This document shows, piece after piece, positions 1 through 45,017 of a stretch of DNA of 45,017 nucleotides. The position numbers and the translations under genes are program-made. The notes beneath the pieces are model-generated. The model saw only the letters and a program-made list of their open reading frames with translations, did not search any database and had not been told where the DNA came from. Origin of the DNA: Clostridia bacterium (GTDB taxonomy: Bacteria > Bacillota > Clostridia > Oscillospirales > CAG-272); assembly GCA_017547755.1 (NCBI GenBank), contig JAFYOX010000063.1, positions 1 through 45,017 of the forward strand, given 5' to 3'. Numbering within the stretch: position 1 is the stretch's first letter; the number at the start of each line of letters is the position of its first letter.

Positions 1-21
1 GATTTCTATCGGCATTCCTAC

Positions 22-50
22 TTGATTTCTGTTTCTCATTGTGTTATACT
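22..50 (+). promoter_or_regulatory. Putative sigma-70 promoter for a short RNA
   Basis: TTGATT (22-27) and TATACT (45-50) are separated by exactly 17 bp, which predicts a start near 56-57. No protein gene follows on this strand. The predicted start coincides with the 5' arm of a stem-loop that leads into a strong terminator, so the promoter would make an RNA of about 85-90 nt. Confidence 0.45.
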
Positions 51-54
51 ATTC

Positions 55-142
55 CTGCTTTCCGGTATGGTTTTGGTGCAACTTTATTATACCACGAAAG
101 CAGCGACCGGGCTATCCTTTTCGGATAACCCGGTCGTTTTTC
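55..142 (+). ncRNA. Candidate small structured RNA, two hairpins
   Basis: The arm CTGCTTTC (55-62) is complementary to GAAAGCAG (96-103). Inside it GGTAT (64-68) pairs with ATACC (89-93). A second hairpin, the terminator at 105-135, follows immediately. The 5' end of the first stem falls where the upstream promoter predicts transcription to start. There is no convincing open frame with a ribosome binding site. I recognise no known RNA family. Alternatively this is only the 3' untranslated end of a gene lying left of the window; coordinates 1-54 hold no gene I can support. Confidence 0.35.
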
Positions 143-149
143 GTTTTTG
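105..149 (+). terminator. Rho-independent terminator
   Basis: GACCGGG-CTATCC (105-117) pairs with GGATAA-CCCGGTC (123-135), 12 of 13 pairs, with a 5-nt loop. GTTTTTCGTTTTT follows. The T-tract is on the plus strand only, so it ends rightward transcription and not the leftward sialidase gene. Confidence 0.8.
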
Positions 150-186
150 TGGGGCTTATTGCGACAGCCCCTTTTGTTTGGGGTTA

Positions 187-1758
187 TTAATAAACAATGC
201 CGGTTTCCATACGGTTGTCTTTGGCTTCGGCTTCGAAATGCGTGATCCGCAGTTCGCCCGCACCATTAAACAGAACCGCAAGGTGATTCAGTCCGGCGGA
301 AGCGGTCATCGGAACGGTCTGCTCTGTTTTTCCGTTGACGGTCAGAGTGATCGCGCCGTCCTTCCACTCGATCTCCCATACGCCGGTATTTGACGGAGTG
401 AGGGTATGATACAGCGTGTGAATGCTGTCGTCGTACTGATTGGAACGGGAGTGGATCATGAAATTCAGCCGGTCGAGATAGCAGTCGGACAGCAGGATCC
501 GGCAGGATTCCGGCAGTTCACCTTCCACGGTCATGCGGATCTTCCCGGATACCCCGTACGGAAAACTGGTGATCGCATACGCGGCATTGTCCGTGGTAAC
601 GCGGACGGTCACGCCGTTTTCGTCCACCGGAAGATCGCATACCCATTCCTTCCAGTGGTCGGTGACTCTGGTTTCCGTAAGGAATCCGGGATCAAGCTTC
701 GTCAGATAGGCCTGCTCGAGATGCCAGCGCGAGCCGCCTTTTCCTTCGACCTCAAAGGTACGCATATAGAGTTCGCGGTCATTCGCCAACGTGGTATACG
801 GATAGGCATTGTGCAGAATATCGGTATCGCCCGGCGTCTTTTTCAGCAGAATCCGCGCACCCTGCAGGGTTTTCAGATTGTCATCGGAGATCGCGCCGTG
901 CAGACACTGTCTTGCAAAGCTGTAGCGGATACCCTGCATGGGATGTCCCATGACATTATTCCAAGCGAGGAAAATTCTGCCGTCCGGCAGACGCGTGAAC
1001 GATCCCGGAGCGTTGGACGAGGTGATCTTCGTCGGCTTCGCACGGTTCCATGTCTGTCCGTTGTCGTAGGATACGGAATACCAGAAGGTACCAAGCACCG
1101 TCCGGATCAGCATGACGAGCGTATTTTCCGCCATTTCCATAATGATCGGTTCCACCGCACCGGATTCGACGTTCTCTTCGTCGCTGACCACGGTGATATC
1201 GTTGGAGGAAGCCCATGTAAGACCGTAGTCGTCGGAATAGATCACGCTGGACACAAATTTGCTGTCCTCATGACCGGCGATGGTGGAGAAGGGGATCACC
1301 AGACGTCCGTTCGAGGTCTCCATGCAGTTGTTGAGCGAACCGGTGTAGCGGTCGAGACAGGGGATCTCGCTGTACATGGGATGCTCACCCATGCAGGAAT
1401 CAAACCGGACATAACCGATGCCGCCGTCGAGGATATTTTTCCCGAGATCGAGATGGCGGATACGGAGCGCGAAGACATGGAGATGTCCCTTACTGTCGAT
1501 CATGGAACCGGCATACAGCATGGCAGCCTGTTTTTCCGGCCATGTGTACAGGTAAAAGGGATCGCCCCAGGTACGTCCGCCGTCTCCGGAAATTCTGCCG
1601 AAGAGGAACTGGTCATGGGGAAGGGTATTGTGGTGAAGATGGGATTTCTGCATGGACATGATGGTGAACAGGCGTCCATCGGGAAGTGGATGCACCCACG
1701 TCATGGCGTGGGTCGTGTTGGTGGAAAGAAATTCGGTATTGACGTATTTTTCGTTCAT
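187..1758 (-). CDS. Sialidase-like BNR/Asp-box protein
   Basis: This 523-residue protein has three Asp-box-like motifs of the six-bladed sialidase/neuraminidase fold: SGDGGRTW (about 57-64), SDDYGLTW (175-182) and SYDNGQTW (230-237). The PDGR-type strand turns typical of BNR proteins recur (WVHPLPDGRL, TRLPDGRIFL). The C-terminal ~150 residues look like an appended beta-sandwich. No signal peptide is visible, so it probably acts in the cytoplasm. GGAGGAG lies just upstream of the ATG. It is second in a leftward pair, 65 bp behind the tannase-type hydrolase. Substrate is not certain: many bacterial BNR proteins are not true sialidases, and other exo-glycosidase activities are possible. No T-tract terminator is visible on the minus strand after it. 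Confidence 0.75.
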   Translation of the reverse strand: MNEKYVNTEFLSTNTTHAMTWVHPLPDGRLFTIMSMQKSHLHHNTLPHDQFLFGRISGDGGRTWGDPFYLYTWPEKQAAMLYAGSMIDSKGHLHVFALRIRHLDLGKNILDGGIGYVRFDSCMGEHPMYSEIPCLDRYTGSLNNCMETSNGRLVIPFSTIAGHEDSKFVSSVIYSDDYGLTWASSNDITVVSDEENVESGAVEPIIMEMAENTLVMLIRTVLGTFWYSVSYDNGQTWNRAKPTKITSSNAPGSFTRLPDGRIFLAWNNVMGHPMQGIRYSFARQCLHGAISDDNLKTLQGARILLKKTPGDTDILHNAYPYTTLANDRELYMRTFEVEGKGGSRWHLEQAYLTKLDPGFLTETRVTDHWKEWVCDLPVDENGVTVRVTTDNAAYAITSFPYGVSGKIRMTVEGELPESCRILLSDCYLDRLNFMIHSRSNQYDDSIHTLYHTLTPSNTGVWEIEWKDGAITLTVNGKTEQTVPMTASAGLNHLAVLFNGAGELRITHFEAEAKDNRMETGIVY

Positions 1759-1823
1759 GATGCGTACTCCTCCGCTCGTGATGAGAATTCTTTATCCTTT
1801 TTTAAATGCTGCAACGGTTATTT

Positions 1824-3182
1824 TCATCGGCAGATACGGTCGATCCAGGCGAACAGTTCCGGAAGATCGTAATCCCCGCTGTGCGGAATTCCCCACGGCA
1901 GAGCAAAATCGACCGTTTTTCCGGCATCCCGCAGGCATTCCGCAAGAAGTACCGGAACCGCAAAGGACGTATCGCGGTCAGCGGCACCGTGCCGGATCCG
2001 CCAGTACTGCGCACAGCCTTCGTTTTTCAGAAAATTCATGGCGTTCATGAGAAAAACGGTTTCTTCGGGTGCACGTTCCCCACAGCAAAGGCTGTGTTCA
2101 TACCCGAACTGCGTGAAGTGCCGCCGTCCGGTGTCTTCAGAACCGAAAAGATCGTTTTCGTATGTCAGCAGATCCGGATCGTCAAAGGCACAGGGAGATT
2201 TCATGCGCGTGATAAACGTACAGTATTTCAGGAAATCCACGTTTTCCTCTGTCAGAGATACTCCGGATTCCGCGGGAATCTGTTCACCGTACCGCGCCGC
2301 CTGTTTTGCGGAATCAAGGATCAGTTTTTTGATATGTTCCGCAAAACTGCCGTTACCGTCTTCATCAAGCGTCAGACCATGCGGTGCTGTGCGGTTCAGA
2401 TACTCCGGAAATGCTCTGCGGAGCATGGCAGACAGCGCCATCCGTTCTTCGGGAACCGGATTTACCACAGTCGTGACTTTCCATCCGTCACCGTCGCGTT
2501 CCCAGCGGTAATCGTACTGCCCGGACAGATGTCCGTACTGCCATTCGTAGGCGGTATCGGAGTTTTCGAGATTCGTGATCGGGCAGTAGCAGGATGCGGC
2601 AAAAATACGGTCGCTTTCCTTCACTGCGCCGATGCCGTTCAGCAGATCCGTATACAGCGGAGAATCCCCGGAAGACGCCAGCAGAGCGGACAGCGCACCG
2701 CCCGCACTGGTTCCGTTTGCAATGATTTTTTCCGGATCACCGCAGATCTTATCCGAAATCGAACGGATAAACCGTACGGCAGCTTTCAGATCGACGATCG
2801 CGGCAGGGGCTTTTCCGACAGAACGTCCGTCGGTCTGCGAGTTTTTGCCGCGCACACCGGCGGAGATCACAACGTACCCATGGGCAAGTGCGGCGGCTTC
2901 GGTATTGAATGTCCCGTCGGGATGCACACAGGGTCGGCACGGACGGGCTTCCATATAGCCGCCGACCGCATTCGGGAAGAAGATCGGAGCCGTGCGGGCA
3001 GTATAGCCGCTGATGCTTCCGCCATGGAAATATTCTTCCGGGATGAATATATGGAGAATCTGCAGTTCCGGCGAAACGCGATGTTCCGCATAGGGAATGC
3101 TGTACCATGCGCGGCAGCGGATTTCAGCAGTATTTCCGGAGAAAATTTCCGGTACAAAGGCAGAAGGATCAAATATCTGCAT
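1824..3182 (-). CDS. Alpha/beta hydrolase, tannase (subtype B)-like
   Basis: This 452-residue hydrolase has a nucleophile elbow GTSAGG with Ser159. Its C-terminal motifs fit the acid and histidine of an alpha/beta triad: HGAADRDT (398-405) and PHSGDYD with His434. Length and the order of these motifs match the bacterial subtype B tannases, which hydrolyse galloyl esters and depsides, as I know them. Other feruloyl or acyl esterases of the same superfamily are possible. No signal peptide is seen. It is the first gene of a leftward pair with the sialidase-like gene and has its own promoter at 3213-3241. The start ATG follows GAGGTG. The intergenic region to the right is shared with the divergent WYL gene. 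Confidence 0.7.
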   Translation of the reverse strand: MQIFDPSAFVPEIFSGNTAEIRCRAWYSIPYAEHRVSPELQILHIFIPEEYFHGGSISGYTARTAPIFFPNAVGGYMEARPCRPCVHPDGTFNTEAAALAHGYVVISAGVRGKNSQTDGRSVGKAPAAIVDLKAAVRFIRSISDKICGDPEKIIANGTSAGGALSALLASSGDSPLYTDLLNGIGAVKESDRIFAASCYCPITNLENSDTAYEWQYGHLSGQYDYRWERDGDGWKVTTVVNPVPEERMALSAMLRRAFPEYLNRTAPHGLTLDEDGNGSFAEHIKKLILDSAKQAARYGEQIPAESGVSLTEENVDFLKYCTFITRMKSPCAFDDPDLLTYENDLFGSEDTGRRHFTQFGYEHSLCCGERAPEETVFLMNAMNFLKNEGCAQYWRIRHGAADRDTSFAVPVLLAECLRDAGKTVDFALPWGIPHSGDYDLPELFAWIDRICR

Positions 3183-3212
3183 GGAGACACCTCGTATTTG
3201 GAATTTGAGAAT

Positions 3213-3241
3213 ATTATACGCCGGATTTCCGGAAAGAACAA
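3213..3241 (-). promoter_or_regulatory. Sigma-70 promoter of the hydrolase-sialidase pair
   Basis: Read on the minus strand, TTGTTC and TATAAT are separated by 17 bp, 31 bp before the ATG at 3182. The spacer contains the inverted repeat CCGGA-TT-TCCGG (3221-3232), a possible operator. Confidence 0.65.
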
Positions 3242-3294
3242 GCGTTTTTTTGAGGACTTTTCCCGAAAAAGTATGTTTTTTTATGTCAAAAATA

Positions 3295-3303
3295 TGCTAT
3301 AAT
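3295..3303 (+). promoter_or_regulatory. Extended -10 promoter of the WYL pair
   Basis: TGCTATAAT gives an extended -10 element about 31 bp before the ATG at 3334. There is no good -35 element; a T-rich stretch occupies that position. Confidence 0.6.
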
Positions 3304-3333
3304 ACATACAACCGCACGAAAGGAGTGTGAATC

Positions 3334-4593
3334 ATGTCATCCTACAGCGAAAGAATCAAGAATTTTGAGAAAATAAGAGCGTATATGCGCGAGTTTTATG
3401 TTTACGGCTTCAAAAGCCGCGACGATTATCAGACAAAAAGTGCTCGTTCCTATGATGACGAACGCCGCCGCCTCGAAAGCTGGCTCGGCGATCATATGAG
3501 TTTTGTTCGCACTCCCGAAGGAAAGACAGTCTTCCTGTCGATCGACAGCCGCACCATCCGGCACAATCCTTTATACAGCGCGTGGAAAACCAGAAGTTTC
3601 ACCGACGGCGATATCACACTGCACTTTCTCCTGTTCGATATTCTCAACGAACCGTCGGTCCGGAAAACCGTGACGGAGATCCTCCGGGAGATCGACGAGA
3701 ACTATCTGGCAGGATTTGAGACGCCCATGATGTTCGACGAATCCACCGTCCGGAAAAAACTCAGGGAATACGCGGACGAAGGGATCATCCTTATGGAAAA
3801 AGAAGGTCGGAAAGTATATTACCGCCGGGCAGCCGATACCGACCTTTCCGGTCTGACCGACGTTCTTCATTATTTCTCGGAAACCGCTCCCTGCGGCGTT
3901 ATCGGATCGTTCATTCTCGACAAAGTAAATACGGATACCGACGCCTTCACGTTCAAGCATCATTACATAACAAGTGCCATCGACAGCGGAGTTCTGGCGG
4001 CATTGTTCACCGCAATGCGGGAAAAACGTGCGGTGGAGATTACGAATCTCAGCCGCCGAAAAGATCAGCCGCGCTGCAACCGCATCGTCCCTCTCCGGAT
4101 ATTCATCAGCGTGCAGAGCGGCAGACAGCATCTTCTTGCGTATTTGCCGGAGTACAATCATTTTCAGTCCTACCGCGTGGATTATCTCTCCAACGTCAGA
4201 CTGAAAGAGCCGACTCCCCGGTTTGACGAGCTGCGCGAAGAGCTTGAGCGGATCCAGAGCAAAATGTGGGGCGTCAGTATTCAGCGGCACAAATGGAACG
4301 AAGAATCCCTGGAACACGTGGAATTCACGATCCATGTCGAGGATGATGAAGATTTTATCGTCCGCCGCCTGGAACGAGAGAAACGCATCGGCACGGTGGA
4401 AAAACTGGACGAGCATACTTACCGTTTTTCTGCGGATGTTTACGATTCGAGCGAACTGATCCCATGGATCAGAACGTTTATCTGCCGGATCGTGCAGATG
4501 GATTTCTCGCACAGGGCCCGCGAGAACCAGTTCAAAGAGGATCTTGAAGCGATGTACCGTATGTACGGGATCGGAACGGAGGAAGGGAAATGA
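3334..4593 (+). CDS. WYL-domain transcriptional regulator
   Basis: This 419-residue protein has a charged N-terminal region with a winged-helix look (MREFYVYGFKSRDDY, YDDERRRLESWL). A second helical segment follows (STVRKKLREYADEGIILMEKEGRKVYYRR, a wing-like end). A C-terminal WYL-type beta module contains LLAYLPEYNHFQSYRVDYLSNVRL. WYL domains are known as ligand- or nucleic-acid-sensing parts of bacterial regulators, including those of stress and defence loci. AAAGGAG precedes the ATG by 8 nt. It overlaps the next WYL gene by 4 nt (ATGA), so the two are translationally coupled and probably work together. It sits immediately upstream of the TROVE/vWA-RtcB genes and is a plausible regulator of them. 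Confidence 0.75.
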   Translation: MSSYSERIKNFEKIRAYMREFYVYGFKSRDDYQTKSARSYDDERRRLESWLGDHMSFVRTPEGKTVFLSIDSRTIRHNPLYSAWKTRSFTDGDITLHFLLFDILNEPSVRKTVTEILREIDENYLAGFETPMMFDESTVRKKLREYADEGIILMEKEGRKVYYRRAADTDLSGLTDVLHYFSETAPCGVIGSFILDKVNTDTDAFTFKHHYITSAIDSGVLAALFTAMREKRAVEITNLSRRKDQPRCNRIVPLRIFISVQSGRQHLLAYLPEYNHFQSYRVDYLSNVRLKEPTPRFDELREELERIQSKMWGVSIQRHKWNEESLEHVEFTIHVEDDEDFIVRRLEREKRIGTVEKLDEHTYRFSADVYDSSELIPWIRTFICRIVQMDFSHRARENQFKEDLEAMYRMYGIGTEEGK

Positions 4594-5501
4594 TATTCAG
4601 CGAACTTTATTCCGCGTATTACAATACCATTGCCGCGATCATAACAGAAATCCTTGAGAGAGAAACCTCCGAAAAGGCACTGCAGAAGATCATTGCCGAG
4701 CGTGCCTTCGGAGAAAGTGCGCTCACGATCCTTCCCACGCTGAAGAGTGAAAAATGGCAGCTGGTGCATCCCGACATGACAACGCCTCTCGGACATATCC
4801 CCACCATGCCGCTGACATTTCTCCAGAAACAATGGCTGAAAGCCGTCTCGCTCGATCCCCGCGTGAAACTGTTCGGCGTCGAATTTCCGGACCTTGACGA
4901 TGTACCCCCGCTTTTTACCCCGGACGATTATTATGTTTACGATAAATACAGCGATGGGGATCCGTTCGAAGACGAAGAATACATCCGGCAGTTCCGGATC
5001 ATTCTGGACGCCATCCGCCGGCAAACACAGATCAAATTCGAAATGGTCAACCGCAAAGGAGCGACCATGTTTGTCCGGTGCCGTCCCGTACGTCTCGAAT
5101 ATTCGGAAAAAGACGATAAATTCCGCATGATCACCGCCGGATGGCGTACGGTTTCGACCGTCAATCTCGCAAAAATCCAATCGTGTGCGCATTATTCCGG
5201 CGACAAACAGGTCTCCGGCGAGGAAAAAAGCGTACAGCATAAAACGATCACCGTAAAACTCATCGACGAGCGGAATGCGCTGGAACGGTTTATGCTTCAT
5301 TTCGCACATTTCGAAAAGCAGGCGGAGAAGCTGGACCGGAAAACCTATCTCGTGAAAATCCGGTATGTTCAGGATGACGAAACGGAAATGGTCATCCGTA
5401 TTCTGTCCTTCGGCCCCATGGCGGAAGTTCTGGAACCGGAATCTTTCCGGAAATTAATCATCGAAAAACTGAAAAAACAGAAAAACTGCGGACTCAAATG
5501 A
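4590..5501 (+). CDS. WYL-domain protein, second of a coupled pair
   Basis: This 303-residue protein shows the same overall plan as its neighbour: an N-terminal helical part, then a beta-rich centre (IKFEMVNRKGATMFVRCRPVRLEYSEKDDKFRMITA) that reads as the WYL core. The C-terminal extension ends VLEPESFRKLIIEKLKK, the usual C-terminal pattern of WYL regulators. No clear N-terminal DNA-binding helix-turn-helix is seen, so it may depend on its partner. The start overlaps the upstream stop. The stop codon lies inside the loop of the terminator at 5486-5519. By position it is a regulator or co-regulator of the RNA repair genes; the effector is unknown. Confidence 0.65.
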   Translation: MIFSELYSAYYNTIAAIITEILERETSEKALQKIIAERAFGESALTILPTLKSEKWQLVHPDMTTPLGHIPTMPLTFLQKQWLKAVSLDPRVKLFGVEFPDLDDVPPLFTPDDYYVYDKYSDGDPFEDEEYIRQFRIILDAIRRQTQIKFEMVNRKGATMFVRCRPVRLEYSEKDDKFRMITAGWRTVSTVNLAKIQSCAHYSGDKQVSGEEKSVQHKTITVKLIDERNALERFMLHFAHFEKQAEKLDRKTYLVKIRYVQDDETEMVIRILSFGPMAEVLEPESFRKLIIEKLKKQKNCGLK

Positions 5502-5519
5502 GAGTTCGCAGCTTTTTTT
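5486..5519 (+). terminator. Rho-independent terminator of the WYL pair
   Basis: CTGCGGACTC (5486-5495) pairs with GAGTTCGCAG (5502-5511), with one G-T pair and a 6-nt loop that contains the stop codon. CTTTTTTTC follows. It separates the WYL transcript from the RNA leader and TROVE/vWA-rtcB transcript. Confidence 0.85.
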
Positions 5520-5521
5520 CC

Positions 5522-5550
5522 GTGAAAAAGGTACAGGATGGTGGTAAAAT
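5522..5550 (+). promoter_or_regulatory. Putative promoter of the Y-RNA-like leader and rtcB operon
   Basis: The -10 element TAAAAT (5545-5550) is clear. The -35 element (GTGAAA at 17 bp) is weak, as expected for an activator-dependent promoter. Predicted start is near 5557, next to the first bulged hairpin. The WYL proteins encoded just upstream are candidate activators (inference). Confidence 0.5.
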
Positions 5551-5553
5551 GTA

Positions 5554-5644
5554 ATCACGAAAGGCGCAGACAGCAAATATACAAAAACAGATTTCAGGTA
5601 TCTGATATGCAGCTCTCATAGCATCAAAGCATATGCGCCTTGAT
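5554..5644 (+). ncRNA. Y-RNA-like bulged hairpin 1 (candidate Ro/TROVE partner RNA)
   Basis: ATCA (5554-5557) pairs with TGAT (5641-5644) and AGGCGCA (5562-5568) with TGCGCCT (5634-5640). This leaves the 4-nt bulge CGAA on the 5' strand, opposite CUUGA on the 3' strand. In known Y RNAs the Ro60-binding site is a terminal helix with a CGA-type bulge on the 5' strand and UUGA opposite. The interior holds a 5-bp stem with a 7-nt loop starting TTC (CAGAT 5588-5592, ATCTG 5600-5604), which resembles a tRNA T-arm only in part. It extends into ATAT/ATAT and GC/GC pairs (5573-5610). The predicted transcription start lies within the outer stem, so the exact 5' end is unsure. Confidence 0.5.
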
Positions 5645-5718
5645 AAAAGACTCGTACAGCAAAGTTTATTACTGATAAATTATCCCTCCAAGATTTTTTA
5701 CAGAAACTATCGAGTCTT
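5645..5718 (+). other. Middle stem of the structured leader
   Basis: AAGACTCG (5647-5654) is exactly complementary to CGAGTCTT (5711-5718). The A/T-rich interior contains a small hairpin (TTTAT 5665-5669 with ATAAA 5675-5679). The stem can stand alone between the two Y-like hairpins. It can also stack on an alternative long-range helix between 5634-5641 and 5726-5733. There is no T-tract terminator, so transcription may run on into the coding region. Confidence 0.5.
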
Positions 5719-5778
5719 GTAACCGAAGGCGCACCGGACTGTATTTCTTCCAAAGATGTACCGTACGGTGCGCCTTAC
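5719..5778 (+). ncRNA. Y-RNA-like bulged hairpin 2 in the leader of the TROVE gene
   Basis: GTAA (5719-5722) pairs with TTAC (5775-5778) and GGCGCACCG (5728-5736) with CGGTGCGCC (5766-5774), leaving the bulge CCGAA. The heptamer CCGAAGG matches the bulge region of human Y1 RNA as I remember it. Above an internal loop, 5742-5749 pairs with 5753-5760, with one mismatch and one G-T pair. The hairpin ends 24 nt before the ribosome binding site of the TROVE/vWA gene. It is therefore in that gene's 5' leader unless it is processed out, a position suited to feedback by the encoded protein. Confidence 0.5.
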
Positions 5779-5816
5779 AATCAGAATCACAAAACAAACA
5801 AAAAGGAGTGAGTTTC

Positions 5817-7277
5817 ATGTTGAATTATCTAAAGCAGGAAGCAAACAAAACCCTTACAGCAAACGGCGCAGCTGCCTACACTACAACCGGATCTGCCTGC
5901 CTCGATTTGTTCGCAGTCATCGGCGCCCTCCGTCACCGGAGCGACCAAGAGATCATAGACCACTTTCTCCGGGCATATCGTGAAAACAAAGATATCGCCA
6001 TGAAACTTCTGTTTTACGCACGCGATATCCGCGGCGGTCTCGGCGAACGCCGTGTATTCAAGGTGATCCTTGCATGGCTTGCGGACAACGATCCTGCCGC
6101 CGTATGCAAAAACCTTAAGTACATCGCCGAATACGGCCGATACGACGATTTTCTCTGTCTTATGGACACTGCCTGCGAAAAGAGCATGATGGATGTGCTC
6201 AAAACACGGTTCCGTGCGGACAGGGAAGCCCTCAGAACCGGCGGCGACGTATCGCTTCTTGCGAAGTGGCTTCCTTCGGTGAATGCCTCCAATGCAGTCA
6301 CCGTATCGCACGCAAAGAAGATCGCCAGACATTTCGGTCTCCGTGACGCGGATTACCGGAAGGCGCTTGCCGAACTTCGCGAACATCTCCGTATCATCGA
6401 GAATCATCTCCGCGAGAAGGATTATTCGTTTGATTACAGCAAACAGCCGTCCAAGGCAATGTACAAATACCGCAGTGCATTTTACAGAAACGACCCAATC
6501 AACTACCTTGAATTTCTCGGCAATGTCTCATCCGGCATAACCACTCTCCATGCAGATACCCTCATGCCTTATGAGATCATTTCGCCTATTCTTAAAAATT
6601 CCCGGATGGCAGATTACGAGAAAAAGACATTGAACACCACCTGGCTCTCCCTCGAGAATTTCGGTACTGACGAGAATGCTCTTGCAGTCATTGACGGCTC
6701 CGCTTCCATGTATTACTGGGGCAAACCTGTTCCCGCAGCAGTTGCTCTTTCTCTCGGTATTTACTTTGCGGAAAGAAATACCGGCAGATTCAAAAACCAT
6801 TTCATTACTTTCTCCGAAAATCCCCGCCTCGTGGAGATCAAGGGTTCCGATATTTATGAAAAAGTGAAATACTGCACTGACTACAACGAGGTAGCAAATA
6901 CAAATATCCAGAAAGTCTTTGAATTGATCCTTGATACTGCAATAAAATATTCCGTTCCCAGAAAAGAAATGCCGTCCAGACTTTACATTATTTCCGATAT
7001 GGAATTTGACTGCTGTGCAAAGAACTCTTCTCGCACCAATTTCGAATATGCAAAAAAGCTCTTCCGTAATGCGGGCTACAAACTTCCCGAGATCGTTTTC
7101 TGGAATGTCAACAGCTCCGGCAGACAGCAGCCCGTAACAAAAAACGAACAGGGCGTCGTTCTTGTGTCCGGCTGTACCCCCCGGCTTTTTTCCATGGTGG
7201 CAGGCGGTAAGACAGCTCCCTACGCCTTTATGCTTGAGGTCGTGGGCAGCAAGCGATACGAAAAAATCACCGCATAA
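5817..7277 (+). CDS. TROVE/vWA Ro60-like protein (DUF2828 type)
   Basis: This 486-residue protein begins with a helical repeat-rich region carrying typical DUF2828 signatures: NGAAAYTTTGSACLDLFAVIG, FYARDIRGGLGERRVF and YIAEYGRYDDFLCL. A von Willebrand A-like domain follows, with a MIDAS-like DGSAS near residue 293 and SRLYIISDMEFD further on. TROVE-vWA proteins such as Ro60 and bacterial Rsr form rings that bind misfolded RNAs and Y RNAs. DUF2828 is a divergent relative; its RNA partners are, to my knowledge, not established. I chose ATG 5817 because AAAGGAG (5802-5808) is 8 nt upstream; a GTG at 5808 overlaps that site. Its leader carries two Y-like hairpins and rtcB follows in the same operon, which supports a role in RNA repair or quality control. 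Confidence 0.75.
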   Translation: MLNYLKQEANKTLTANGAAAYTTTGSACLDLFAVIGALRHRSDQEIIDHFLRAYRENKDIAMKLLFYARDIRGGLGERRVFKVILAWLADNDPAAVCKNLKYIAEYGRYDDFLCLMDTACEKSMMDVLKTRFRADREALRTGGDVSLLAKWLPSVNASNAVTVSHAKKIARHFGLRDADYRKALAELREHLRIIENHLREKDYSFDYSKQPSKAMYKYRSAFYRNDPINYLEFLGNVSSGITTLHADTLMPYEIISPILKNSRMADYEKKTLNTTWLSLENFGTDENALAVIDGSASMYYWGKPVPAAVALSLGIYFAERNTGRFKNHFITFSENPRLVEIKGSDIYEKVKYCTDYNEVANTNIQKVFELILDTAIKYSVPRKEMPSRLYIISDMEFDCCAKNSSRTNFEYAKKLFRNAGYKLPEIVFWNVNSSGRQQPVTKNEQGVVLVSGCTPRLFSMVAGGKTAPYAFMLEVVGSKRYEKITA

Positions 7278-7278
7278 C

Positions 7279-7305
7279 GAAGCATGAGGAAATCCTTCAT
7301 GCTTC
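7279..7305 (+). other. Intercistronic hairpin between TROVE gene and rtcB
   Basis: GAAGCATG (7279-7286) pairs with CATGCTTC (7298-7305), extended inward by AGGA/TCCT around a one-base bulge. There is no T-tract, so it is probably an mRNA stability, processing or translation-coupling element. The rtcB ribosome binding site AAAGGA lies right after it. Confidence 0.55.
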
Positions 7306-7321
7306 AGAAAGGACGACAGTC

Positions 7322-8530
7322 ATGACAGAAATCACCGGCAGATACAATACCGCCCGATGCTTTGCCGCCACGATCGAAGACGGTGCGCGCGAACAGATCC
7401 GCACCATCTGCGATACCGAGGCGTTTGCATCTTCGAAAATAAGAATCATGCCCGACGTTCATGCGGGCAAGGGCTGTACCATCGGTACGACCATGACGAT
7501 CACCGATAAAATCGTTCCTTCCATGGTAGGCGTCGATATCGGCTGCGGTATGTATACCGTATATCTCGGCAAAATTGATATCGATTTCGAAAAAATGGAC
7601 GAAGCAGCCCATGGCATCCCCAGCGGCAGAAACGTCTGGGAAGGCCGTCAGGAACGCTTTGATCTCACTCAGCTCCGCTGTTACCGGAATCTCAGAGATT
7701 CGAGAAGACTCGAACGATCCCTCGGCACCCTCGGCGGCGGCAATCATTTCATCGAGATCGACACGGACGACGAAGGCGGCAAATACCTTGTAATCCACTC
7801 GGGCAGCCGCAATCTCGGCACACAGGTCGCAGAATATTATCAGCAGATCGCTGTCGACCTCGGTTCAGGCAAGGAGAGGTATTTCATAGAGCGTGATGAA
7901 CTCATCCGCACGTACAAGGAGCAGGGCAGACGATCCGAGATCCAGAATGCCCTCAAAGAGCTTGTAAAGAAGTACGAAGAGAAAGAACCCGCGCTTCCCC
8001 GTGATCTCTGTTACCTTTACGGTTCCTATATGGATGATTATCTCCATGACGTGGATATCTGTCAGAAATTCGCTGAAAGAAACCGCATGAAAATGGCGGA
8101 GATCATCCTCGATCACTGCGGCTGGACCGCAGCCGAAACCTTCCAGACAATCCACAACTACATCGATGTAAACGAAATGATCCTCCGCAAAGGCGCGGTA
8201 TCCGCAAAAACGGATGAAAAACTTCTCATTCCCATCAATATGCGCGACGGTTCGCTCATCTGCCGAGGCAGAGGCAGCGAAGACTGGAATTTTTCCGCAC
8301 CGCATGGTGCCGGCCGTCTGATGTCCCGTTCCGCCGCATTCGAACGTCTCACCATGGCGGAATACCAGAAGGAAATGGCAGGCATTTATTCCACCTGCGT
8401 TACTCCCGATACGCTCGATGAGTCGCCCATGGCGTATAAAAGCATGGATGAGATCGTCGAACATATCGGCCCGACCGCCGAAATCCTCTGCAGGATCCGC
8501 CCTCTCTATAACTTCAAGGCGGCGGAATAA
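7322..8530 (+). CDS. rtcB: RNA-splicing ligase RtcB family protein
   Basis: RtcB joins RNA 2',3'-cyclic phosphate or 3'-phosphate ends to 5'-OH ends with Mn2+ and GTP. The 402 residues carry the family motifs in order: DVHAGKGCTIG (about 45-55), GVDIGCG with metal-binding Asp72 and Cys75, GGGNHFIEI (138-146), HSGSRNLG (159-166) and APHGAGR with His328 at the position of the guanylylated histidine. At 402 residues it is near the length of E. coli RtcB. It is second gene after the TROVE/vWA protein, in the same direction, 44 bp apart. Linkage of RtcB with Ro60-type proteins is known from proteobacterial rsr-rtcBA operons. Here no rtcA and no RtcR activator are present; WYL proteins occupy the regulator position. 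Confidence 0.93.
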   Translation: MTEITGRYNTARCFAATIEDGAREQIRTICDTEAFASSKIRIMPDVHAGKGCTIGTTMTITDKIVPSMVGVDIGCGMYTVYLGKIDIDFEKMDEAAHGIPSGRNVWEGRQERFDLTQLRCYRNLRDSRRLERSLGTLGGGNHFIEIDTDDEGGKYLVIHSGSRNLGTQVAEYYQQIAVDLGSGKERYFIERDELIRTYKEQGRRSEIQNALKELVKKYEEKEPALPRDLCYLYGSYMDDYLHDVDICQKFAERNRMKMAEIILDHCGWTAAETFQTIHNYIDVNEMILRKGAVSAKTDEKLLIPINMRDGSLICRGRGSEDWNFSAPHGAGRLMSRSAAFERLTMAEYQKEMAGIYSTCVTPDTLDESPMAYKSMDEIVEHIGPTAEILCRIRPLYNFKAAE

Positions 8531-8535
8531 CAGAA

Positions 8536-8584
8536 CCGCTTTGTTCTCTCCGGAAGATTCCGATCGCGGAAAAAGCGGGATTTT
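8536..8584 (+). terminator. Weak terminator after rtcB
   Basis: CCGCTTT (8536-8542) pairs with AAAGCGG (8572-8578) around an inner TTCCG/CGGAA hairpin, followed by GATTTTCC. The T-run is short, so read-through into the next gene is possible. Confidence 0.35.
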
Positions 8585-8586
8585 CC

Positions 8587-8615
8587 TTGCCAAATCCCCG
8601 ACGGTATGGTAAAAT
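8587..8615 (+). promoter_or_regulatory. Sigma-70 promoter of the FAD oxidoreductase
   Basis: TTGCCA (8587-8592) and TAAAAT (8610-8615) are separated by 17 bp, about 45 bp before the ATG at 8660. Confidence 0.65.
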
Positions 8616-8659
8616 GATTTCAATAGAATGCTTTTATCATACATAAAAAAGAGGGTATC

Positions 8660-9874
8660 ATGTACAACATAGCAAATGGAAGTGTCCAGTACGATGTCAT
8701 CGTCTGCGGATGCGGCAGTGCCGGATTCTGTGCCGCCATTGCCGCCGCACGGAACGGTGCGAAGACAGCCGTCATTGAAAAATACACCACCCCCGGCGGA
8801 ATCCTGACGGTGCTCGGCAATAATTCCATCGACCAGTTCAACAACCCGTTCCGGGAAGAAAAAAAGATGGTGATCGCCGGGATCGGCTGGGAATATGTCC
8901 GGAACCTTTACAGAGACGGCTTCGCACGGATCCCCGATATGAACGCCGAATACCGGGATCATGCCCAGTACGGCGTGAAAGTGAATCCCGTTGCCGCCGC
9001 CAAGGTCATGGACGATATGCTGTGCGATGCGGGAGTGGATCTGTATTACGGTCAGCCGGTCGTCTCGGCCGAAACCGACGGCAGAACGCTCCGGAGTGTC
9101 CTGATCTCCACGAAAGACGGCCTCAAAAGTCTGACCGCTTCCGTCTTTATCGACTGTACAGGAGACGGGGATCTCGCGCATTATGCGGGTGCCGAGGTAT
9201 ACAGCGGAGACGGAAACGGCACCTTCCAGCCCGGCACTCTGCGGTTTTATCCGGCGGTATCCGCCGAACCTTCGGACAGGATCCTGAATTACGGGGACAA
9301 CCGCAACCATGTAAAAATGAATTCCACGGACAGCGATGCCATCACCAGAGCGGAGATCGCCTCCCGGCAGATGCTGTACCGCGATATGCTGAACGGCAGA
9401 CAGATCATGGGTTCGGCACCGGCGGTTGCTCCCAGAGAGGGACGCCGCATCAAAGGGATCTCCGAGATGACGGCGGAAGATTATCTTTCCGGAAAGCAGT
9501 ACGAAGATTCGGTCTGCTATACCTTCTGGTTCATCGATGTCCACCGCGACAACGAACCCGCGGAAATCCGCTATATCCGGCACTCTGATACTCCGTCGAT
9601 ACGTCTTTCCGCAATGATCGCAGAGGAATTCGATAACCTTCTGATGGCGGGACGCTGCATCAGCACCGACAGAAAAACAAATTCGGCGATCCGGGTAAAG
9701 GCAAGCTGCATGGCTATGGGCGAAGCGATCGGAACCGCGGCGGCAATTGCCGTACAGCAGAACATCCGGACGGCGGATATCTCCGCTGCGGAACTGAAAA
9801 GCCGTCTGACTGCGCAGGGAGCGATCGTCCCCGGCATTTCCGACGGTAAGGATTTCGCTGAAATTTCGGACTGA
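8660..9874 (+). CDS. FAD-dependent oxidoreductase
   Basis: This 404-residue protein has an N-terminal Rossmann dinucleotide site (CGCGSAGFCAAIAAA, about 18-32, followed by VIEK) and GGILTV. The central part has FIDCTGDGDLAHYAGAE and the C-terminal FAD contact region GRCISTDRKTNSAIRVKASCMAMGEAIGTAAA. This pattern is that of the PF12831 family of FAD-dependent oxidoreductases, often found beside carbohydrate catabolic genes; the substrate is not predictable. No signal peptide is seen. GAGGG lies 7-10 nt upstream of the ATG. It is a single-gene unit between rtcB and the thiamine operon. A second member of the same family is encoded at 33823-35193. Confidence 0.8.
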   Translation: MYNIANGSVQYDVIVCGCGSAGFCAAIAAARNGAKTAVIEKYTTPGGILTVLGNNSIDQFNNPFREEKKMVIAGIGWEYVRNLYRDGFARIPDMNAEYRDHAQYGVKVNPVAAAKVMDDMLCDAGVDLYYGQPVVSAETDGRTLRSVLISTKDGLKSLTASVFIDCTGDGDLAHYAGAEVYSGDGNGTFQPGTLRFYPAVSAEPSDRILNYGDNRNHVKMNSTDSDAITRAEIASRQMLYRDMLNGRQIMGSAPAVAPREGRRIKGISEMTAEDYLSGKQYEDSVCYTFWFIDVHRDNEPAEIRYIRHSDTPSIRLSAMIAEEFDNLLMAGRCISTDRKTNSAIRVKASCMAMGEAIGTAAAIAVQQNIRTADISAAELKSRLTAQGAIVPGISDGKDFAEISD

Positions 9875-9907
9875 GAAGAACATTCTGTGTTTTTTTGCGG
9901 AAACCTA

Positions 9908-9936
9908 TTGTAATTTCAAAAATTCCGGTGTATAAT
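9908..9936 (+). promoter_or_regulatory. Promoter of the thiamine operon
   Basis: TTGTAA (9908-9913) and TATAAT (9931-9936) are separated by 17 bp. Transcription would start near 9943, just before the first TPP riboswitch. Confidence 0.75.
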
Positions 9937-9950
9937 ACTCACCGAAATAA

Positions 9951-10062
9951 ATACAGGGGAGCTTGTGGATGCAGGCTGAGAGGAAGTAATCAAACTTCGA
10001 CCCTTTGAGTTCTGTCTCTGACGGATCTCGGACCTGATGCGGATAATGCCGCCGTAGGAAGT
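9951..10062 (+). promoter_or_regulatory. TPP riboswitch 1 (THI element)
   Basis: The conserved blocks of the thiamine pyrophosphate aptamer appear in order: GGGGAGC (9956-9962), GCTGAGAGG (9975-9983), ACCCTTTGA, CCTGAT (10033-10038), GGATAATGCC (10041-10050) and GTAGGAA (10054-10060). A terminator at 10081 follows as the expression platform. Thiamine pyrophosphate binding should favour termination. Confidence 0.95.
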
Positions 10063-10080
10063 CATACACAAGGATTTTTT

Positions 10081-10120
10081 ACAGGAGTCATCCGTTCAGG
10101 CTGTCTCCTGTTTTTGTTTT
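10081..10120 (+). terminator. Terminator of TPP riboswitch 1
   Basis: ACAGGAG (10081-10087) pairs with CTCCTGT (10105-10111), followed by TTTTGTTTT. Its place right behind the aptamer makes it the likely TPP-controlled terminator. Confidence 0.85.
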
Positions 10121-10130
10121 CACAATCGAA

Positions 10131-10252
10131 TAGACGGGGAGCTTGTGCAGATATTTCTGCAGACGGGCTGAGAGGAAGGTATGACCTTCGACCCGGCGGT
10201 TTCATGATAATCATGAAGCCCGACCTGATTTGGATAATGCCAACGTAGGGAT
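10131..10252 (+). promoter_or_regulatory. TPP riboswitch 2 (THI element)
   Basis: This is a second complete aptamer: GGGGAGC (10136-10142), a longer P3-type hairpin than in copy 1, GCTGAGAGG (10167-10175), CGACCCGG, CCTGAT (10224-10229), GGATAATGCC (10232-10241) and GTAGGGA (10245-10251). It has its own terminator at 10274-10309. Two in-series aptamer-terminator units give a steeper response to TPP than one. Confidence 0.95.
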
Positions 10253-10273
10253 GCAGAGAACACGTGTATTTGA

Positions 10274-10309
10274 ACGGAAGTTACCCAGATCGGGCAGCTT
10301 CCGTTTTTT
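10274..10309 (+). terminator. Terminator of TPP riboswitch 2
   Basis: ACGGAAG (10274-10280) pairs with CTTCCGT (10298-10304), followed by T5. Inside, CCC/GGG can extend the helix. Confidence 0.85.
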
Positions 10310-10348
10310 GTCGGAAAGGAGGAAACAGATACGATCCCGAGAATTCGG

Positions 10349-10455
10349 GCGGATGGGAGGGGAGCGCCTCGCTGTCTGTAAACGATGCGATGGGAACCCG
10401 TGTTTCGGGGTGAGAGGAGAAAATAGATTCTCGACCGGACGAAGCTCTGACTTCG
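10349..10455 (+). other. Degenerate third TPP-riboswitch-like element
   Basis: GGGGAGC (10359-10365), GGTGAGAGGA (10409-10418) and TCGACCGG (10431-10438) match the 5' half of the two preceding aptamers. The first copy's GCTGAGAGG differs here by one base. The 3' half (CCTGAT, GGATAATGCC, GTAGGGA) is missing; instead a short hairpin CGAAG/CTTCG (10440-10455) and an A/T-rich run follow. It is most simply a truncated duplicate that no longer binds TPP. It lies directly before the thiW ribosome binding site. Confidence 0.5.
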
Positions 10456-10487
10456 ATATTTCATTATTTTTGTGTGAGGATTTCCAA

Positions 10488-11210
10488 ATGAAAAATTCCA
10501 GAAGTATTCTCCGGCTTGTCACGCTCTCCATGCTGATCGCACTGGGCGTTGTGATCTCCCCGATCCTTCGGGTGGAAGGGATGTGTCCCATGGCGCATTT
10601 CATCAACATTGTCTGTTCCGTCTTTCTCGGTCCGTGGTATTCGCTCTTATGCGCCGCACTCATCGGCATCATCCGTATGACGACTATGGCGATCCCTCCG
10701 ATCGCGCTGACCGGCGCCGTATTCGGCGCGTTTCTGTCAGGTGTATTTTACCGGCTGTCCAAAGGGAAGATTCTCTGCGCCGTTCTCGGTGAGATCATCG
10801 GCACAGGTCTGATCGGCGCGGTAGCATCCTATCCCGTCATGACCTTTCTCTGGGGGAAGGAAGGACTGTCATGGATGTTCTATGTCCCGTCGTTCATCTG
10901 CGGAACGCTTATCGGCGGCAGTATCGCCTATGTATTCCTCCGGAAATTCGCGGCAAACGGACTGCTGACACAGATCCAGGCAAAACTCGGCTCCCGTATC
11001 TTCCACGACCGGAGCAGTATCCTTTCCGATTCCGTGTCGATCGCAGCTCTGGGAGCGATCCTGTTCGTGGTGATCAGAATCGCGGCAGGGCTGTTCCGTC
11101 CGGACGCTCCCGTATGGGACATTCTGGCGTATGCCGCACCGGTGCTTTCCGTAACTGCCGGCGTGATATTCTATATTGTAAAGAGGGTAAAGCATGGAAA
11201 AAATTCATGA
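10488..11210 (+). CDS. thiW: ECF transporter S component ThiW (thiazole uptake)
   Basis: This 240-residue membrane protein has about five to six hydrophobic segments. Its opening is typical of ThiW: RLVTLSMLIALGVVISPILRVEG, MCPMAHFINIVCSVFLGPWY and GIIRMTTMAIPPIALTGAVFGAFLSG. ThiW is thought to be the substrate-binding S component of an energy-coupling-factor transporter for thiazole precursors. The shared ATPase/T components are not in this window. ATG 10488 is chosen because TGAGGA lies 8 nt upstream and the protein start matches the family; the open frame itself continues 258 nt further up through the riboswitch region. It overlaps thiM by 17 nt. Expression is controlled by the tandem TPP riboswitches. 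Confidence 0.88.
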   Translation: MKNSRSILRLVTLSMLIALGVVISPILRVEGMCPMAHFINIVCSVFLGPWYSLLCAALIGIIRMTTMAIPPIALTGAVFGAFLSGVFYRLSKGKILCAVLGEIIGTGLIGAVASYPVMTFLWGKEGLSWMFYVPSFICGTLIGGSIAYVFLRKFAANGLLTQIQAKLGSRIFHDRSSILSDSVSIAALGAILFVVIRIAAGLFRPDAPVWDILAYAAPVLSVTAGVIFYIVKRVKHGKNS

Positions 11211-12003
11211 GATCCGTGCGGCTGTCCATAGCAGCCGACCGCTGATCCACTGCATCACGAACCCGATCTCGATCGCGCAATGCGCCAATGCCGTCCTCGC
11301 CGTCGGTGCACGGCCGATCATGGCGGAACATCCGCTGGAAGTCCGCGAGATCACCGCATCGGCACAGGCAATCGTGCTCAATCTCGGGAACATCACCGAT
11401 GTGCGGATGGAATCCATGCGCATATCTCTGACGACGGCATTGGAGAACAAGATCCCGACGGCAGTCGATGCCGTGGGGACCGCCTGTTCTTCCTTGCGGT
11501 GTGATTTTCTGACCGATCTGCTGAAAACGGGTTCACCGGCGATCATCAAGGGAAACTACTCGGAGATCGCGGCACTTTATCAGACAGACTACCGTTCCTC
11601 CGGTGTGGATGCCGACGGTTCGCTTGATACAAAAACCGTCAGCCGGATCGCCGGTGCGCTTGCGGAAAAGTACCGCTGTACGATCCTCGCAAGCGGAAAA
11701 ACGGATATCGTTACCGACGGAAAACGGCTTGTGCATCTTCATAACGGTACGGCACAGTTGTCATCGGTCACCGGCACGGGATGTATGCTCGGTGCGCTGT
11801 GCGGAACGTATCTGTCGGAAACGGACGGATTGGATGCGGCGGTCTGTGCCTGCACGGTGCTCGGGATCTGCGGTCAGCTCGCGCAGACGGACAGAGGAAA
11901 CGGCAGTTTTATGGTAAATCTGCTGGATGCGCTGTCAACACTGACGTCAGAACAAACAGAAACTATGATCCGAATGGAGGAAAGAAATTTTGAAGAAATT
12001 TGA
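11194..12003 (+). CDS. thiM: Hydroxyethylthiazole kinase ThiM
   Basis: ThiM phosphorylates 4-methyl-5-(2-hydroxyethyl)thiazole for thiamine salvage. The 269 residues show RPLIHCITNPISIAQCANAVLAVGARPIMAEHP near the N-terminus, DAVGTACSSLR, KGNYSEIAAL and the ATP-site motif VTGTGCMLGAL. Length is the family norm. It overlaps thiW (17 nt) and thiE (14 nt), so the genes are translationally coupled. GAGGG precedes the ATG. With thiW upstream, imported thiazole would be phosphorylated directly. Confidence 0.95.
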   Translation: MEKIHEIRAAVHSSRPLIHCITNPISIAQCANAVLAVGARPIMAEHPLEVREITASAQAIVLNLGNITDVRMESMRISLTTALENKIPTAVDAVGTACSSLRCDFLTDLLKTGSPAIIKGNYSEIAALYQTDYRSSGVDADGSLDTKTVSRIAGALAEKYRCTILASGKTDIVTDGKRLVHLHNGTAQLSSVTGTGCMLGALCGTYLSETDGLDAAVCACTVLGICGQLAQTDRGNGSFMVNLLDALSTLTSEQTETMIRMEERNFEEI

Positions 12004-12625
12004 TACAAGCCTGTATTTTATCACAGACAGTACCGGATTCGGGGAAGAAGAATTCCTCAGACGTGTGGAAGCGGCACTTTCCGGCGGCGTGACCATGCTT
12101 CAGCTCCGTGAAAAGAACCGTTCAACGAAAGAATATATAGAACTCGCCGGAAAAGTCCACAAACTGACCTCGGCATTCGACGTACCGCTGATCATCGACG
12201 ACCGGGTTGACGTCGCGCTTGCCGCAGAGGCGGAAGGCGTTCATGTGGGTGCCGACGATATGCCGGTTTCCATGGCAAGAAAACTGCTTGGAAACGAAAA
12301 AATCGTCGGTGCAACGGCGAAAACCGTTCCGTGGGCGTTGGATGTATACCATCAAGGCGCCGACTATCTCGGCGTGGGTGCGATCTATCCCACAACGACC
12401 AAGGTAAAAACAATGCTTACGTCCACCGATACGCTCCGCGATATCTGCAATGCGGTACCGATCCCGGTCAATGCCATCGGCGGACTGAACAGGGAAAACA
12501 TCGGCATTCTCGCGGGCATTCCGATCGCCGGGATCTGCGCGGTTTCCGCTATTATGAAAGCCGAAGATCCGAAAACGGCGGCGGAAGAACTGAAAGCAAG
12601 GGCGTCAGAGCTCGGATTGATCTGA
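11990..12625 (+). CDS. thiE: Thiamine-phosphate synthase ThiE
   Basis: ThiE joins HMP-pyrophosphate and thiazole phosphate to thiamine phosphate. The 211-residue TIM-barrel protein shows GGVTMLQLREKNRS, PLIIDDRVDVALAAEAEGVHVGADDMPVS, VGATAKTV, GADYLGVGAIYPTTTK and AIGGLNRENI, the usual substrate and phosphate contacts. The start is a TTG at 11990, 9 nt after GGAGG (11976-11980) and overlapping the end of thiM. It is followed by an intercistronic hairpin and thiD. Confidence 0.95.
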   Translation: MKKFDTSLYFITDSTGFGEEEFLRRVEAALSGGVTMLQLREKNRSTKEYIELAGKVHKLTSAFDVPLIIDDRVDVALAAEAEGVHVGADDMPVSMARKLLGNEKIVGATAKTVPWALDVYHQGADYLGVGAIYPTTTKVKTMLTSTDTLRDICNAVPIPVNAIGGLNRENIGILAGIPIAGICAVSAIMKAEDPKTAAEELKARASELGLI

Positions 12626-12637
12626 ATCTTCATACAA

Positions 12638-12668
12638 GCGGCAGACCGGGGGCACCACCTTCTGCCGC
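12638..12668 (+). other. Intercistronic hairpin between thiE and thiD
   Basis: GCGGCAGA (12638-12645) is exactly complementary to TCTGCCGC (12661-12668). No T-tract follows, so it is not a normal terminator. It may protect or punctuate the mRNA. Confidence 0.5.
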
Positions 12669-12705
12669 GATACAAAACGATGCTGAAAATGAAAGGAGCA
12701 TACTC

Positions 12706-13521
12706 ATGAAAATGAAAACAGCATTGACCATTGCAGGAAGCGACTGCAGCGGAGGCGCCGGCATTCAGGCGGATATCAAAACCATGACGATGAACGGCGT
12801 ATATGCGATGAGTGCGGTCACGGCGCTGACCGCGCAGAACACCACCGGCGTCAGAGCCATTCAGGAGTCCACGCCGGATTTTCTGAAACAGCAGATCGAC
12901 GCGGTATTCGAAGATATCTTTCCCGATGCGGTCAAAATCGGGATGGTTTCTTCCGGCGAACTGATCCACGTGACCGCTGACCGGCTGAAGTTTTACGAAG
13001 CCGGAAACATCATCGTTGATCCCGTCATGGCTGCTACTTCCGGTTCCTCTCTGATGAAGCAGAACGCCGTACAGACGCTCGTCGGAGAACTGCTGCCTGT
13101 TTCAACGCTCGTGACCCCGAACATTCCCGAAGCACAGGTACTGTCCGGCAGGACGATCGAAACCAAAGAGGACATGATCACAGCGGCAAAAGAAATCGGT
13201 AATACATACCACTGCGCCGTTCTTCTCAAAGGCGGGCACAGCATCAACGATGCCAATGATCTGCTATACACGGACGGACAGCTCACATGGTTCGAAGGGA
13301 AGCGGATCGACAATCCCAACACACACGGCACCGGATGCACGCTGTCCTCTGCCATTGCCGCGAACCTCGCCAAGGGCTTCCCGCTTGCCGAATCGGTGCA
13401 GAGGGCCAAGAACTTCATCTCCGGCGCGCTGGCGGCAATGCTGGATCTCGGAAAGGGTTCCGGTCCGATGAATCACGCGTTTGATCTGCGCGGAGAATAT
13501 GCAGAGGAGGCATCGAAATGA
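12706..13521 (+). CDS. thiD: HMP / HMP-phosphate kinase ThiD
   Basis: ThiD phosphorylates hydroxymethylpyrimidine twice to give HMP-pyrophosphate for ThiE. The 271 residues carry AGSDCSGGAGIQADIKTM, DAVKIGMVSS, DPVMAATSGSSLM, PNIPEAQVLSG and the ribokinase-fold signature NTHGTGCTLSSAIAANLAKG. AAAGGAG lies 7 nt upstream of the ATG. The stop overlaps the tenA start by 4 nt (ATGA). Length is typical for the family. Confidence 0.95.
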   Translation: MKMKTALTIAGSDCSGGAGIQADIKTMTMNGVYAMSAVTALTAQNTTGVRAIQESTPDFLKQQIDAVFEDIFPDAVKIGMVSSGELIHVTADRLKFYEAGNIIVDPVMAATSGSSLMKQNAVQTLVGELLPVSTLVTPNIPEAQVLSGRTIETKEDMITAAKEIGNTYHCAVLLKGGHSINDANDLLYTDGQLTWFEGKRIDNPNTHGTGCTLSSAIAANLAKGFPLAESVQRAKNFISGALAAMLDLGKGSGPMNHAFDLRGEYAEEASK

Positions 13522-14177
13522 ACACCACCGAAAAACTGCTTGCAGCCGCCGCGGAAATCTGGAAATGTTATCACGGACATCCCTTTGTCCAAGGAATCAA
13601 AAACGGTACTCTGGACAAAGAGAAATTCCGTTTTTACATCATCCAGGACTATCTTTATCTTGAGGACTATGCAAAAACCTTCGCGGTCGGCGTGGCAAAA
13701 GCGAAAAGCCTGCGTACGGCAAATCTCTTCGCAAAGTATATCCCGGTGATGAACGGCGAACTGGATGTTCACAGCGGCTATCTCGCACGGCTTGGCGTGA
13801 CACAGGAAGAAATCGATTCCACCCCCCGTTCCATCGGGAATCTGTCCTATACCTCTTATATGCTCCGTGTGGCATATGAGGAAGGCGAAGCGGAGATCCT
13901 TGCCGCGATCCTCGTCTGCGCGTACAGTTACGAGGTGATCGCAAAGAACATCGTGAAGGATCGTCCGGATTCCGTCAGAGATGAATTCTACGGAGACTGG
14001 ATCAAAGGCTATACCAACGACGATTATTCCAGAGAAAATGTCATCCTCATGGAGGAACTGAACCGTCTGACGGAAAACTATACCGAAAAACAGCTTCAGC
14101 ATCTTGCTGGTATTTTCACCGCCTGCTCCCGATATGAACTGATGTTCTGGGATATGGCGTGGAATACCCGGCTGTGA
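13518..14177 (+). CDS. tenA: TenA family aminopyrimidine aminohydrolase
   Basis: TenA-type thiaminase II enzymes recover HMP from degraded thiamine (aminopyrimidine hydrolysis). The 219-residue all-helical protein shows WKCYHGHPFVQGIKNGTL, YIIQDYLYLEDYAKTFAVG, LVCAYSYEVIAKNI with the expected active-site Cys, and YELMFWDMAWN at the C-terminus. It is the last gene of the salvage operon, translationally coupled to thiD. No thiC, thiG or thiS was seen here, which is consistent with a salvage rather than de novo route in this locus. Confidence 0.92.
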   Translation: MNTTEKLLAAAAEIWKCYHGHPFVQGIKNGTLDKEKFRFYIIQDYLYLEDYAKTFAVGVAKAKSLRTANLFAKYIPVMNGELDVHSGYLARLGVTQEEIDSTPRSIGNLSYTSYMLRVAYEEGEAEILAAILVCAYSYEVIAKNIVKDRPDSVRDEFYGDWIKGYTNDDYSRENVILMEELNRLTENYTEKQLQHLAGIFTACSRYELMFWDMAWNTRL

Positions 14178-14237
14178 TGCGGTAATGCGGTGATCCCCCG
14201 GGATCCGGTGAATACTGCGGCAGAACCGCAGTGCTGA
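14178..14237 (+). other. Short gap after tenA holding a hairpin
   Basis: ACTGCGG (14214-14220) pairs with CCGCAGT (14226-14232) around CAGAA. No T-tract follows, so termination of the thiamine operon here is not certain. No gene is seen. Confidence 0.3.
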
Positions 14238-14447
14238 CAGAAAATACGGCGCGCTCTGCTGAACCGTTTTCCGCGGGAACTGAAGCCGGACGCCGGAGAG
14301 ATCTTCCTTCTGCGCTACTGGTATTTCTGTTCCATTGAGAAAATCACACACCGTACCGGAAAAAACAATACCGCCGTAAGGGTCTCGCTGTTCCGTACCC
14401 GCGAGAAGCTTCGGAAATATCTCGAAAAGGAGGGAATCACACCATGA
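14238..14447 (+). pseudogene. Remnant of a sigma-70 family (ECF) sigma factor, C-terminal part
   Basis: The frame from 14238 to the TGA at 14445 reads like sigma region 4: PDAGEIFLLRYWYFCSIEKI, then HRTGKNNTAVRVSLFRTREK and LRKYLEKEGITP. The middle piece corresponds to the helix-turn-helix and the last to its following helix. There is no region 2, no in-frame start with a ribosome binding site, and a stop lies right upstream (14235-14237). It is therefore the surviving 3' third of a gene. Its stop overlaps the ATG of the next small frame (ATGA), as in intact sigma/anti-sigma pairs. Confidence 0.6.
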
Positions 14448-14578
14448 AACTGCACGAACAAATTCTGCACACTCTGGACGAGATCGACGATGCTCTGATC
14501 CGCATTTACGAATGTTTTTGTGTCCGCCTGACCTTCCGCAGAATTTTCCCCGGAAGAGAGGGGAAGAACCGGGATTGA
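14444..14578 (+). pseudogene. Truncated 44-residue frame, likely anti-sigma remnant
   Basis: The start ATG at 14444 follows AAGGAGGG and overlaps the sigma remnant's stop. The first 17 residues, MKLHEQILHTLDEIDDA, look like the N-terminus of the clostridial anti-sigma or membrane proteins that follow ECF sigma genes. After that the sequence becomes arginine/cysteine-rich without clear structure and ends inside a terminator stem. It could still be a translated small protein, but truncation of a longer gene is the simpler reading. Confidence 0.45.
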
Positions 14579-14598
14579 TCACAGAATCCCGGTTTTTC
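14567..14598 (+). terminator. Rho-independent terminator
   Basis: AACCGGGATT (14567-14576) is perfectly complementary to AATCCCGGTT (14585-14594), with an 8-nt loop, followed by TTTC. It ends the thiamine operon/sigma remnant transcript. Confidence 0.85.
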
Positions 14599-14719
14599 TT
14601 ATGTATGTCTAAGGTTCGGCGTGTATACTTATTATAAATCTCTGTATTTTCACACAGCGTTTGCACAATCATCACATTGCCGTGTTATGATATACTATCC
14701 TCTTTTCCGGGAGACTGCC

Positions 14720-15394
14720 ATGAAACTGCTGTATGCCGAAGACGAACCGGCTCTGTCCGAAGCCGTCGTGGATTATCTTACCTATCACAAATACATCGTC
14801 GACGCCGTGTATGACGGTGCCGATGCCTACGATTACGCCATGTCCGGCGAATACGACGGCATCATTCTCGATATCATGATGCCGAAGCGCGACGGACTGG
14901 ACGTGCTTGCCGAACTGCGCCGGAACGGGTGCCGGACGCCCGTTCTCCTGCTGACCGCAAAAACACAGGTCGAAGACCGCATCCGCGGTCTCGATACCGG
15001 CGCGGACGATTATCTCTCCAAACCCTTTGACATGGGCGAACTGATCGCCAGAATCCGCGCCATGCTCCGCCGGAGAGAAGAATTCCACCCCGATCTGATC
15101 CGCTTCGGCGATCTGACGCTGAATATGCAGTCCGGGGAGATCACCGTTGGTGAAATCTCGTTCCAGCTCCCGAAGCAGGAATACCGCCTGATGGAACAGC
15201 TCATCCTGAACCACACGATGTACCTCTCCACGGAAGATCTGCTTGTCAAGGCATGGGGATTCAATACCGAAACGGATCTGGGCAGCGTCTGGCTGTACAT
15301 TTCCTACCTGCGGAAACGGCTGTCCGCCATGAATTCCAAGGTCGAGATCGTGTCCAAGCGGAATATCGGCTATAAACTGGAGTTTCAGCCATGA
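14720..15394 (+). CDS. OmpR-family response regulator
   Basis: This 224-residue protein has an N-terminal receiver domain: acidic AEDEP (6-10), phospho-acceptor Asp51 in DGIILDIMMPKRDG, the LLLTAKT switch Thr, and the SKPF Lys. The C-terminal winged-helix effector (about 130-224) ends LGSVWLYISYLRKRL and SKRNIGYKLEF, typical of OmpR/PhoB regulators. ATG 14720 follows GGGAG. A weak promoter-like pair, TTGCAC (14661) and TATGAT (14686), has a 19-bp spacer. The histidine kinase overlaps by 4 nt. By position the pair probably controls the VTC-DUF4956-CotH genes that follow (inference). Confidence 0.92.
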   Translation: MKLLYAEDEPALSEAVVDYLTYHKYIVDAVYDGADAYDYAMSGEYDGIILDIMMPKRDGLDVLAELRRNGCRTPVLLLTAKTQVEDRIRGLDTGADDYLSKPFDMGELIARIRAMLRRREEFHPDLIRFGDLTLNMQSGEITVGEISFQLPKQEYRLMEQLILNHTMYLSTEDLLVKAWGFNTETDLGSVWLYISYLRKRLSAMNSKVEIVSKRNIGYKLEFQP

Positions 15395-16611
15395 CAAAAA
15401 CTCTGAAACGCCGCTTCATCTTTTTTACCATGACTGCCGTGACCTGTCTGCTCGTGTTCATCGTCCTTGCGATCAACACGCTGAACTGGATGATGCTGGA
15501 AAGCCAGTCCGACATGGTACTGCAGACCCTTGTGGATGCGGACGGCTCTTTTCTGAAGATGGATTTTGACCGTCCGCCGCCCTTTTTCCGTCCGCTCGAC
15601 ATGGACCGGATGCGCTCATCCCGCTTCTTTATCGTCGAAAGCGATGCCGCCGGCGAGGTGAGCAGCGTCAATATCGATCAGATCTCCTCGATCGACAGCG
15701 AGACTGCGCGATCCTATGCCGAAAAAGCCCTGCGTTCCGGAGACGATTCCGGCAGGATCGACGGCTATAAATTTGCCGTGAAGGAAACACGTTCGGGAAA
15801 ACTCCTGTTTTTCATGGACGTTTCCGGACAGAACGAAAGCTTCCGTATGGTGCTGTTCGCTTCCACAGCGATCGCAGTGCTGTGCTGGGTCATTCTCCTG
15901 ACCATCGTCATCCTTCTCTCGGGCAGGGTCATCCGTCCCGTCATCGCAGGGATGGAAAAGCAGAAGCAGTTCATCACCAATGCCGGCCACGAGATGAAAA
16001 CGCCTCTTGCGATCATCCAGTCGAACAACGACACCATGGCGCTGATCCATGGTGAGAACAAGTACAATGTGCACATCCGCAATCAGACGAAACGGCTGAA
16101 CGGACTGATGTCGAACCTGCTGACCCTCGCCAAACTGGACGAAGAAATCCCTCTCCCGACGGAAACGGTCGATATCAGCGAGACCGCCTGCGAACTTCTC
16201 CCCATATATGAGGAAGAAGCACAGTCACGGGAACTCCGTTTCCGCGCGCAGATCGAACCGGGCATTGTCATGCAGACCAACCGCGACAGTTTCCGGCAGA
16301 TGCTGACGATCCTGTTGGACAACGCGGTCAAATATACCCCCAACGGCGGAGAGATCCGTCTGACTCTTGCCGGAGAAGGACGGCATCTCCGAATCATCGA
16401 AGAAAACACCTGCGATCCGACGCTGGAACCCGATCCGGAACGGCTGTTCGAACGATTTTACCGCGGAGATGCGGCACGTACGCAGAGTAAGGACTCTTCC
16501 GGCTACGGGATCGGTCTGTCCGCGGCACGCGCGATCTGCGAAAACTTCGGCGGCAAACTGACCGCGGAGTATCCGGACGGCAGGACCATCCGCTTTACCG
16601 CCCGTTTCTGA
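15391..16611 (+). CDS. Sensor histidine kinase
   Basis: This 406-residue membrane kinase has a TM segment near 8-28, a short extracytoplasmic sensor with a proline-rich stretch (FDRPPPFFRP), and a second TM near 150-172. The DHp domain has His200 in the H-box NAGHEMKTPLAIIQ. The ATP-binding domain has LLDNAVKYTPNGG (N box) and SGYGIGLSAARAICE (G box). The start ATG lies in the 4-nt overlap with the response regulator. No HAMP domain is obvious. The signal is unknown; the neighbours suggest envelope or polyphosphate-related stress. Confidence 0.93.
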   Translation: MTKTLKRRFIFFTMTAVTCLLVFIVLAINTLNWMMLESQSDMVLQTLVDADGSFLKMDFDRPPPFFRPLDMDRMRSSRFFIVESDAAGEVSSVNIDQISSIDSETARSYAEKALRSGDDSGRIDGYKFAVKETRSGKLLFFMDVSGQNESFRMVLFASTAIAVLCWVILLTIVILLSGRVIRPVIAGMEKQKQFITNAGHEMKTPLAIIQSNNDTMALIHGENKYNVHIRNQTKRLNGLMSNLLTLAKLDEEIPLPTETVDISETACELLPIYEEEAQSRELRFRAQIEPGIVMQTNRDSFRQMLTILLDNAVKYTPNGGEIRLTLAGEGRHLRIIEENTCDPTLEPDPERLFERFYRGDAARTQSKDSSGYGIGLSAARAICENFGGKLTAEYPDGRTIRFTARF

Positions 16612-16628
16612 AATTCAAAAAACTTTCA

Positions 16629-16668
16629 CAAACCTTCCCGTATGTCTTCACATACCGGAAGGTTTTCT
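16629..16668 (+). terminator. Terminator after the two-component genes
   Basis: AACCTTCC-C-GTATGT (16631-16645) pairs with ACATAC-C-GGAAGGTT (16650-16664), with one mismatch and a CTTC loop, then TTCT. The T-run is short, so termination may be partial. Confidence 0.65.
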
Positions 16669-16670
16669 AA

Positions 16671-16698
16671 TGTTATTCACAGGTTCATTGGCTATAAT
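16671..16698 (+). promoter_or_regulatory. Putative promoter of the VTC-DUF4956-CotH genes
   Basis: A perfect TATAAT (16693-16698) lies 28 bp before the TTG start. The -35 region (TGTTAT, 16-bp spacer) is poor, which would suit activation by the response regulator encoded upstream. Confidence 0.45.
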
Positions 16699-16726
16699 AC
16701 AGCCATAGAAAAGGAGGAATGCTGTT

Positions 16727-17398
16727 TTGCAGTTCAGACATGAAGTAAAACATGAGATCAGCAATCACGATATGCTGATCCTGCGGCAGAGGCTCCGGGC
16801 CGTGATGAAACCGGACGCCCATGCCGTCAACGGACGATACGAAATACGAAGTCTGTATTTTGACAGCCTTGACGATAAAGCGCTCCGTGAAAAACTGGAC
16901 GGCGTCAACGTCCGCGAAAAATACCGGATCCGTCTCTACAACAACGATCCGTCCGTCATCCATCTGGAACGGAAGTTCAAACAGGGAAGTCTCGGCTATA
17001 AAACTTCCGCATCTCTCACGCCGGAACAGGCGCAGGCGATCGCGGACGGCAATATCGAATGGATGTCCCGCAGTACCGACGAAGTGATTCTCGGCTTCTA
17101 TACCCGCATCCGGAACGAAGGTCTTGCCGCTAAAGTCATTGTTGACTATACCCGTGAGCCGTTCATCTATGTCCCCGGCAACGTCCGCGTGACGCTCGAC
17201 TACAACATCCGCACGGGCATGAGCTGTAAGGATTTTCTGAATCCCGCCTGTGTGACCGTTCCGGTCAAGGATTCCCCGTGCATTCTTGAAGTGAAGTGGG
17301 ACAATTTCCTTCCCGATGTCATCCGGGATGCGGTACAGCTCGACGGCAGAAAAAGCGCGGCTTACTCCAAATACGCCGCCAGCCGTATGTACGATTAA
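16727..17398 (+). CDS. VTC-domain protein (polyphosphate polymerase-like)
   Basis: This 223-residue protein matches the VTC tunnel domain of yeast Vtc4-type polyphosphate polymerases. It has FRHEVKHEI at the start, YEIRSLYFDS, REKYRIRLYN, HLERKFKQG, KVIVDYTREPF, RVTLDYNIRT and LEVKWDNFLPDVI. The basic and acidic residues on these strands line the phosphate-binding tunnel in the family. The start is TTG 16727, 9 nt after AGGAGG; no better ATG fits the conserved N-terminus. In many Bacillota this gene sits next to DUF4956 and CotH genes, as here. Whether bacterial members make polyphosphate or bind another phosphorylated polymer is not settled from sequence. Confidence 0.85.
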   Translation: MQFRHEVKHEISNHDMLILRQRLRAVMKPDAHAVNGRYEIRSLYFDSLDDKALREKLDGVNVREKYRIRLYNNDPSVIHLERKFKQGSLGYKTSASLTPEQAQAIADGNIEWMSRSTDEVILGFYTRIRNEGLAAKVIVDYTREPFIYVPGNVRVTLDYNIRTGMSCKDFLNPACVTVPVKDSPCILEVKWDNFLPDVIRDAVQLDGRKSAAYSKYAASRMYD

Positions 17399-17443
17399 AT
17401 CGATTCTATAATTTTTTATAAAACCAAAGGAGTAACCCTACCC

Positions 17444-18115
17444 ATGAATTTTTCCGATATTTTCAAGTCAAGTTTCCTTGAAAACGTGGCTTCCATCAGC
17501 GTACTCGATATGTTTCTGACCCTTGCGCTGTCCTTCGGCATCGGTCTTTTTATCTTCCTTGTCTATAAGAAGACCTACCAGGGCGTCATGTATTCCGCAA
17601 GCTTCGGCACCACGCTGATCGCGCTCACCATGATCACCGCATCCGTCATTCTCGCCGTGACCTCCAACGTCGTTCTCTCGCTCGGTATGGTCGGCGCACT
17701 CTCCCTTGTCCGTTTCCGTACCGCTATCAAGGAACCCCTTGACATCGCGTTCCTGTTCTGGTCGGTCGGCGCCGGCATTATCCTTGCGGCAGGCATGATC
17801 CCGCTTGCAGTCTTCAGCAGCGTTGTCATCGGTCTGATCCTTCTCATTTTCGTCAACAGAAAGTCCCACACGCATCCCTACATGGTCGTGCTGAACTGCG
17901 TGAACCATGACGTGGAAGTCAAGGCAAGAGAATTCCTCATAAAGAGCGTGACCCGCTGCACCGTCAAGAGCAAGTCCGCGGTCAAGGGTGCCATTGAAAT
18001 GAACATCGAAGTCCGTCTGAAGGATGACGATACCGACTTTATTAACATCCTCTCCGAAATTCCCGGCGTCAACAGCGCAGTCATCGTCTCCTACAACGGC
18101 GACTACATGGGGTGA
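17444..18115 (+). CDS. DUF4956 integral membrane protein
   Basis: This 223-residue protein has four hydrophobic segments in the first two thirds. The conserved patch SLGMVGALSLVRFRTAIKEPLDIAFLFWSVGAGI is the hallmark of DUF4956. The C-terminal ~85 residues are a soluble ferredoxin-like region (IEMNIEVRLKDDDTDFINILSEIPGVNSAVIVSYNGD). AAAGGAG lies 9 nt before the ATG. The gene is 45 bp after the VTC gene and 4 bp before CotH. Function is unknown; the constant pairing with VTC-domain proteins suggests it is the membrane part of the same machine. Confidence 0.85.
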   Translation: MNFSDIFKSSFLENVASISVLDMFLTLALSFGIGLFIFLVYKKTYQGVMYSASFGTTLIALTMITASVILAVTSNVVLSLGMVGALSLVRFRTAIKEPLDIAFLFWSVGAGIILAAGMIPLAVFSSVVIGLILLIFVNRKSHTHPYMVVLNCVNHDVEVKAREFLIKSVTRCTVKSKSAVKGAIEMNIEVRLKDDDTDFINILSEIPGVNSAVIVSYNGDYMG

Positions 18116-18119
18116 TTGA

Positions 18120-20339
18120 ATGTCCGGAAGCAAACATTTTGACAAGATCGCATGGATCGTCACGGCTCTGATGCTCGCTGTCACCATTCTGTTCATGAAC
18201 GGTGCGGCGCTCGGGCTTGAAGTCATGGCGCATACCATGGGATACGAAAACCGTCTGTTCGACAATACAAGGGTGCATACCATTGACATTGTCATGAACG
18301 ACTGGGACGAATTCATCGATAACGCGACCAGCGAAGAATATTATACCGCCGCGATGGTGATCGACGGCGAAGCGTACAAAAACGTCGCGATCCGCGGCAA
18401 GGGAAACACCTCGCTTTCCACGGTCTCTTCCATGAACAGCGAACGCTACAGCTTCAAGATAGAGTTTGACCACTACGACAACTCCATCACCTATCACGGT
18501 CTGGATAAGCTGAGCCTGAACAACCTGATCCAGGACACCACCATGATGAAGGACTACCTTACCTACACCATGATGAACGAATTCGGTGCGGCGGCTCCGC
18601 TGTGCAGCTTCGTTTACATCACCGTCAACGGCGAAGACTGGGGTCTGTACCTCGCCGTGGAAGGCGTGGAAGACAGCTTCCTCGAACGCAATTACGGCTC
18701 GGATTACGGCGAACTGTACAAGCCCGACAGCATGAGTTTCGGCGGCGGCCGCGGCAACGGCAAGGATTTTGACATGGGCGACTTCATGAACCGTGAGGAA
18801 TCCTCTGGATCGTCCAATGGTTCCGATCGTTCCCGTGAATCCGGTTCCGGTATGCCGCAGATGCCCGATATGGGCGGCTTTGATCCGTCCGCAATGTTCG
18901 GCGGAGACTTTGATTTCTCTTCCATGTTTGGCGGTGAAATGCCGGAAGGTGCGGATATGTCCTCCGTTCCTGAAGATTTTGATCCGTCCGCAATGTTCGG
19001 CGGCGGAGAGGGCGAAAAGGGCGGATTCAGTTTCGGCGGTATGGGCGGCTTCGGCATGGGATCCTCCGACGTCAAGCTCCAGTATGTCGATGACAACCTT
19101 TCGAGCTACTCCAACATCTGGAACAACGCAAAGACCGATATTACCGTCAACGACCAGAACCGTCTGATCGAATCCCTGAAAAAGCTGTCAAACGGCGAAG
19201 AGATCGATTCGGTCGTTGACATCGAAGCAGTCATCCGTTATTTTGTCGTGCATAACTACGTCTGCAACGGCGACAGCTACACCGGCTCCATGATCCACAA
19301 CTACTATCTGTACGAAGAAAACGGACAGCTGGCAATGCTTCCGTGGGACTACAATCTGGCGTTCGGCACCTTCCAGGGCGGCAACGGTCAGAGCACGGTC
19401 AATACCCCGATCGATGCGCCGGTATCCGGCGGTTCCGGCGAAGACCGTCCCATGTGGAGCTGGATCCTCTCAGACGAAAGCTACACTTCGCTGTATCATC
19501 AGTATTACGCGGAATTCCTGAATACCGTGGATATCCAGGGAATCATCGACAACGCATATAATCTCATCAAATCCTATGTAGAAAAAGACCCGACGGCGTT
19601 CTTCACTTACGAAGAATTTGAAACCGGCGTGGAAACCATGCGTCAGTTCTGCGCGCTCCGTTCGGAAAGCATTTCCATGCAGCTCGCAAACGGCGAAACT
19701 ACGAACAACATGAGCTACGTGGATGCCTCCGGTCTGACGTTGTCTGACATGGGTTCCATGAGCGGTATGGGCGGCGGATTCGGCGGCGGTATGCCGGGAC
19801 GCGGTTCCCGTGACGATTCCGGAGAAAAATCCTCCCGTGAACCGTCGGAACCTTCTTCCGGATCAGATGTATCGCTCCGGCCTCTGTCTTCCGCAATGCC
19901 TTCGGGCGGCGGTATGGGAGGTATGCCGGAAGGGTTTGATCCATCCCAGATGATGGGCGGCGGTCAGATGCCGGATATGGGGGAAATGCCGGAAGGCTTC
20001 GACCCGTCTTCCATGTTCGGCGGCGGTGAAATGCCCGACATGGGAAGTATGCCGGAAGGCTTCGATCCGTCCCAGATGATGGGCGGATTCAGCGGCAGTT
20101 TCCCCGGTCAGTCGTCCGGTGAAAACAGTACGGATGCCGGAGATTCCGGGAACACGGATTCCTCTCAAAACAGCAGCCGTCCTTCCCGTGACAATATGCA
20201 GATGCCGGACGGCAACTGGAATTTCAGCATGAACGGCGGCACGGGCAGTGCGGTTTCGGACGGCGCGGCATGGATATGGATCCTCATGTCCGTACTGGTT
20301 CTCGGCGCAGGTCTGATCATCGCGAAGCTTTACAGATAA
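18120..20339 (+). CDS. CotH-family protein with Met/Gly-rich repeats and C-terminal membrane anchor
   Basis: This 739-residue protein has an N-terminal membrane segment (about 11-32). A CotH-type atypical kinase domain is split by low-complexity inserts: NVAIRGKGNTSLST, SEDYSFKIEFDHY-like strands, GLDKLSLNNLIQDTTMMKDYLTY, WGLYLAVEGVEDSFLERNYG and, after the insert, LPWDYNLAFG. Two regions (about 200-320 and 545-700) are rich in Gly, Met, Ser and Pro. They contain five copies of FDPS-x-M-(F/M)-GG. The C-terminus has a TM segment followed by KLYR. CotH proteins phosphorylate spore-coat or surface partners in known cases. Here a membrane-anchored outward-facing kinase is likely. Confidence 0.85.
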   Translation: MSGSKHFDKIAWIVTALMLAVTILFMNGAALGLEVMAHTMGYENRLFDNTRVHTIDIVMNDWDEFIDNATSEEYYTAAMVIDGEAYKNVAIRGKGNTSLSTVSSMNSERYSFKIEFDHYDNSITYHGLDKLSLNNLIQDTTMMKDYLTYTMMNEFGAAAPLCSFVYITVNGEDWGLYLAVEGVEDSFLERNYGSDYGELYKPDSMSFGGGRGNGKDFDMGDFMNREESSGSSNGSDRSRESGSGMPQMPDMGGFDPSAMFGGDFDFSSMFGGEMPEGADMSSVPEDFDPSAMFGGGEGEKGGFSFGGMGGFGMGSSDVKLQYVDDNLSSYSNIWNNAKTDITVNDQNRLIESLKKLSNGEEIDSVVDIEAVIRYFVVHNYVCNGDSYTGSMIHNYYLYEENGQLAMLPWDYNLAFGTFQGGNGQSTVNTPIDAPVSGGSGEDRPMWSWILSDESYTSLYHQYYAEFLNTVDIQGIIDNAYNLIKSYVEKDPTAFFTYEEFETGVETMRQFCALRSESISMQLANGETTNNMSYVDASGLTLSDMGSMSGMGGGFGGGMPGRGSRDDSGEKSSREPSEPSSGSDVSLRPLSSAMPSGGGMGGMPEGFDPSQMMGGGQMPDMGEMPEGFDPSSMFGGGEMPDMGSMPEGFDPSQMMGGFSGSFPGQSSGENSTDAGDSGNTDSSQNSSRPSRDNMQMPDGNWNFSMNGGTGSAVSDGAAWIWILMSVLVLGAGLIIAKLYR
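19919..20092 (+). repeat. In-gene tandem repeats coding EGFDPS(Q/S)M units
   Basis: Three consecutive units start at about 19926, 19989 and 20052. Each codes MPEGFDPS followed by QMMGG or SMFGG, separated by QMPDMGE/EMPDMGS-type linkers. Two more diverged copies lie near 18876 and 18974 in the first low-complexity insert. Confidence 0.8.
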
Positions 20340-20349
20340 ACACCCAAAT

Positions 20350-20384
20350 CACCGGCTTTATGACAAGTCGGTGCTTTGTTTTTC
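20350..20384 (+). terminator. Terminator after the CotH gene
   Basis: CACCGGCTT (20350-20358) pairs with AAGTCGGTG (20365-20373), with one G-T pair, followed by CTTTGTTTTTC. Confidence 0.8.
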
Positions 20385-20471
20385 AAATTCCTGAAAAATT
20401 TGTCCGTTTTTTTGCAGAATGATAGAAAATTTCACAAATTTCCTGTATCCTATTCAAAGATACATTATGAG

Positions 20472-20500
20472 ATTTCCGCAGGGAAGCATCCCGCGGAAAT
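20472..20500 (+). promoter_or_regulatory. Strong leader hairpin before the aspartylglucosaminidase gene
   Basis: ATTTCCGC (20472-20479) and GGGA (20481-20484) pair with TCCC (20489-20492) and GCGGAAAT (20493-20500). This gives 12 pairs with one bulged A and an AGCA tetraloop. It ends 9 nt before the G-rich ribosome binding site (GGGGGAAAG). No T-tract follows, so a translational or stability role is more likely than termination. No convincing promoter was seen in 20385-20471. Confidence 0.5.
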
Positions 20501-20521
20501 GTGACCGTAGGGGGAAAGATT

Positions 20522-21430
20522 ATGTGGAGTTTTGTTTCTACCTGGCCCTTTTCCAGACAGACCGCAGAAATCGGCGCGGAAGTGCTGAAAAACGGCGGCA
20601 AGGCGATGGACGCTGTCATTGAAGGGATCCATCGCGTGGAAAGCGATCCGAACGTGGACTGCGTGGGCAAAGGTGGTTTTCTGAATGAAAAAGGGGAACT
20701 GGCACTCGATGCCGCCGTCATGGACGGAGATACCCTGAAGACCGGAGCGGTCTGCGCGGTGCGCGGATTTGAAAATCCGGTGGATATCGCCAGAGCGCTG
20801 ATGGACAATACCCGTCACAGCATTCTGGTAGGTACCGGCGCCGAAGAATTTGCCCGGAAAATGGGCATTCCCGAATCGGCAATGGAAGATCTGATCACGG
20901 AAACGGCGCGCGAAAACTGGCGTCAGGCAGCCGGGATCGGTCATGATACCATCGGCGCGATCGCGCTCGATGAAAACGGCAGCATGGCTGTTGCCACTTC
21001 GACCAGCGGCGCCAATATGAAGCTCTGCGGCCGTGTCGGGGATTCCCCCATCATCGGCAGCGGTTTCTACGTCGAATCCGGCGTGGGCGGCGCGTGTGCC
21101 ACCGGATGGGGCGAAGATATCATGCGTACCTGCTGCAGCTACCGCTGTGTCAGCCTGATGGCGGACGGAATGTCTCCCGCAGAAGCCGTGGCAAAGGTCG
21201 TACGTACCGCGCATGAAACCATTGTCCGTCACGGCGGCAGGCCGGACTGCATCGCGCTGGTCTGCATGAATGCCAAGGGAGAATGCGCCGCGGCGTGCAA
21301 CCACCGTGAATTTTCATACGTTTACGTATGGGAAGGCATGAATGCCCCCCTGGTTATCGAAAAAGAACCGGTGATTGACAAGGATGCCGGTGACAAATTT
21401 ATAGATGGAGTAGTTGGATATGAAAGGTAA
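20522..21430 (+). CDS. N4-(beta-N-acetylglucosaminyl)-L-asparaginase-like Ntn hydrolase
   Basis: This family cleaves the GlcNAc-Asn bond left at the end of N-glycoprotein breakdown, or isoaspartyl peptides in related members. The 302 residues show IGHDTIGAIALD with His141-Asp142-Thr143; Thr143 is the expected autoprocessing nucleophile. TSTSGANMKL and GRVGDSPIIGSGFY follow, which closely resemble the corresponding stretch of human aspartylglucosaminidase as I remember it. There is no signal peptide. ATG 20522 is preferred over GTG 20501 because GGGGGA lies between them. It overlaps the CBM9-like gene. Nearby alpha-mannosidases fit a shared N-glycan route. Confidence 0.85.
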   Translation: MWSFVSTWPFSRQTAEIGAEVLKNGGKAMDAVIEGIHRVESDPNVDCVGKGGFLNEKGELALDAAVMDGDTLKTGAVCAVRGFENPVDIARALMDNTRHSILVGTGAEEFARKMGIPESAMEDLITETARENWRQAAGIGHDTIGAIALDENGSMAVATSTSGANMKLCGRVGDSPIIGSGFYVESGVGGACATGWGEDIMRTCCSYRCVSLMADGMSPAEAVAKVVRTAHETIVRHGGRPDCIALVCMNAKGECAAACNHREFSYVYVWEGMNAPLVIEKEPVIDKDAGDKFIDGVVGYER

Positions 21431-22469
21431 TTTCCGCGTTCACGAACCCAAGATCCCCTGCAATCCGCCGGTATGCCGCAGTTACCGTGCGGTCGGCAAG
21501 CCCGGTACGCTTGACGGCGACCTGAGCAAACCCTTCTGGAGCACCGGCGAATGGATGGATGATTTCCATGACATCGAAGGAGACTCCTTCCCGAAACCCT
21601 GGAAGTACACCCGCGTTAAGGTACTGTGGGATGAAGAAGCGATCTATATCGGCGCCGAACTGAAGGATGACACCATCTGGGCGACCGTTATGAACCGTGA
21701 CGAAGTCATTTTCCAGGACAACGACTTCGAAATCTTCCTTGCACCGCAGGACACTTCCCACCGTTACTACGAACTGGAAATGAACGCCGCCAACACGATG
21801 TGGGACCTTCTCATGGAACGTCCGCAGCGTGACTGCGTCCGCCGCATCATCGGCTGGGACGTACACGGCCTCGAAAGCGCGGTCAAGATCGACGGCGAAC
21901 TGAACAATCCGAACGCCGACAACAAGGCTTGGACGGTGGAAGTCAAGATTCCGTGGTTCTCCCTGCGTGAATGCGGCAAGGATCAGTGCTATCCCGAACA
22001 GTTCGCTCCCGCAGTCGGCGAAATCTGGAGAATGACCTTCTCCCGCGTCGAATGGGAAGTGGACATCGTGGACGGAAAGTATGTCAAGCGTCTCGATCCC
22101 GCAACGGGCAAGTCTCTGCCGGAACACAACTGGCTGTGGGCGCCGACCGGCATTTACGACGCACACGTTCCGGAAATGTGGGGCTACCTCATCTTCACGG
22201 AAGCCGGCGAAGACTATCCTCTCCCGGAAGCAGACGAAGCGAAGTTTGTGCTCCGCCGCCTGTACTACCGTGAACACGCATACTGCTGCGAACATGAAGA
22301 ATTCTGCGCAGATGCCGCCGCACTTCTCGGTGAAGAAGCGGAAAAATGGGGCGTAAAGGCCTACGTAACTCCCAGCATGTTTGAAGGTATCCTGACCTTT
22401 AAAGGCAAGGAATACCACATCAATCAGGACGGTTATCTCTGGGAAGGCGAACCGTACGCCAAGGACTAA
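21420..22469 (+). CDS. CBM9-like (carbohydrate-binding family 9) domain protein
   Basis: This 349-residue protein is dominated by a CBM9-like beta-sandwich (about 20-260): GTLDGDLSKPFWSTGEW, TRVKVLWDEEAIYIGAELKDDTIWA, DNDFEIFLAPQ, YYELEMNAANTMWDLL and WTVEVKIPWFSLRE. In CBM9 the pattern 'small domain-W...YIGAEL...F.D-.VEIFL' forms the core. No secretion signal is seen, although most CBM9 domains are on secreted enzymes, so it may act in the cytoplasm. ATG 21420 is preferred, 9 nt after GATGGAG; a TTG at 21414 is too close to that site. It overlaps the preceding gene by 11 nt. Confidence 0.75.
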   Translation: MKGNFRVHEPKIPCNPPVCRSYRAVGKPGTLDGDLSKPFWSTGEWMDDFHDIEGDSFPKPWKYTRVKVLWDEEAIYIGAELKDDTIWATVMNRDEVIFQDNDFEIFLAPQDTSHRYYELEMNAANTMWDLLMERPQRDCVRRIIGWDVHGLESAVKIDGELNNPNADNKAWTVEVKIPWFSLRECGKDQCYPEQFAPAVGEIWRMTFSRVEWEVDIVDGKYVKRLDPATGKSLPEHNWLWAPTGIYDAHVPEMWGYLIFTEAGEDYPLPEADEAKFVLRRLYYREHAYCCEHEEFCADAAALLGEEAEKWGVKAYVTPSMFEGILTFKGKEYHINQDGYLWEGEPYAKD

Positions 22470-22477
22470 ATAAAATC

Positions 22478-22561
22478 AAAGGAGCTGCCGCAAATCAGGG
22501 AATTGCAACCAATTCATCACAATTGGAAACTTTATCCTGATTTACGACAGCCCCTTTTTGA
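22478..22561. terminator. Long imperfect inverted repeat, bidirectional terminator
   Basis: Arm 22478-22499 and arm 22536-22557 match at all but three of 22 positions. A nested CCAATT/AATTGG hairpin (22509-22526) sits in the loop. On the plus strand CCCCTTTTTG follows; on the minus strand CTCCTTTGATTTT follows. It lies between the convergent CBM9 and FGGY kinase genes and serves both. The size and the nested structure are unusual for a simple terminator. Confidence 0.65.
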
Positions 22562-22576
22562 CGACATGACAAAAAT

Positions 22577-23983
22577 TCAGAGTTCAGAATACCGGATGCA
22601 GGCGGCAAGTACATCGCGGTCCGCGCATCCGACCGTCATCGCGGAAAACATTGCGGCACCGAACGCGGCTTCTTCCTTATGCAGAGGCATCCGCACGTTC
22701 ATGCGGAAAACTTCTTTCAGCATCCGGCGGAATGCAGGATTCTTCCGTACCGCATTTCCGGAAATCACAAGAGCCTCCACATGGTCATGCGGCATTTTGA
22801 GGAACATTTCGTAAAGTTCCGACGCCATTCCCCAGAGGGTTCCGGCAATGAACGCTTCGGGAGTCAGAAGATCTTCGGAAATACCGTCCACACGTCCGCA
22901 GAGGGAAGGATCGTTTCTTGTTCCGCAGAACGTGGTATGAACGTGCAGATAACGTCCGCTTTCGAGTCCCTTCATTGCTAGGGCGTTCATCACTTCATAC
23001 TGTTCCGCCGGACTTTCCGTTCCGCAGGCAGTGATATACTGCCGGAAGAACCGTTCGACAAGGGCATAGGCACGTCCGCCGCAGAGAGCGGAACCGCTTG
23101 TCAGCCAGCTGTTTTCAAGGAACGGCCGGATTTCCATCGCCCCGTCCGGCTGAAATCCGGTGGTATCGCGGTTCATGACCGAAATCTGGCTGCCCGTTCC
23201 GTAATTTGCAAGAGCCTCACGGTCAGGATTTTGGACCGAACCGAGAAAACTCGCCTGATTGTCGCCGATCGCCGCAGTGACGGGGATCCCGTTCCATGTC
23301 CCGGCAGTAACATTTTCCGCAGTCACTTCCGGCAGAACAGCAGGATCGATCCCCGCACCAAGCACGGCTTCCGTCACAAACGCATTGGCCTGCGTATCAT
23401 AAAGTCCGAGGCTCGCAGCATTGGAACTGTGCGTCAGCGGACAGGTGCGTCCGGTGAGCTTCATGACAATATAATCCATGACGGTGCACAGTTTCACCGC
23501 GTTTTCCGGAACATTTCCGTTCAGCAGATTGGCGAAATGGGTAGCAAGTCCATAACCGGGAGCAAGCCGGTAACCGGTACGTTCTTCAAGGATCTGACAG
23601 GGAGAAGGCGAACCGATGCCCGCACGTCCGTCCTGCCATGTATACAGCGGAGAGACCGCGTTTCCGTCAGCGTCCATATAAAGAATTCCGTGCATCTGCC
23701 CGGTAATTCCGATGGCTTTCACGCCGGGATACCGATCGTACATGGATTCCAGCAGTTCCTGTACACGATTGAAAATCCGTTCCGGATCCTGTGTTTTTTC
23801 CCAGACAAACGCGGACGGAATATCCGAACCGTTGTCAACGGTATATGCTCCGACAGTTTCTCCTTTTGCGACATCCAAAACCACCGCGCTGATGGTTGTA
23901 GTGCCGATATCAATGCCGATACAGGGAAGTACGGGAGCATCCCCGACGTTATATTTCAGTTGTTCCATATTTCCGATTTCCAT
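22577..23983 (-). CDS. FGGY-family carbohydrate kinase (sedoheptulokinase-like)
   Basis: This 468-residue sugar kinase has a phosphate-binding GIDIGTTTISAVVLD near residue 24 and the segment IGITGQMHGILYMDADGNAVSPLYTWQDGRAG. The combination GQMHG plus TWQDGR is what I associate with the sedoheptulokinase branch of FGGY kinases. The C-terminal half has the ATPase core NYGTGSQISV, GSALCGGRAYALVE and VISGNAVRKNPAFRRML. ATG 23983 has only a weak Shine-Dalgarno; a second Met six residues on is possible. The promoter at 24020-24048 is close to consensus. Actual sugar unknown; it probably phosphorylates a sugar released by the neighbouring glycosidases. Confidence 0.8.
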   Translation of the reverse strand: MEIGNMEQLKYNVGDAPVLPCIGIDIGTTTISAVVLDVAKGETVGAYTVDNGSDIPSAFVWEKTQDPERIFNRVQELLESMYDRYPGVKAIGITGQMHGILYMDADGNAVSPLYTWQDGRAGIGSPSPCQILEERTGYRLAPGYGLATHFANLLNGNVPENAVKLCTVMDYIVMKLTGRTCPLTHSSNAASLGLYDTQANAFVTEAVLGAGIDPAVLPEVTAENVTAGTWNGIPVTAAIGDNQASFLGSVQNPDREALANYGTGSQISVMNRDTTGFQPDGAMEIRPFLENSWLTSGSALCGGRAYALVERFFRQYITACGTESPAEQYEVMNALAMKGLESGRYLHVHTTFCGTRNDPSLCGRVDGISEDLLTPEAFIAGTLWGMASELYEMFLKMPHDHVEALVISGNAVRKNPAFRRMLKEVFRMNVRMPLHKEEAAFGAAMFSAMTVGCADRDVLAACIRYSEL

Positions 23984-24019
23984 TCTTCAGGTCAATTGAT
24001 ATAAAATTATCTGTGATAT

Positions 24020-24048
24020 ACTATACCAACCGCGCCGCAGGCTGTCAA
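24020..24048 (-). promoter_or_regulatory. Near-consensus promoter of the FGGY kinase gene
   Basis: Read on the minus strand, TTGACA and TATAGT are separated by 17 bp, about 37 bp before the ATG at 23983. Confidence 0.75.
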
Positions 24049-24120
24049 GCGGCTGACAGAAGATTAATGTAACAAAACAATGAACAAACCCTGTCCGCAC
24101 ACCGGAAACAGGCGAAACCC

Positions 24121-24149
24121 TTGACAAAAGCCAACAAATACGATATCAT
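24121..24149 (+). promoter_or_regulatory. Promoter of the metallophosphoesterase/PQQ gene
   Basis: TTGACA (24121-24126) and TATCAT (24144-24149) are separated by 17 bp. It is divergent from the FGGY kinase promoter, with 72 bp between the two -35 elements. That gap shows only a weak CCTGT/ACAGG inverted repeat. Confidence 0.65.
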
Positions 24150-24243
24150 ATATCCGGTACATCATAGCAGGTTACATAAAACAACGGAACAATTGAATCA
24201 TCAAAGGGAACCACAAGAATACGGAAGGAGAACACCAGACACT

Positions 24244-26244
24244 ATGTATAAAGGTCATGTATATCACAAAGAAACGAACACACCGCTCGCCGGTCTCTGC
24301 GTGACCGACGGACGCAATATCGTCCGCACGGATGAAAACGGCGGATTTGAACTCCCCGGCTGGGAAAGAGCCCATGTAATCAGCGTCGGTGCCCTGACAA
24401 AGGCACATACCGACTGGTATTTTATGATCGACGGACATACAGGAGACTTTGATTTCCATATTACTCCTGCCGAAACAGAAGCGGGACACTGCTTCCTGCA
24501 TATCAGCGATACCGAGATCACCGATGGCTGCGGTCCGTGGCTTCAGTTTGTAAAGCGCTGTGTCCGGGAAGAAAATCCCGGTTTCCTTCTCCAGAACGGC
24601 GACATCTGCCGGATCCGCGGTCTTGAAAACCACTGGCGCGAAATGAATTACGACACGATGGGATGTCCCGTCCGCTATACCCTCGGCAACCACGATTTTG
24701 TCAACGACCGCTACGGCGAATATTCCTATGAAACCAGATACGGCCCCGTATGGTATTCCTTTGATTACGGCAATATCCATTACGTCATCCTGCCGCGGAA
24801 ATCCGGGGAAGCACCCAGCGGATACGAATACGCCGACAGCGATATCTGGCTGAAAAACGACCTGGAAATGAAAGAACCGGGCAAGAAAGTCATCTATTTC
24901 TGCCACGATGTCTTTGCACCGGACGAAGACGGCTTCGGCACAACGGTGCAGGGAGAGCCGCTGAATCTGAAGGATCACGACCTTCTTGCATGGTGTTTCG
25001 GACATTTCCACATCCACCTGTGCAACGATCTCGGCGGAGTCTTCAATATCTGCACCGCCAGACCGGATTCCGGCGGGATCGACTCCTCGCCTGCCGGCGT
25101 GCGCAGAACCGCCATTGACGACAGCGGAAATCTTTCTTCCACGCTCCTGTATTACGATATGAAAAAGGCGGAAGAAGGCGATCCCGGCGTATGGCGCACC
25201 CAACTGGACGGCAGAGTCCTGTACTGTGCTCCGGTATACGGGGAAGGCAAAATCTTCGCGGCTACGTTCCACGACGGCTGGCCGAAAACTGCCGCAGTCT
25301 ACGCTCTGGATGCCGGAACCGGTGCCATCCTCTGGAAAACTCCCACGGTCAACGGCGTCAAAGGCGAAATCGTATATGAAAACGGACGTGTATACGCACA
25401 GGATAGCTTCGGCTGGGTCTACTGCCTCTCGGCGGAAACCGGGGAAATTCTCTGGAAAACGCTCGTCAACATGAACGGCTATCCGCATCATACCAATCAG
25501 AATGTCCTTCTGCACGAAGGGATTTTGTACACCGGCTGCAGCCGCAAGGTGATCGCGCTGAATGCCGAAGACGGCTCTGTCATCTGGGAAAGCGAACGCA
25601 TCCGTCATATGGAAGGCTGTCCCAGCCGCTTTGTACGGTATAAGGATCTGTTGATCGTCAGCGCACAGTGGTACGGTATCTACGCGCTGGATCTGCGTAC
25701 CGGCGAAAAACGCTGGGAAAACCGCGGCGTCCGGTACCGTTCCTCCACGACCGGCGTATGGGGCAATTTCCTCTACGCCGCAACAGGGAACAGCCTTGCC
25801 TGCATCGAAGGGGATACGGGAACCACTGTTTTCAGCCATCCGTTCACTCCGGTACACGACTTCAATACCTCCGGCATTCCTGTACGGAACGGCGATCATC
25901 TGTATCTCTGCACGACCGACCGCGGCGTGGTACGCTATGACGCCGTAAAACTCCAGCAGACTGCCGTATACCCCTGTCAGCCGTCCATTGTATCCGCCGC
26001 ACCCTATGTGGAATCCGGCTCCTGCCAGGCACATGGTCTGCCGATCATCGAAGGAAATGCCCTGATCTACTCTGCGGCAGACGGATTCCTGCACATTTTT
26101 GATACCGAATCCACGAATGAACTCCATGCGTTCCAGACAGGTGCGCCCCTGTTTGCTTCTCCGCTCCGTCACGGCGATCTGCTGTACACCGCCGATTTCA
26201 GCGGACGCATTACCGCATATCGCTGGACCGGAAAGAAAGTCTGA
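24244..26244 (+). CDS. Metallophosphoesterase fused to PQQ-type beta-propeller
   Basis: This 666-residue protein has an N-terminal small beta domain with VTDGRNIVRTDENGGFELPGW (about 1-75, a transthyretin/CarboxypepD-like module). A calcineurin-type phosphoesterase domain follows (about 80-290): HISDTEI, LLQNGDICRI, TLGNHDF, YFCHDV and CFGHFHIH. The first motif has Thr where His is usual. The last ~370 residues form PQQ/pyrrolo-quinoline-quinone-type propeller blades: VYALDAGTGAILWKT, VYCLSAETGEILWKT, VIALNAEDGSVIWES and IYALDLRTGEKRWEN. No signal peptide is visible with ATG 24244; the AAGGAG is 13 nt upstream. The reaction is not predictable; the fusion suggests a phosphoesterase acting on a carbohydrate or surface-polymer substrate. 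Confidence 0.8.
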   Translation: MYKGHVYHKETNTPLAGLCVTDGRNIVRTDENGGFELPGWERAHVISVGALTKAHTDWYFMIDGHTGDFDFHITPAETEAGHCFLHISDTEITDGCGPWLQFVKRCVREENPGFLLQNGDICRIRGLENHWREMNYDTMGCPVRYTLGNHDFVNDRYGEYSYETRYGPVWYSFDYGNIHYVILPRKSGEAPSGYEYADSDIWLKNDLEMKEPGKKVIYFCHDVFAPDEDGFGTTVQGEPLNLKDHDLLAWCFGHFHIHLCNDLGGVFNICTARPDSGGIDSSPAGVRRTAIDDSGNLSSTLLYYDMKKAEEGDPGVWRTQLDGRVLYCAPVYGEGKIFAATFHDGWPKTAAVYALDAGTGAILWKTPTVNGVKGEIVYENGRVYAQDSFGWVYCLSAETGEILWKTLVNMNGYPHHTNQNVLLHEGILYTGCSRKVIALNAEDGSVIWESERIRHMEGCPSRFVRYKDLLIVSAQWYGIYALDLRTGEKRWENRGVRYRSSTTGVWGNFLYAATGNSLACIEGDTGTTVFSHPFTPVHDFNTSGIPVRNGDHLYLCTTDRGVVRYDAVKLQQTAVYPCQPSIVSAAPYVESGSCQAHGLPIIEGNALIYSAADGFLHIFDTESTNELHAFQTGAPLFASPLRHGDLLYTADFSGRITAYRWTGKKV

Positions 26245-26259
26245 GAATTTAAAACCAAG

Positions 26260-26303
26260 AAATCCCGCTGCACGGAAATTTCCGCACAGCGGGATTTTGA
26301 TTT
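26260..26303 (+). terminator. Rho-independent terminator
   Basis: AATCCCGCTG (26261-26270) pairs perfectly with CAGCGGGATT (26287-26296). Inside, GGAAA/TTTCC extends the fold. TTGATTT follows. Confidence 0.85.
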
Positions 26304-26311
26304 CCTGAATA

Positions 26312-26340
26312 TTGACAAATCCGCAAATCCAAGATATAAT
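26312..26340 (+). promoter_or_regulatory. Consensus sigma-70 promoter of the GH38 gene
   Basis: TTGACA (26312-26317) and TATAAT (26335-26340) match consensus exactly with a 17-bp spacer, suggesting strong expression. Confidence 0.85.
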
Positions 26341-26380
26341 ATAAAGTTGAAAAGTTATATCATTCAAGGAGAAAACACAA

Positions 26381-29300
26381 ATGGACATTATTCATTCCGA
26401 GTGGAAAGTCCGCATCAATAACTGGATCGCGGTACTGAAGCGGGAACTTTATATGCCGATCGGTGAAATCACCTGGGAAGCATTCCGAACCAAAGATTAT
26501 CTTACCCCCAAACAGGCGGCGAAAGCGGATTTTGAACCGGTTTGTCCCGGCTACACCTGGGGTGAAGCATGGGAATACTGCTGGTTCCGCGCAAAGGTGA
26601 CTCTTCCCGAAGGCGTGGACGGCAAGCGCATTGTGATGAATCTTGCTCCCGGCGGAGAATCCACCCTCTTCGTCAACGGCAAGGCATTCGGTACCTACCG
26701 CGCGGACTGGATCAGCGACGCTCACCACTACATGGTGGACAACTACCTTACCCGCGATGCAAAAGCGGGTGACAGCTTCGAGATCCTGATGGAGACCTAC
26801 GCAGGACACTACGTCCCCGAAATCTCCGAAGGCGCTTATTTTGTCGGTCCGGTCCTTCCCGACGGCAAGCAGTATGTCGATCCCAATCCCGCAGGTCCGC
26901 GCAGAACGCTCGGCAAATGCACCTTCGGTATCTGGAACGAAGATGCATACCAGCTCTACATGGACGTTGACACGCTCAACAAGCTTCTGCAGGTAGTTGA
27001 CGACACCTCTCTCCGCGCTGCGAAAATCTGCGACGCTCTCGAACAGTTCACCCTGATCGTCGATTTCGAACAGGACCGAGAAAAGAGAAACGAATCTTAC
27101 CGTGCGGCACGCGAAGCGATCCGTCCCGCAATGGAAGCCGTCAACGGTACCTCTGCACCGGTATTCTATGCGATCGGCAACGCGCATCTTGACCTTGCAT
27201 GGTGCTGGCCGCTCGCGGAAACCTACCGCAAAACCGCACGTACCTTTGCGGCACAGCTCCGTCTGCTCGAAGAATATCCCGATTACAAATTCCTTGTAAG
27301 CCAGCCTGCCTGCTACGAAATGGTCCGTGAACATTATCCCGAACTGTTTGAACGCATCAAGGCGGCGGCAAAAGACGGCAGATGGATCGCCGACGGTGCA
27401 ATGTGGGTCGAACCCGACACCAATATGGCAGGCGGCGAAGCGCTCATCCGTCAGCTCGTATACGGCAAGCGCTATTACAAAGACGTATTCAATGTAGACA
27501 GTGAACTCCTCTGGCTCCCCGATACCTTCGGTTATACCGCGGCACTTCCGCAGATCCTCAACAAGTGCGGCGTAAAATACCTTGTGACCCAGAAGATCTT
27601 CTGGTCCTACAACAAGGGCGAACCCTTCCCGTACCACTACTTCAACTGGCAGGGCATGGACGGCTCCGAAATCGTTTCCTTCCTTCCCACCAAGTACGAA
27701 TATCCGACCCATCCGATCGAGATCAACGAAGTCTGGAAGAACAGAAGCCAGGCACGTGACCTTGACGCGTTCCTCTTCCCGTTCGGCTACGGCGACGGCG
27801 GCGGCGGTCCTACCAGAGACCATATCGAATATGCGCGCCGCCAGAAGGACCTTGAAGGCGGCGTAAAGATCAGGATCGCCGATCCTGTGGAATTCTTCGA
27901 AGATATGCAGGAACAGAAGGGAACACCGAAGAATACTTACGTCGGTGAACTCTACTTCACTGCACACAGAGGTACCTACACCACGCAGGCATCTGTAAAG
28001 AAGGGCAACCGTAAGAGCGAATTCGCACTCCGCGAACTCGAAATGTGGGCAGTACCCGCGGCTCTGAACGGTGCGAAATACCCGGCGGAAAAGATCGAAG
28101 GACTCTGGAAGGACGTACTTCTCAACCAGTTCCACGATATTCTTCCCGGTTCCTCCATCGCAAGAGTTTACGTGGAAGCGGAAAAGCTCCACAATAAAGT
28201 GCTCTCTGAAGCGGGCGAACTTCTCGAAACGGCACAGAAGTCCCTTCTCGGCGGCAATGAAAACGCCGTAACGGTATTCAACTCCCTCGGTTTCGAAAGA
28301 AAGGCTCTCGTAACCCTTCCCGAAACCTTCGAAAACGGCGCAGTCACCGCAGACGGAACTTACATTCCGACAGCAAGAAGCGGCGGCGTACTCAAGGCAG
28401 TGGTTGCCCTCCCGTCCTGCGGTGCGGTTTCTCTCACTCCCGCAGCGGAAGCAAAGTGTGCGGAAACCGGCGCATCCGTTGCCGAAACGACCGACGGATT
28501 CGTAATGGAAAACGCACTCGTCAGAGCGGTCGTCAACCGCCGCGGCGAAGTTACCTCCTTCGTTCTCAAGGAAAGCGGCAGAGAATTTGCTGACGGTGCA
28601 ATGAACTGCTTCCGTCTCTTCAAGGATATCCCGCGCCGCTGGGATAACTGGGACATCGACTCCAACTACGTATATCAGGAAATCGACGGTGCTTACGACA
28701 TCTCTGTGGAACCCGCAGGTTGCGGCGTGGAAGCGGTCCTCAAGGTAAGCGGCAAGCTTCTCGACTCCACATATACCCAGTACATCCGCCTTGCCAAGGA
28801 TTCCAGGAGAATCGAATTCGAAACCGAGGTTGACTGGAAGGAACTCCACAAACTCCTCAAGGTCGGCTTCCCGGTCGATGTATATGCGGAAAATGCGATC
28901 AACGAAATGCAGTTCGGTTATGTGGAACGTCCTACCCACCGTTCCAGACTCTACGACAAGGAACGCTTCGAAGTCTGCAACCACCGCTATACCGCGCTCA
29001 AGGATAACGCACACGGTGCAGCCGTACTGAACGACTGCAAATACGGTATTTCCGTAAACGGCAACAGCATGGAACTCACTCTTCTCCGTGCCGGCACCTG
29101 CCCCGATTACCGTACCGACAACCGCGTTCATAACTTCACCTACGCATTTACCGCTTGGGAAGGCGATTTTGCTTCTTCCGATGTCGTAAAGCAGGGCTAC
29201 GAAGTAAACTCCGCTCCGGTTGTGGCAGCGGGCGGCGCACTGGACGCAAGTTATCTCAGCGTGGATCGTGACAACATCATGATCGATACTGTCAAGCTTG

Positions 29301-29518
29301 CGGAAGACGGCAGCGGCGATATCATCGTCCGTCTCTACGAATCCAAGAAAGCTGCCGTCAGCGCAAAGCTCCGTGCAGCCTTCACAAAGGATTTCACCGC
29401 TTATTCCTGCGATATGCTCGAAAATAAGGAAGAAGAACTCTGCACGGAAAACGGTGCGGTCGCTCTCTCCTTCAAGGCATTCGAAATCAAAACCGTACGT
29501 CTTTCCGCAAAGGCGTAA
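26381..29518 (+). CDS. GH38 alpha-mannosidase
   Basis: This 1045-residue enzyme is the usual size for bacterial GH38. An N-terminal beta domain (about 1-250) precedes the catalytic barrel. The zinc and catalytic motifs are complete: NAHLDLAW (267-274; His269, Asp271), EPD (344-346) and WLPDTFGY (378-385) with Asp381 as the expected nucleophile. NQFHDILPGSSI follows near the helical bundle. The C-terminal ~450 residues are the GH38 beta-sandwich domains. No signal peptide, so it trims mannosides taken into the cell. AAGGAG is 10 nt before the ATG. It is a single-gene unit between a consensus promoter and a very strong terminator. With the GlcNAc-Asn hydrolase it fits N-glycan degradation. Confidence 0.93.
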   Translation: MDIIHSEWKVRINNWIAVLKRELYMPIGEITWEAFRTKDYLTPKQAAKADFEPVCPGYTWGEAWEYCWFRAKVTLPEGVDGKRIVMNLAPGGESTLFVNGKAFGTYRADWISDAHHYMVDNYLTRDAKAGDSFEILMETYAGHYVPEISEGAYFVGPVLPDGKQYVDPNPAGPRRTLGKCTFGIWNEDAYQLYMDVDTLNKLLQVVDDTSLRAAKICDALEQFTLIVDFEQDREKRNESYRAAREAIRPAMEAVNGTSAPVFYAIGNAHLDLAWCWPLAETYRKTARTFAAQLRLLEEYPDYKFLVSQPACYEMVREHYPELFERIKAAAKDGRWIADGAMWVEPDTNMAGGEALIRQLVYGKRYYKDVFNVDSELLWLPDTFGYTAALPQILNKCGVKYLVTQKIFWSYNKGEPFPYHYFNWQGMDGSEIVSFLPTKYEYPTHPIEINEVWKNRSQARDLDAFLFPFGYGDGGGGPTRDHIEYARRQKDLEGGVKIRIADPVEFFEDMQEQKGTPKNTYVGELYFTAHRGTYTTQASVKKGNRKSEFALRELEMWAVPAALNGAKYPAEKIEGLWKDVLLNQFHDILPGSSIARVYVEAEKLHNKVLSEAGELLETAQKSLLGGNENAVTVFNSLGFERKALVTLPETFENGAVTADGTYIPTARSGGVLKAVVALPSCGAVSLTPAAEAKCAETGASVAETTDGFVMENALVRAVVNRRGEVTSFVLKESGREFADGAMNCFRLFKDIPRRWDNWDIDSNYVYQEIDGAYDISVEPAGCGVEAVLKVSGKLLDSTYTQYIRLAKDSRRIEFETEVDWKELHKLLKVGFPVDVYAENAINEMQFGYVERPTHRSRLYDKERFEVCNHRYTALKDNAHGAAVLNDCKYGISVNGNSMELTLLRAGTCPDYRTDNRVHNFTYAFTAWEGDFASSDVVKQGYEVNSAPVVAAGGALDASYLSVDRDNIMIDTVKLAEDGSGDIIVRLYESKKAAVSAKLRAAFTKDFTAYSCDMLENKEEELCTENGAVALSFKAFEIKTVRLSAKA

Positions 29519-29528
29519 AACAGAAACA

Positions 29529-29577
29529 AAAGAGCAGATATGCCGCCCGTGAACCGGTGCATATCTGCTCTTTCTTA
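29529..29577 (+). terminator. Very strong terminator after the GH38 gene
   Basis: A perfect 15-bp stem (29529-29543 with 29559-29573) with a 15-nt loop is followed by TTTCTT. On the minus strand T-rich sequence also follows (CTCTTTTGTTTC), so it may work both ways. Confidence 0.88.
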
Positions 29578-29654
29578 CGTTCAGACTTTGTGAAAACCAT
29601 GCCGCCGATCATCCGGATATTTTCCGGAATACCGCAGATTTTCCCGCTGTTTTC

Positions 29655-29663
29655 TGATATAAT
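29655..29663 (+). promoter_or_regulatory. Extended -10 promoter of the serine hydrolase gene
   Basis: TGATATAAT is an extended -10 element about 31 bp before the ATG at 29695. No clear -35 is seen. Confidence 0.6.
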
Positions 29664-29694
29664 AGAATCACCTAAAAACAACCGGAGGAACCGA

Positions 29695-30696
29695 ATGGAA
29701 TCGAAAAATATCCTGAGCAGGGAACAACTTCACGAACTTATAAAAGACCGTCAGCCGAATATATGTCAGGTCACCGCGTACAGGGAGAACCGGAAAGTCT
29801 ATTCCGACTGCTGGAACGGTTATAAACCGGACGACTGTACACATATCATGTCGGCAACCAAGAGCATCATGGCTCTGCTCATCGGCATCGCACTGGACAA
29901 AGGGCAGATCGGAAGTGTAGAGGATAAAGTTCTGGACTATTTCCCGGATTATCCCGTAAAACGGGGTGAAAAAACGATCCGTGAAGTGACGATCAGACAT
30001 TTGCTGACGATGCGGGCACCGTACAAATGCAAGGGCGACCCGTGGACAAAGGTATGCTCCAGCGATCACTGGACGTATTCCTCATTGGATTTTCTCGGAG
30101 GACGAAAAGGACTGACCGATGATTTCCAGTATCAGACGGTATGCCTCCATATCCTGTCCGGGATTCTCGGACAGGCAACCGGCCAAAAAACAGTGGATTA
30201 CGCCAACACCTGCCTGTTCGGACCACTGGGAATTCCCGAACACAGAAATTATCTGGCAGAAACGGCGGAAGAGCATAAACAGTTCACGCTCGGAAAACTG
30301 CCGAAGGAAAATATCTGGTTCTGTGATCCGTCGGGACTCGGCACACCGGGCTACGGACTCTGTATGTCCGCCGAGGATATGGCGAAAATCGGGCTGTTAT
30401 GTCTGAACAAAGGAAGGTATAACGGCAGTCAGATCGTATCTTCGGAGTGGATCACGGAAATGACCCGTCCGCGGGCGGTCGAAAGTGAAAATTTCCGCGG
30501 CATGGAGTACGGTTATCTCTGGTGGATCATTGACAGGGAAAAGAACATCTATGCCGCAATCGGAAACAGCGGCAATGTTATTTATGTCAATCCGGAAAGA
30601 CAGACCGTCATTTCCGTCGCATCCTATTTCAAGCCGACGGTGTTTGACCGGGTGGATTTCATCAGAGAATATATCGAACCCTTCGTCAGCGAATAA
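29695..30696 (+). CDS. Serine hydrolase (class C beta-lactamase/esterase family)
   Basis: This 333-residue protein has the SxxK motif Ser53-Ala-Thr-Lys56 in HIMSATKSIMALLIGIALDKG and the typical VEDKVLDYFPDYP and IRHLLTM segments. The second motif is Tyr146-Gln-Thr (DDFQYQT) where most members have YxN. The third is GNSG within YAAIGNSGNVIYV. No signal peptide is seen, so it is unlikely to be a penicillin-binding enzyme; a cytoplasmic esterase or acyl-transfer role is more likely. GGAGG lies 8 nt upstream of the ATG. It converges on the sialidase-like gene with only 7 bp between stop codons, and no terminator is seen. Confidence 0.8.
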   Translation: MESKNILSREQLHELIKDRQPNICQVTAYRENRKVYSDCWNGYKPDDCTHIMSATKSIMALLIGIALDKGQIGSVEDKVLDYFPDYPVKRGEKTIREVTIRHLLTMRAPYKCKGDPWTKVCSSDHWTYSSLDFLGGRKGLTDDFQYQTVCLHILSGILGQATGQKTVDYANTCLFGPLGIPEHRNYLAETAEEHKQFTLGKLPKENIWFCDPSGLGTPGYGLCMSAEDMAKIGLLCLNKGRYNGSQIVSSEWITEMTRPRAVESENFRGMEYGYLWWIIDREKNIYAAIGNSGNVIYVNPERQTVISVASYFKPTVFDRVDFIREYIEPFVSE

Positions 30697-30703
30697 TTTC
30701 CCG

Positions 30704-32479
30704 TTATTCTCCGCGATATTCCAGACTGCGGATGTAGGTTCCGTCGAAATCTTCGGCTTCTGCGGCAGTCTGTAAGTGGAGATAGGACAGACCGTCCGGT
30801 GCGGCACTGCGCATGGAAACCGCAAAGAGCGAACGTTCGCCGTCAAATACCTGTGCCGTACCGCATTCCGTATCAAAACGGATCACGATGTCACGCCATT
30901 CTCCGGCTGGGAGGATCCGCTGATCCAGCGTAAAGTCGAAAGCAGACCAGAGACCGGCGTCCGGATCTCCCGCATTCATCCAGTGGTCACAGAGACGTAC
31001 CCGGATTCCGGAACCAGCTATATAAACACCCATGCGGATCTCTCCCAGATATCCTTTCGGGAAGTTCCAGACAGCCCCCTGCAGTTCACTGACCAGACGT
31101 TTGTCATGAACACGGCAGATCTGCAGAGCTTCTCTGAAATTGCCTTCCGGATCCGGCATCAGCAGGGCGCCGGCTGTCCGGTTCCATGCACAATGTCCGG
31201 GGATCCCCTGCCAAACATGACAGTCCGACACACTCTTTACAAACAGATGCGTGGTAATGTGATTCAGCCCGCGGGTAAAATCTTCCGCATGATGCTTTTC
31301 GTACAGCCAGTTCACGTCAAAAATCACCGTCCGACGGGAGAATTCATGCTGTCCGAAGGAAACAAGGATCTTTCCGTAGGGAAGTTCATACGCCTGGAAC
31401 TGATGGACGCTGTTGTCACCGGAACCGCCGACACGGAAATCCGCCGCACCGCGTCGTTCGTTTAAGAACATTTCACGGAAACCGATCCAGTGTTCGCCGT
31501 CTTCCGTGATGGCGGCATGGTTGGCGTCACGATTGGTGAAAGCATCTTCGCCGAGACCGTTTTTGACACCGTTTCCGACCGGAGGCCATGTCTTCTCATG
31601 ATTGGGTTCCGCCAGCGGACGGGTATTGTTCCAGAAGAGAATGACCCGTCCGTCACGGAGCCGGAGAAGAAACGGCGTGGTCAGCGTTCCGTGGAAGCGC
31701 GACGGTGTTCCGTCCGTCCAGGTTTCTCCGTTGTCGGAAGAATAATATACATAGAAATAATCCAGAGAAGTTCTTGCAAGGATCATCAGCCGTCCGTCCG
31801 GAAGCGGCACCAGATTCGGTTCTGCGCCGTTGTTCTGCCAGCGTACCCCCAGATGCGGCCATACGGGCGCGTGTTTCGGCGTGGAGGGAAGGGTGACTGT
31901 GATCCATGTTTCCCCGTTATCGTCCGAATAAAAGACCGTGGGACTGTAATTTCCGCCGCGGTTGATCGAACCGGTGGTGATGATCCGTTGTTCCTGTTCC
32001 AGAACGGTGGGCAGGAACATATCCCAGTAGACTTCTTCGGAAATTTTCACCATACGGGGATTTTCGTCACCGGGGCCGAGATCGGAAAGCATGGCATAGG
32101 TGCCTTTTTTTTCGCCTTCATGGATCCCAGCGAGACAGACATACCGTCCCGACCAGGGCACACGGACGGAAGCGCCCATCACGATCTTTCCGGGGAAGAT
32201 CTTCCCGTAATTGATCAGAGGCGCCGTATCTTCCGGAAGATCGACGCGGCTCCAGTCAAGACCGCAGTTCCGGCTGGAAAGATACACGTATTTTCCGGGA
32301 TCGGTCATACTCTTTTTGTCCGCGATCCCGTAACTGCGGATCTCCCCGTCGGGCAGAATGCAGAGTCCGCGGCGTGCGTCGTCCGGCTGAACACAGACGA
32401 TCGTAGGCGCATAGATCGCCTGCAGTCGTTTTTTATCCCGTTCGGAAAGAGTGGATTCCAGCAGATCAATGGTATTCAT
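30704..32479 (-). CDS. Sialidase-like BNR/Asp-box glycosidase
   Basis: This 591-residue protein has Asp-box-like motifs SSRNCGLDW, YSDDNGETW and YSSDNGETW, spaced as in a six-bladed propeller. PDGR/RDGR strand turns are present (VPLPDGRLMIL, LRLRDGRVILFW). A C-terminal beta-sandwich follows (about 430-591). No signal peptide is present. AAAGGAG precedes the ATG. It is the third gene of a leftward set with the GH39-like and FAD oxidoreductase genes (gaps 34 bp each). It differs from the sialidase-like protein at 187-1758 in length and order of motifs, so it is not a recent copy. Sialidase activity is not certain. Confidence 0.75.
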   Translation of the reverse strand: MNTIDLLESTLSERDKKRLQAIYAPTIVCVQPDDARRGLCILPDGEIRSYGIADKKSMTDPGKYVYLSSRNCGLDWSRVDLPEDTAPLINYGKIFPGKIVMGASVRVPWSGRYVCLAGIHEGEKKGTYAMLSDLGPGDENPRMVKISEEVYWDMFLPTVLEQEQRIITTGSINRGGNYSPTVFYSDDNGETWITVTLPSTPKHAPVWPHLGVRWQNNGAEPNLVPLPDGRLMILARTSLDYFYVYYSSDNGETWTDGTPSRFHGTLTTPFLLRLRDGRVILFWNNTRPLAEPNHEKTWPPVGNGVKNGLGEDAFTNRDANHAAITEDGEHWIGFREMFLNERRGAADFRVGGSGDNSVHQFQAYELPYGKILVSFGQHEFSRRTVIFDVNWLYEKHHAEDFTRGLNHITTHLFVKSVSDCHVWQGIPGHCAWNRTAGALLMPDPEGNFREALQICRVHDKRLVSELQGAVWNFPKGYLGEIRMGVYIAGSGIRVRLCDHWMNAGDPDAGLWSAFDFTLDQRILPAGEWRDIVIRFDTECGTAQVFDGERSLFAVSMRSAAPDGLSYLHLQTAAEAEDFDGTYIRSLEYRGE

Positions 32480-32513
32480 ATGTAACTCCTTTCATCAGAA
32501 CAAATCATCAGTT

Positions 32514-33788
32514 TCACGCAAGCAGAAGCAGGACTGTATTCGGCTTCATGGTAATCGAAGTTTCCGCGGGACAGATCGAGCCCACAGAAGCACCGAGGTG
32601 ATCCTGATCGAGCAGATACTGTTCCGCGATGCCGTCCAAACCGTGAATGCGGACGGTCTTTTCCAAAGCATTGTCCGCATCCGCGTAATAAGCGATCATC
32701 AGTCCGCGACGACCGCTGCCGTCACAGGCTGCCGCCGCATACAGATCTTCTCCGTCCGACGTACATTCCACCGCCTGCCCCAGTTTATACAGGGTACCGA
32801 ACATGGTAAACGCATAATAACCCCATTTGGGACGGAGAGTATAGTAATCAAACAAACCGTTCCAGATCATCGGACGGGCATCGTAATACATCATCATATC
32901 GATGCTGCTGTGCTGTCCGGCGATCATGCATGCGGCGTCGAAAGCGGCACCCTTGATGCTGATGATAGTCTCCAGACTTTCCAGAAAACCATCCTTCCAG
33001 CCTTTCACATAGTTCCATTCGTTGAGAATGCTTTCTGTGTTTCCAAAGCCGTAACGGTCAAGCAGACCGCGTACTTCTGCCGCACGCCGGCGGATGATTT
33101 CCTGCGAGGTCGTATAGATATGCCACGAGAAAAAATCCAAAGGTGCTTTCAGCTGTGCAAGAAACGCTTCCGCCCATTTCATATCCCCGGCAAGTGCCGG
33201 GCCGCCGATTTTCAGATGGGGAAATGCCGCTTTCAGATGCGTGGCAGCAATGTGGTAAAACCGGAAGAATTCTTCCATGGTGCCGCCCCAGCAGCCGCCG
33301 TAACCGTCCGGCTCGTTCCAGATTTCCCAGTATTCCATGTCCAGATGCAGTCCGTCCGCCCATCCTTCCGTGTAGTGCCGGATAATATGTTCGCAGATGA
33401 CCGCCCATTTCTGAAAATCCTTCGGCGGAAGGCTGCCGTATTTTTTGATGCTGTGTTCGATTTTCGTCCCCAGACGGTTGAAAACTCTGGTTCCGGCGTC
33501 GGAAATATCCCGGAAATATTTGTCTGTCATGACAAAATCATAGGAAGCGGGATCGGCCGGATCTTTCTCAAAATCCGGGAAAATATTGTGTACATCCACA
33601 ATATGGTCGCCGCCGTATTCTTCGCCGTAAGCCGCATCGTGCGTTCTGGCATACGGAAAACCGGCGTCTGCATACGCCGCAAAGTTCTCTCTGCTGTCCG
33701 GACGATCCCGTACGGGACCGTTGTTGACCGCGTGCATGGGCTTGATCCTGCCCACAGGACGGTCGAAATTCACCCTAATATTCTGCAT
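32514..33788 (-). CDS. GH39-like clan GH-A glycoside hydrolase
   Basis: This 424-residue protein reads as a (beta/alpha)8 glycosidase of the xylosidase/iduronidase type. The acid/base motif is EIWNEPDG with Glu159, and the probable nucleophile is Glu257 in SILNEWNYV. KIGGPALAG and DFFSWHIYT lie between them, in the order expected for GH39. The C-terminal ~110 residues are a short beta domain. No signal peptide is seen. GGAGG is 8 nt before the ATG. It lies between an FAD oxidoreductase and a sialidase-like protein in one leftward operon. The sugar is not identifiable from sequence; GH39 includes beta-xylosidases and alpha-L-iduronidases. Confidence 0.75.
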   Translation of the reverse strand: MQNIRVNFDRPVGRIKPMHAVNNGPVRDRPDSRENFAAYADAGFPYARTHDAAYGEEYGGDHIVDVHNIFPDFEKDPADPASYDFVMTDKYFRDISDAGTRVFNRLGTKIEHSIKKYGSLPPKDFQKWAVICEHIIRHYTEGWADGLHLDMEYWEIWNEPDGYGGCWGGTMEEFFRFYHIAATHLKAAFPHLKIGGPALAGDMKWAEAFLAQLKAPLDFFSWHIYTTSQEIIRRRAAEVRGLLDRYGFGNTESILNEWNYVKGWKDGFLESLETIISIKGAAFDAACMIAGQHSSIDMMMYYDARPMIWNGLFDYYTLRPKWGYYAFTMFGTLYKLGQAVECTSDGEDLYAAAACDGSGRRGLMIAYYADADNALEKTVRIHGLDGIAEQYLLDQDHLGASVGSICPAETSITMKPNTVLLLLA

Positions 33789-33822
33789 GAGATTCCTCCT
33801 TGCTATGGTTGTATTTCAATGA

Positions 33823-35193
33823 TTATTTCATATTAATTCTCATCCTGTGCAGGCTCACAGGGTCAATATCCGCAGGATCGCATCCTTCACGGATACAGAG
33901 TGCCGCCGCAGTTCCTGCCGCTTCGCCGAGCTGAAGCATGGTGCGGGAAAGTCTCGTACTTGATGCCGCAAGATGGGTAAAGGATGATCCGCGGCAGGCG
34001 ACCAGCAGATTGTCGATCTCCTTCGGAAGCAGGCATTCGTAGGGGATTCCGTATCCCGGGTATGTATCCCGACAGCGGCTGCCCCGTCCATGGGTATCCG
34101 CTGGATGATCCGCCAGTGCAATCGAGTGCTCCATCCCGAGAGACGGCGCATAACCGTGATAGATATCCTCCAGAGTCAGGACATACTGTCCCGTCAGCCG
34201 GTATGTTTCACGAAGCCCGATCAAGGGGAAGAGATGCGTGATTTCCCAGCCGCGCAGGTAGTTGTTCCGCGCAAGCCAGCGCACATAACTGTATGCTCTG
34301 GCTTCGCACAGATGCTTCAGTTCCGGCAGATCATATTTGAGGAACAAGTCGCCTTCTCCCGTCGGAAGCATATTGACATAAATCCCGCCGCGCGGATACA
34401 CATTGAAACAGCTCACCGGTCCGCAGATCCTGTCCATGTAATTTTCCCATTCGGTCAGATCCACGTCATCGTATTCCGACGGAACGGAAGGCATTTCCGT
34501 TCCCGTTTCGGTGATCCGGAAGCACTGCGTAAGTCCGTTGAGACATTGTTCCGCTTTTTCAAGAGCGGCTTCTTCTCCATAAGCATCCCGGGATTCCTGC
34601 CCGATCGCATAGGAACAACCCGCCAGCCGGGAAGGAAGAATATCCGCAGTACAGTCGATCACGATCCGCGGAACAACGGTCACCGTCCCGTCCGGTGTGT
34701 TCAGCAGACAGGAGGAAATCCGCCGTCCGTCGGTTTCCAGCGAAACAAACCGCGTGTTATAGAACAGCGTACGTTTTTCCTCCGGCGCCGCTTCTTCCAT
34801 CAGCTCCTGCAGTACCTCCGTCATGGCATCCGGTTCATAATGAAGTCTTCGCATATCGTCGGGATGAACGCCGAACCGCCGGAGCGTGGTTTCGTAGGAA
34901 TCTCCGGAACGGTCAGAAACGGCATACCGGTTGGATGCGGATACATATTCCGTGGTTTTTCCGACAAAAGCATCCCCGCTTTTCAACAGACGCCGTGCGA
35001 TCTCCCGGTGAATTCCTTCATAGGACACTCCCGGTTCCCAGTTGTTGACGCCGCCGAACGTGGAGGTTCCGCCCAGTCCCGGCATCTGTTCCACCCCGAC
35101 CACCGATGCGCCTCCCCGCAGGGCACGATATACCGCCGCAGACCCTGCGGAACCCAGTCCCAGTACAAGAACATCCGTATGGATAATTTTCAT
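33823..35193 (-). CDS. FAD-dependent oxidoreductase (second copy of the family)
   Basis: This 456-residue protein starts MKIIHTDVLVLGLGSAGSAA, a Rossmann dinucleotide site, followed by VVGVEQMPGLGGTSTFGGVNNW. The centre has VIDCTADILPSRLAG and the C-terminal region ACRGSSFTHLAASSTRLSRTMLQLGEAAGTAAAL, which is the FAD-binding end of the PF12831 family. I chose the ATG at 35193 because GGAAAGGA precedes it. The frame stays open for another 150 nt upstream, but that stretch covers the promoter. It is the first gene of the leftward operon with the GH39-like and sialidase-like genes, so it may oxidise or rearrange a sugar before or after cleavage. Confidence 0.8.
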   Translation of the reverse strand: MKIIHTDVLVLGLGSAGSAAVYRALRGGASVVGVEQMPGLGGTSTFGGVNNWEPGVSYEGIHREIARRLLKSGDAFVGKTTEYVSASNRYAVSDRSGDSYETTLRRFGVHPDDMRRLHYEPDAMTEVLQELMEEAAPEEKRTLFYNTRFVSLETDGRRISSCLLNTPDGTVTVVPRIVIDCTADILPSRLAGCSYAIGQESRDAYGEEAALEKAEQCLNGLTQCFRITETGTEMPSVPSEYDDVDLTEWENYMDRICGPVSCFNVYPRGGIYVNMLPTGEGDLFLKYDLPELKHLCEARAYSYVRWLARNNYLRGWEITHLFPLIGLRETYRLTGQYVLTLEDIYHGYAPSLGMEHSIALADHPADTHGRGSRCRDTYPGYGIPYECLLPKEIDNLLVACRGSSFTHLAASSTRLSRTMLQLGEAAGTAAALCIREGCDPADIDPVSLHRMRINMK

Positions 35194-35239
35194 CTTGATT
35201 TTCCTTTCCGTCCATCGGGAAAACGAATAATATAATTCC

Positions 35240-35268
35240 ATTGTATCGGGATTCCCGTGAAAAGTCAA
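35240..35268 (-). promoter_or_regulatory. Promoter of the FAD-GH39-sialidase operon
   Basis: Read on the minus strand, TTGACT and TACAAT are separated by 17 bp, about 47 bp before the ATG at 35193. The spacer holds the inverted repeat CGGGA-T-TCCCG (35247-35257), similar in layout to the CCGGA-TT-TCCGG in the promoter spacer at 3221-3232. Confidence 0.65.
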
Positions 35269-35367
35269 GGGCTCTCCGAAAAAAGGAACCGGATTACCGC
35301 AGAAAATCCGTTTTCTCTCCGATCCGTCAAACCCGCGGATCATTTTTGATTATTTTCATAACAGATA

Positions 35368-35396
35368 GAGACATTTCCGATGTTTTATGATACAAT
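35368..35396 (+). promoter_or_regulatory. Promoter of the second GH38-like gene
   Basis: GAGACA (35368-35373), 17 bp, and TACAAT (35391-35396) with a TGA extension upstream of the -10 lie about 50 bp before the ATG at 35446. It is divergent from the operon promoter at 35240-35268. Confidence 0.55.
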
Positions 35397-35445
35397 ATCA
35401 CCATACACAAAACGTCAGCGGAACATATTCCGAAAGGAGCATCAT

Positions 35446-37743
35446 ATGACAGAAAAAATACATCATCTGATCCCGACCTTCCACCACGATATCGCCTACC
35501 TGCGCCCGGAATCCTGGTATACGGAAACGGCGACCCGGATCCTCGACAAAGCGATCGGCATCCTGCAGGAAAACAGGGATTACACCTATACCGTCGAACA
35601 GGCATATTTTTTTGACGGCTACTGGAATACCCATCCGGAAAAGCACGAAATTCTGAAAACGCTGGTCGAACAGGGGCAGCTGCACTTTGCTCCGGGATTT
35701 TTCTCCGTCCCGGATATGTCCATGCTCTCCGGCGAAAGCCTGTTCCAGCAGGCATATTACGGAAAGAAAATTCTGGCGGAAACCGTCGGCTACGTACCGA
35801 AAACCGCCTTTATTGCCGACTGCTGGGGACACTGCGCCGCTCTTCCTCAGATTCTGACCCAGTGCGGCTATACGGGATATACCTTCAGCCGCTGTATGGA
35901 AAAATCTCTGGACATCGAAAATTTCCGCTGGAAGGGGATCGACGGCACGGAACTGAACACCCACTGGATGAGCACGGCTTATGCCGGGATCTCGTTTCCG
36001 GACGGGGAAAAAGTCAATGCGGAGGAGCTCCGCTGGGAAAAGGCGACCGCGGACGGAATCCGTTCCCTGACAGAGCGGAACGCCGTCTGCTGCGGGGAAG
36101 ACAGCCAGATCATCCCGGTCGGCGGCGATATGTGCATGCCGTCTTCCGCGGCACCTTCCATCGTACGGGAACTGAACAATTCCGCAAACCTGACACCGAT
36201 GCGTTTTTCTTCCTTCGAAGCAGCCTTTGACGACATTGATTTTAGCGAAAAACCGGTCTATGAGGGTGAATTCGTCTCCGCACTCAAGGGTTCCTTTGCC
36301 GCCAATATCCAGATCAAACTGGCAAACCGTAAACTGGAACACCTGCTCTATGCGCTGGAAGTCCTCTCGGTTCTCCGGGAGCGGGAAGCCGATTTCACGG
36401 CTCCGTGGAAAACCGTACTGAAAAATCAGTTCCATGATATCCTGTGCGGTACCATCTGCAACGAAAGTCTGGGACAGGTAATGGACGAATATGCCGAAGC
36501 AGAGGAAGCTCTGGAACAGATCCGTCAGCAGATTTCAGAAGGAGAAGGAAAAGCGTTCAACACCCTGAACTTTGCCGTGGACGGAATCCGCCACCGCGGA
36601 GACGAAACGGTCGCCTACCATGCCGAAGGATTTTCCGCAGCTGAGGAAAAAACGCTGACCGGAGAAGCTGTCTCTCTTCCTTGCACCTACGAAAACGACT
36701 TCTACCGTGCAGAGATCGATGCACGAGGATTCATCACGGCTTTGACCGGCAAAAAGAGCGGGGAAGTTCTGGTAAATCATCCCGCCGTTCCGTTCGGCAG
36801 TCTCCAGATGCAGGCGGACAACGGGGACAACTGGGTGGAATTCGAATATCCGTGGGAAGAAGACCATGTACATTACTCCGTAAATGTACCGGACCCGTAC
36901 GACCGGAGAGCTCTGCCGACCCATCCGAAAGTTCAGCTGGCGGCAAACGGCGTCGGTACCGCAGAAGCGATCTCCTTCGGGGAAGACGGCCTGCAGATCA
37001 TCCAGAAAGGGCGTCTCCGCTACTGGATCAGCGAGGTTCCTTTTACCACTACGGTAACTTTCGCAAAAAATACCGCGCGGATCGCATATCATACGGAATT
37101 CACCAACAATACAAAGCACATCCGTCTGCGTGCGGCGTTCCCGATTCTGTATTCGGAAATCATCCGTCATCAGATCCCGTACGGGATCGTACAGCGCGGC
37201 GAAGGCGTACAGCCTGTCCAGCGGTTTATGGATGCCGCCTCCGCAGACGGTTACGGCGTGGCACTCCTCAACCGCGGCCTGCCGCAGAACAACTGCGAAG
37301 ACGGCATCATGATGGTAACACTCTTCCGTTCCGCAGCAATGGAATATAAATGCGCCAGCGATCTGTCCTTCAACGCCGGAAAATCCTATACGGTGGAATA
37401 TGCAGTAGTGCCCCACGGTGCCGACAGCGATGATCTGCTCTGGGAAAATGCTCTGCAGTTCAACACTCCGCTGGTGGAAACCGGCGGCGATCTCCTGACG
37501 GACTGGAGCGTAAAAAATGCTTATATCTCTGCCATGCGAAACATCGACGGCGATGTCTTCCTGCGCCTGTATACCGGTACCGGAACCGCGAAAACTGCAG
37601 AAATCACTGTTCCGGAACGGTACACCATGTATTCGCTGACCGACGGCATGACGGAACCTCTCGAATGGAAGCCTGTGAAGGGAAAGCTCCTTCTGGAAAT
37701 GAAGCCGTATCAGATCGCGGGCATACGGTTTGCCGTCCGCTGA
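35446..37743 (+). CDS. GH38-type glycosidase, divergent
   Basis: This 765-residue enzyme is shorter than its neighbour at 26381 because it lacks the N-terminal beta domain. The metal-binding motif is FHHDIAYL (His13/14, Asp15) right at the N-terminus. The second motif reads FFSVPDMSMLSGESL where typical GH38 enzymes have EPD. The nucleophile motif is ADCWGHCAALPQIL with Asp125. NQFHDILCGTI is conserved. Because the glutamate of EPD is replaced by Val and WLPDTFGY is changed, substrate specificity probably differs from a standard alpha-mannosidase. No signal peptide is seen. AAAGGAG is 6 nt before the ATG. It is divergent from the FAD-GH39-sialidase operon and may share its control. Confidence 0.8.
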   Translation: MTEKIHHLIPTFHHDIAYLRPESWYTETATRILDKAIGILQENRDYTYTVEQAYFFDGYWNTHPEKHEILKTLVEQGQLHFAPGFFSVPDMSMLSGESLFQQAYYGKKILAETVGYVPKTAFIADCWGHCAALPQILTQCGYTGYTFSRCMEKSLDIENFRWKGIDGTELNTHWMSTAYAGISFPDGEKVNAEELRWEKATADGIRSLTERNAVCCGEDSQIIPVGGDMCMPSSAAPSIVRELNNSANLTPMRFSSFEAAFDDIDFSEKPVYEGEFVSALKGSFAANIQIKLANRKLEHLLYALEVLSVLREREADFTAPWKTVLKNQFHDILCGTICNESLGQVMDEYAEAEEALEQIRQQISEGEGKAFNTLNFAVDGIRHRGDETVAYHAEGFSAAEEKTLTGEAVSLPCTYENDFYRAEIDARGFITALTGKKSGEVLVNHPAVPFGSLQMQADNGDNWVEFEYPWEEDHVHYSVNVPDPYDRRALPTHPKVQLAANGVGTAEAISFGEDGLQIIQKGRLRYWISEVPFTTTVTFAKNTARIAYHTEFTNNTKHIRLRAAFPILYSEIIRHQIPYGIVQRGEGVQPVQRFMDAASADGYGVALLNRGLPQNNCEDGIMMVTLFRSAAMEYKCASDLSFNAGKSYTVEYAVVPHGADSDDLLWENALQFNTPLVETGGDLLTDWSVKNAYISAMRNIDGDVFLRLYTGTGTAKTAEITVPERYTMYSLTDGMTEPLEWKPVKGKLLLEMKPYQIAGIRFAVR

Positions 37744-37802
37744 ATGTCAGTTCATATACAGCGGATACGCAAAATCATCCCCTGTCCCAAAATACCATTA
37801 CA

Positions 37803-37835
37803 AAAAGGAGCCGGTAAAAACCGACTCCTTTTCCG
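37803..37835. terminator. Bidirectional terminator
   Basis: AAAAGGAG-C-CGGT (37803-37815) pairs with ACCG-A-CTCCTTTT (37820-37832), with one mismatch and an AAAA loop. T-runs stand on both sides, so it serves the convergent GH38 and ABC permease genes. The rest of 37744-37845 shows nothing else. Confidence 0.85.
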
Positions 37836-37845
37836 TTGGTATAAT

Positions 37846-40800
37846 TTATTCAATGGATTTCAGCGATTCTGCCATATTGATACGGTTCAGCTTCCCGCGC
37901 ATGAACAGGTCGACCAGTACCGTAAACAGGACAGTCAGGACAAACGAATAGACAAACGAAACCGGCAGGATCCGTACATCAAACGACAGCAGATCGATCT
38001 TGATCTGACTGATTACGAAGGAATGGAGTGCGATGCCGAGAGGAAGTCCCGCCAGTGCGCCGAGGAAGGTCAGCATCAGATTTTCGCGGAATACATAGGA
38101 AGCTACTTCCCCGGGGTAGAAACCGAGAACCTTCAGCGTAGCAATTTCACGGATACGTTCCGTGATATTGATGTTCGAGAGATTGTACAGGACAACAAAC
38201 GCCAGCGCCGCCGCACACGCGATCACCAGCAGGACGACAAAGTTCATGCTCTGCATCATATCGTCCACCATCGCTTTGGTATCCGCCACGATACTTACAT
38301 TCAGAATTCCGTCGAGATTCATGATTTTTGCGGCTGTTTCGTGTTCGTCTCCGCCGTTTCCGCGTGCAAACACCGTTTTGATCTCCGGAGCATAGCCGAG
38401 TGCGGATTCATAGGTCCCTGCCGAAATGTAGATGTAATTGTCCACATAATTTTCGCAGATCCCCGAAATTTCCGCCGTGATCGCTTCCGTTTCGCTGACC
38501 ATCATTTCGATGGAATCCCCGATCGCATATCCGCCGATCTTCGCAAGGTTTTCGTTGATGACCGCATATCCGTCCGTCGGATAGGGAACTGCAGTTTCTC
38601 CGAGATGGAGATCGACCAGTTCCGTCAGGGAAGCGTCATCCGTGACGATCAGTGAGGGAGATTTCAGCCCGTTGTCCGTATACAGATCCGCGGAAGCGGT
38701 GTGAAGGAACACGAGCGTATCCAGACAGTCTTCGGTATCTTTCCGGAACTGTTCCATCGCTTCTTCATCCGCGGGATCATTCAGCGTGACGGAAAAATCG
38801 TATTTCATGATCTCGTCATACTGGAATGTAATGATGTTCTTGACCGAGTCTCCGATCCCGAAGCCGGTCAGAAGCAGGGCCGTACAGCCGCCGATGCCGA
38901 GAAGCATCATGACAAGCCGCTTTTTGTACCGGAAGATATTCCGTAGGGAAACCTTGTGCAGGAAGCGGAAATGCTTCCACAGCCCCGGAATCCGTTCCAG
39001 CAGGATCCGTTTTCCGGCCTGCGGTGCGCGCGGACGGATGAGGGATGCCGGCATTTCCCGGAGTTCACTTTTGGAGGACAGGATCGTAGCTCCGACCGAA
39101 CAGGTCAGTGCCACCGCCAGCGAAATGATTCCGAGCGGCAGATCCAGTATAAAATTCGTCGTTTCGGAATAACAGTACAGCATTTTATAAGCCGTCCAGA
39201 TCACAGTCGGGAACAGCCACGAACCGCCGAGGAACCCGACGATACTGCCGATCAGTGCCGCACTGCCGCTGTAAAGAATGTATTTCCACATCACGCGGAA
39301 ATCGCTGTAGCCGAGCGCCTTCAGCGTACCGATCTCCGTCCGCTGATCGCTGATCATCCGCGCCATCGTCGTGGAGCAGACCAATGCCGCGACGGCAAAG
39401 AAAAAGATCGGGAATACGCGTGCGATCCCTTCCACGATCGCGGAGTCATTTTCAAGATTGGCATACCCGGTATTGACGGAACGGGTCAGAACAAAGGTCG
39501 TGGGTTCTTCCAGTTTGCTCAGTTCCTCTCTGGCATCGGCGATCTTCGGTTCGGCATCGGCAAGTTCCGCTTCTGCGTCGGCAAGTTCTTTTCTGCCGTC
39601 CTCGAGTTTCTTCTTTCCGTCCTCGATCTCGATTTCCGCATCCGCTAATTTCTGACGGTTTTCGGCTATTTCCGCTTTCCCGTCCGCGATCTGACTGCGG
39701 GAATCTTCAAGAACAGCCGCCGCTTCCGCAAGCGCAGTCTCTGCTTCCGCAAATGCCGCGTCGGCTTTTGCTTTTTCCTCCTGATAGAGCGCCAGACCAA
39801 ACGTATACTGCATCGCCTGTTCCGGTGTCGCCATGCCCGCGTCGATCAGCATTCCAAGGGCATCCAGATCCGCTTTCGACGCATCCAGTGCATCGTAGGC
39901 TTCGGTGCGGGAACGGTTGAATTCGTCAAGATTTTTCTGATATTCCGCTTCACCGTCCGCAAGTTTCCGCTCACCGTCCGCAAGTTCGGTTTCCGCGTCT
40001 TCAAGCGCTTTCCGTCCGTCCAGAAGTTCCGCTTCCGCATCGGTAAGCTTCTGCTGATTTTCTTCCAGTTCAGACCGCGCATCCGCCAGTTTTTCTTTGG
40101 CATCATTGACTTCTTTTTCCGCGTCGGCAATCTCTGCGGAGGCATCGCTGTACAGAGTGTTGTAACGTACCGATGCCCGTTCTTCCAGAGCTTCCGTGAC
40201 CGCAGGTTCATAGCGTTCCGCCAGTGCCTCATATTCTTCCGAGAAAATGTAGGCATTTTCCTGAAGTCCGAGATACGCTTCGGTATAGACTTCCATGGAG
40301 AAGCCTTCGTCCGGGATCAGGACAAACGCAAGACTCGATCCGCTTCCGAGTTTGGAAGACGGCCGCATCCGGTTGATGTAGAAAGGGGAATTCACGATCC
40401 CGACAATGGTATACTCATCATGAGCAAAGGAGTCAAAGGTATCCTCATCGTTGTTCGCGGAAAGGGTCAGCACGGTTCCAAGTGCATCCTCACCGAAAAC
40501 AAGAGCATCCGCAAGACATTCATCGGGAGATTCCGGCATTCTGCCGTACAGCAGACCGACACCGTTGATGTCGGTACCAAGAGAATGCGCGGAAAGGACA
40601 TAGTCCGATCCGGCTTCTTCGGAATACCAGAGGAAATCCGCGGAATAACTGCCTTCCGCCGCACGGATTCCGTCAACGGAAGCAAATGCATCGATATCCT
40701 CTTCCGTCAGCCCGAGGGTTGAAATCAGTTTGTAGTCATACATCTGCACGGCATTCGTATAGTCGTTTGCCGTATCGATCATAGATTCGCGTGTCACAGA

Positions 40801-40911
40801 CAAACCGGAGAAAAATCCAACGCCGATGCAGACGATCGACGCAATGGCGATATATCGCCCGACGGATTTTCTGATTTCACGCAGATTGTTTTTTGTCGCT
40901 GCACGTTTCAT
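37846..40911 (-). CDS. ABC transporter permease (FtsX/MacB type) with long coiled coil
   Basis: This 1021-residue permease has a TM segment near 18-40, then an extracellular MacB-like domain. A long charged repeat region lies at about 255-475, with heptad-like units such as ELADGERKLADGEAEY and ADAEIEIEDGKKKLEDGRKELADAE. A first FtsX domain with TM segments spans about 490-620, and a second FtsX domain with three to four TM segments lies at the C-terminus (about 870-1010). The double-FtsX layout with a central coiled coil is known from Gram-positive exporters and cell-surface machinery. The stop is 3 bp from the ATPase gene's stop direction, in one operon with it (ATPase gene first). The exported substrate is unknown. 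Confidence 0.88.
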   Translation of the reverse strand: MKRAATKNNLREIRKSVGRYIAIASIVCIGVGFFSGLSVTRESMIDTANDYTNAVQMYDYKLISTLGLTEEDIDAFASVDGIRAAEGSYSADFLWYSEEAGSDYVLSAHSLGTDINGVGLLYGRMPESPDECLADALVFGEDALGTVLTLSANNDEDTFDSFAHDEYTIVGIVNSPFYINRMRPSSKLGSGSSLAFVLIPDEGFSMEVYTEAYLGLQENAYIFSEEYEALAERYEPAVTEALEERASVRYNTLYSDASAEIADAEKEVNDAKEKLADARSELEENQQKLTDAEAELLDGRKALEDAETELADGERKLADGEAEYQKNLDEFNRSRTEAYDALDASKADLDALGMLIDAGMATPEQAMQYTFGLALYQEEKAKADAAFAEAETALAEAAAVLEDSRSQIADGKAEIAENRQKLADAEIEIEDGKKKLEDGRKELADAEAELADAEPKIADAREELSKLEEPTTFVLTRSVNTGYANLENDSAIVEGIARVFPIFFFAVAALVCSTTMARMISDQRTEIGTLKALGYSDFRVMWKYILYSGSAALIGSIVGFLGGSWLFPTVIWTAYKMLYCYSETTNFILDLPLGIISLAVALTCSVGATILSSKSELREMPASLIRPRAPQAGKRILLERIPGLWKHFRFLHKVSLRNIFRYKKRLVMMLLGIGGCTALLLTGFGIGDSVKNIITFQYDEIMKYDFSVTLNDPADEEAMEQFRKDTEDCLDTLVFLHTASADLYTDNGLKSPSLIVTDDASLTELVDLHLGETAVPYPTDGYAVINENLAKIGGYAIGDSIEMMVSETEAITAEISGICENYVDNYIYISAGTYESALGYAPEIKTVFARGNGGDEHETAAKIMNLDGILNVSIVADTKAMVDDMMQSMNFVVLLVIACAAALAFVVLYNLSNINITERIREIATLKVLGFYPGEVASYVFRENLMLTFLGALAGLPLGIALHSFVISQIKIDLLSFDVRILPVSFVYSFVLTVLFTVLVDLFMRGKLNRINMAESLKSIE

Positions 40912-40914
40912 CGC

Positions 40915-41622
40915 TCACCACTCAATCTCGGACGCGGCAGCGATGTTCCGGTTTTCTTCGATGGATTCGATGGTCCCGTTTTTGATCCTGATCACCCGGT
41001 CCGCCATCCGTGTGATCGCCGAATTGTGGGTGATGATGAGGACCGTCATATTTTCTTCCCGTCCGGCTTTCTCGAGAAGGGAAAGGATCTGCTTGCCGGT
41101 ATTGTAGTCGAGCGCGCCGGTCGGTTCGTCGCAGAGCAGCAGTTTGGGGTTCTTGCAGAGCGCACGGGCGATCGCCACACGCTGCTGTTCACCGCCGGAT
41201 AACTGCGCCGGGAAATTCGCCATCCGTTCTCCGAGTCCTACCGCACGAAGAACTTCGGCGGGATCGCGCGGATTCTCGGAAAGCTGGGATGCCATTTCCA
41301 CGTTTTCCAGCGCGGTAAGATTCGGGATGAGGTTGTAGAACTGGAAGACAAATCCGATGTTGCGGCGCCGGTATTCTGCCAGTTTTCTGGCATTGTATCT
41401 GGAAATATCGCATCCGTCGATGATGATCTCCCCGGATGTGGGAGTATCCATCCCGCCGAGAATGTTGAGAAGAGTCGTTTTCCCCGCGCCGGACTGTCCG
41501 ATGATCACACAGATCTCTCCCTGACGTATATCAAAAGAAACGTCATGCAGGGCATCGACCCGGACATCTCCGGAACGATAAATTTTCCCCACATTCTGTA
41601 TTTTAACAAATGATTCCTCCAT
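40915..41622 (-). CDS. ABC transporter ATP-binding protein (MacB/LolD type)
   Basis: This 235-residue ATPase has Walker [10 protein letters not shown] (42-50), signature LSGGEQQR, Walker [13 protein letters not shown] and the H-loop IITHN. This is the pattern of the MacB/LolD/FtsE branch that pairs with FtsX-type permeases. I chose the ATG at 41622 ([13 protein letters not shown]) because it fits the family's N-terminus; the frame is open 138 nt further up, but that region is the promoter. The Shine-Dalgarno (GGAG) is 12 nt away and weak. The permease gene follows 3 bp downstream. Confidence 0.92.
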
Positions 41623-41664
41623 AGTATCTGGCTCCGTTTTCTGAAATATTAAGATTTTGTATAT

Positions 41665-41693
41665 ATTATATCGTTTTTTTATAGCGAATCCAA
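41665..41693 (-). promoter_or_regulatory. Promoter of the ABC exporter operon
   Basis: Read on the minus strand, TTGGAT and TATAAT are separated by 17 bp, about 43 bp before the ATG at 41622. Confidence 0.65.
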
Positions 41694-41757
41694 GAATATT
41701 TTTTTGAAAAACCATGAATTCTGCCGCAGTTCCTCCGTCCAGATTTCGCTGTACTTT

Positions 41758-41805
41758 CAAAAAAGAAGAAGAGCGGTCTCCCTCTCCGGAAACCGCTCTT
41801 TCTTC
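41758..41805 (-). terminator. Terminator of the SLH peptidase gene
   Basis: Read on the minus strand, AGAGCGGT (41792-41799) pairs with ACCGCTCT (41770-41777), extended inside by TTCC/GGGA. TTCTTCTTTTTT follows. It lies directly behind the stop at 41809. Confidence 0.82.
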
Positions 41806-41808
41806 TGT

Positions 41809-44800
41809 TTATTCAAGCTTCAGCCGCATGATCACGGTCGCCGTCTGTGCACGGGTCGCCGCTCCCTGCGGAACCAGTTCACCGTACATTCCCTTGATGA
41901 TTCCGGCGCCGACCGCCCATTTCATCGCATCCACGGCATATCGGCTGACGGACTTTGCATCCCCGAAATTTTTCAAATCCGCCGAAACGGACTTCCCCGA
42001 GATCTGCGCATAACGGTACAGTACCGTCACCAGCTGTTCCCGGGTGATCGGCAGATCGGGCGCAAATTTCTTCCATCGCATCCCTTTGACGATCCCCTTG
42101 GAGGCCGCCCAGATGACGGCGTCGGTGTAAACTTCGCCGTCGGCAACATCCCTGAAGGGATTTTTCGCGGAAACTTCCGGCTCTCCCTCCATCTGATAGA
42201 GCATAACGATCGCTTCCGCTCGGGTGAATGTTCCTGACGGCGCAAATGTTTCGTCGGAAGTACCGCTCATGATCCCGTTCTCCACAACATACCGTACCGC
42301 GTCTTCGTACCAGCTGTCCGCTTCCACATCGGTGAAAACTGCAATGGGATCAACAGCAAATACCGCTTCGATCACGGTATCACCGGCAATCTCAAACTCT
42401 GCCTTCACGGTTTCCGCGGCGATTTCACCGTTGATCATCCAGTACGCAAACCGGCATCCGGCATCCGGAACCGCTTCCACCGTCACAGTCGTCCCGTTTT
42501 CCACACGCGGAGTCGTAACGGAAGAATTTACCTTACCGCCGTCACCAGTTTTGATCTCCAGATCGCTGACCGGTGCCGAAACGGGAATTTCCGCCGCCAC
42601 AGATGTAACATCCAGCGTGATGATATAGTCATTTGTCCCCAAAAACTGCATCCCAGAGAAAGGCTCGTAGGAATAGAAAATCAATGCAAGCTGATTTCCT
42701 TCCTGTACGCGATAGGCGTTCGGCTGAAGATAGAGCGTATAGTCATAGTATACTCCTTCTTCCAGCGAAATTTTTTCGATCGCAGAGGAGGTTTCATAAC
42801 CGGCTCCCGGATTGCACAGATCCATCCAGCCGCGGGAAATAATCATATATTTCCGATTTGTTGCAACCAGTTCCACCAGATCATAATTTTTCAGACCGCC
42901 GCCCTGCCAGAGACCGCCTTTTCTCAGCAGTTTCTGTTCCGCATACGTGGAAGCCATCATCGTATTCAAGAAGAACGATTGAACTTGCTTGCCGGATGCC
43001 GGAATTTCTACCAGCATCGCACTGACCATCAGGGCATCCCGTTCCCCGAGAGGCATTTCTGCCCCCTTTGCATTGGATACGGAGGCGCGGAAATGAACAG
43101 GAACGGACCCTTTGATAATCGTATCTTCCGGAATATCAATCGTATACATCGCGCTGACTTCGGGAGTACCGCCGTCGAGGATAAATTTATCGGTCCAGTT
43201 TGCCTGGCTCACATTGAATGCACCGTAGTCACTGCTGAGCGAAACGGTTTCGCCTTCCTGCTGTTCCAATCCGGTCATCGTCAGGGTCTCAAAGCTTTCC
43301 CAACTGCTGTAGGAAACCCAAGTATTCTCATGGCTGTCCTGCGCAGTGACTTCCGCCATATTCTCAATTCCGTTGTCCAGATCATAGAGATAATGGCTGA
43401 ACCACTTGTTCAGCAGTTCGTCATAGACTTCACCGTTGATCTCAAATCCGAACTCATCTGCCGGATGCGTGGGCGTATGATGCCCATCCTGATGCAGGAG
43501 AAGTTTTACTTCCGCACCGGCGTTCTTGTACGCATTGTACATCAGTTCAAAATGCTTGGGACGCACATTATAGTCCGCAAAACCGTGAACAATCAAGGCA
43601 GGGCATTGGATATTTTCCGCATTCAGCGTGTAATTGCGGATCGCCCATGTTTCTCCGTAATCTCCGTTCAGCGCAATCTGATCCTGTTCGAGCTGGAACA
43701 GATAATCACTGTATTTTTCCTGAATCCGATTCCAGTCCTTTTTGTCATAATAACGACCGGAACAGTATTCCGCAAGAAAATCCAGATAATCGATACTCCC
43801 TGTACAGATTCCCTGCGAATTGGGATATTCGTACCAGTTGGCAATCCCGGCAACCGGCACAATGGTTTCAAGTCCTTCCACCCCGGTTGCTGCTAATGCA
43901 AACTGTGTAGTTCCGGCATAGGAACGACCGGTCATCCCAATCTTTCCGCTGCACCATTCCGCTTCGATCGGGATAGATGCATCTTTGTCGGTGTAGGCAA
44001 TTCGGTCGCCGTGCAGCCATTCAATGACACATTTGTACGCATCCACTTCATGATAATCGCCGCAGGTTTCAAACCCTTCCGAATCCAGCGTACCGATCCC
44101 GCCGCATTCAACAACAGCGAAACCGCGTACAAGATAATAGTCGTACCATGTCAGGTCTTCGTACCAATAGTCTTTCGACTGAGGCACCTGATAATACCAT
44201 TCCGAAGAATCTGCATTTTTTGCGTGCTCCATGGTACTGATCGGTTCTTCCTGTGAAGGAACTCTGGGAGCCGGTTGACTGTCCAGTTTGGACATATCAT
44301 AGCCAGGGGAATTATTGTTCTGAATCGCCCCGTACACCGTTCCCGTGATATAGGGACGTGCTTCATAAATGACGGAGGCCTTATAGTTTCCTTCCACTGC
44401 CGAACGCGGAACCTGCACCAGAGCTTTGACCATATCCAGTTTTCCGTCGTCGTCCGTATCGTAGTTGGTCTCCACGTAGACGAAATACCGGATGATATCG
44501 CTGTCCTCATTGCTGTAGCCTTCCGTTACGGCACCGGAAGTATACGGAAAGATCGGCTGTGCCTTGCCGTTGAGGAACAGCGGAACGCCGTCCTCTACGG
44601 CGTTCTGTATCTGTTCCCGGATATCCAGCATTTCCGCGATCTGCACTTCCGTGACCGCCGCATTCAGCGCATCCTGATCTTCGTTATCGTCGATCAGCCC
44701 CAGACTTTCCGCGAAAGCATTGTAATCGTACGGATAGCTGCCGAGCTGTTCCGATTCCAGACCGCAGTTTTCCAGAACTTCTCTGACTGCTTCCTGCACC

Positions 44801-44913
44801 GTCATGCCGCTTAAATCGATCTCTTCCGTTTCCGTGGAAAACACCGGAGAAATCATCGGGAGATTCATCGATACCGTCAGCAGGACGGCGAAAAGACGCT
44901 TTTGAATCTTCAT
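41809..44913 (-). CDS. Secreted X-Pro dipeptidyl-peptidase (S15) with SLH anchors
   Basis: This 1034-residue exoprotein has a signal peptide (about 1-26: MKIQKRLFAVLLTVSMNLP). The S15/CocE-type hydrolase core has nucleophile Ser331 in GMTGRSYAGTTQ, the acid in HGFADYNVRP and the histidine in LHQDGHHTP. A PepX C-terminal beta domain follows, then an InlB-like repeat (VTVEAVPDAGCRFAYWMINGE). Three SLH domains end the protein (about 855-1034: FTDVEADSWYEDAVRYV, FRDVADGEVYTDAVIWA, FGDAKSVSRYAVDAMKWA). It should sit on the cell wall and cut X-Pro dipeptides from peptides outside. The start ATG overlaps the stop of an upstream frame by 4 nt. Confidence 0.9.
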   Translation of the reverse strand: MKIQKRLFAVLLTVSMNLPMISPVFSTETEEIDLSGMTVQEAVREVLENCGLESEQLGSYPYDYNAFAESLGLIDDNEDQDALNAAVTEVQIAEMLDIREQIQNAVEDGVPLFLNGKAQPIFPYTSGAVTEGYSNEDSDIIRYFVYVETNYDTDDDGKLDMVKALVQVPRSAVEGNYKASVIYEARPYITGTVYGAIQNNNSPGYDMSKLDSQPAPRVPSQEEPISTMEHAKNADSSEWYYQVPQSKDYWYEDLTWYDYYLVRGFAVVECGGIGTLDSEGFETCGDYHEVDAYKCVIEWLHGDRIAYTDKDASIPIEAEWCSGKIGMTGRSYAGTTQFALAATGVEGLETIVPVAGIANWYEYPNSQGICTGSIDYLDFLAEYCSGRYYDKKDWNRIQEKYSDYLFQLEQDQIALNGDYGETWAIRNYTLNAENIQCPALIVHGFADYNVRPKHFELMYNAYKNAGAEVKLLLHQDGHHTPTHPADEFGFEINGEVYDELLNKWFSHYLYDLDNGIENMAEVTAQDSHENTWVSYSSWESFETLTMTGLEQQEGETVSLSSDYGAFNVSQANWTDKFILDGGTPEVSAMYTIDIPEDTIIKGSVPVHFRASVSNAKGAEMPLGERDALMVSAMLVEIPASGKQVQSFFLNTMMASTYAEQKLLRKGGLWQGGGLKNYDLVELVATNRKYMIISRGWMDLCNPGAGYETSSAIEKISLEEGVYYDYTLYLQPNAYRVQEGNQLALIFYSYEPFSGMQFLGTNDYIITLDVTSVAAEIPVSAPVSDLEIKTGDGGKVNSSVTTPRVENGTTVTVEAVPDAGCRFAYWMINGEIAAETVKAEFEIAGDTVIEAVFAVDPIAVFTDVEADSWYEDAVRYVVENGIMSGTSDETFAPSGTFTRAEAIVMLYQMEGEPEVSAKNPFRDVADGEVYTDAVIWAASKGIVKGMRWKKFAPDLPITREQLVTVLYRYAQISGKSVSADLKNFGDAKSVSRYAVDAMKWAVGAGIIKGMYGELVPQGAATRAQTATVIMRLKLE

Positions 44914-45017
44914 GAATCCTTCTCCTCACTTACTACGGTGATCTTCCGTACCAGGACGGTTTTCATCGGAACACCTTCCGGAGAAGGATAATGGAAGTCG
45001 GTATAGGTCATAAGTGC
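44910..45017 (-). CDS. C-terminal end of an upstream gene (partial)
   Basis: Read on the minus strand from the window edge, 35 codons are open and end in TGA at 44910-44912. The last residues include MTYTDFHYPSPEGVPMKTVL and VRKITVVSEEKDS. The TGA overlaps the ATG of the peptidase (ATGA), and GGAG for the peptidase lies inside this frame. This is typical of translational coupling, so it is most likely the tail of a real gene that continues beyond the window. I do not recognise the family. Confidence 0.55.
   Translation of the reverse strand, partial: ALMTYTDFHYPSPEGVPMKTVLVRKITVVSEEKDS

What the first reader, a model, noticed from the sequence alone, without database searches (positions are those of the whole stretch)
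5554..5778. Two Y-RNA-like bulged hairpins upstream of a TROVE/vWA gene and rtcB
Seen: two hairpins (5554-5644, 5719-5778) with the same plan, a 4-bp basal helix, a 4-5 nt bulge ending CGAA on the 5' strand, then a GC-rich helix starting GGCGC. UUGA stands opposite in the first; the second has CCGAAGG. Known: Ro60 and bacterial Rsr bind Y RNAs at a terminal helix with a CGA-type bulge. Inference: these are partner RNAs of the DUF2828-type protein. That would extend the Ro/Y-RNA principle to this divergent family.
Basis: partly seen in the sequence, partly recalled or inferred. Interest (0 to 1): 0.88.

Follow-up and report, generated by a model that had tools for sequence, protein, structure and literature searches.

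The report
Arrays of tRNA-mimicking Y-RNA-like hairpins
In front of a Ro-like RNA-binding gene and an RNA-ligase gene lies a short array of small RNA hairpins that share a common handle, relatives of which carry look-alikes of tRNA parts in gut bacteria and phages.

Summary
The two hairpins exist, but the conserved feature is not the one named. Leaders of DUF2828-type genes carry tandem RNA modules: an 8-bp covarying helix, 2 nt, ACAGCAA on the inner 5' side, variable cargo, and a G after the 3' arm. A covariance model built without the window finds only the first two in its genome; in relatives it hits 10 of 10 genomes with the gene and 0 of 14 without. The CGAA bulge and basal helix are not conserved; hairpin 1's basal strand lies at or before the predicted transcript start. 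A subset of cargos are clear tRNA mimics: T-arms in 58 of 316 (0.25 expected), natural anticodon loops in 44 of 316 (1.5 expected). Phage relatives carry the same handle, some with the capped, permuted tRNA shape of Rfam YrlA. So partner RNAs for a Ro-like protein are well supported; binding is untested. Best mechanism: Ro-type RNPs presenting tRNA mimics, perhaps decoys for tRNA-cutting nucleases, beside RtcB. New variant of a known kind.

The parts
5505..5521 (+). Conserved promoter-side element TTCGCAGCTTTTTTTCC (consensus TTCGCARCTTTTTTTCC), possible activator/operator site; overlaps the terminator-like hairpin after the upstream WYL gene
   Evidence: Present with up to 2 mismatches in 67 of 80 relatives, 1 of 80 on the reverse strand; starts 52-60 bp before the next module in 41 of the 66 loci where a module follows (mode 56; here 56)
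5522..5550 (+). Promoter-like GTGAAA-17-TAAAAT with TG; start predicted at about 5556-5559
   Evidence: 9 of 12 matches; by itself no more than the 0.8 expected by chance; same layout in the relatives
5561..5642 (+). Module 1: arm AAGGCGC(A) 5561-5568, ACAGCAA 5570-5576, cargo with a 5-bp/7-nt hairpin (loop TTCAGGT 5593-5599), 3' arm (T)GCGCCTT 5634-5641, G 5642
   Evidence: R1 hit 5558-5645, 41.6 bits, E 9e-8 in the window, 6.1e-6 in the genome; hairpin; its loop was not among the tRNA loops
5647..5719 (+).
   Evidence: R1 hit 5644-5722, 40.7 bits, E 1e-5 in the genome; fold z -3.75
5726..5776 (+).
   Evidence: fold z -5.70; loop, 29 natural copies; not hit by R1
5817..7277 (+). DUF2828 / DUF7788 (vWA-like) protein, Ro/TROVE-like; GTG alternative start at 5808
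   Evidence: Pfam; PHROG 850 'RNA-binding protein'; hhalign to TROVE proteins; AF2 model helical 27-277, then alpha/beta 288-476
7322..8530 (+). rtcB, RNA ligase
   Evidence: Pfam PF01139 E 2.1e-57; RtcB within the fetched stretch in 54 of 80 relatives
3334..5501 (+). Two WYL-type regulators (WYL and WCX domains), possible regulators of the operon
   Evidence: Pfam, PADLOC WYL; a homologue in 63 of 80 relatives

Best explanation
The leader of an RNA-repair operon encodes a tandem array of Y-RNA-like small RNAs. Each has a constant handle (8-bp helix, inner 5' ACAGCAA, G after the 3' arm) and a variable cargo that, in a clear subset of relatives, copies parts of tRNAs. SHOWN by sequence: the array, the covarying handle, its linkage to the DUF2828 gene, and the tRNA mimicry of a subset of cargos. 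INFERRED: the DUF2828-vWA protein is a Ro-type protein that binds the handle and so displays the mimics; WYL regulators control the operon; the mimics engage proteins that act on tRNAs, most likely as decoys for anticodon nucleases (alternatively as tethers for tRNA-processing or degrading enzymes, as YrlA is for PNPase), while RtcB reseals cut tRNAs.
For: Array and handle: 390 modules in 80 named genome loci against 48 on the reverse strand and 54 in a shuffle; 80 of 80 loci with one or more. Pairing tested on anchors picked without it: 226 of 248 exact 5' anchors have a Watson-Crick partner, 48.2 on average (max 62) when arms are re-dealt. A 56-row alignment: 7 of 8 pairs with double changes, covariation 0.522 against 0.235 shuffled and at most 0.145 slid. 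Linkage: 10 of 10 genomes with the gene and 0 of 14 without; the only two hits in the window's genome are in the window; virus contigs picked by one RNA pattern hold the gene inside 45 of 80 stretches, and in 24 of 34 whole records examined next, one of them already counted. Mimicry: T-arm in 58 of 316 cargos, 0.25 in shuffles, 0 reverse-complemented; natural anticodon loops in 44 of 316, shuffles 1.5, and in 41 of 179 viral cargos, shuffles 0.8; 36 cargos with D-, anticodon- and T-arm-like parts show 18 triplets. Protein: hhalign to TROVE proteins across DxSGSM, E 9.5e-5. YrlA match of a mycobacteriophage UPIE module.
Against: No binding, expression or function was tested. The TROVE similarity is weak (Prob 58.6, 114 columns), Pfam does not call TROVE at E 0.1, and the fold comparison could not be run. 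Four TROVE loci in Bacillota showed no AAG-type handle within their short flanks. Most cargos (258 of 316) lack a canonical T-arm and 272 of 316 lack a natural anticodon loop. A looser sign, U33 plus R37 in 7-nt loops, is nearly as common in reverse complements (102 of 259 against 141 of 313), so I do not use it. Module 1's own loop TTCAGGT is not among natural loops, and no T-arm loop was found in the window's modules. RtcB was not found in 26 of 80 fetched stretches, some truncated. In Salmonella the tRNA-like YrlA was not cut by the nuclease (PMC7790460, passages). KVP40 has the protein but no module by my finder. Four virus records of 22 to 192 kb have the RNA pattern but no detected gene.
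Confidence: 0.72

Rival explanations
1. The array is a cis-acting leader: the modules stay in the mRNA and control expression of the DUF2828-rtcB operon, for example by being cut by tRNA-attacking nucleases or by binding the protein itself (autoregulation).
For: In genome loci 222 of 226 paired anchors lie upstream of the gene, 210 of them within 1.5 kb; a conserved promoter element precedes the modules in 67 of 80; a ribosome-binding-site-like AGGAG precedes the gene in the window.
Against: Modules lie downstream of the gene in Felix O1 and UPIE, before rtcB rather than directly before DUF2828 in L024 and L030 (rtcB is upstream in 9 of 80 relatives), and are spread over several kb in phage contigs. 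Copy number and cargo vary widely, unlike a leader switch.
Confidence: 0.2
2. Canonical Y RNAs recognised through a CGA-type bulge next to a basal helix.
For: CGAA letters before both reader hairpins; Y-RNA-like function is plausible.
Against: Basal helix at chance level (40 of 319 against 40.4) and CGA in 17 of 319; predicted start inside the basal strand; no Rfam Y RNA or YrlA match in 5400-5900 at E up to 10.
Confidence: 0.03
3. Decaying or mobile tRNA genes: the cargos are remnants of tRNA genes that happen to be flanked by repeats.
For: A real tRNA gene lies between modules in L002 and phage modules of AG20, Felix O1 and EFDG1 sit in or beside tRNA clusters.
Against: Handles covary and keep ACAGCAA, similar tRNA-like bodies recur with different triplets in the anticodon position, and the linkage to DUF2828 is close.
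Confidence: 0.05

Closest known systems
YrlA, bacterial Y RNA of Rsr (Ro60-related) RNPs, Rfam RF02553
   Same: A terminal stem that tethers a Ro-type protein plus a tRNA-like domain, in some bacteria in an rtcB operon (PMC8394870 and PMC7790460, passages). A permuted, capped-acceptor cargo of a phage module aligns to it (39.8 bits).
   Different: That match is below the gathering score of 69; no match in the window and none at gathering score in 20 relatives or 6 phage loci. Handle motif ACAGCAA, arrays of several modules, partner DUF2828 instead of TROVE, and in genome loci cargos of canonical order (56 of 58 T-arm cargos), many with an anticodon-arm-like hairpin (36 of 58); YrlA's domain is described as D, T and acceptor arms.
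Vertebrate Y RNAs with Ro60
   Same: Small hairpin RNAs with a conserved terminal helix and variable far end; partner with a helical-repeat plus vWA protein (recalled).
   Different: No Rfam match; the bulge motif is not conserved here.
Phage 'RNA-binding protein' family PHROG 850, called Ro-like in mycobacteriophages
   Same: Window protein matches it over residues 2-482, E 3.9e-123; 681 phage records, some of them duplicates, have a homologue.
   Different: Named by similarity; in the passages I saw an RNA partner is only suggested (PMC12282133), and the abundant RNAs named there do not carry the handle.
rsr-yrlBA-rtcBA RNA-repair operon of Salmonella
   Same: Ro-type protein, tRNA-like small RNA and RtcB in one operon (PMC7790460, passages).
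   Different: There controlled by RtcR and with rtcA; here WYL genes nearby (63 of 80 relatives), a different protein family and a multi-module array.

Membership tests
YrlA (RF02553) | Score at or above the Rfam gathering cut-off | tested here: not met
   No match in the window; UPIE module 39.8 bits against 69; none in 20 relatives or 6 phage loci
YrlA (RF02553) | Permuted tRNA-like domain: T arm, capped acceptor hairpin, D arm | tested here: not met
   No T-arm loop among the window modules' hairpins. Relatives: 1 of 58 genome T-arm cargos and 7 of 27 viral T-arm cargos permuted, so met in some phage modules only
Y RNA of Ro60 | Conserved bulge beside a basal helix | tested here: not met
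   40 of 319 modules allow a basal helix, control 40.4; CGA in 17 of 319
Y RNA, functional sense | Bound by a Ro-type protein | not testable with these tools
   Only genetic linkage: 10 of 10 against 0 of 14 genomes
Ro/TROVE protein (PF05731) | Pfam TROVE match | tested here: not met
   Only DUF7788 and DUF2828 at E up to 0.1
Ro/TROVE protein (PF05731) | Distant homology to TROVE proteins, MIDAS DxSxS in a vWA domain | tested here: inconclusive
   hhalign Prob 58.6, E 9.5e-5 over 114 columns including DGSxSM, against three TROVE proteins
Ro/TROVE protein (PF05731) | Ring of helical repeats closed by a vWA domain | tested here: inconclusive
   AF2 model has helices 27-277 then an alpha/beta domain 288-476, mean pLDDT 85.2; comparison with PDB could not be run
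Functional tRNA genes | Recognisable tRNA gene in the window modules | tested here: not met
   ARAGORN finds none in the window; no Rfam tRNA match

The most novel reading that the evidence does not exclude
A Ro-like protein carries a swappable panel of anticodon-arm mimics: module arrays act as an evolving decoy repertoire, one module per threatened tRNA, against anticodon nucleases in the conflict between bacteria and phages, with RtcB or phage RNA ligase repairing what is cut. The handle stays fixed while cargo and anticodon are exchanged.
Probability: 0.3. Interest if true: 0.92.

Novelty: new variant of a known kind. Interest (0 to 1): 0.8.

Why it matters
It gives a protein family with homologues in 681 phage records and many gut bacteria a likely RNA partner with a defined binding-site candidate that can be tested at once. 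It extends the Ro/Y RNA idea from one or two RNAs to arrays, and it adds anticodon-arm look-alikes to the mimicry, which bears on an open question: what Y RNAs do beside RtcB.

Tried and rejected
Rfam Y RNA/YrlA on the window: nothing. The CGA bulge and basal helix: tested and dropped. An inverted repeat CCGTGA...TCACG around the promoter was considered as an operator; by eye the right half varies among loci, and only TTCGCARCTTTTTTTCC with its spacing was counted. I hoped that the very abundant RNAs of Listeria phage CKA15 (PMC12282133) were these modules; they are not: ORFs 059-061 lie 1.2-1.5 kb upstream of the gene and I see no handle there, while three ACAGCAA modules sit directly before the gene. 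TROVE: 0 of 40 near relatives, 4 of 299 Bacillota genomes with partial matches; their loci gave five chance-like finder matches, none with an AAG arm. PADLOC: WYL and weak CRISPR-associated regulator matches only. PDB by sequence profile: nothing below E 0.2. A first, loose finder gave a high background and was replaced. In one search module 2 was not reported; the genome search found it.

Limits of the counts. A2 rows were picked with fixed anchor letters and pairing at four of eight pairs, so 'percent paired' is conditioned; pair 11-91 was free and pairs in 39 of 56 rows with 23 double changes. Cargo counts drop handles outside AAG/AAA/GAG/TAG/ACG/GAA, more than two G-U pairs, cargos over 150 nt and duplicates: 316 of 390 and 179 of 346 modules kept. 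A first natural-loop count (53 of 316 and 42 of 179) used a loop set that held loops from tRNA-like modules, such as TTTCGGG; I recounted without tRNAs overlapping any possible module: 44 of 316 and 41 of 179. The 36 cargos were picked by a D-like motif and a T-arm, so their conserved body is partly a matter of selection, and the anticodon-arm rule there is loose (4 of 5 pairs, no U33 needed). Loci of the genome searches overlap in part (for example L002 and L042).

Full report
WHAT IS THERE. The window holds, in one direction, two WYL-type regulators (3334-5501), a leader of about 300 nt, a DUF2828/DUF7788 gene (5817-7277) and rtcB (7322-8530). The protein matches PHROG 850 'RNA-binding protein' over residues 2-482. 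Rfam gives nothing in the window at gathering scores, and no Y RNA or YrlA in 5400-5900 at E up to 10; ARAGORN finds no tRNA.

CHECK OF THE OBSERVATION. Both hairpins fold, with a main helix starting GGCGC.

RELATIVES. Their leaders showed a repeated plan: AAG + variable letters + C, two letters, ACAGCAA, cargo, complementary arm ending CTT, then G.

THE HANDLE IS REAL. A strict finder gives 390 modules in the 80 genome loci, against 48 on the reverse strand and 54 in a Markov shuffle, with at least one in 80 of 80 and at least two in 79 of 80; the 80 virus loci give 346 against 51 and 73, with at least one in 78 of 80. Because that finder requires pairing, I also tested pairing on anchors chosen by the 5' letters alone: 226 of 248 have a Watson-Crick partner before a CTTG-like end, against 48.2 (max 62) when arms are re-dealt; in virus loci 121 of 165 against 15.2 (max 27). 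In a 56-row alignment without the window, 7 of 8 pairs show double changes, covariation is 0.522 against 0.235 in shuffles, and sliding the partner destroys it; the 96.2% of cells paired is partly conditioned by how rows were picked.

THE WINDOW'S MODULES. A covariance model from that alignment hits 5558-5645 at 41.6 bits. In the genome of the window its only two matches at E up to 1 are 5558-5645 and 5644-5722, with 150 of 307 candidates scored. It shows the loop CTTCCAA, identical to a tRNA-Gly(UCC) anticodon loop; module 1 shows a 5-bp/7-nt hairpin with loop TTCAGGT, which is not among the natural loops I collected. These are single cases seen after the fact, so tRNA mimicry is shown for relatives rather than for the window itself.

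LINKAGE. The same model hits 10 of 10 related genomes with the gene and 0 of 14 without; all 31 listed matches lie on the gene's contig within about 2 kb of it (gene places). Three of the ten genomes gave a row to the model. In the other direction, one handle pattern searched in the virus contigs returned 81 stretches, 80 loci. The gene lies inside 45 of 80 stretches. Of 34 whole records examined next, one already counted, 24 hold it; the ten that do not include six fragments under 10 kb and four of 22 to 192 kb. Several of these phage contigs have modules spread over kilobases.

PROMOTER. TTCGCARCTTTTTTTCC (up to two mismatches) occurs in 67 of 80 genome loci, 1 of 80 on the other strand; in 41 of the 66 with a module after it the distance is 52-60 bp, including a Synergistaceae and a Gastranaerophilales locus. 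In the window it starts at 5505, 56 bp before module 1. Across 319 modules a 4-bp basal helix is no commoner than chance (40 against 40.4), and CGA precedes the helix in 17.

CARGO. Of 316 distinct genome cargos, 58 have a perfect 5-bp T-arm with the TTCRANY loop, against 0.25 in shuffles and 0 in reverse complements; virus cargos 18 of 179, against 0.15 and 1. Hairpins closing one of 47 natural anticodon loops, taken from ARAGORN tRNAs of the fetched loci that do not overlap a possible module, occur in 44 of 316 genome cargos (shuffles 1.5, max 4; reverse complements 3) and 41 of 179 virus cargos (0.8, max 3; 2). A looser statistic, U33 with R37 in 7-nt loops, is nearly as common in reverse complements and is not used. 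Thirty-six cargos combine D-like, anticodon-arm-like and T arms and show 18 triplets in the anticodon position; they were picked by the D motif and T-arm, so only part of the contrast is evidence. Rfam tRNA matches fall inside modules of L002, L003, L006 and L015. In genome cargos the order is that of a tRNA (56 of 58 end with the T-arm near the 3' arm), so the handle stands where the acceptor stem would; in viruses 7 of 27 T-arm cargos are permuted, with T-arm and then a capped hairpin. Such a module in mycobacteriophage UPIE scores 39.8 bits (E 1.5e-7, cut-off 69) against Rfam YrlA. Most cargos show none of these marks.

NAMED PHAGES. I looked at eight regions: modules lie near the gene in Felix O1 (4), UPIE (3), Campylobacter phage NCTC12673 (2, one further chance-like match left out), EFDG1 (3), Bacillus phage PJN02 (5), a Staphylococcus phage (3) and a faecal contig (2); none was found in KVP40. 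Listeria phage AG20 has three directly before the gene by the finder, with model E-values 0.00032, 0.02 and 0.62, and the same letters stand in CKA15 (read by eye). In CKA15 the protein was detected in virions, and very abundant transcripts annotated as small ORFs 059-061, thought by the authors to be non-coding, lie nearby; they suggested Y RNAs (PMC12282133, passages and section 8). Those transcripts are a different region without the handle. In LeBron, a cluster L1 mycobacteriophage, a Ro-like protein is cytotoxic when overproduced (PMC13148394, passages); I did not check that it is the same family. A jumbo Vibrio phage paper also reports a Ro60-related protein and mentions YrlA in phages (PMC7765460, passages).

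PROTEIN. AF2 gives a helical part and an alpha/beta vWA-like part (pLDDT 85.2, pTM 0.77). Profile comparison with three TROVE proteins from Bacillota aligns 114 columns across the junction and DxSGSM (Prob 58.6, E 9.5e-5). Pfam does not call TROVE. The fold search stayed unavailable.

MECHANISM. Shown: array, handle, linkage, and mimicry in a subset. Inferred from the Ro/Rsr precedent (YrlA's stem binds Rsr and its tRNA-like domain binds PNPase, PMC8394870, passages): the protein binds the handle and displays the cargo. Inferred more weakly: cargos are decoys for tRNA-attacking nucleases. The Salmonella study raised the same idea for YrlA, while noting that YrlA was not cut (PMC7790460, passages). 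Different anticodon triplets on similar bodies are what a decoy panel would show, and RtcB, or the RNA ligase near the gene in AG20, fits repair. A cis-acting leader remains possible.

NOVELTY. Text searches for DUF2828, YrlA/Rsr/Y RNA, RtcB/TROVE/tRNA-like, RNA repair with TROVE, anticodon nuclease with decoys, mycobacteriophage Ro, tRNA mimics in phages, and YrlA with anticodon showed no description of such arrays or of the ACAGCAA handle in the listings and passages I saw; several listings were cut short of all matching papers. The library lacks two main Y RNA papers that I asked for, so this is not proof; a passage says that Y RNAs had been found in mycobacteriophages. I therefore class it as a new variant of a known kind.

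Noticed in passing
L290:2840-3430 (Listeria phage cka15, OR088597.1): The very abundant transcripts of this phage (ORFs 059-061) lie here without the ACAGCAA handle: apparently a separate phage RNA of unknown kind.
   Followed up: partly
window 5505-5521 and 67 of 80 relatives: TTCGCARCTTTTTTTCC is kept also in loci where the left arm of the terminator hairpin seems missing (for example L042); looks like a regulator or activator site rather than only a terminator.
   Followed up: partly
L002:1296-1371: A tRNA-Phe gene with encoded CCA lies between two modules.
   Followed up: no
L148:4608, L194:4575 and 4810, L291:6376-6500, L292:5438-5559: Circularly permuted tRNA-like cargos with the acceptor stem closed by a short loop, so they probably could not be charged with an amino acid.
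   Followed up: partly
L013 and L014 (genome G139): One genome has two DUF2828 genes, 42% and 40% identical to the window protein.
   Followed up: no
L293 (Vibrio phage KVP40): DUF2828 homologue with exact ACAGCAA words nearby but no full handle by my finder; may have a diverged module.
   Followed up: no
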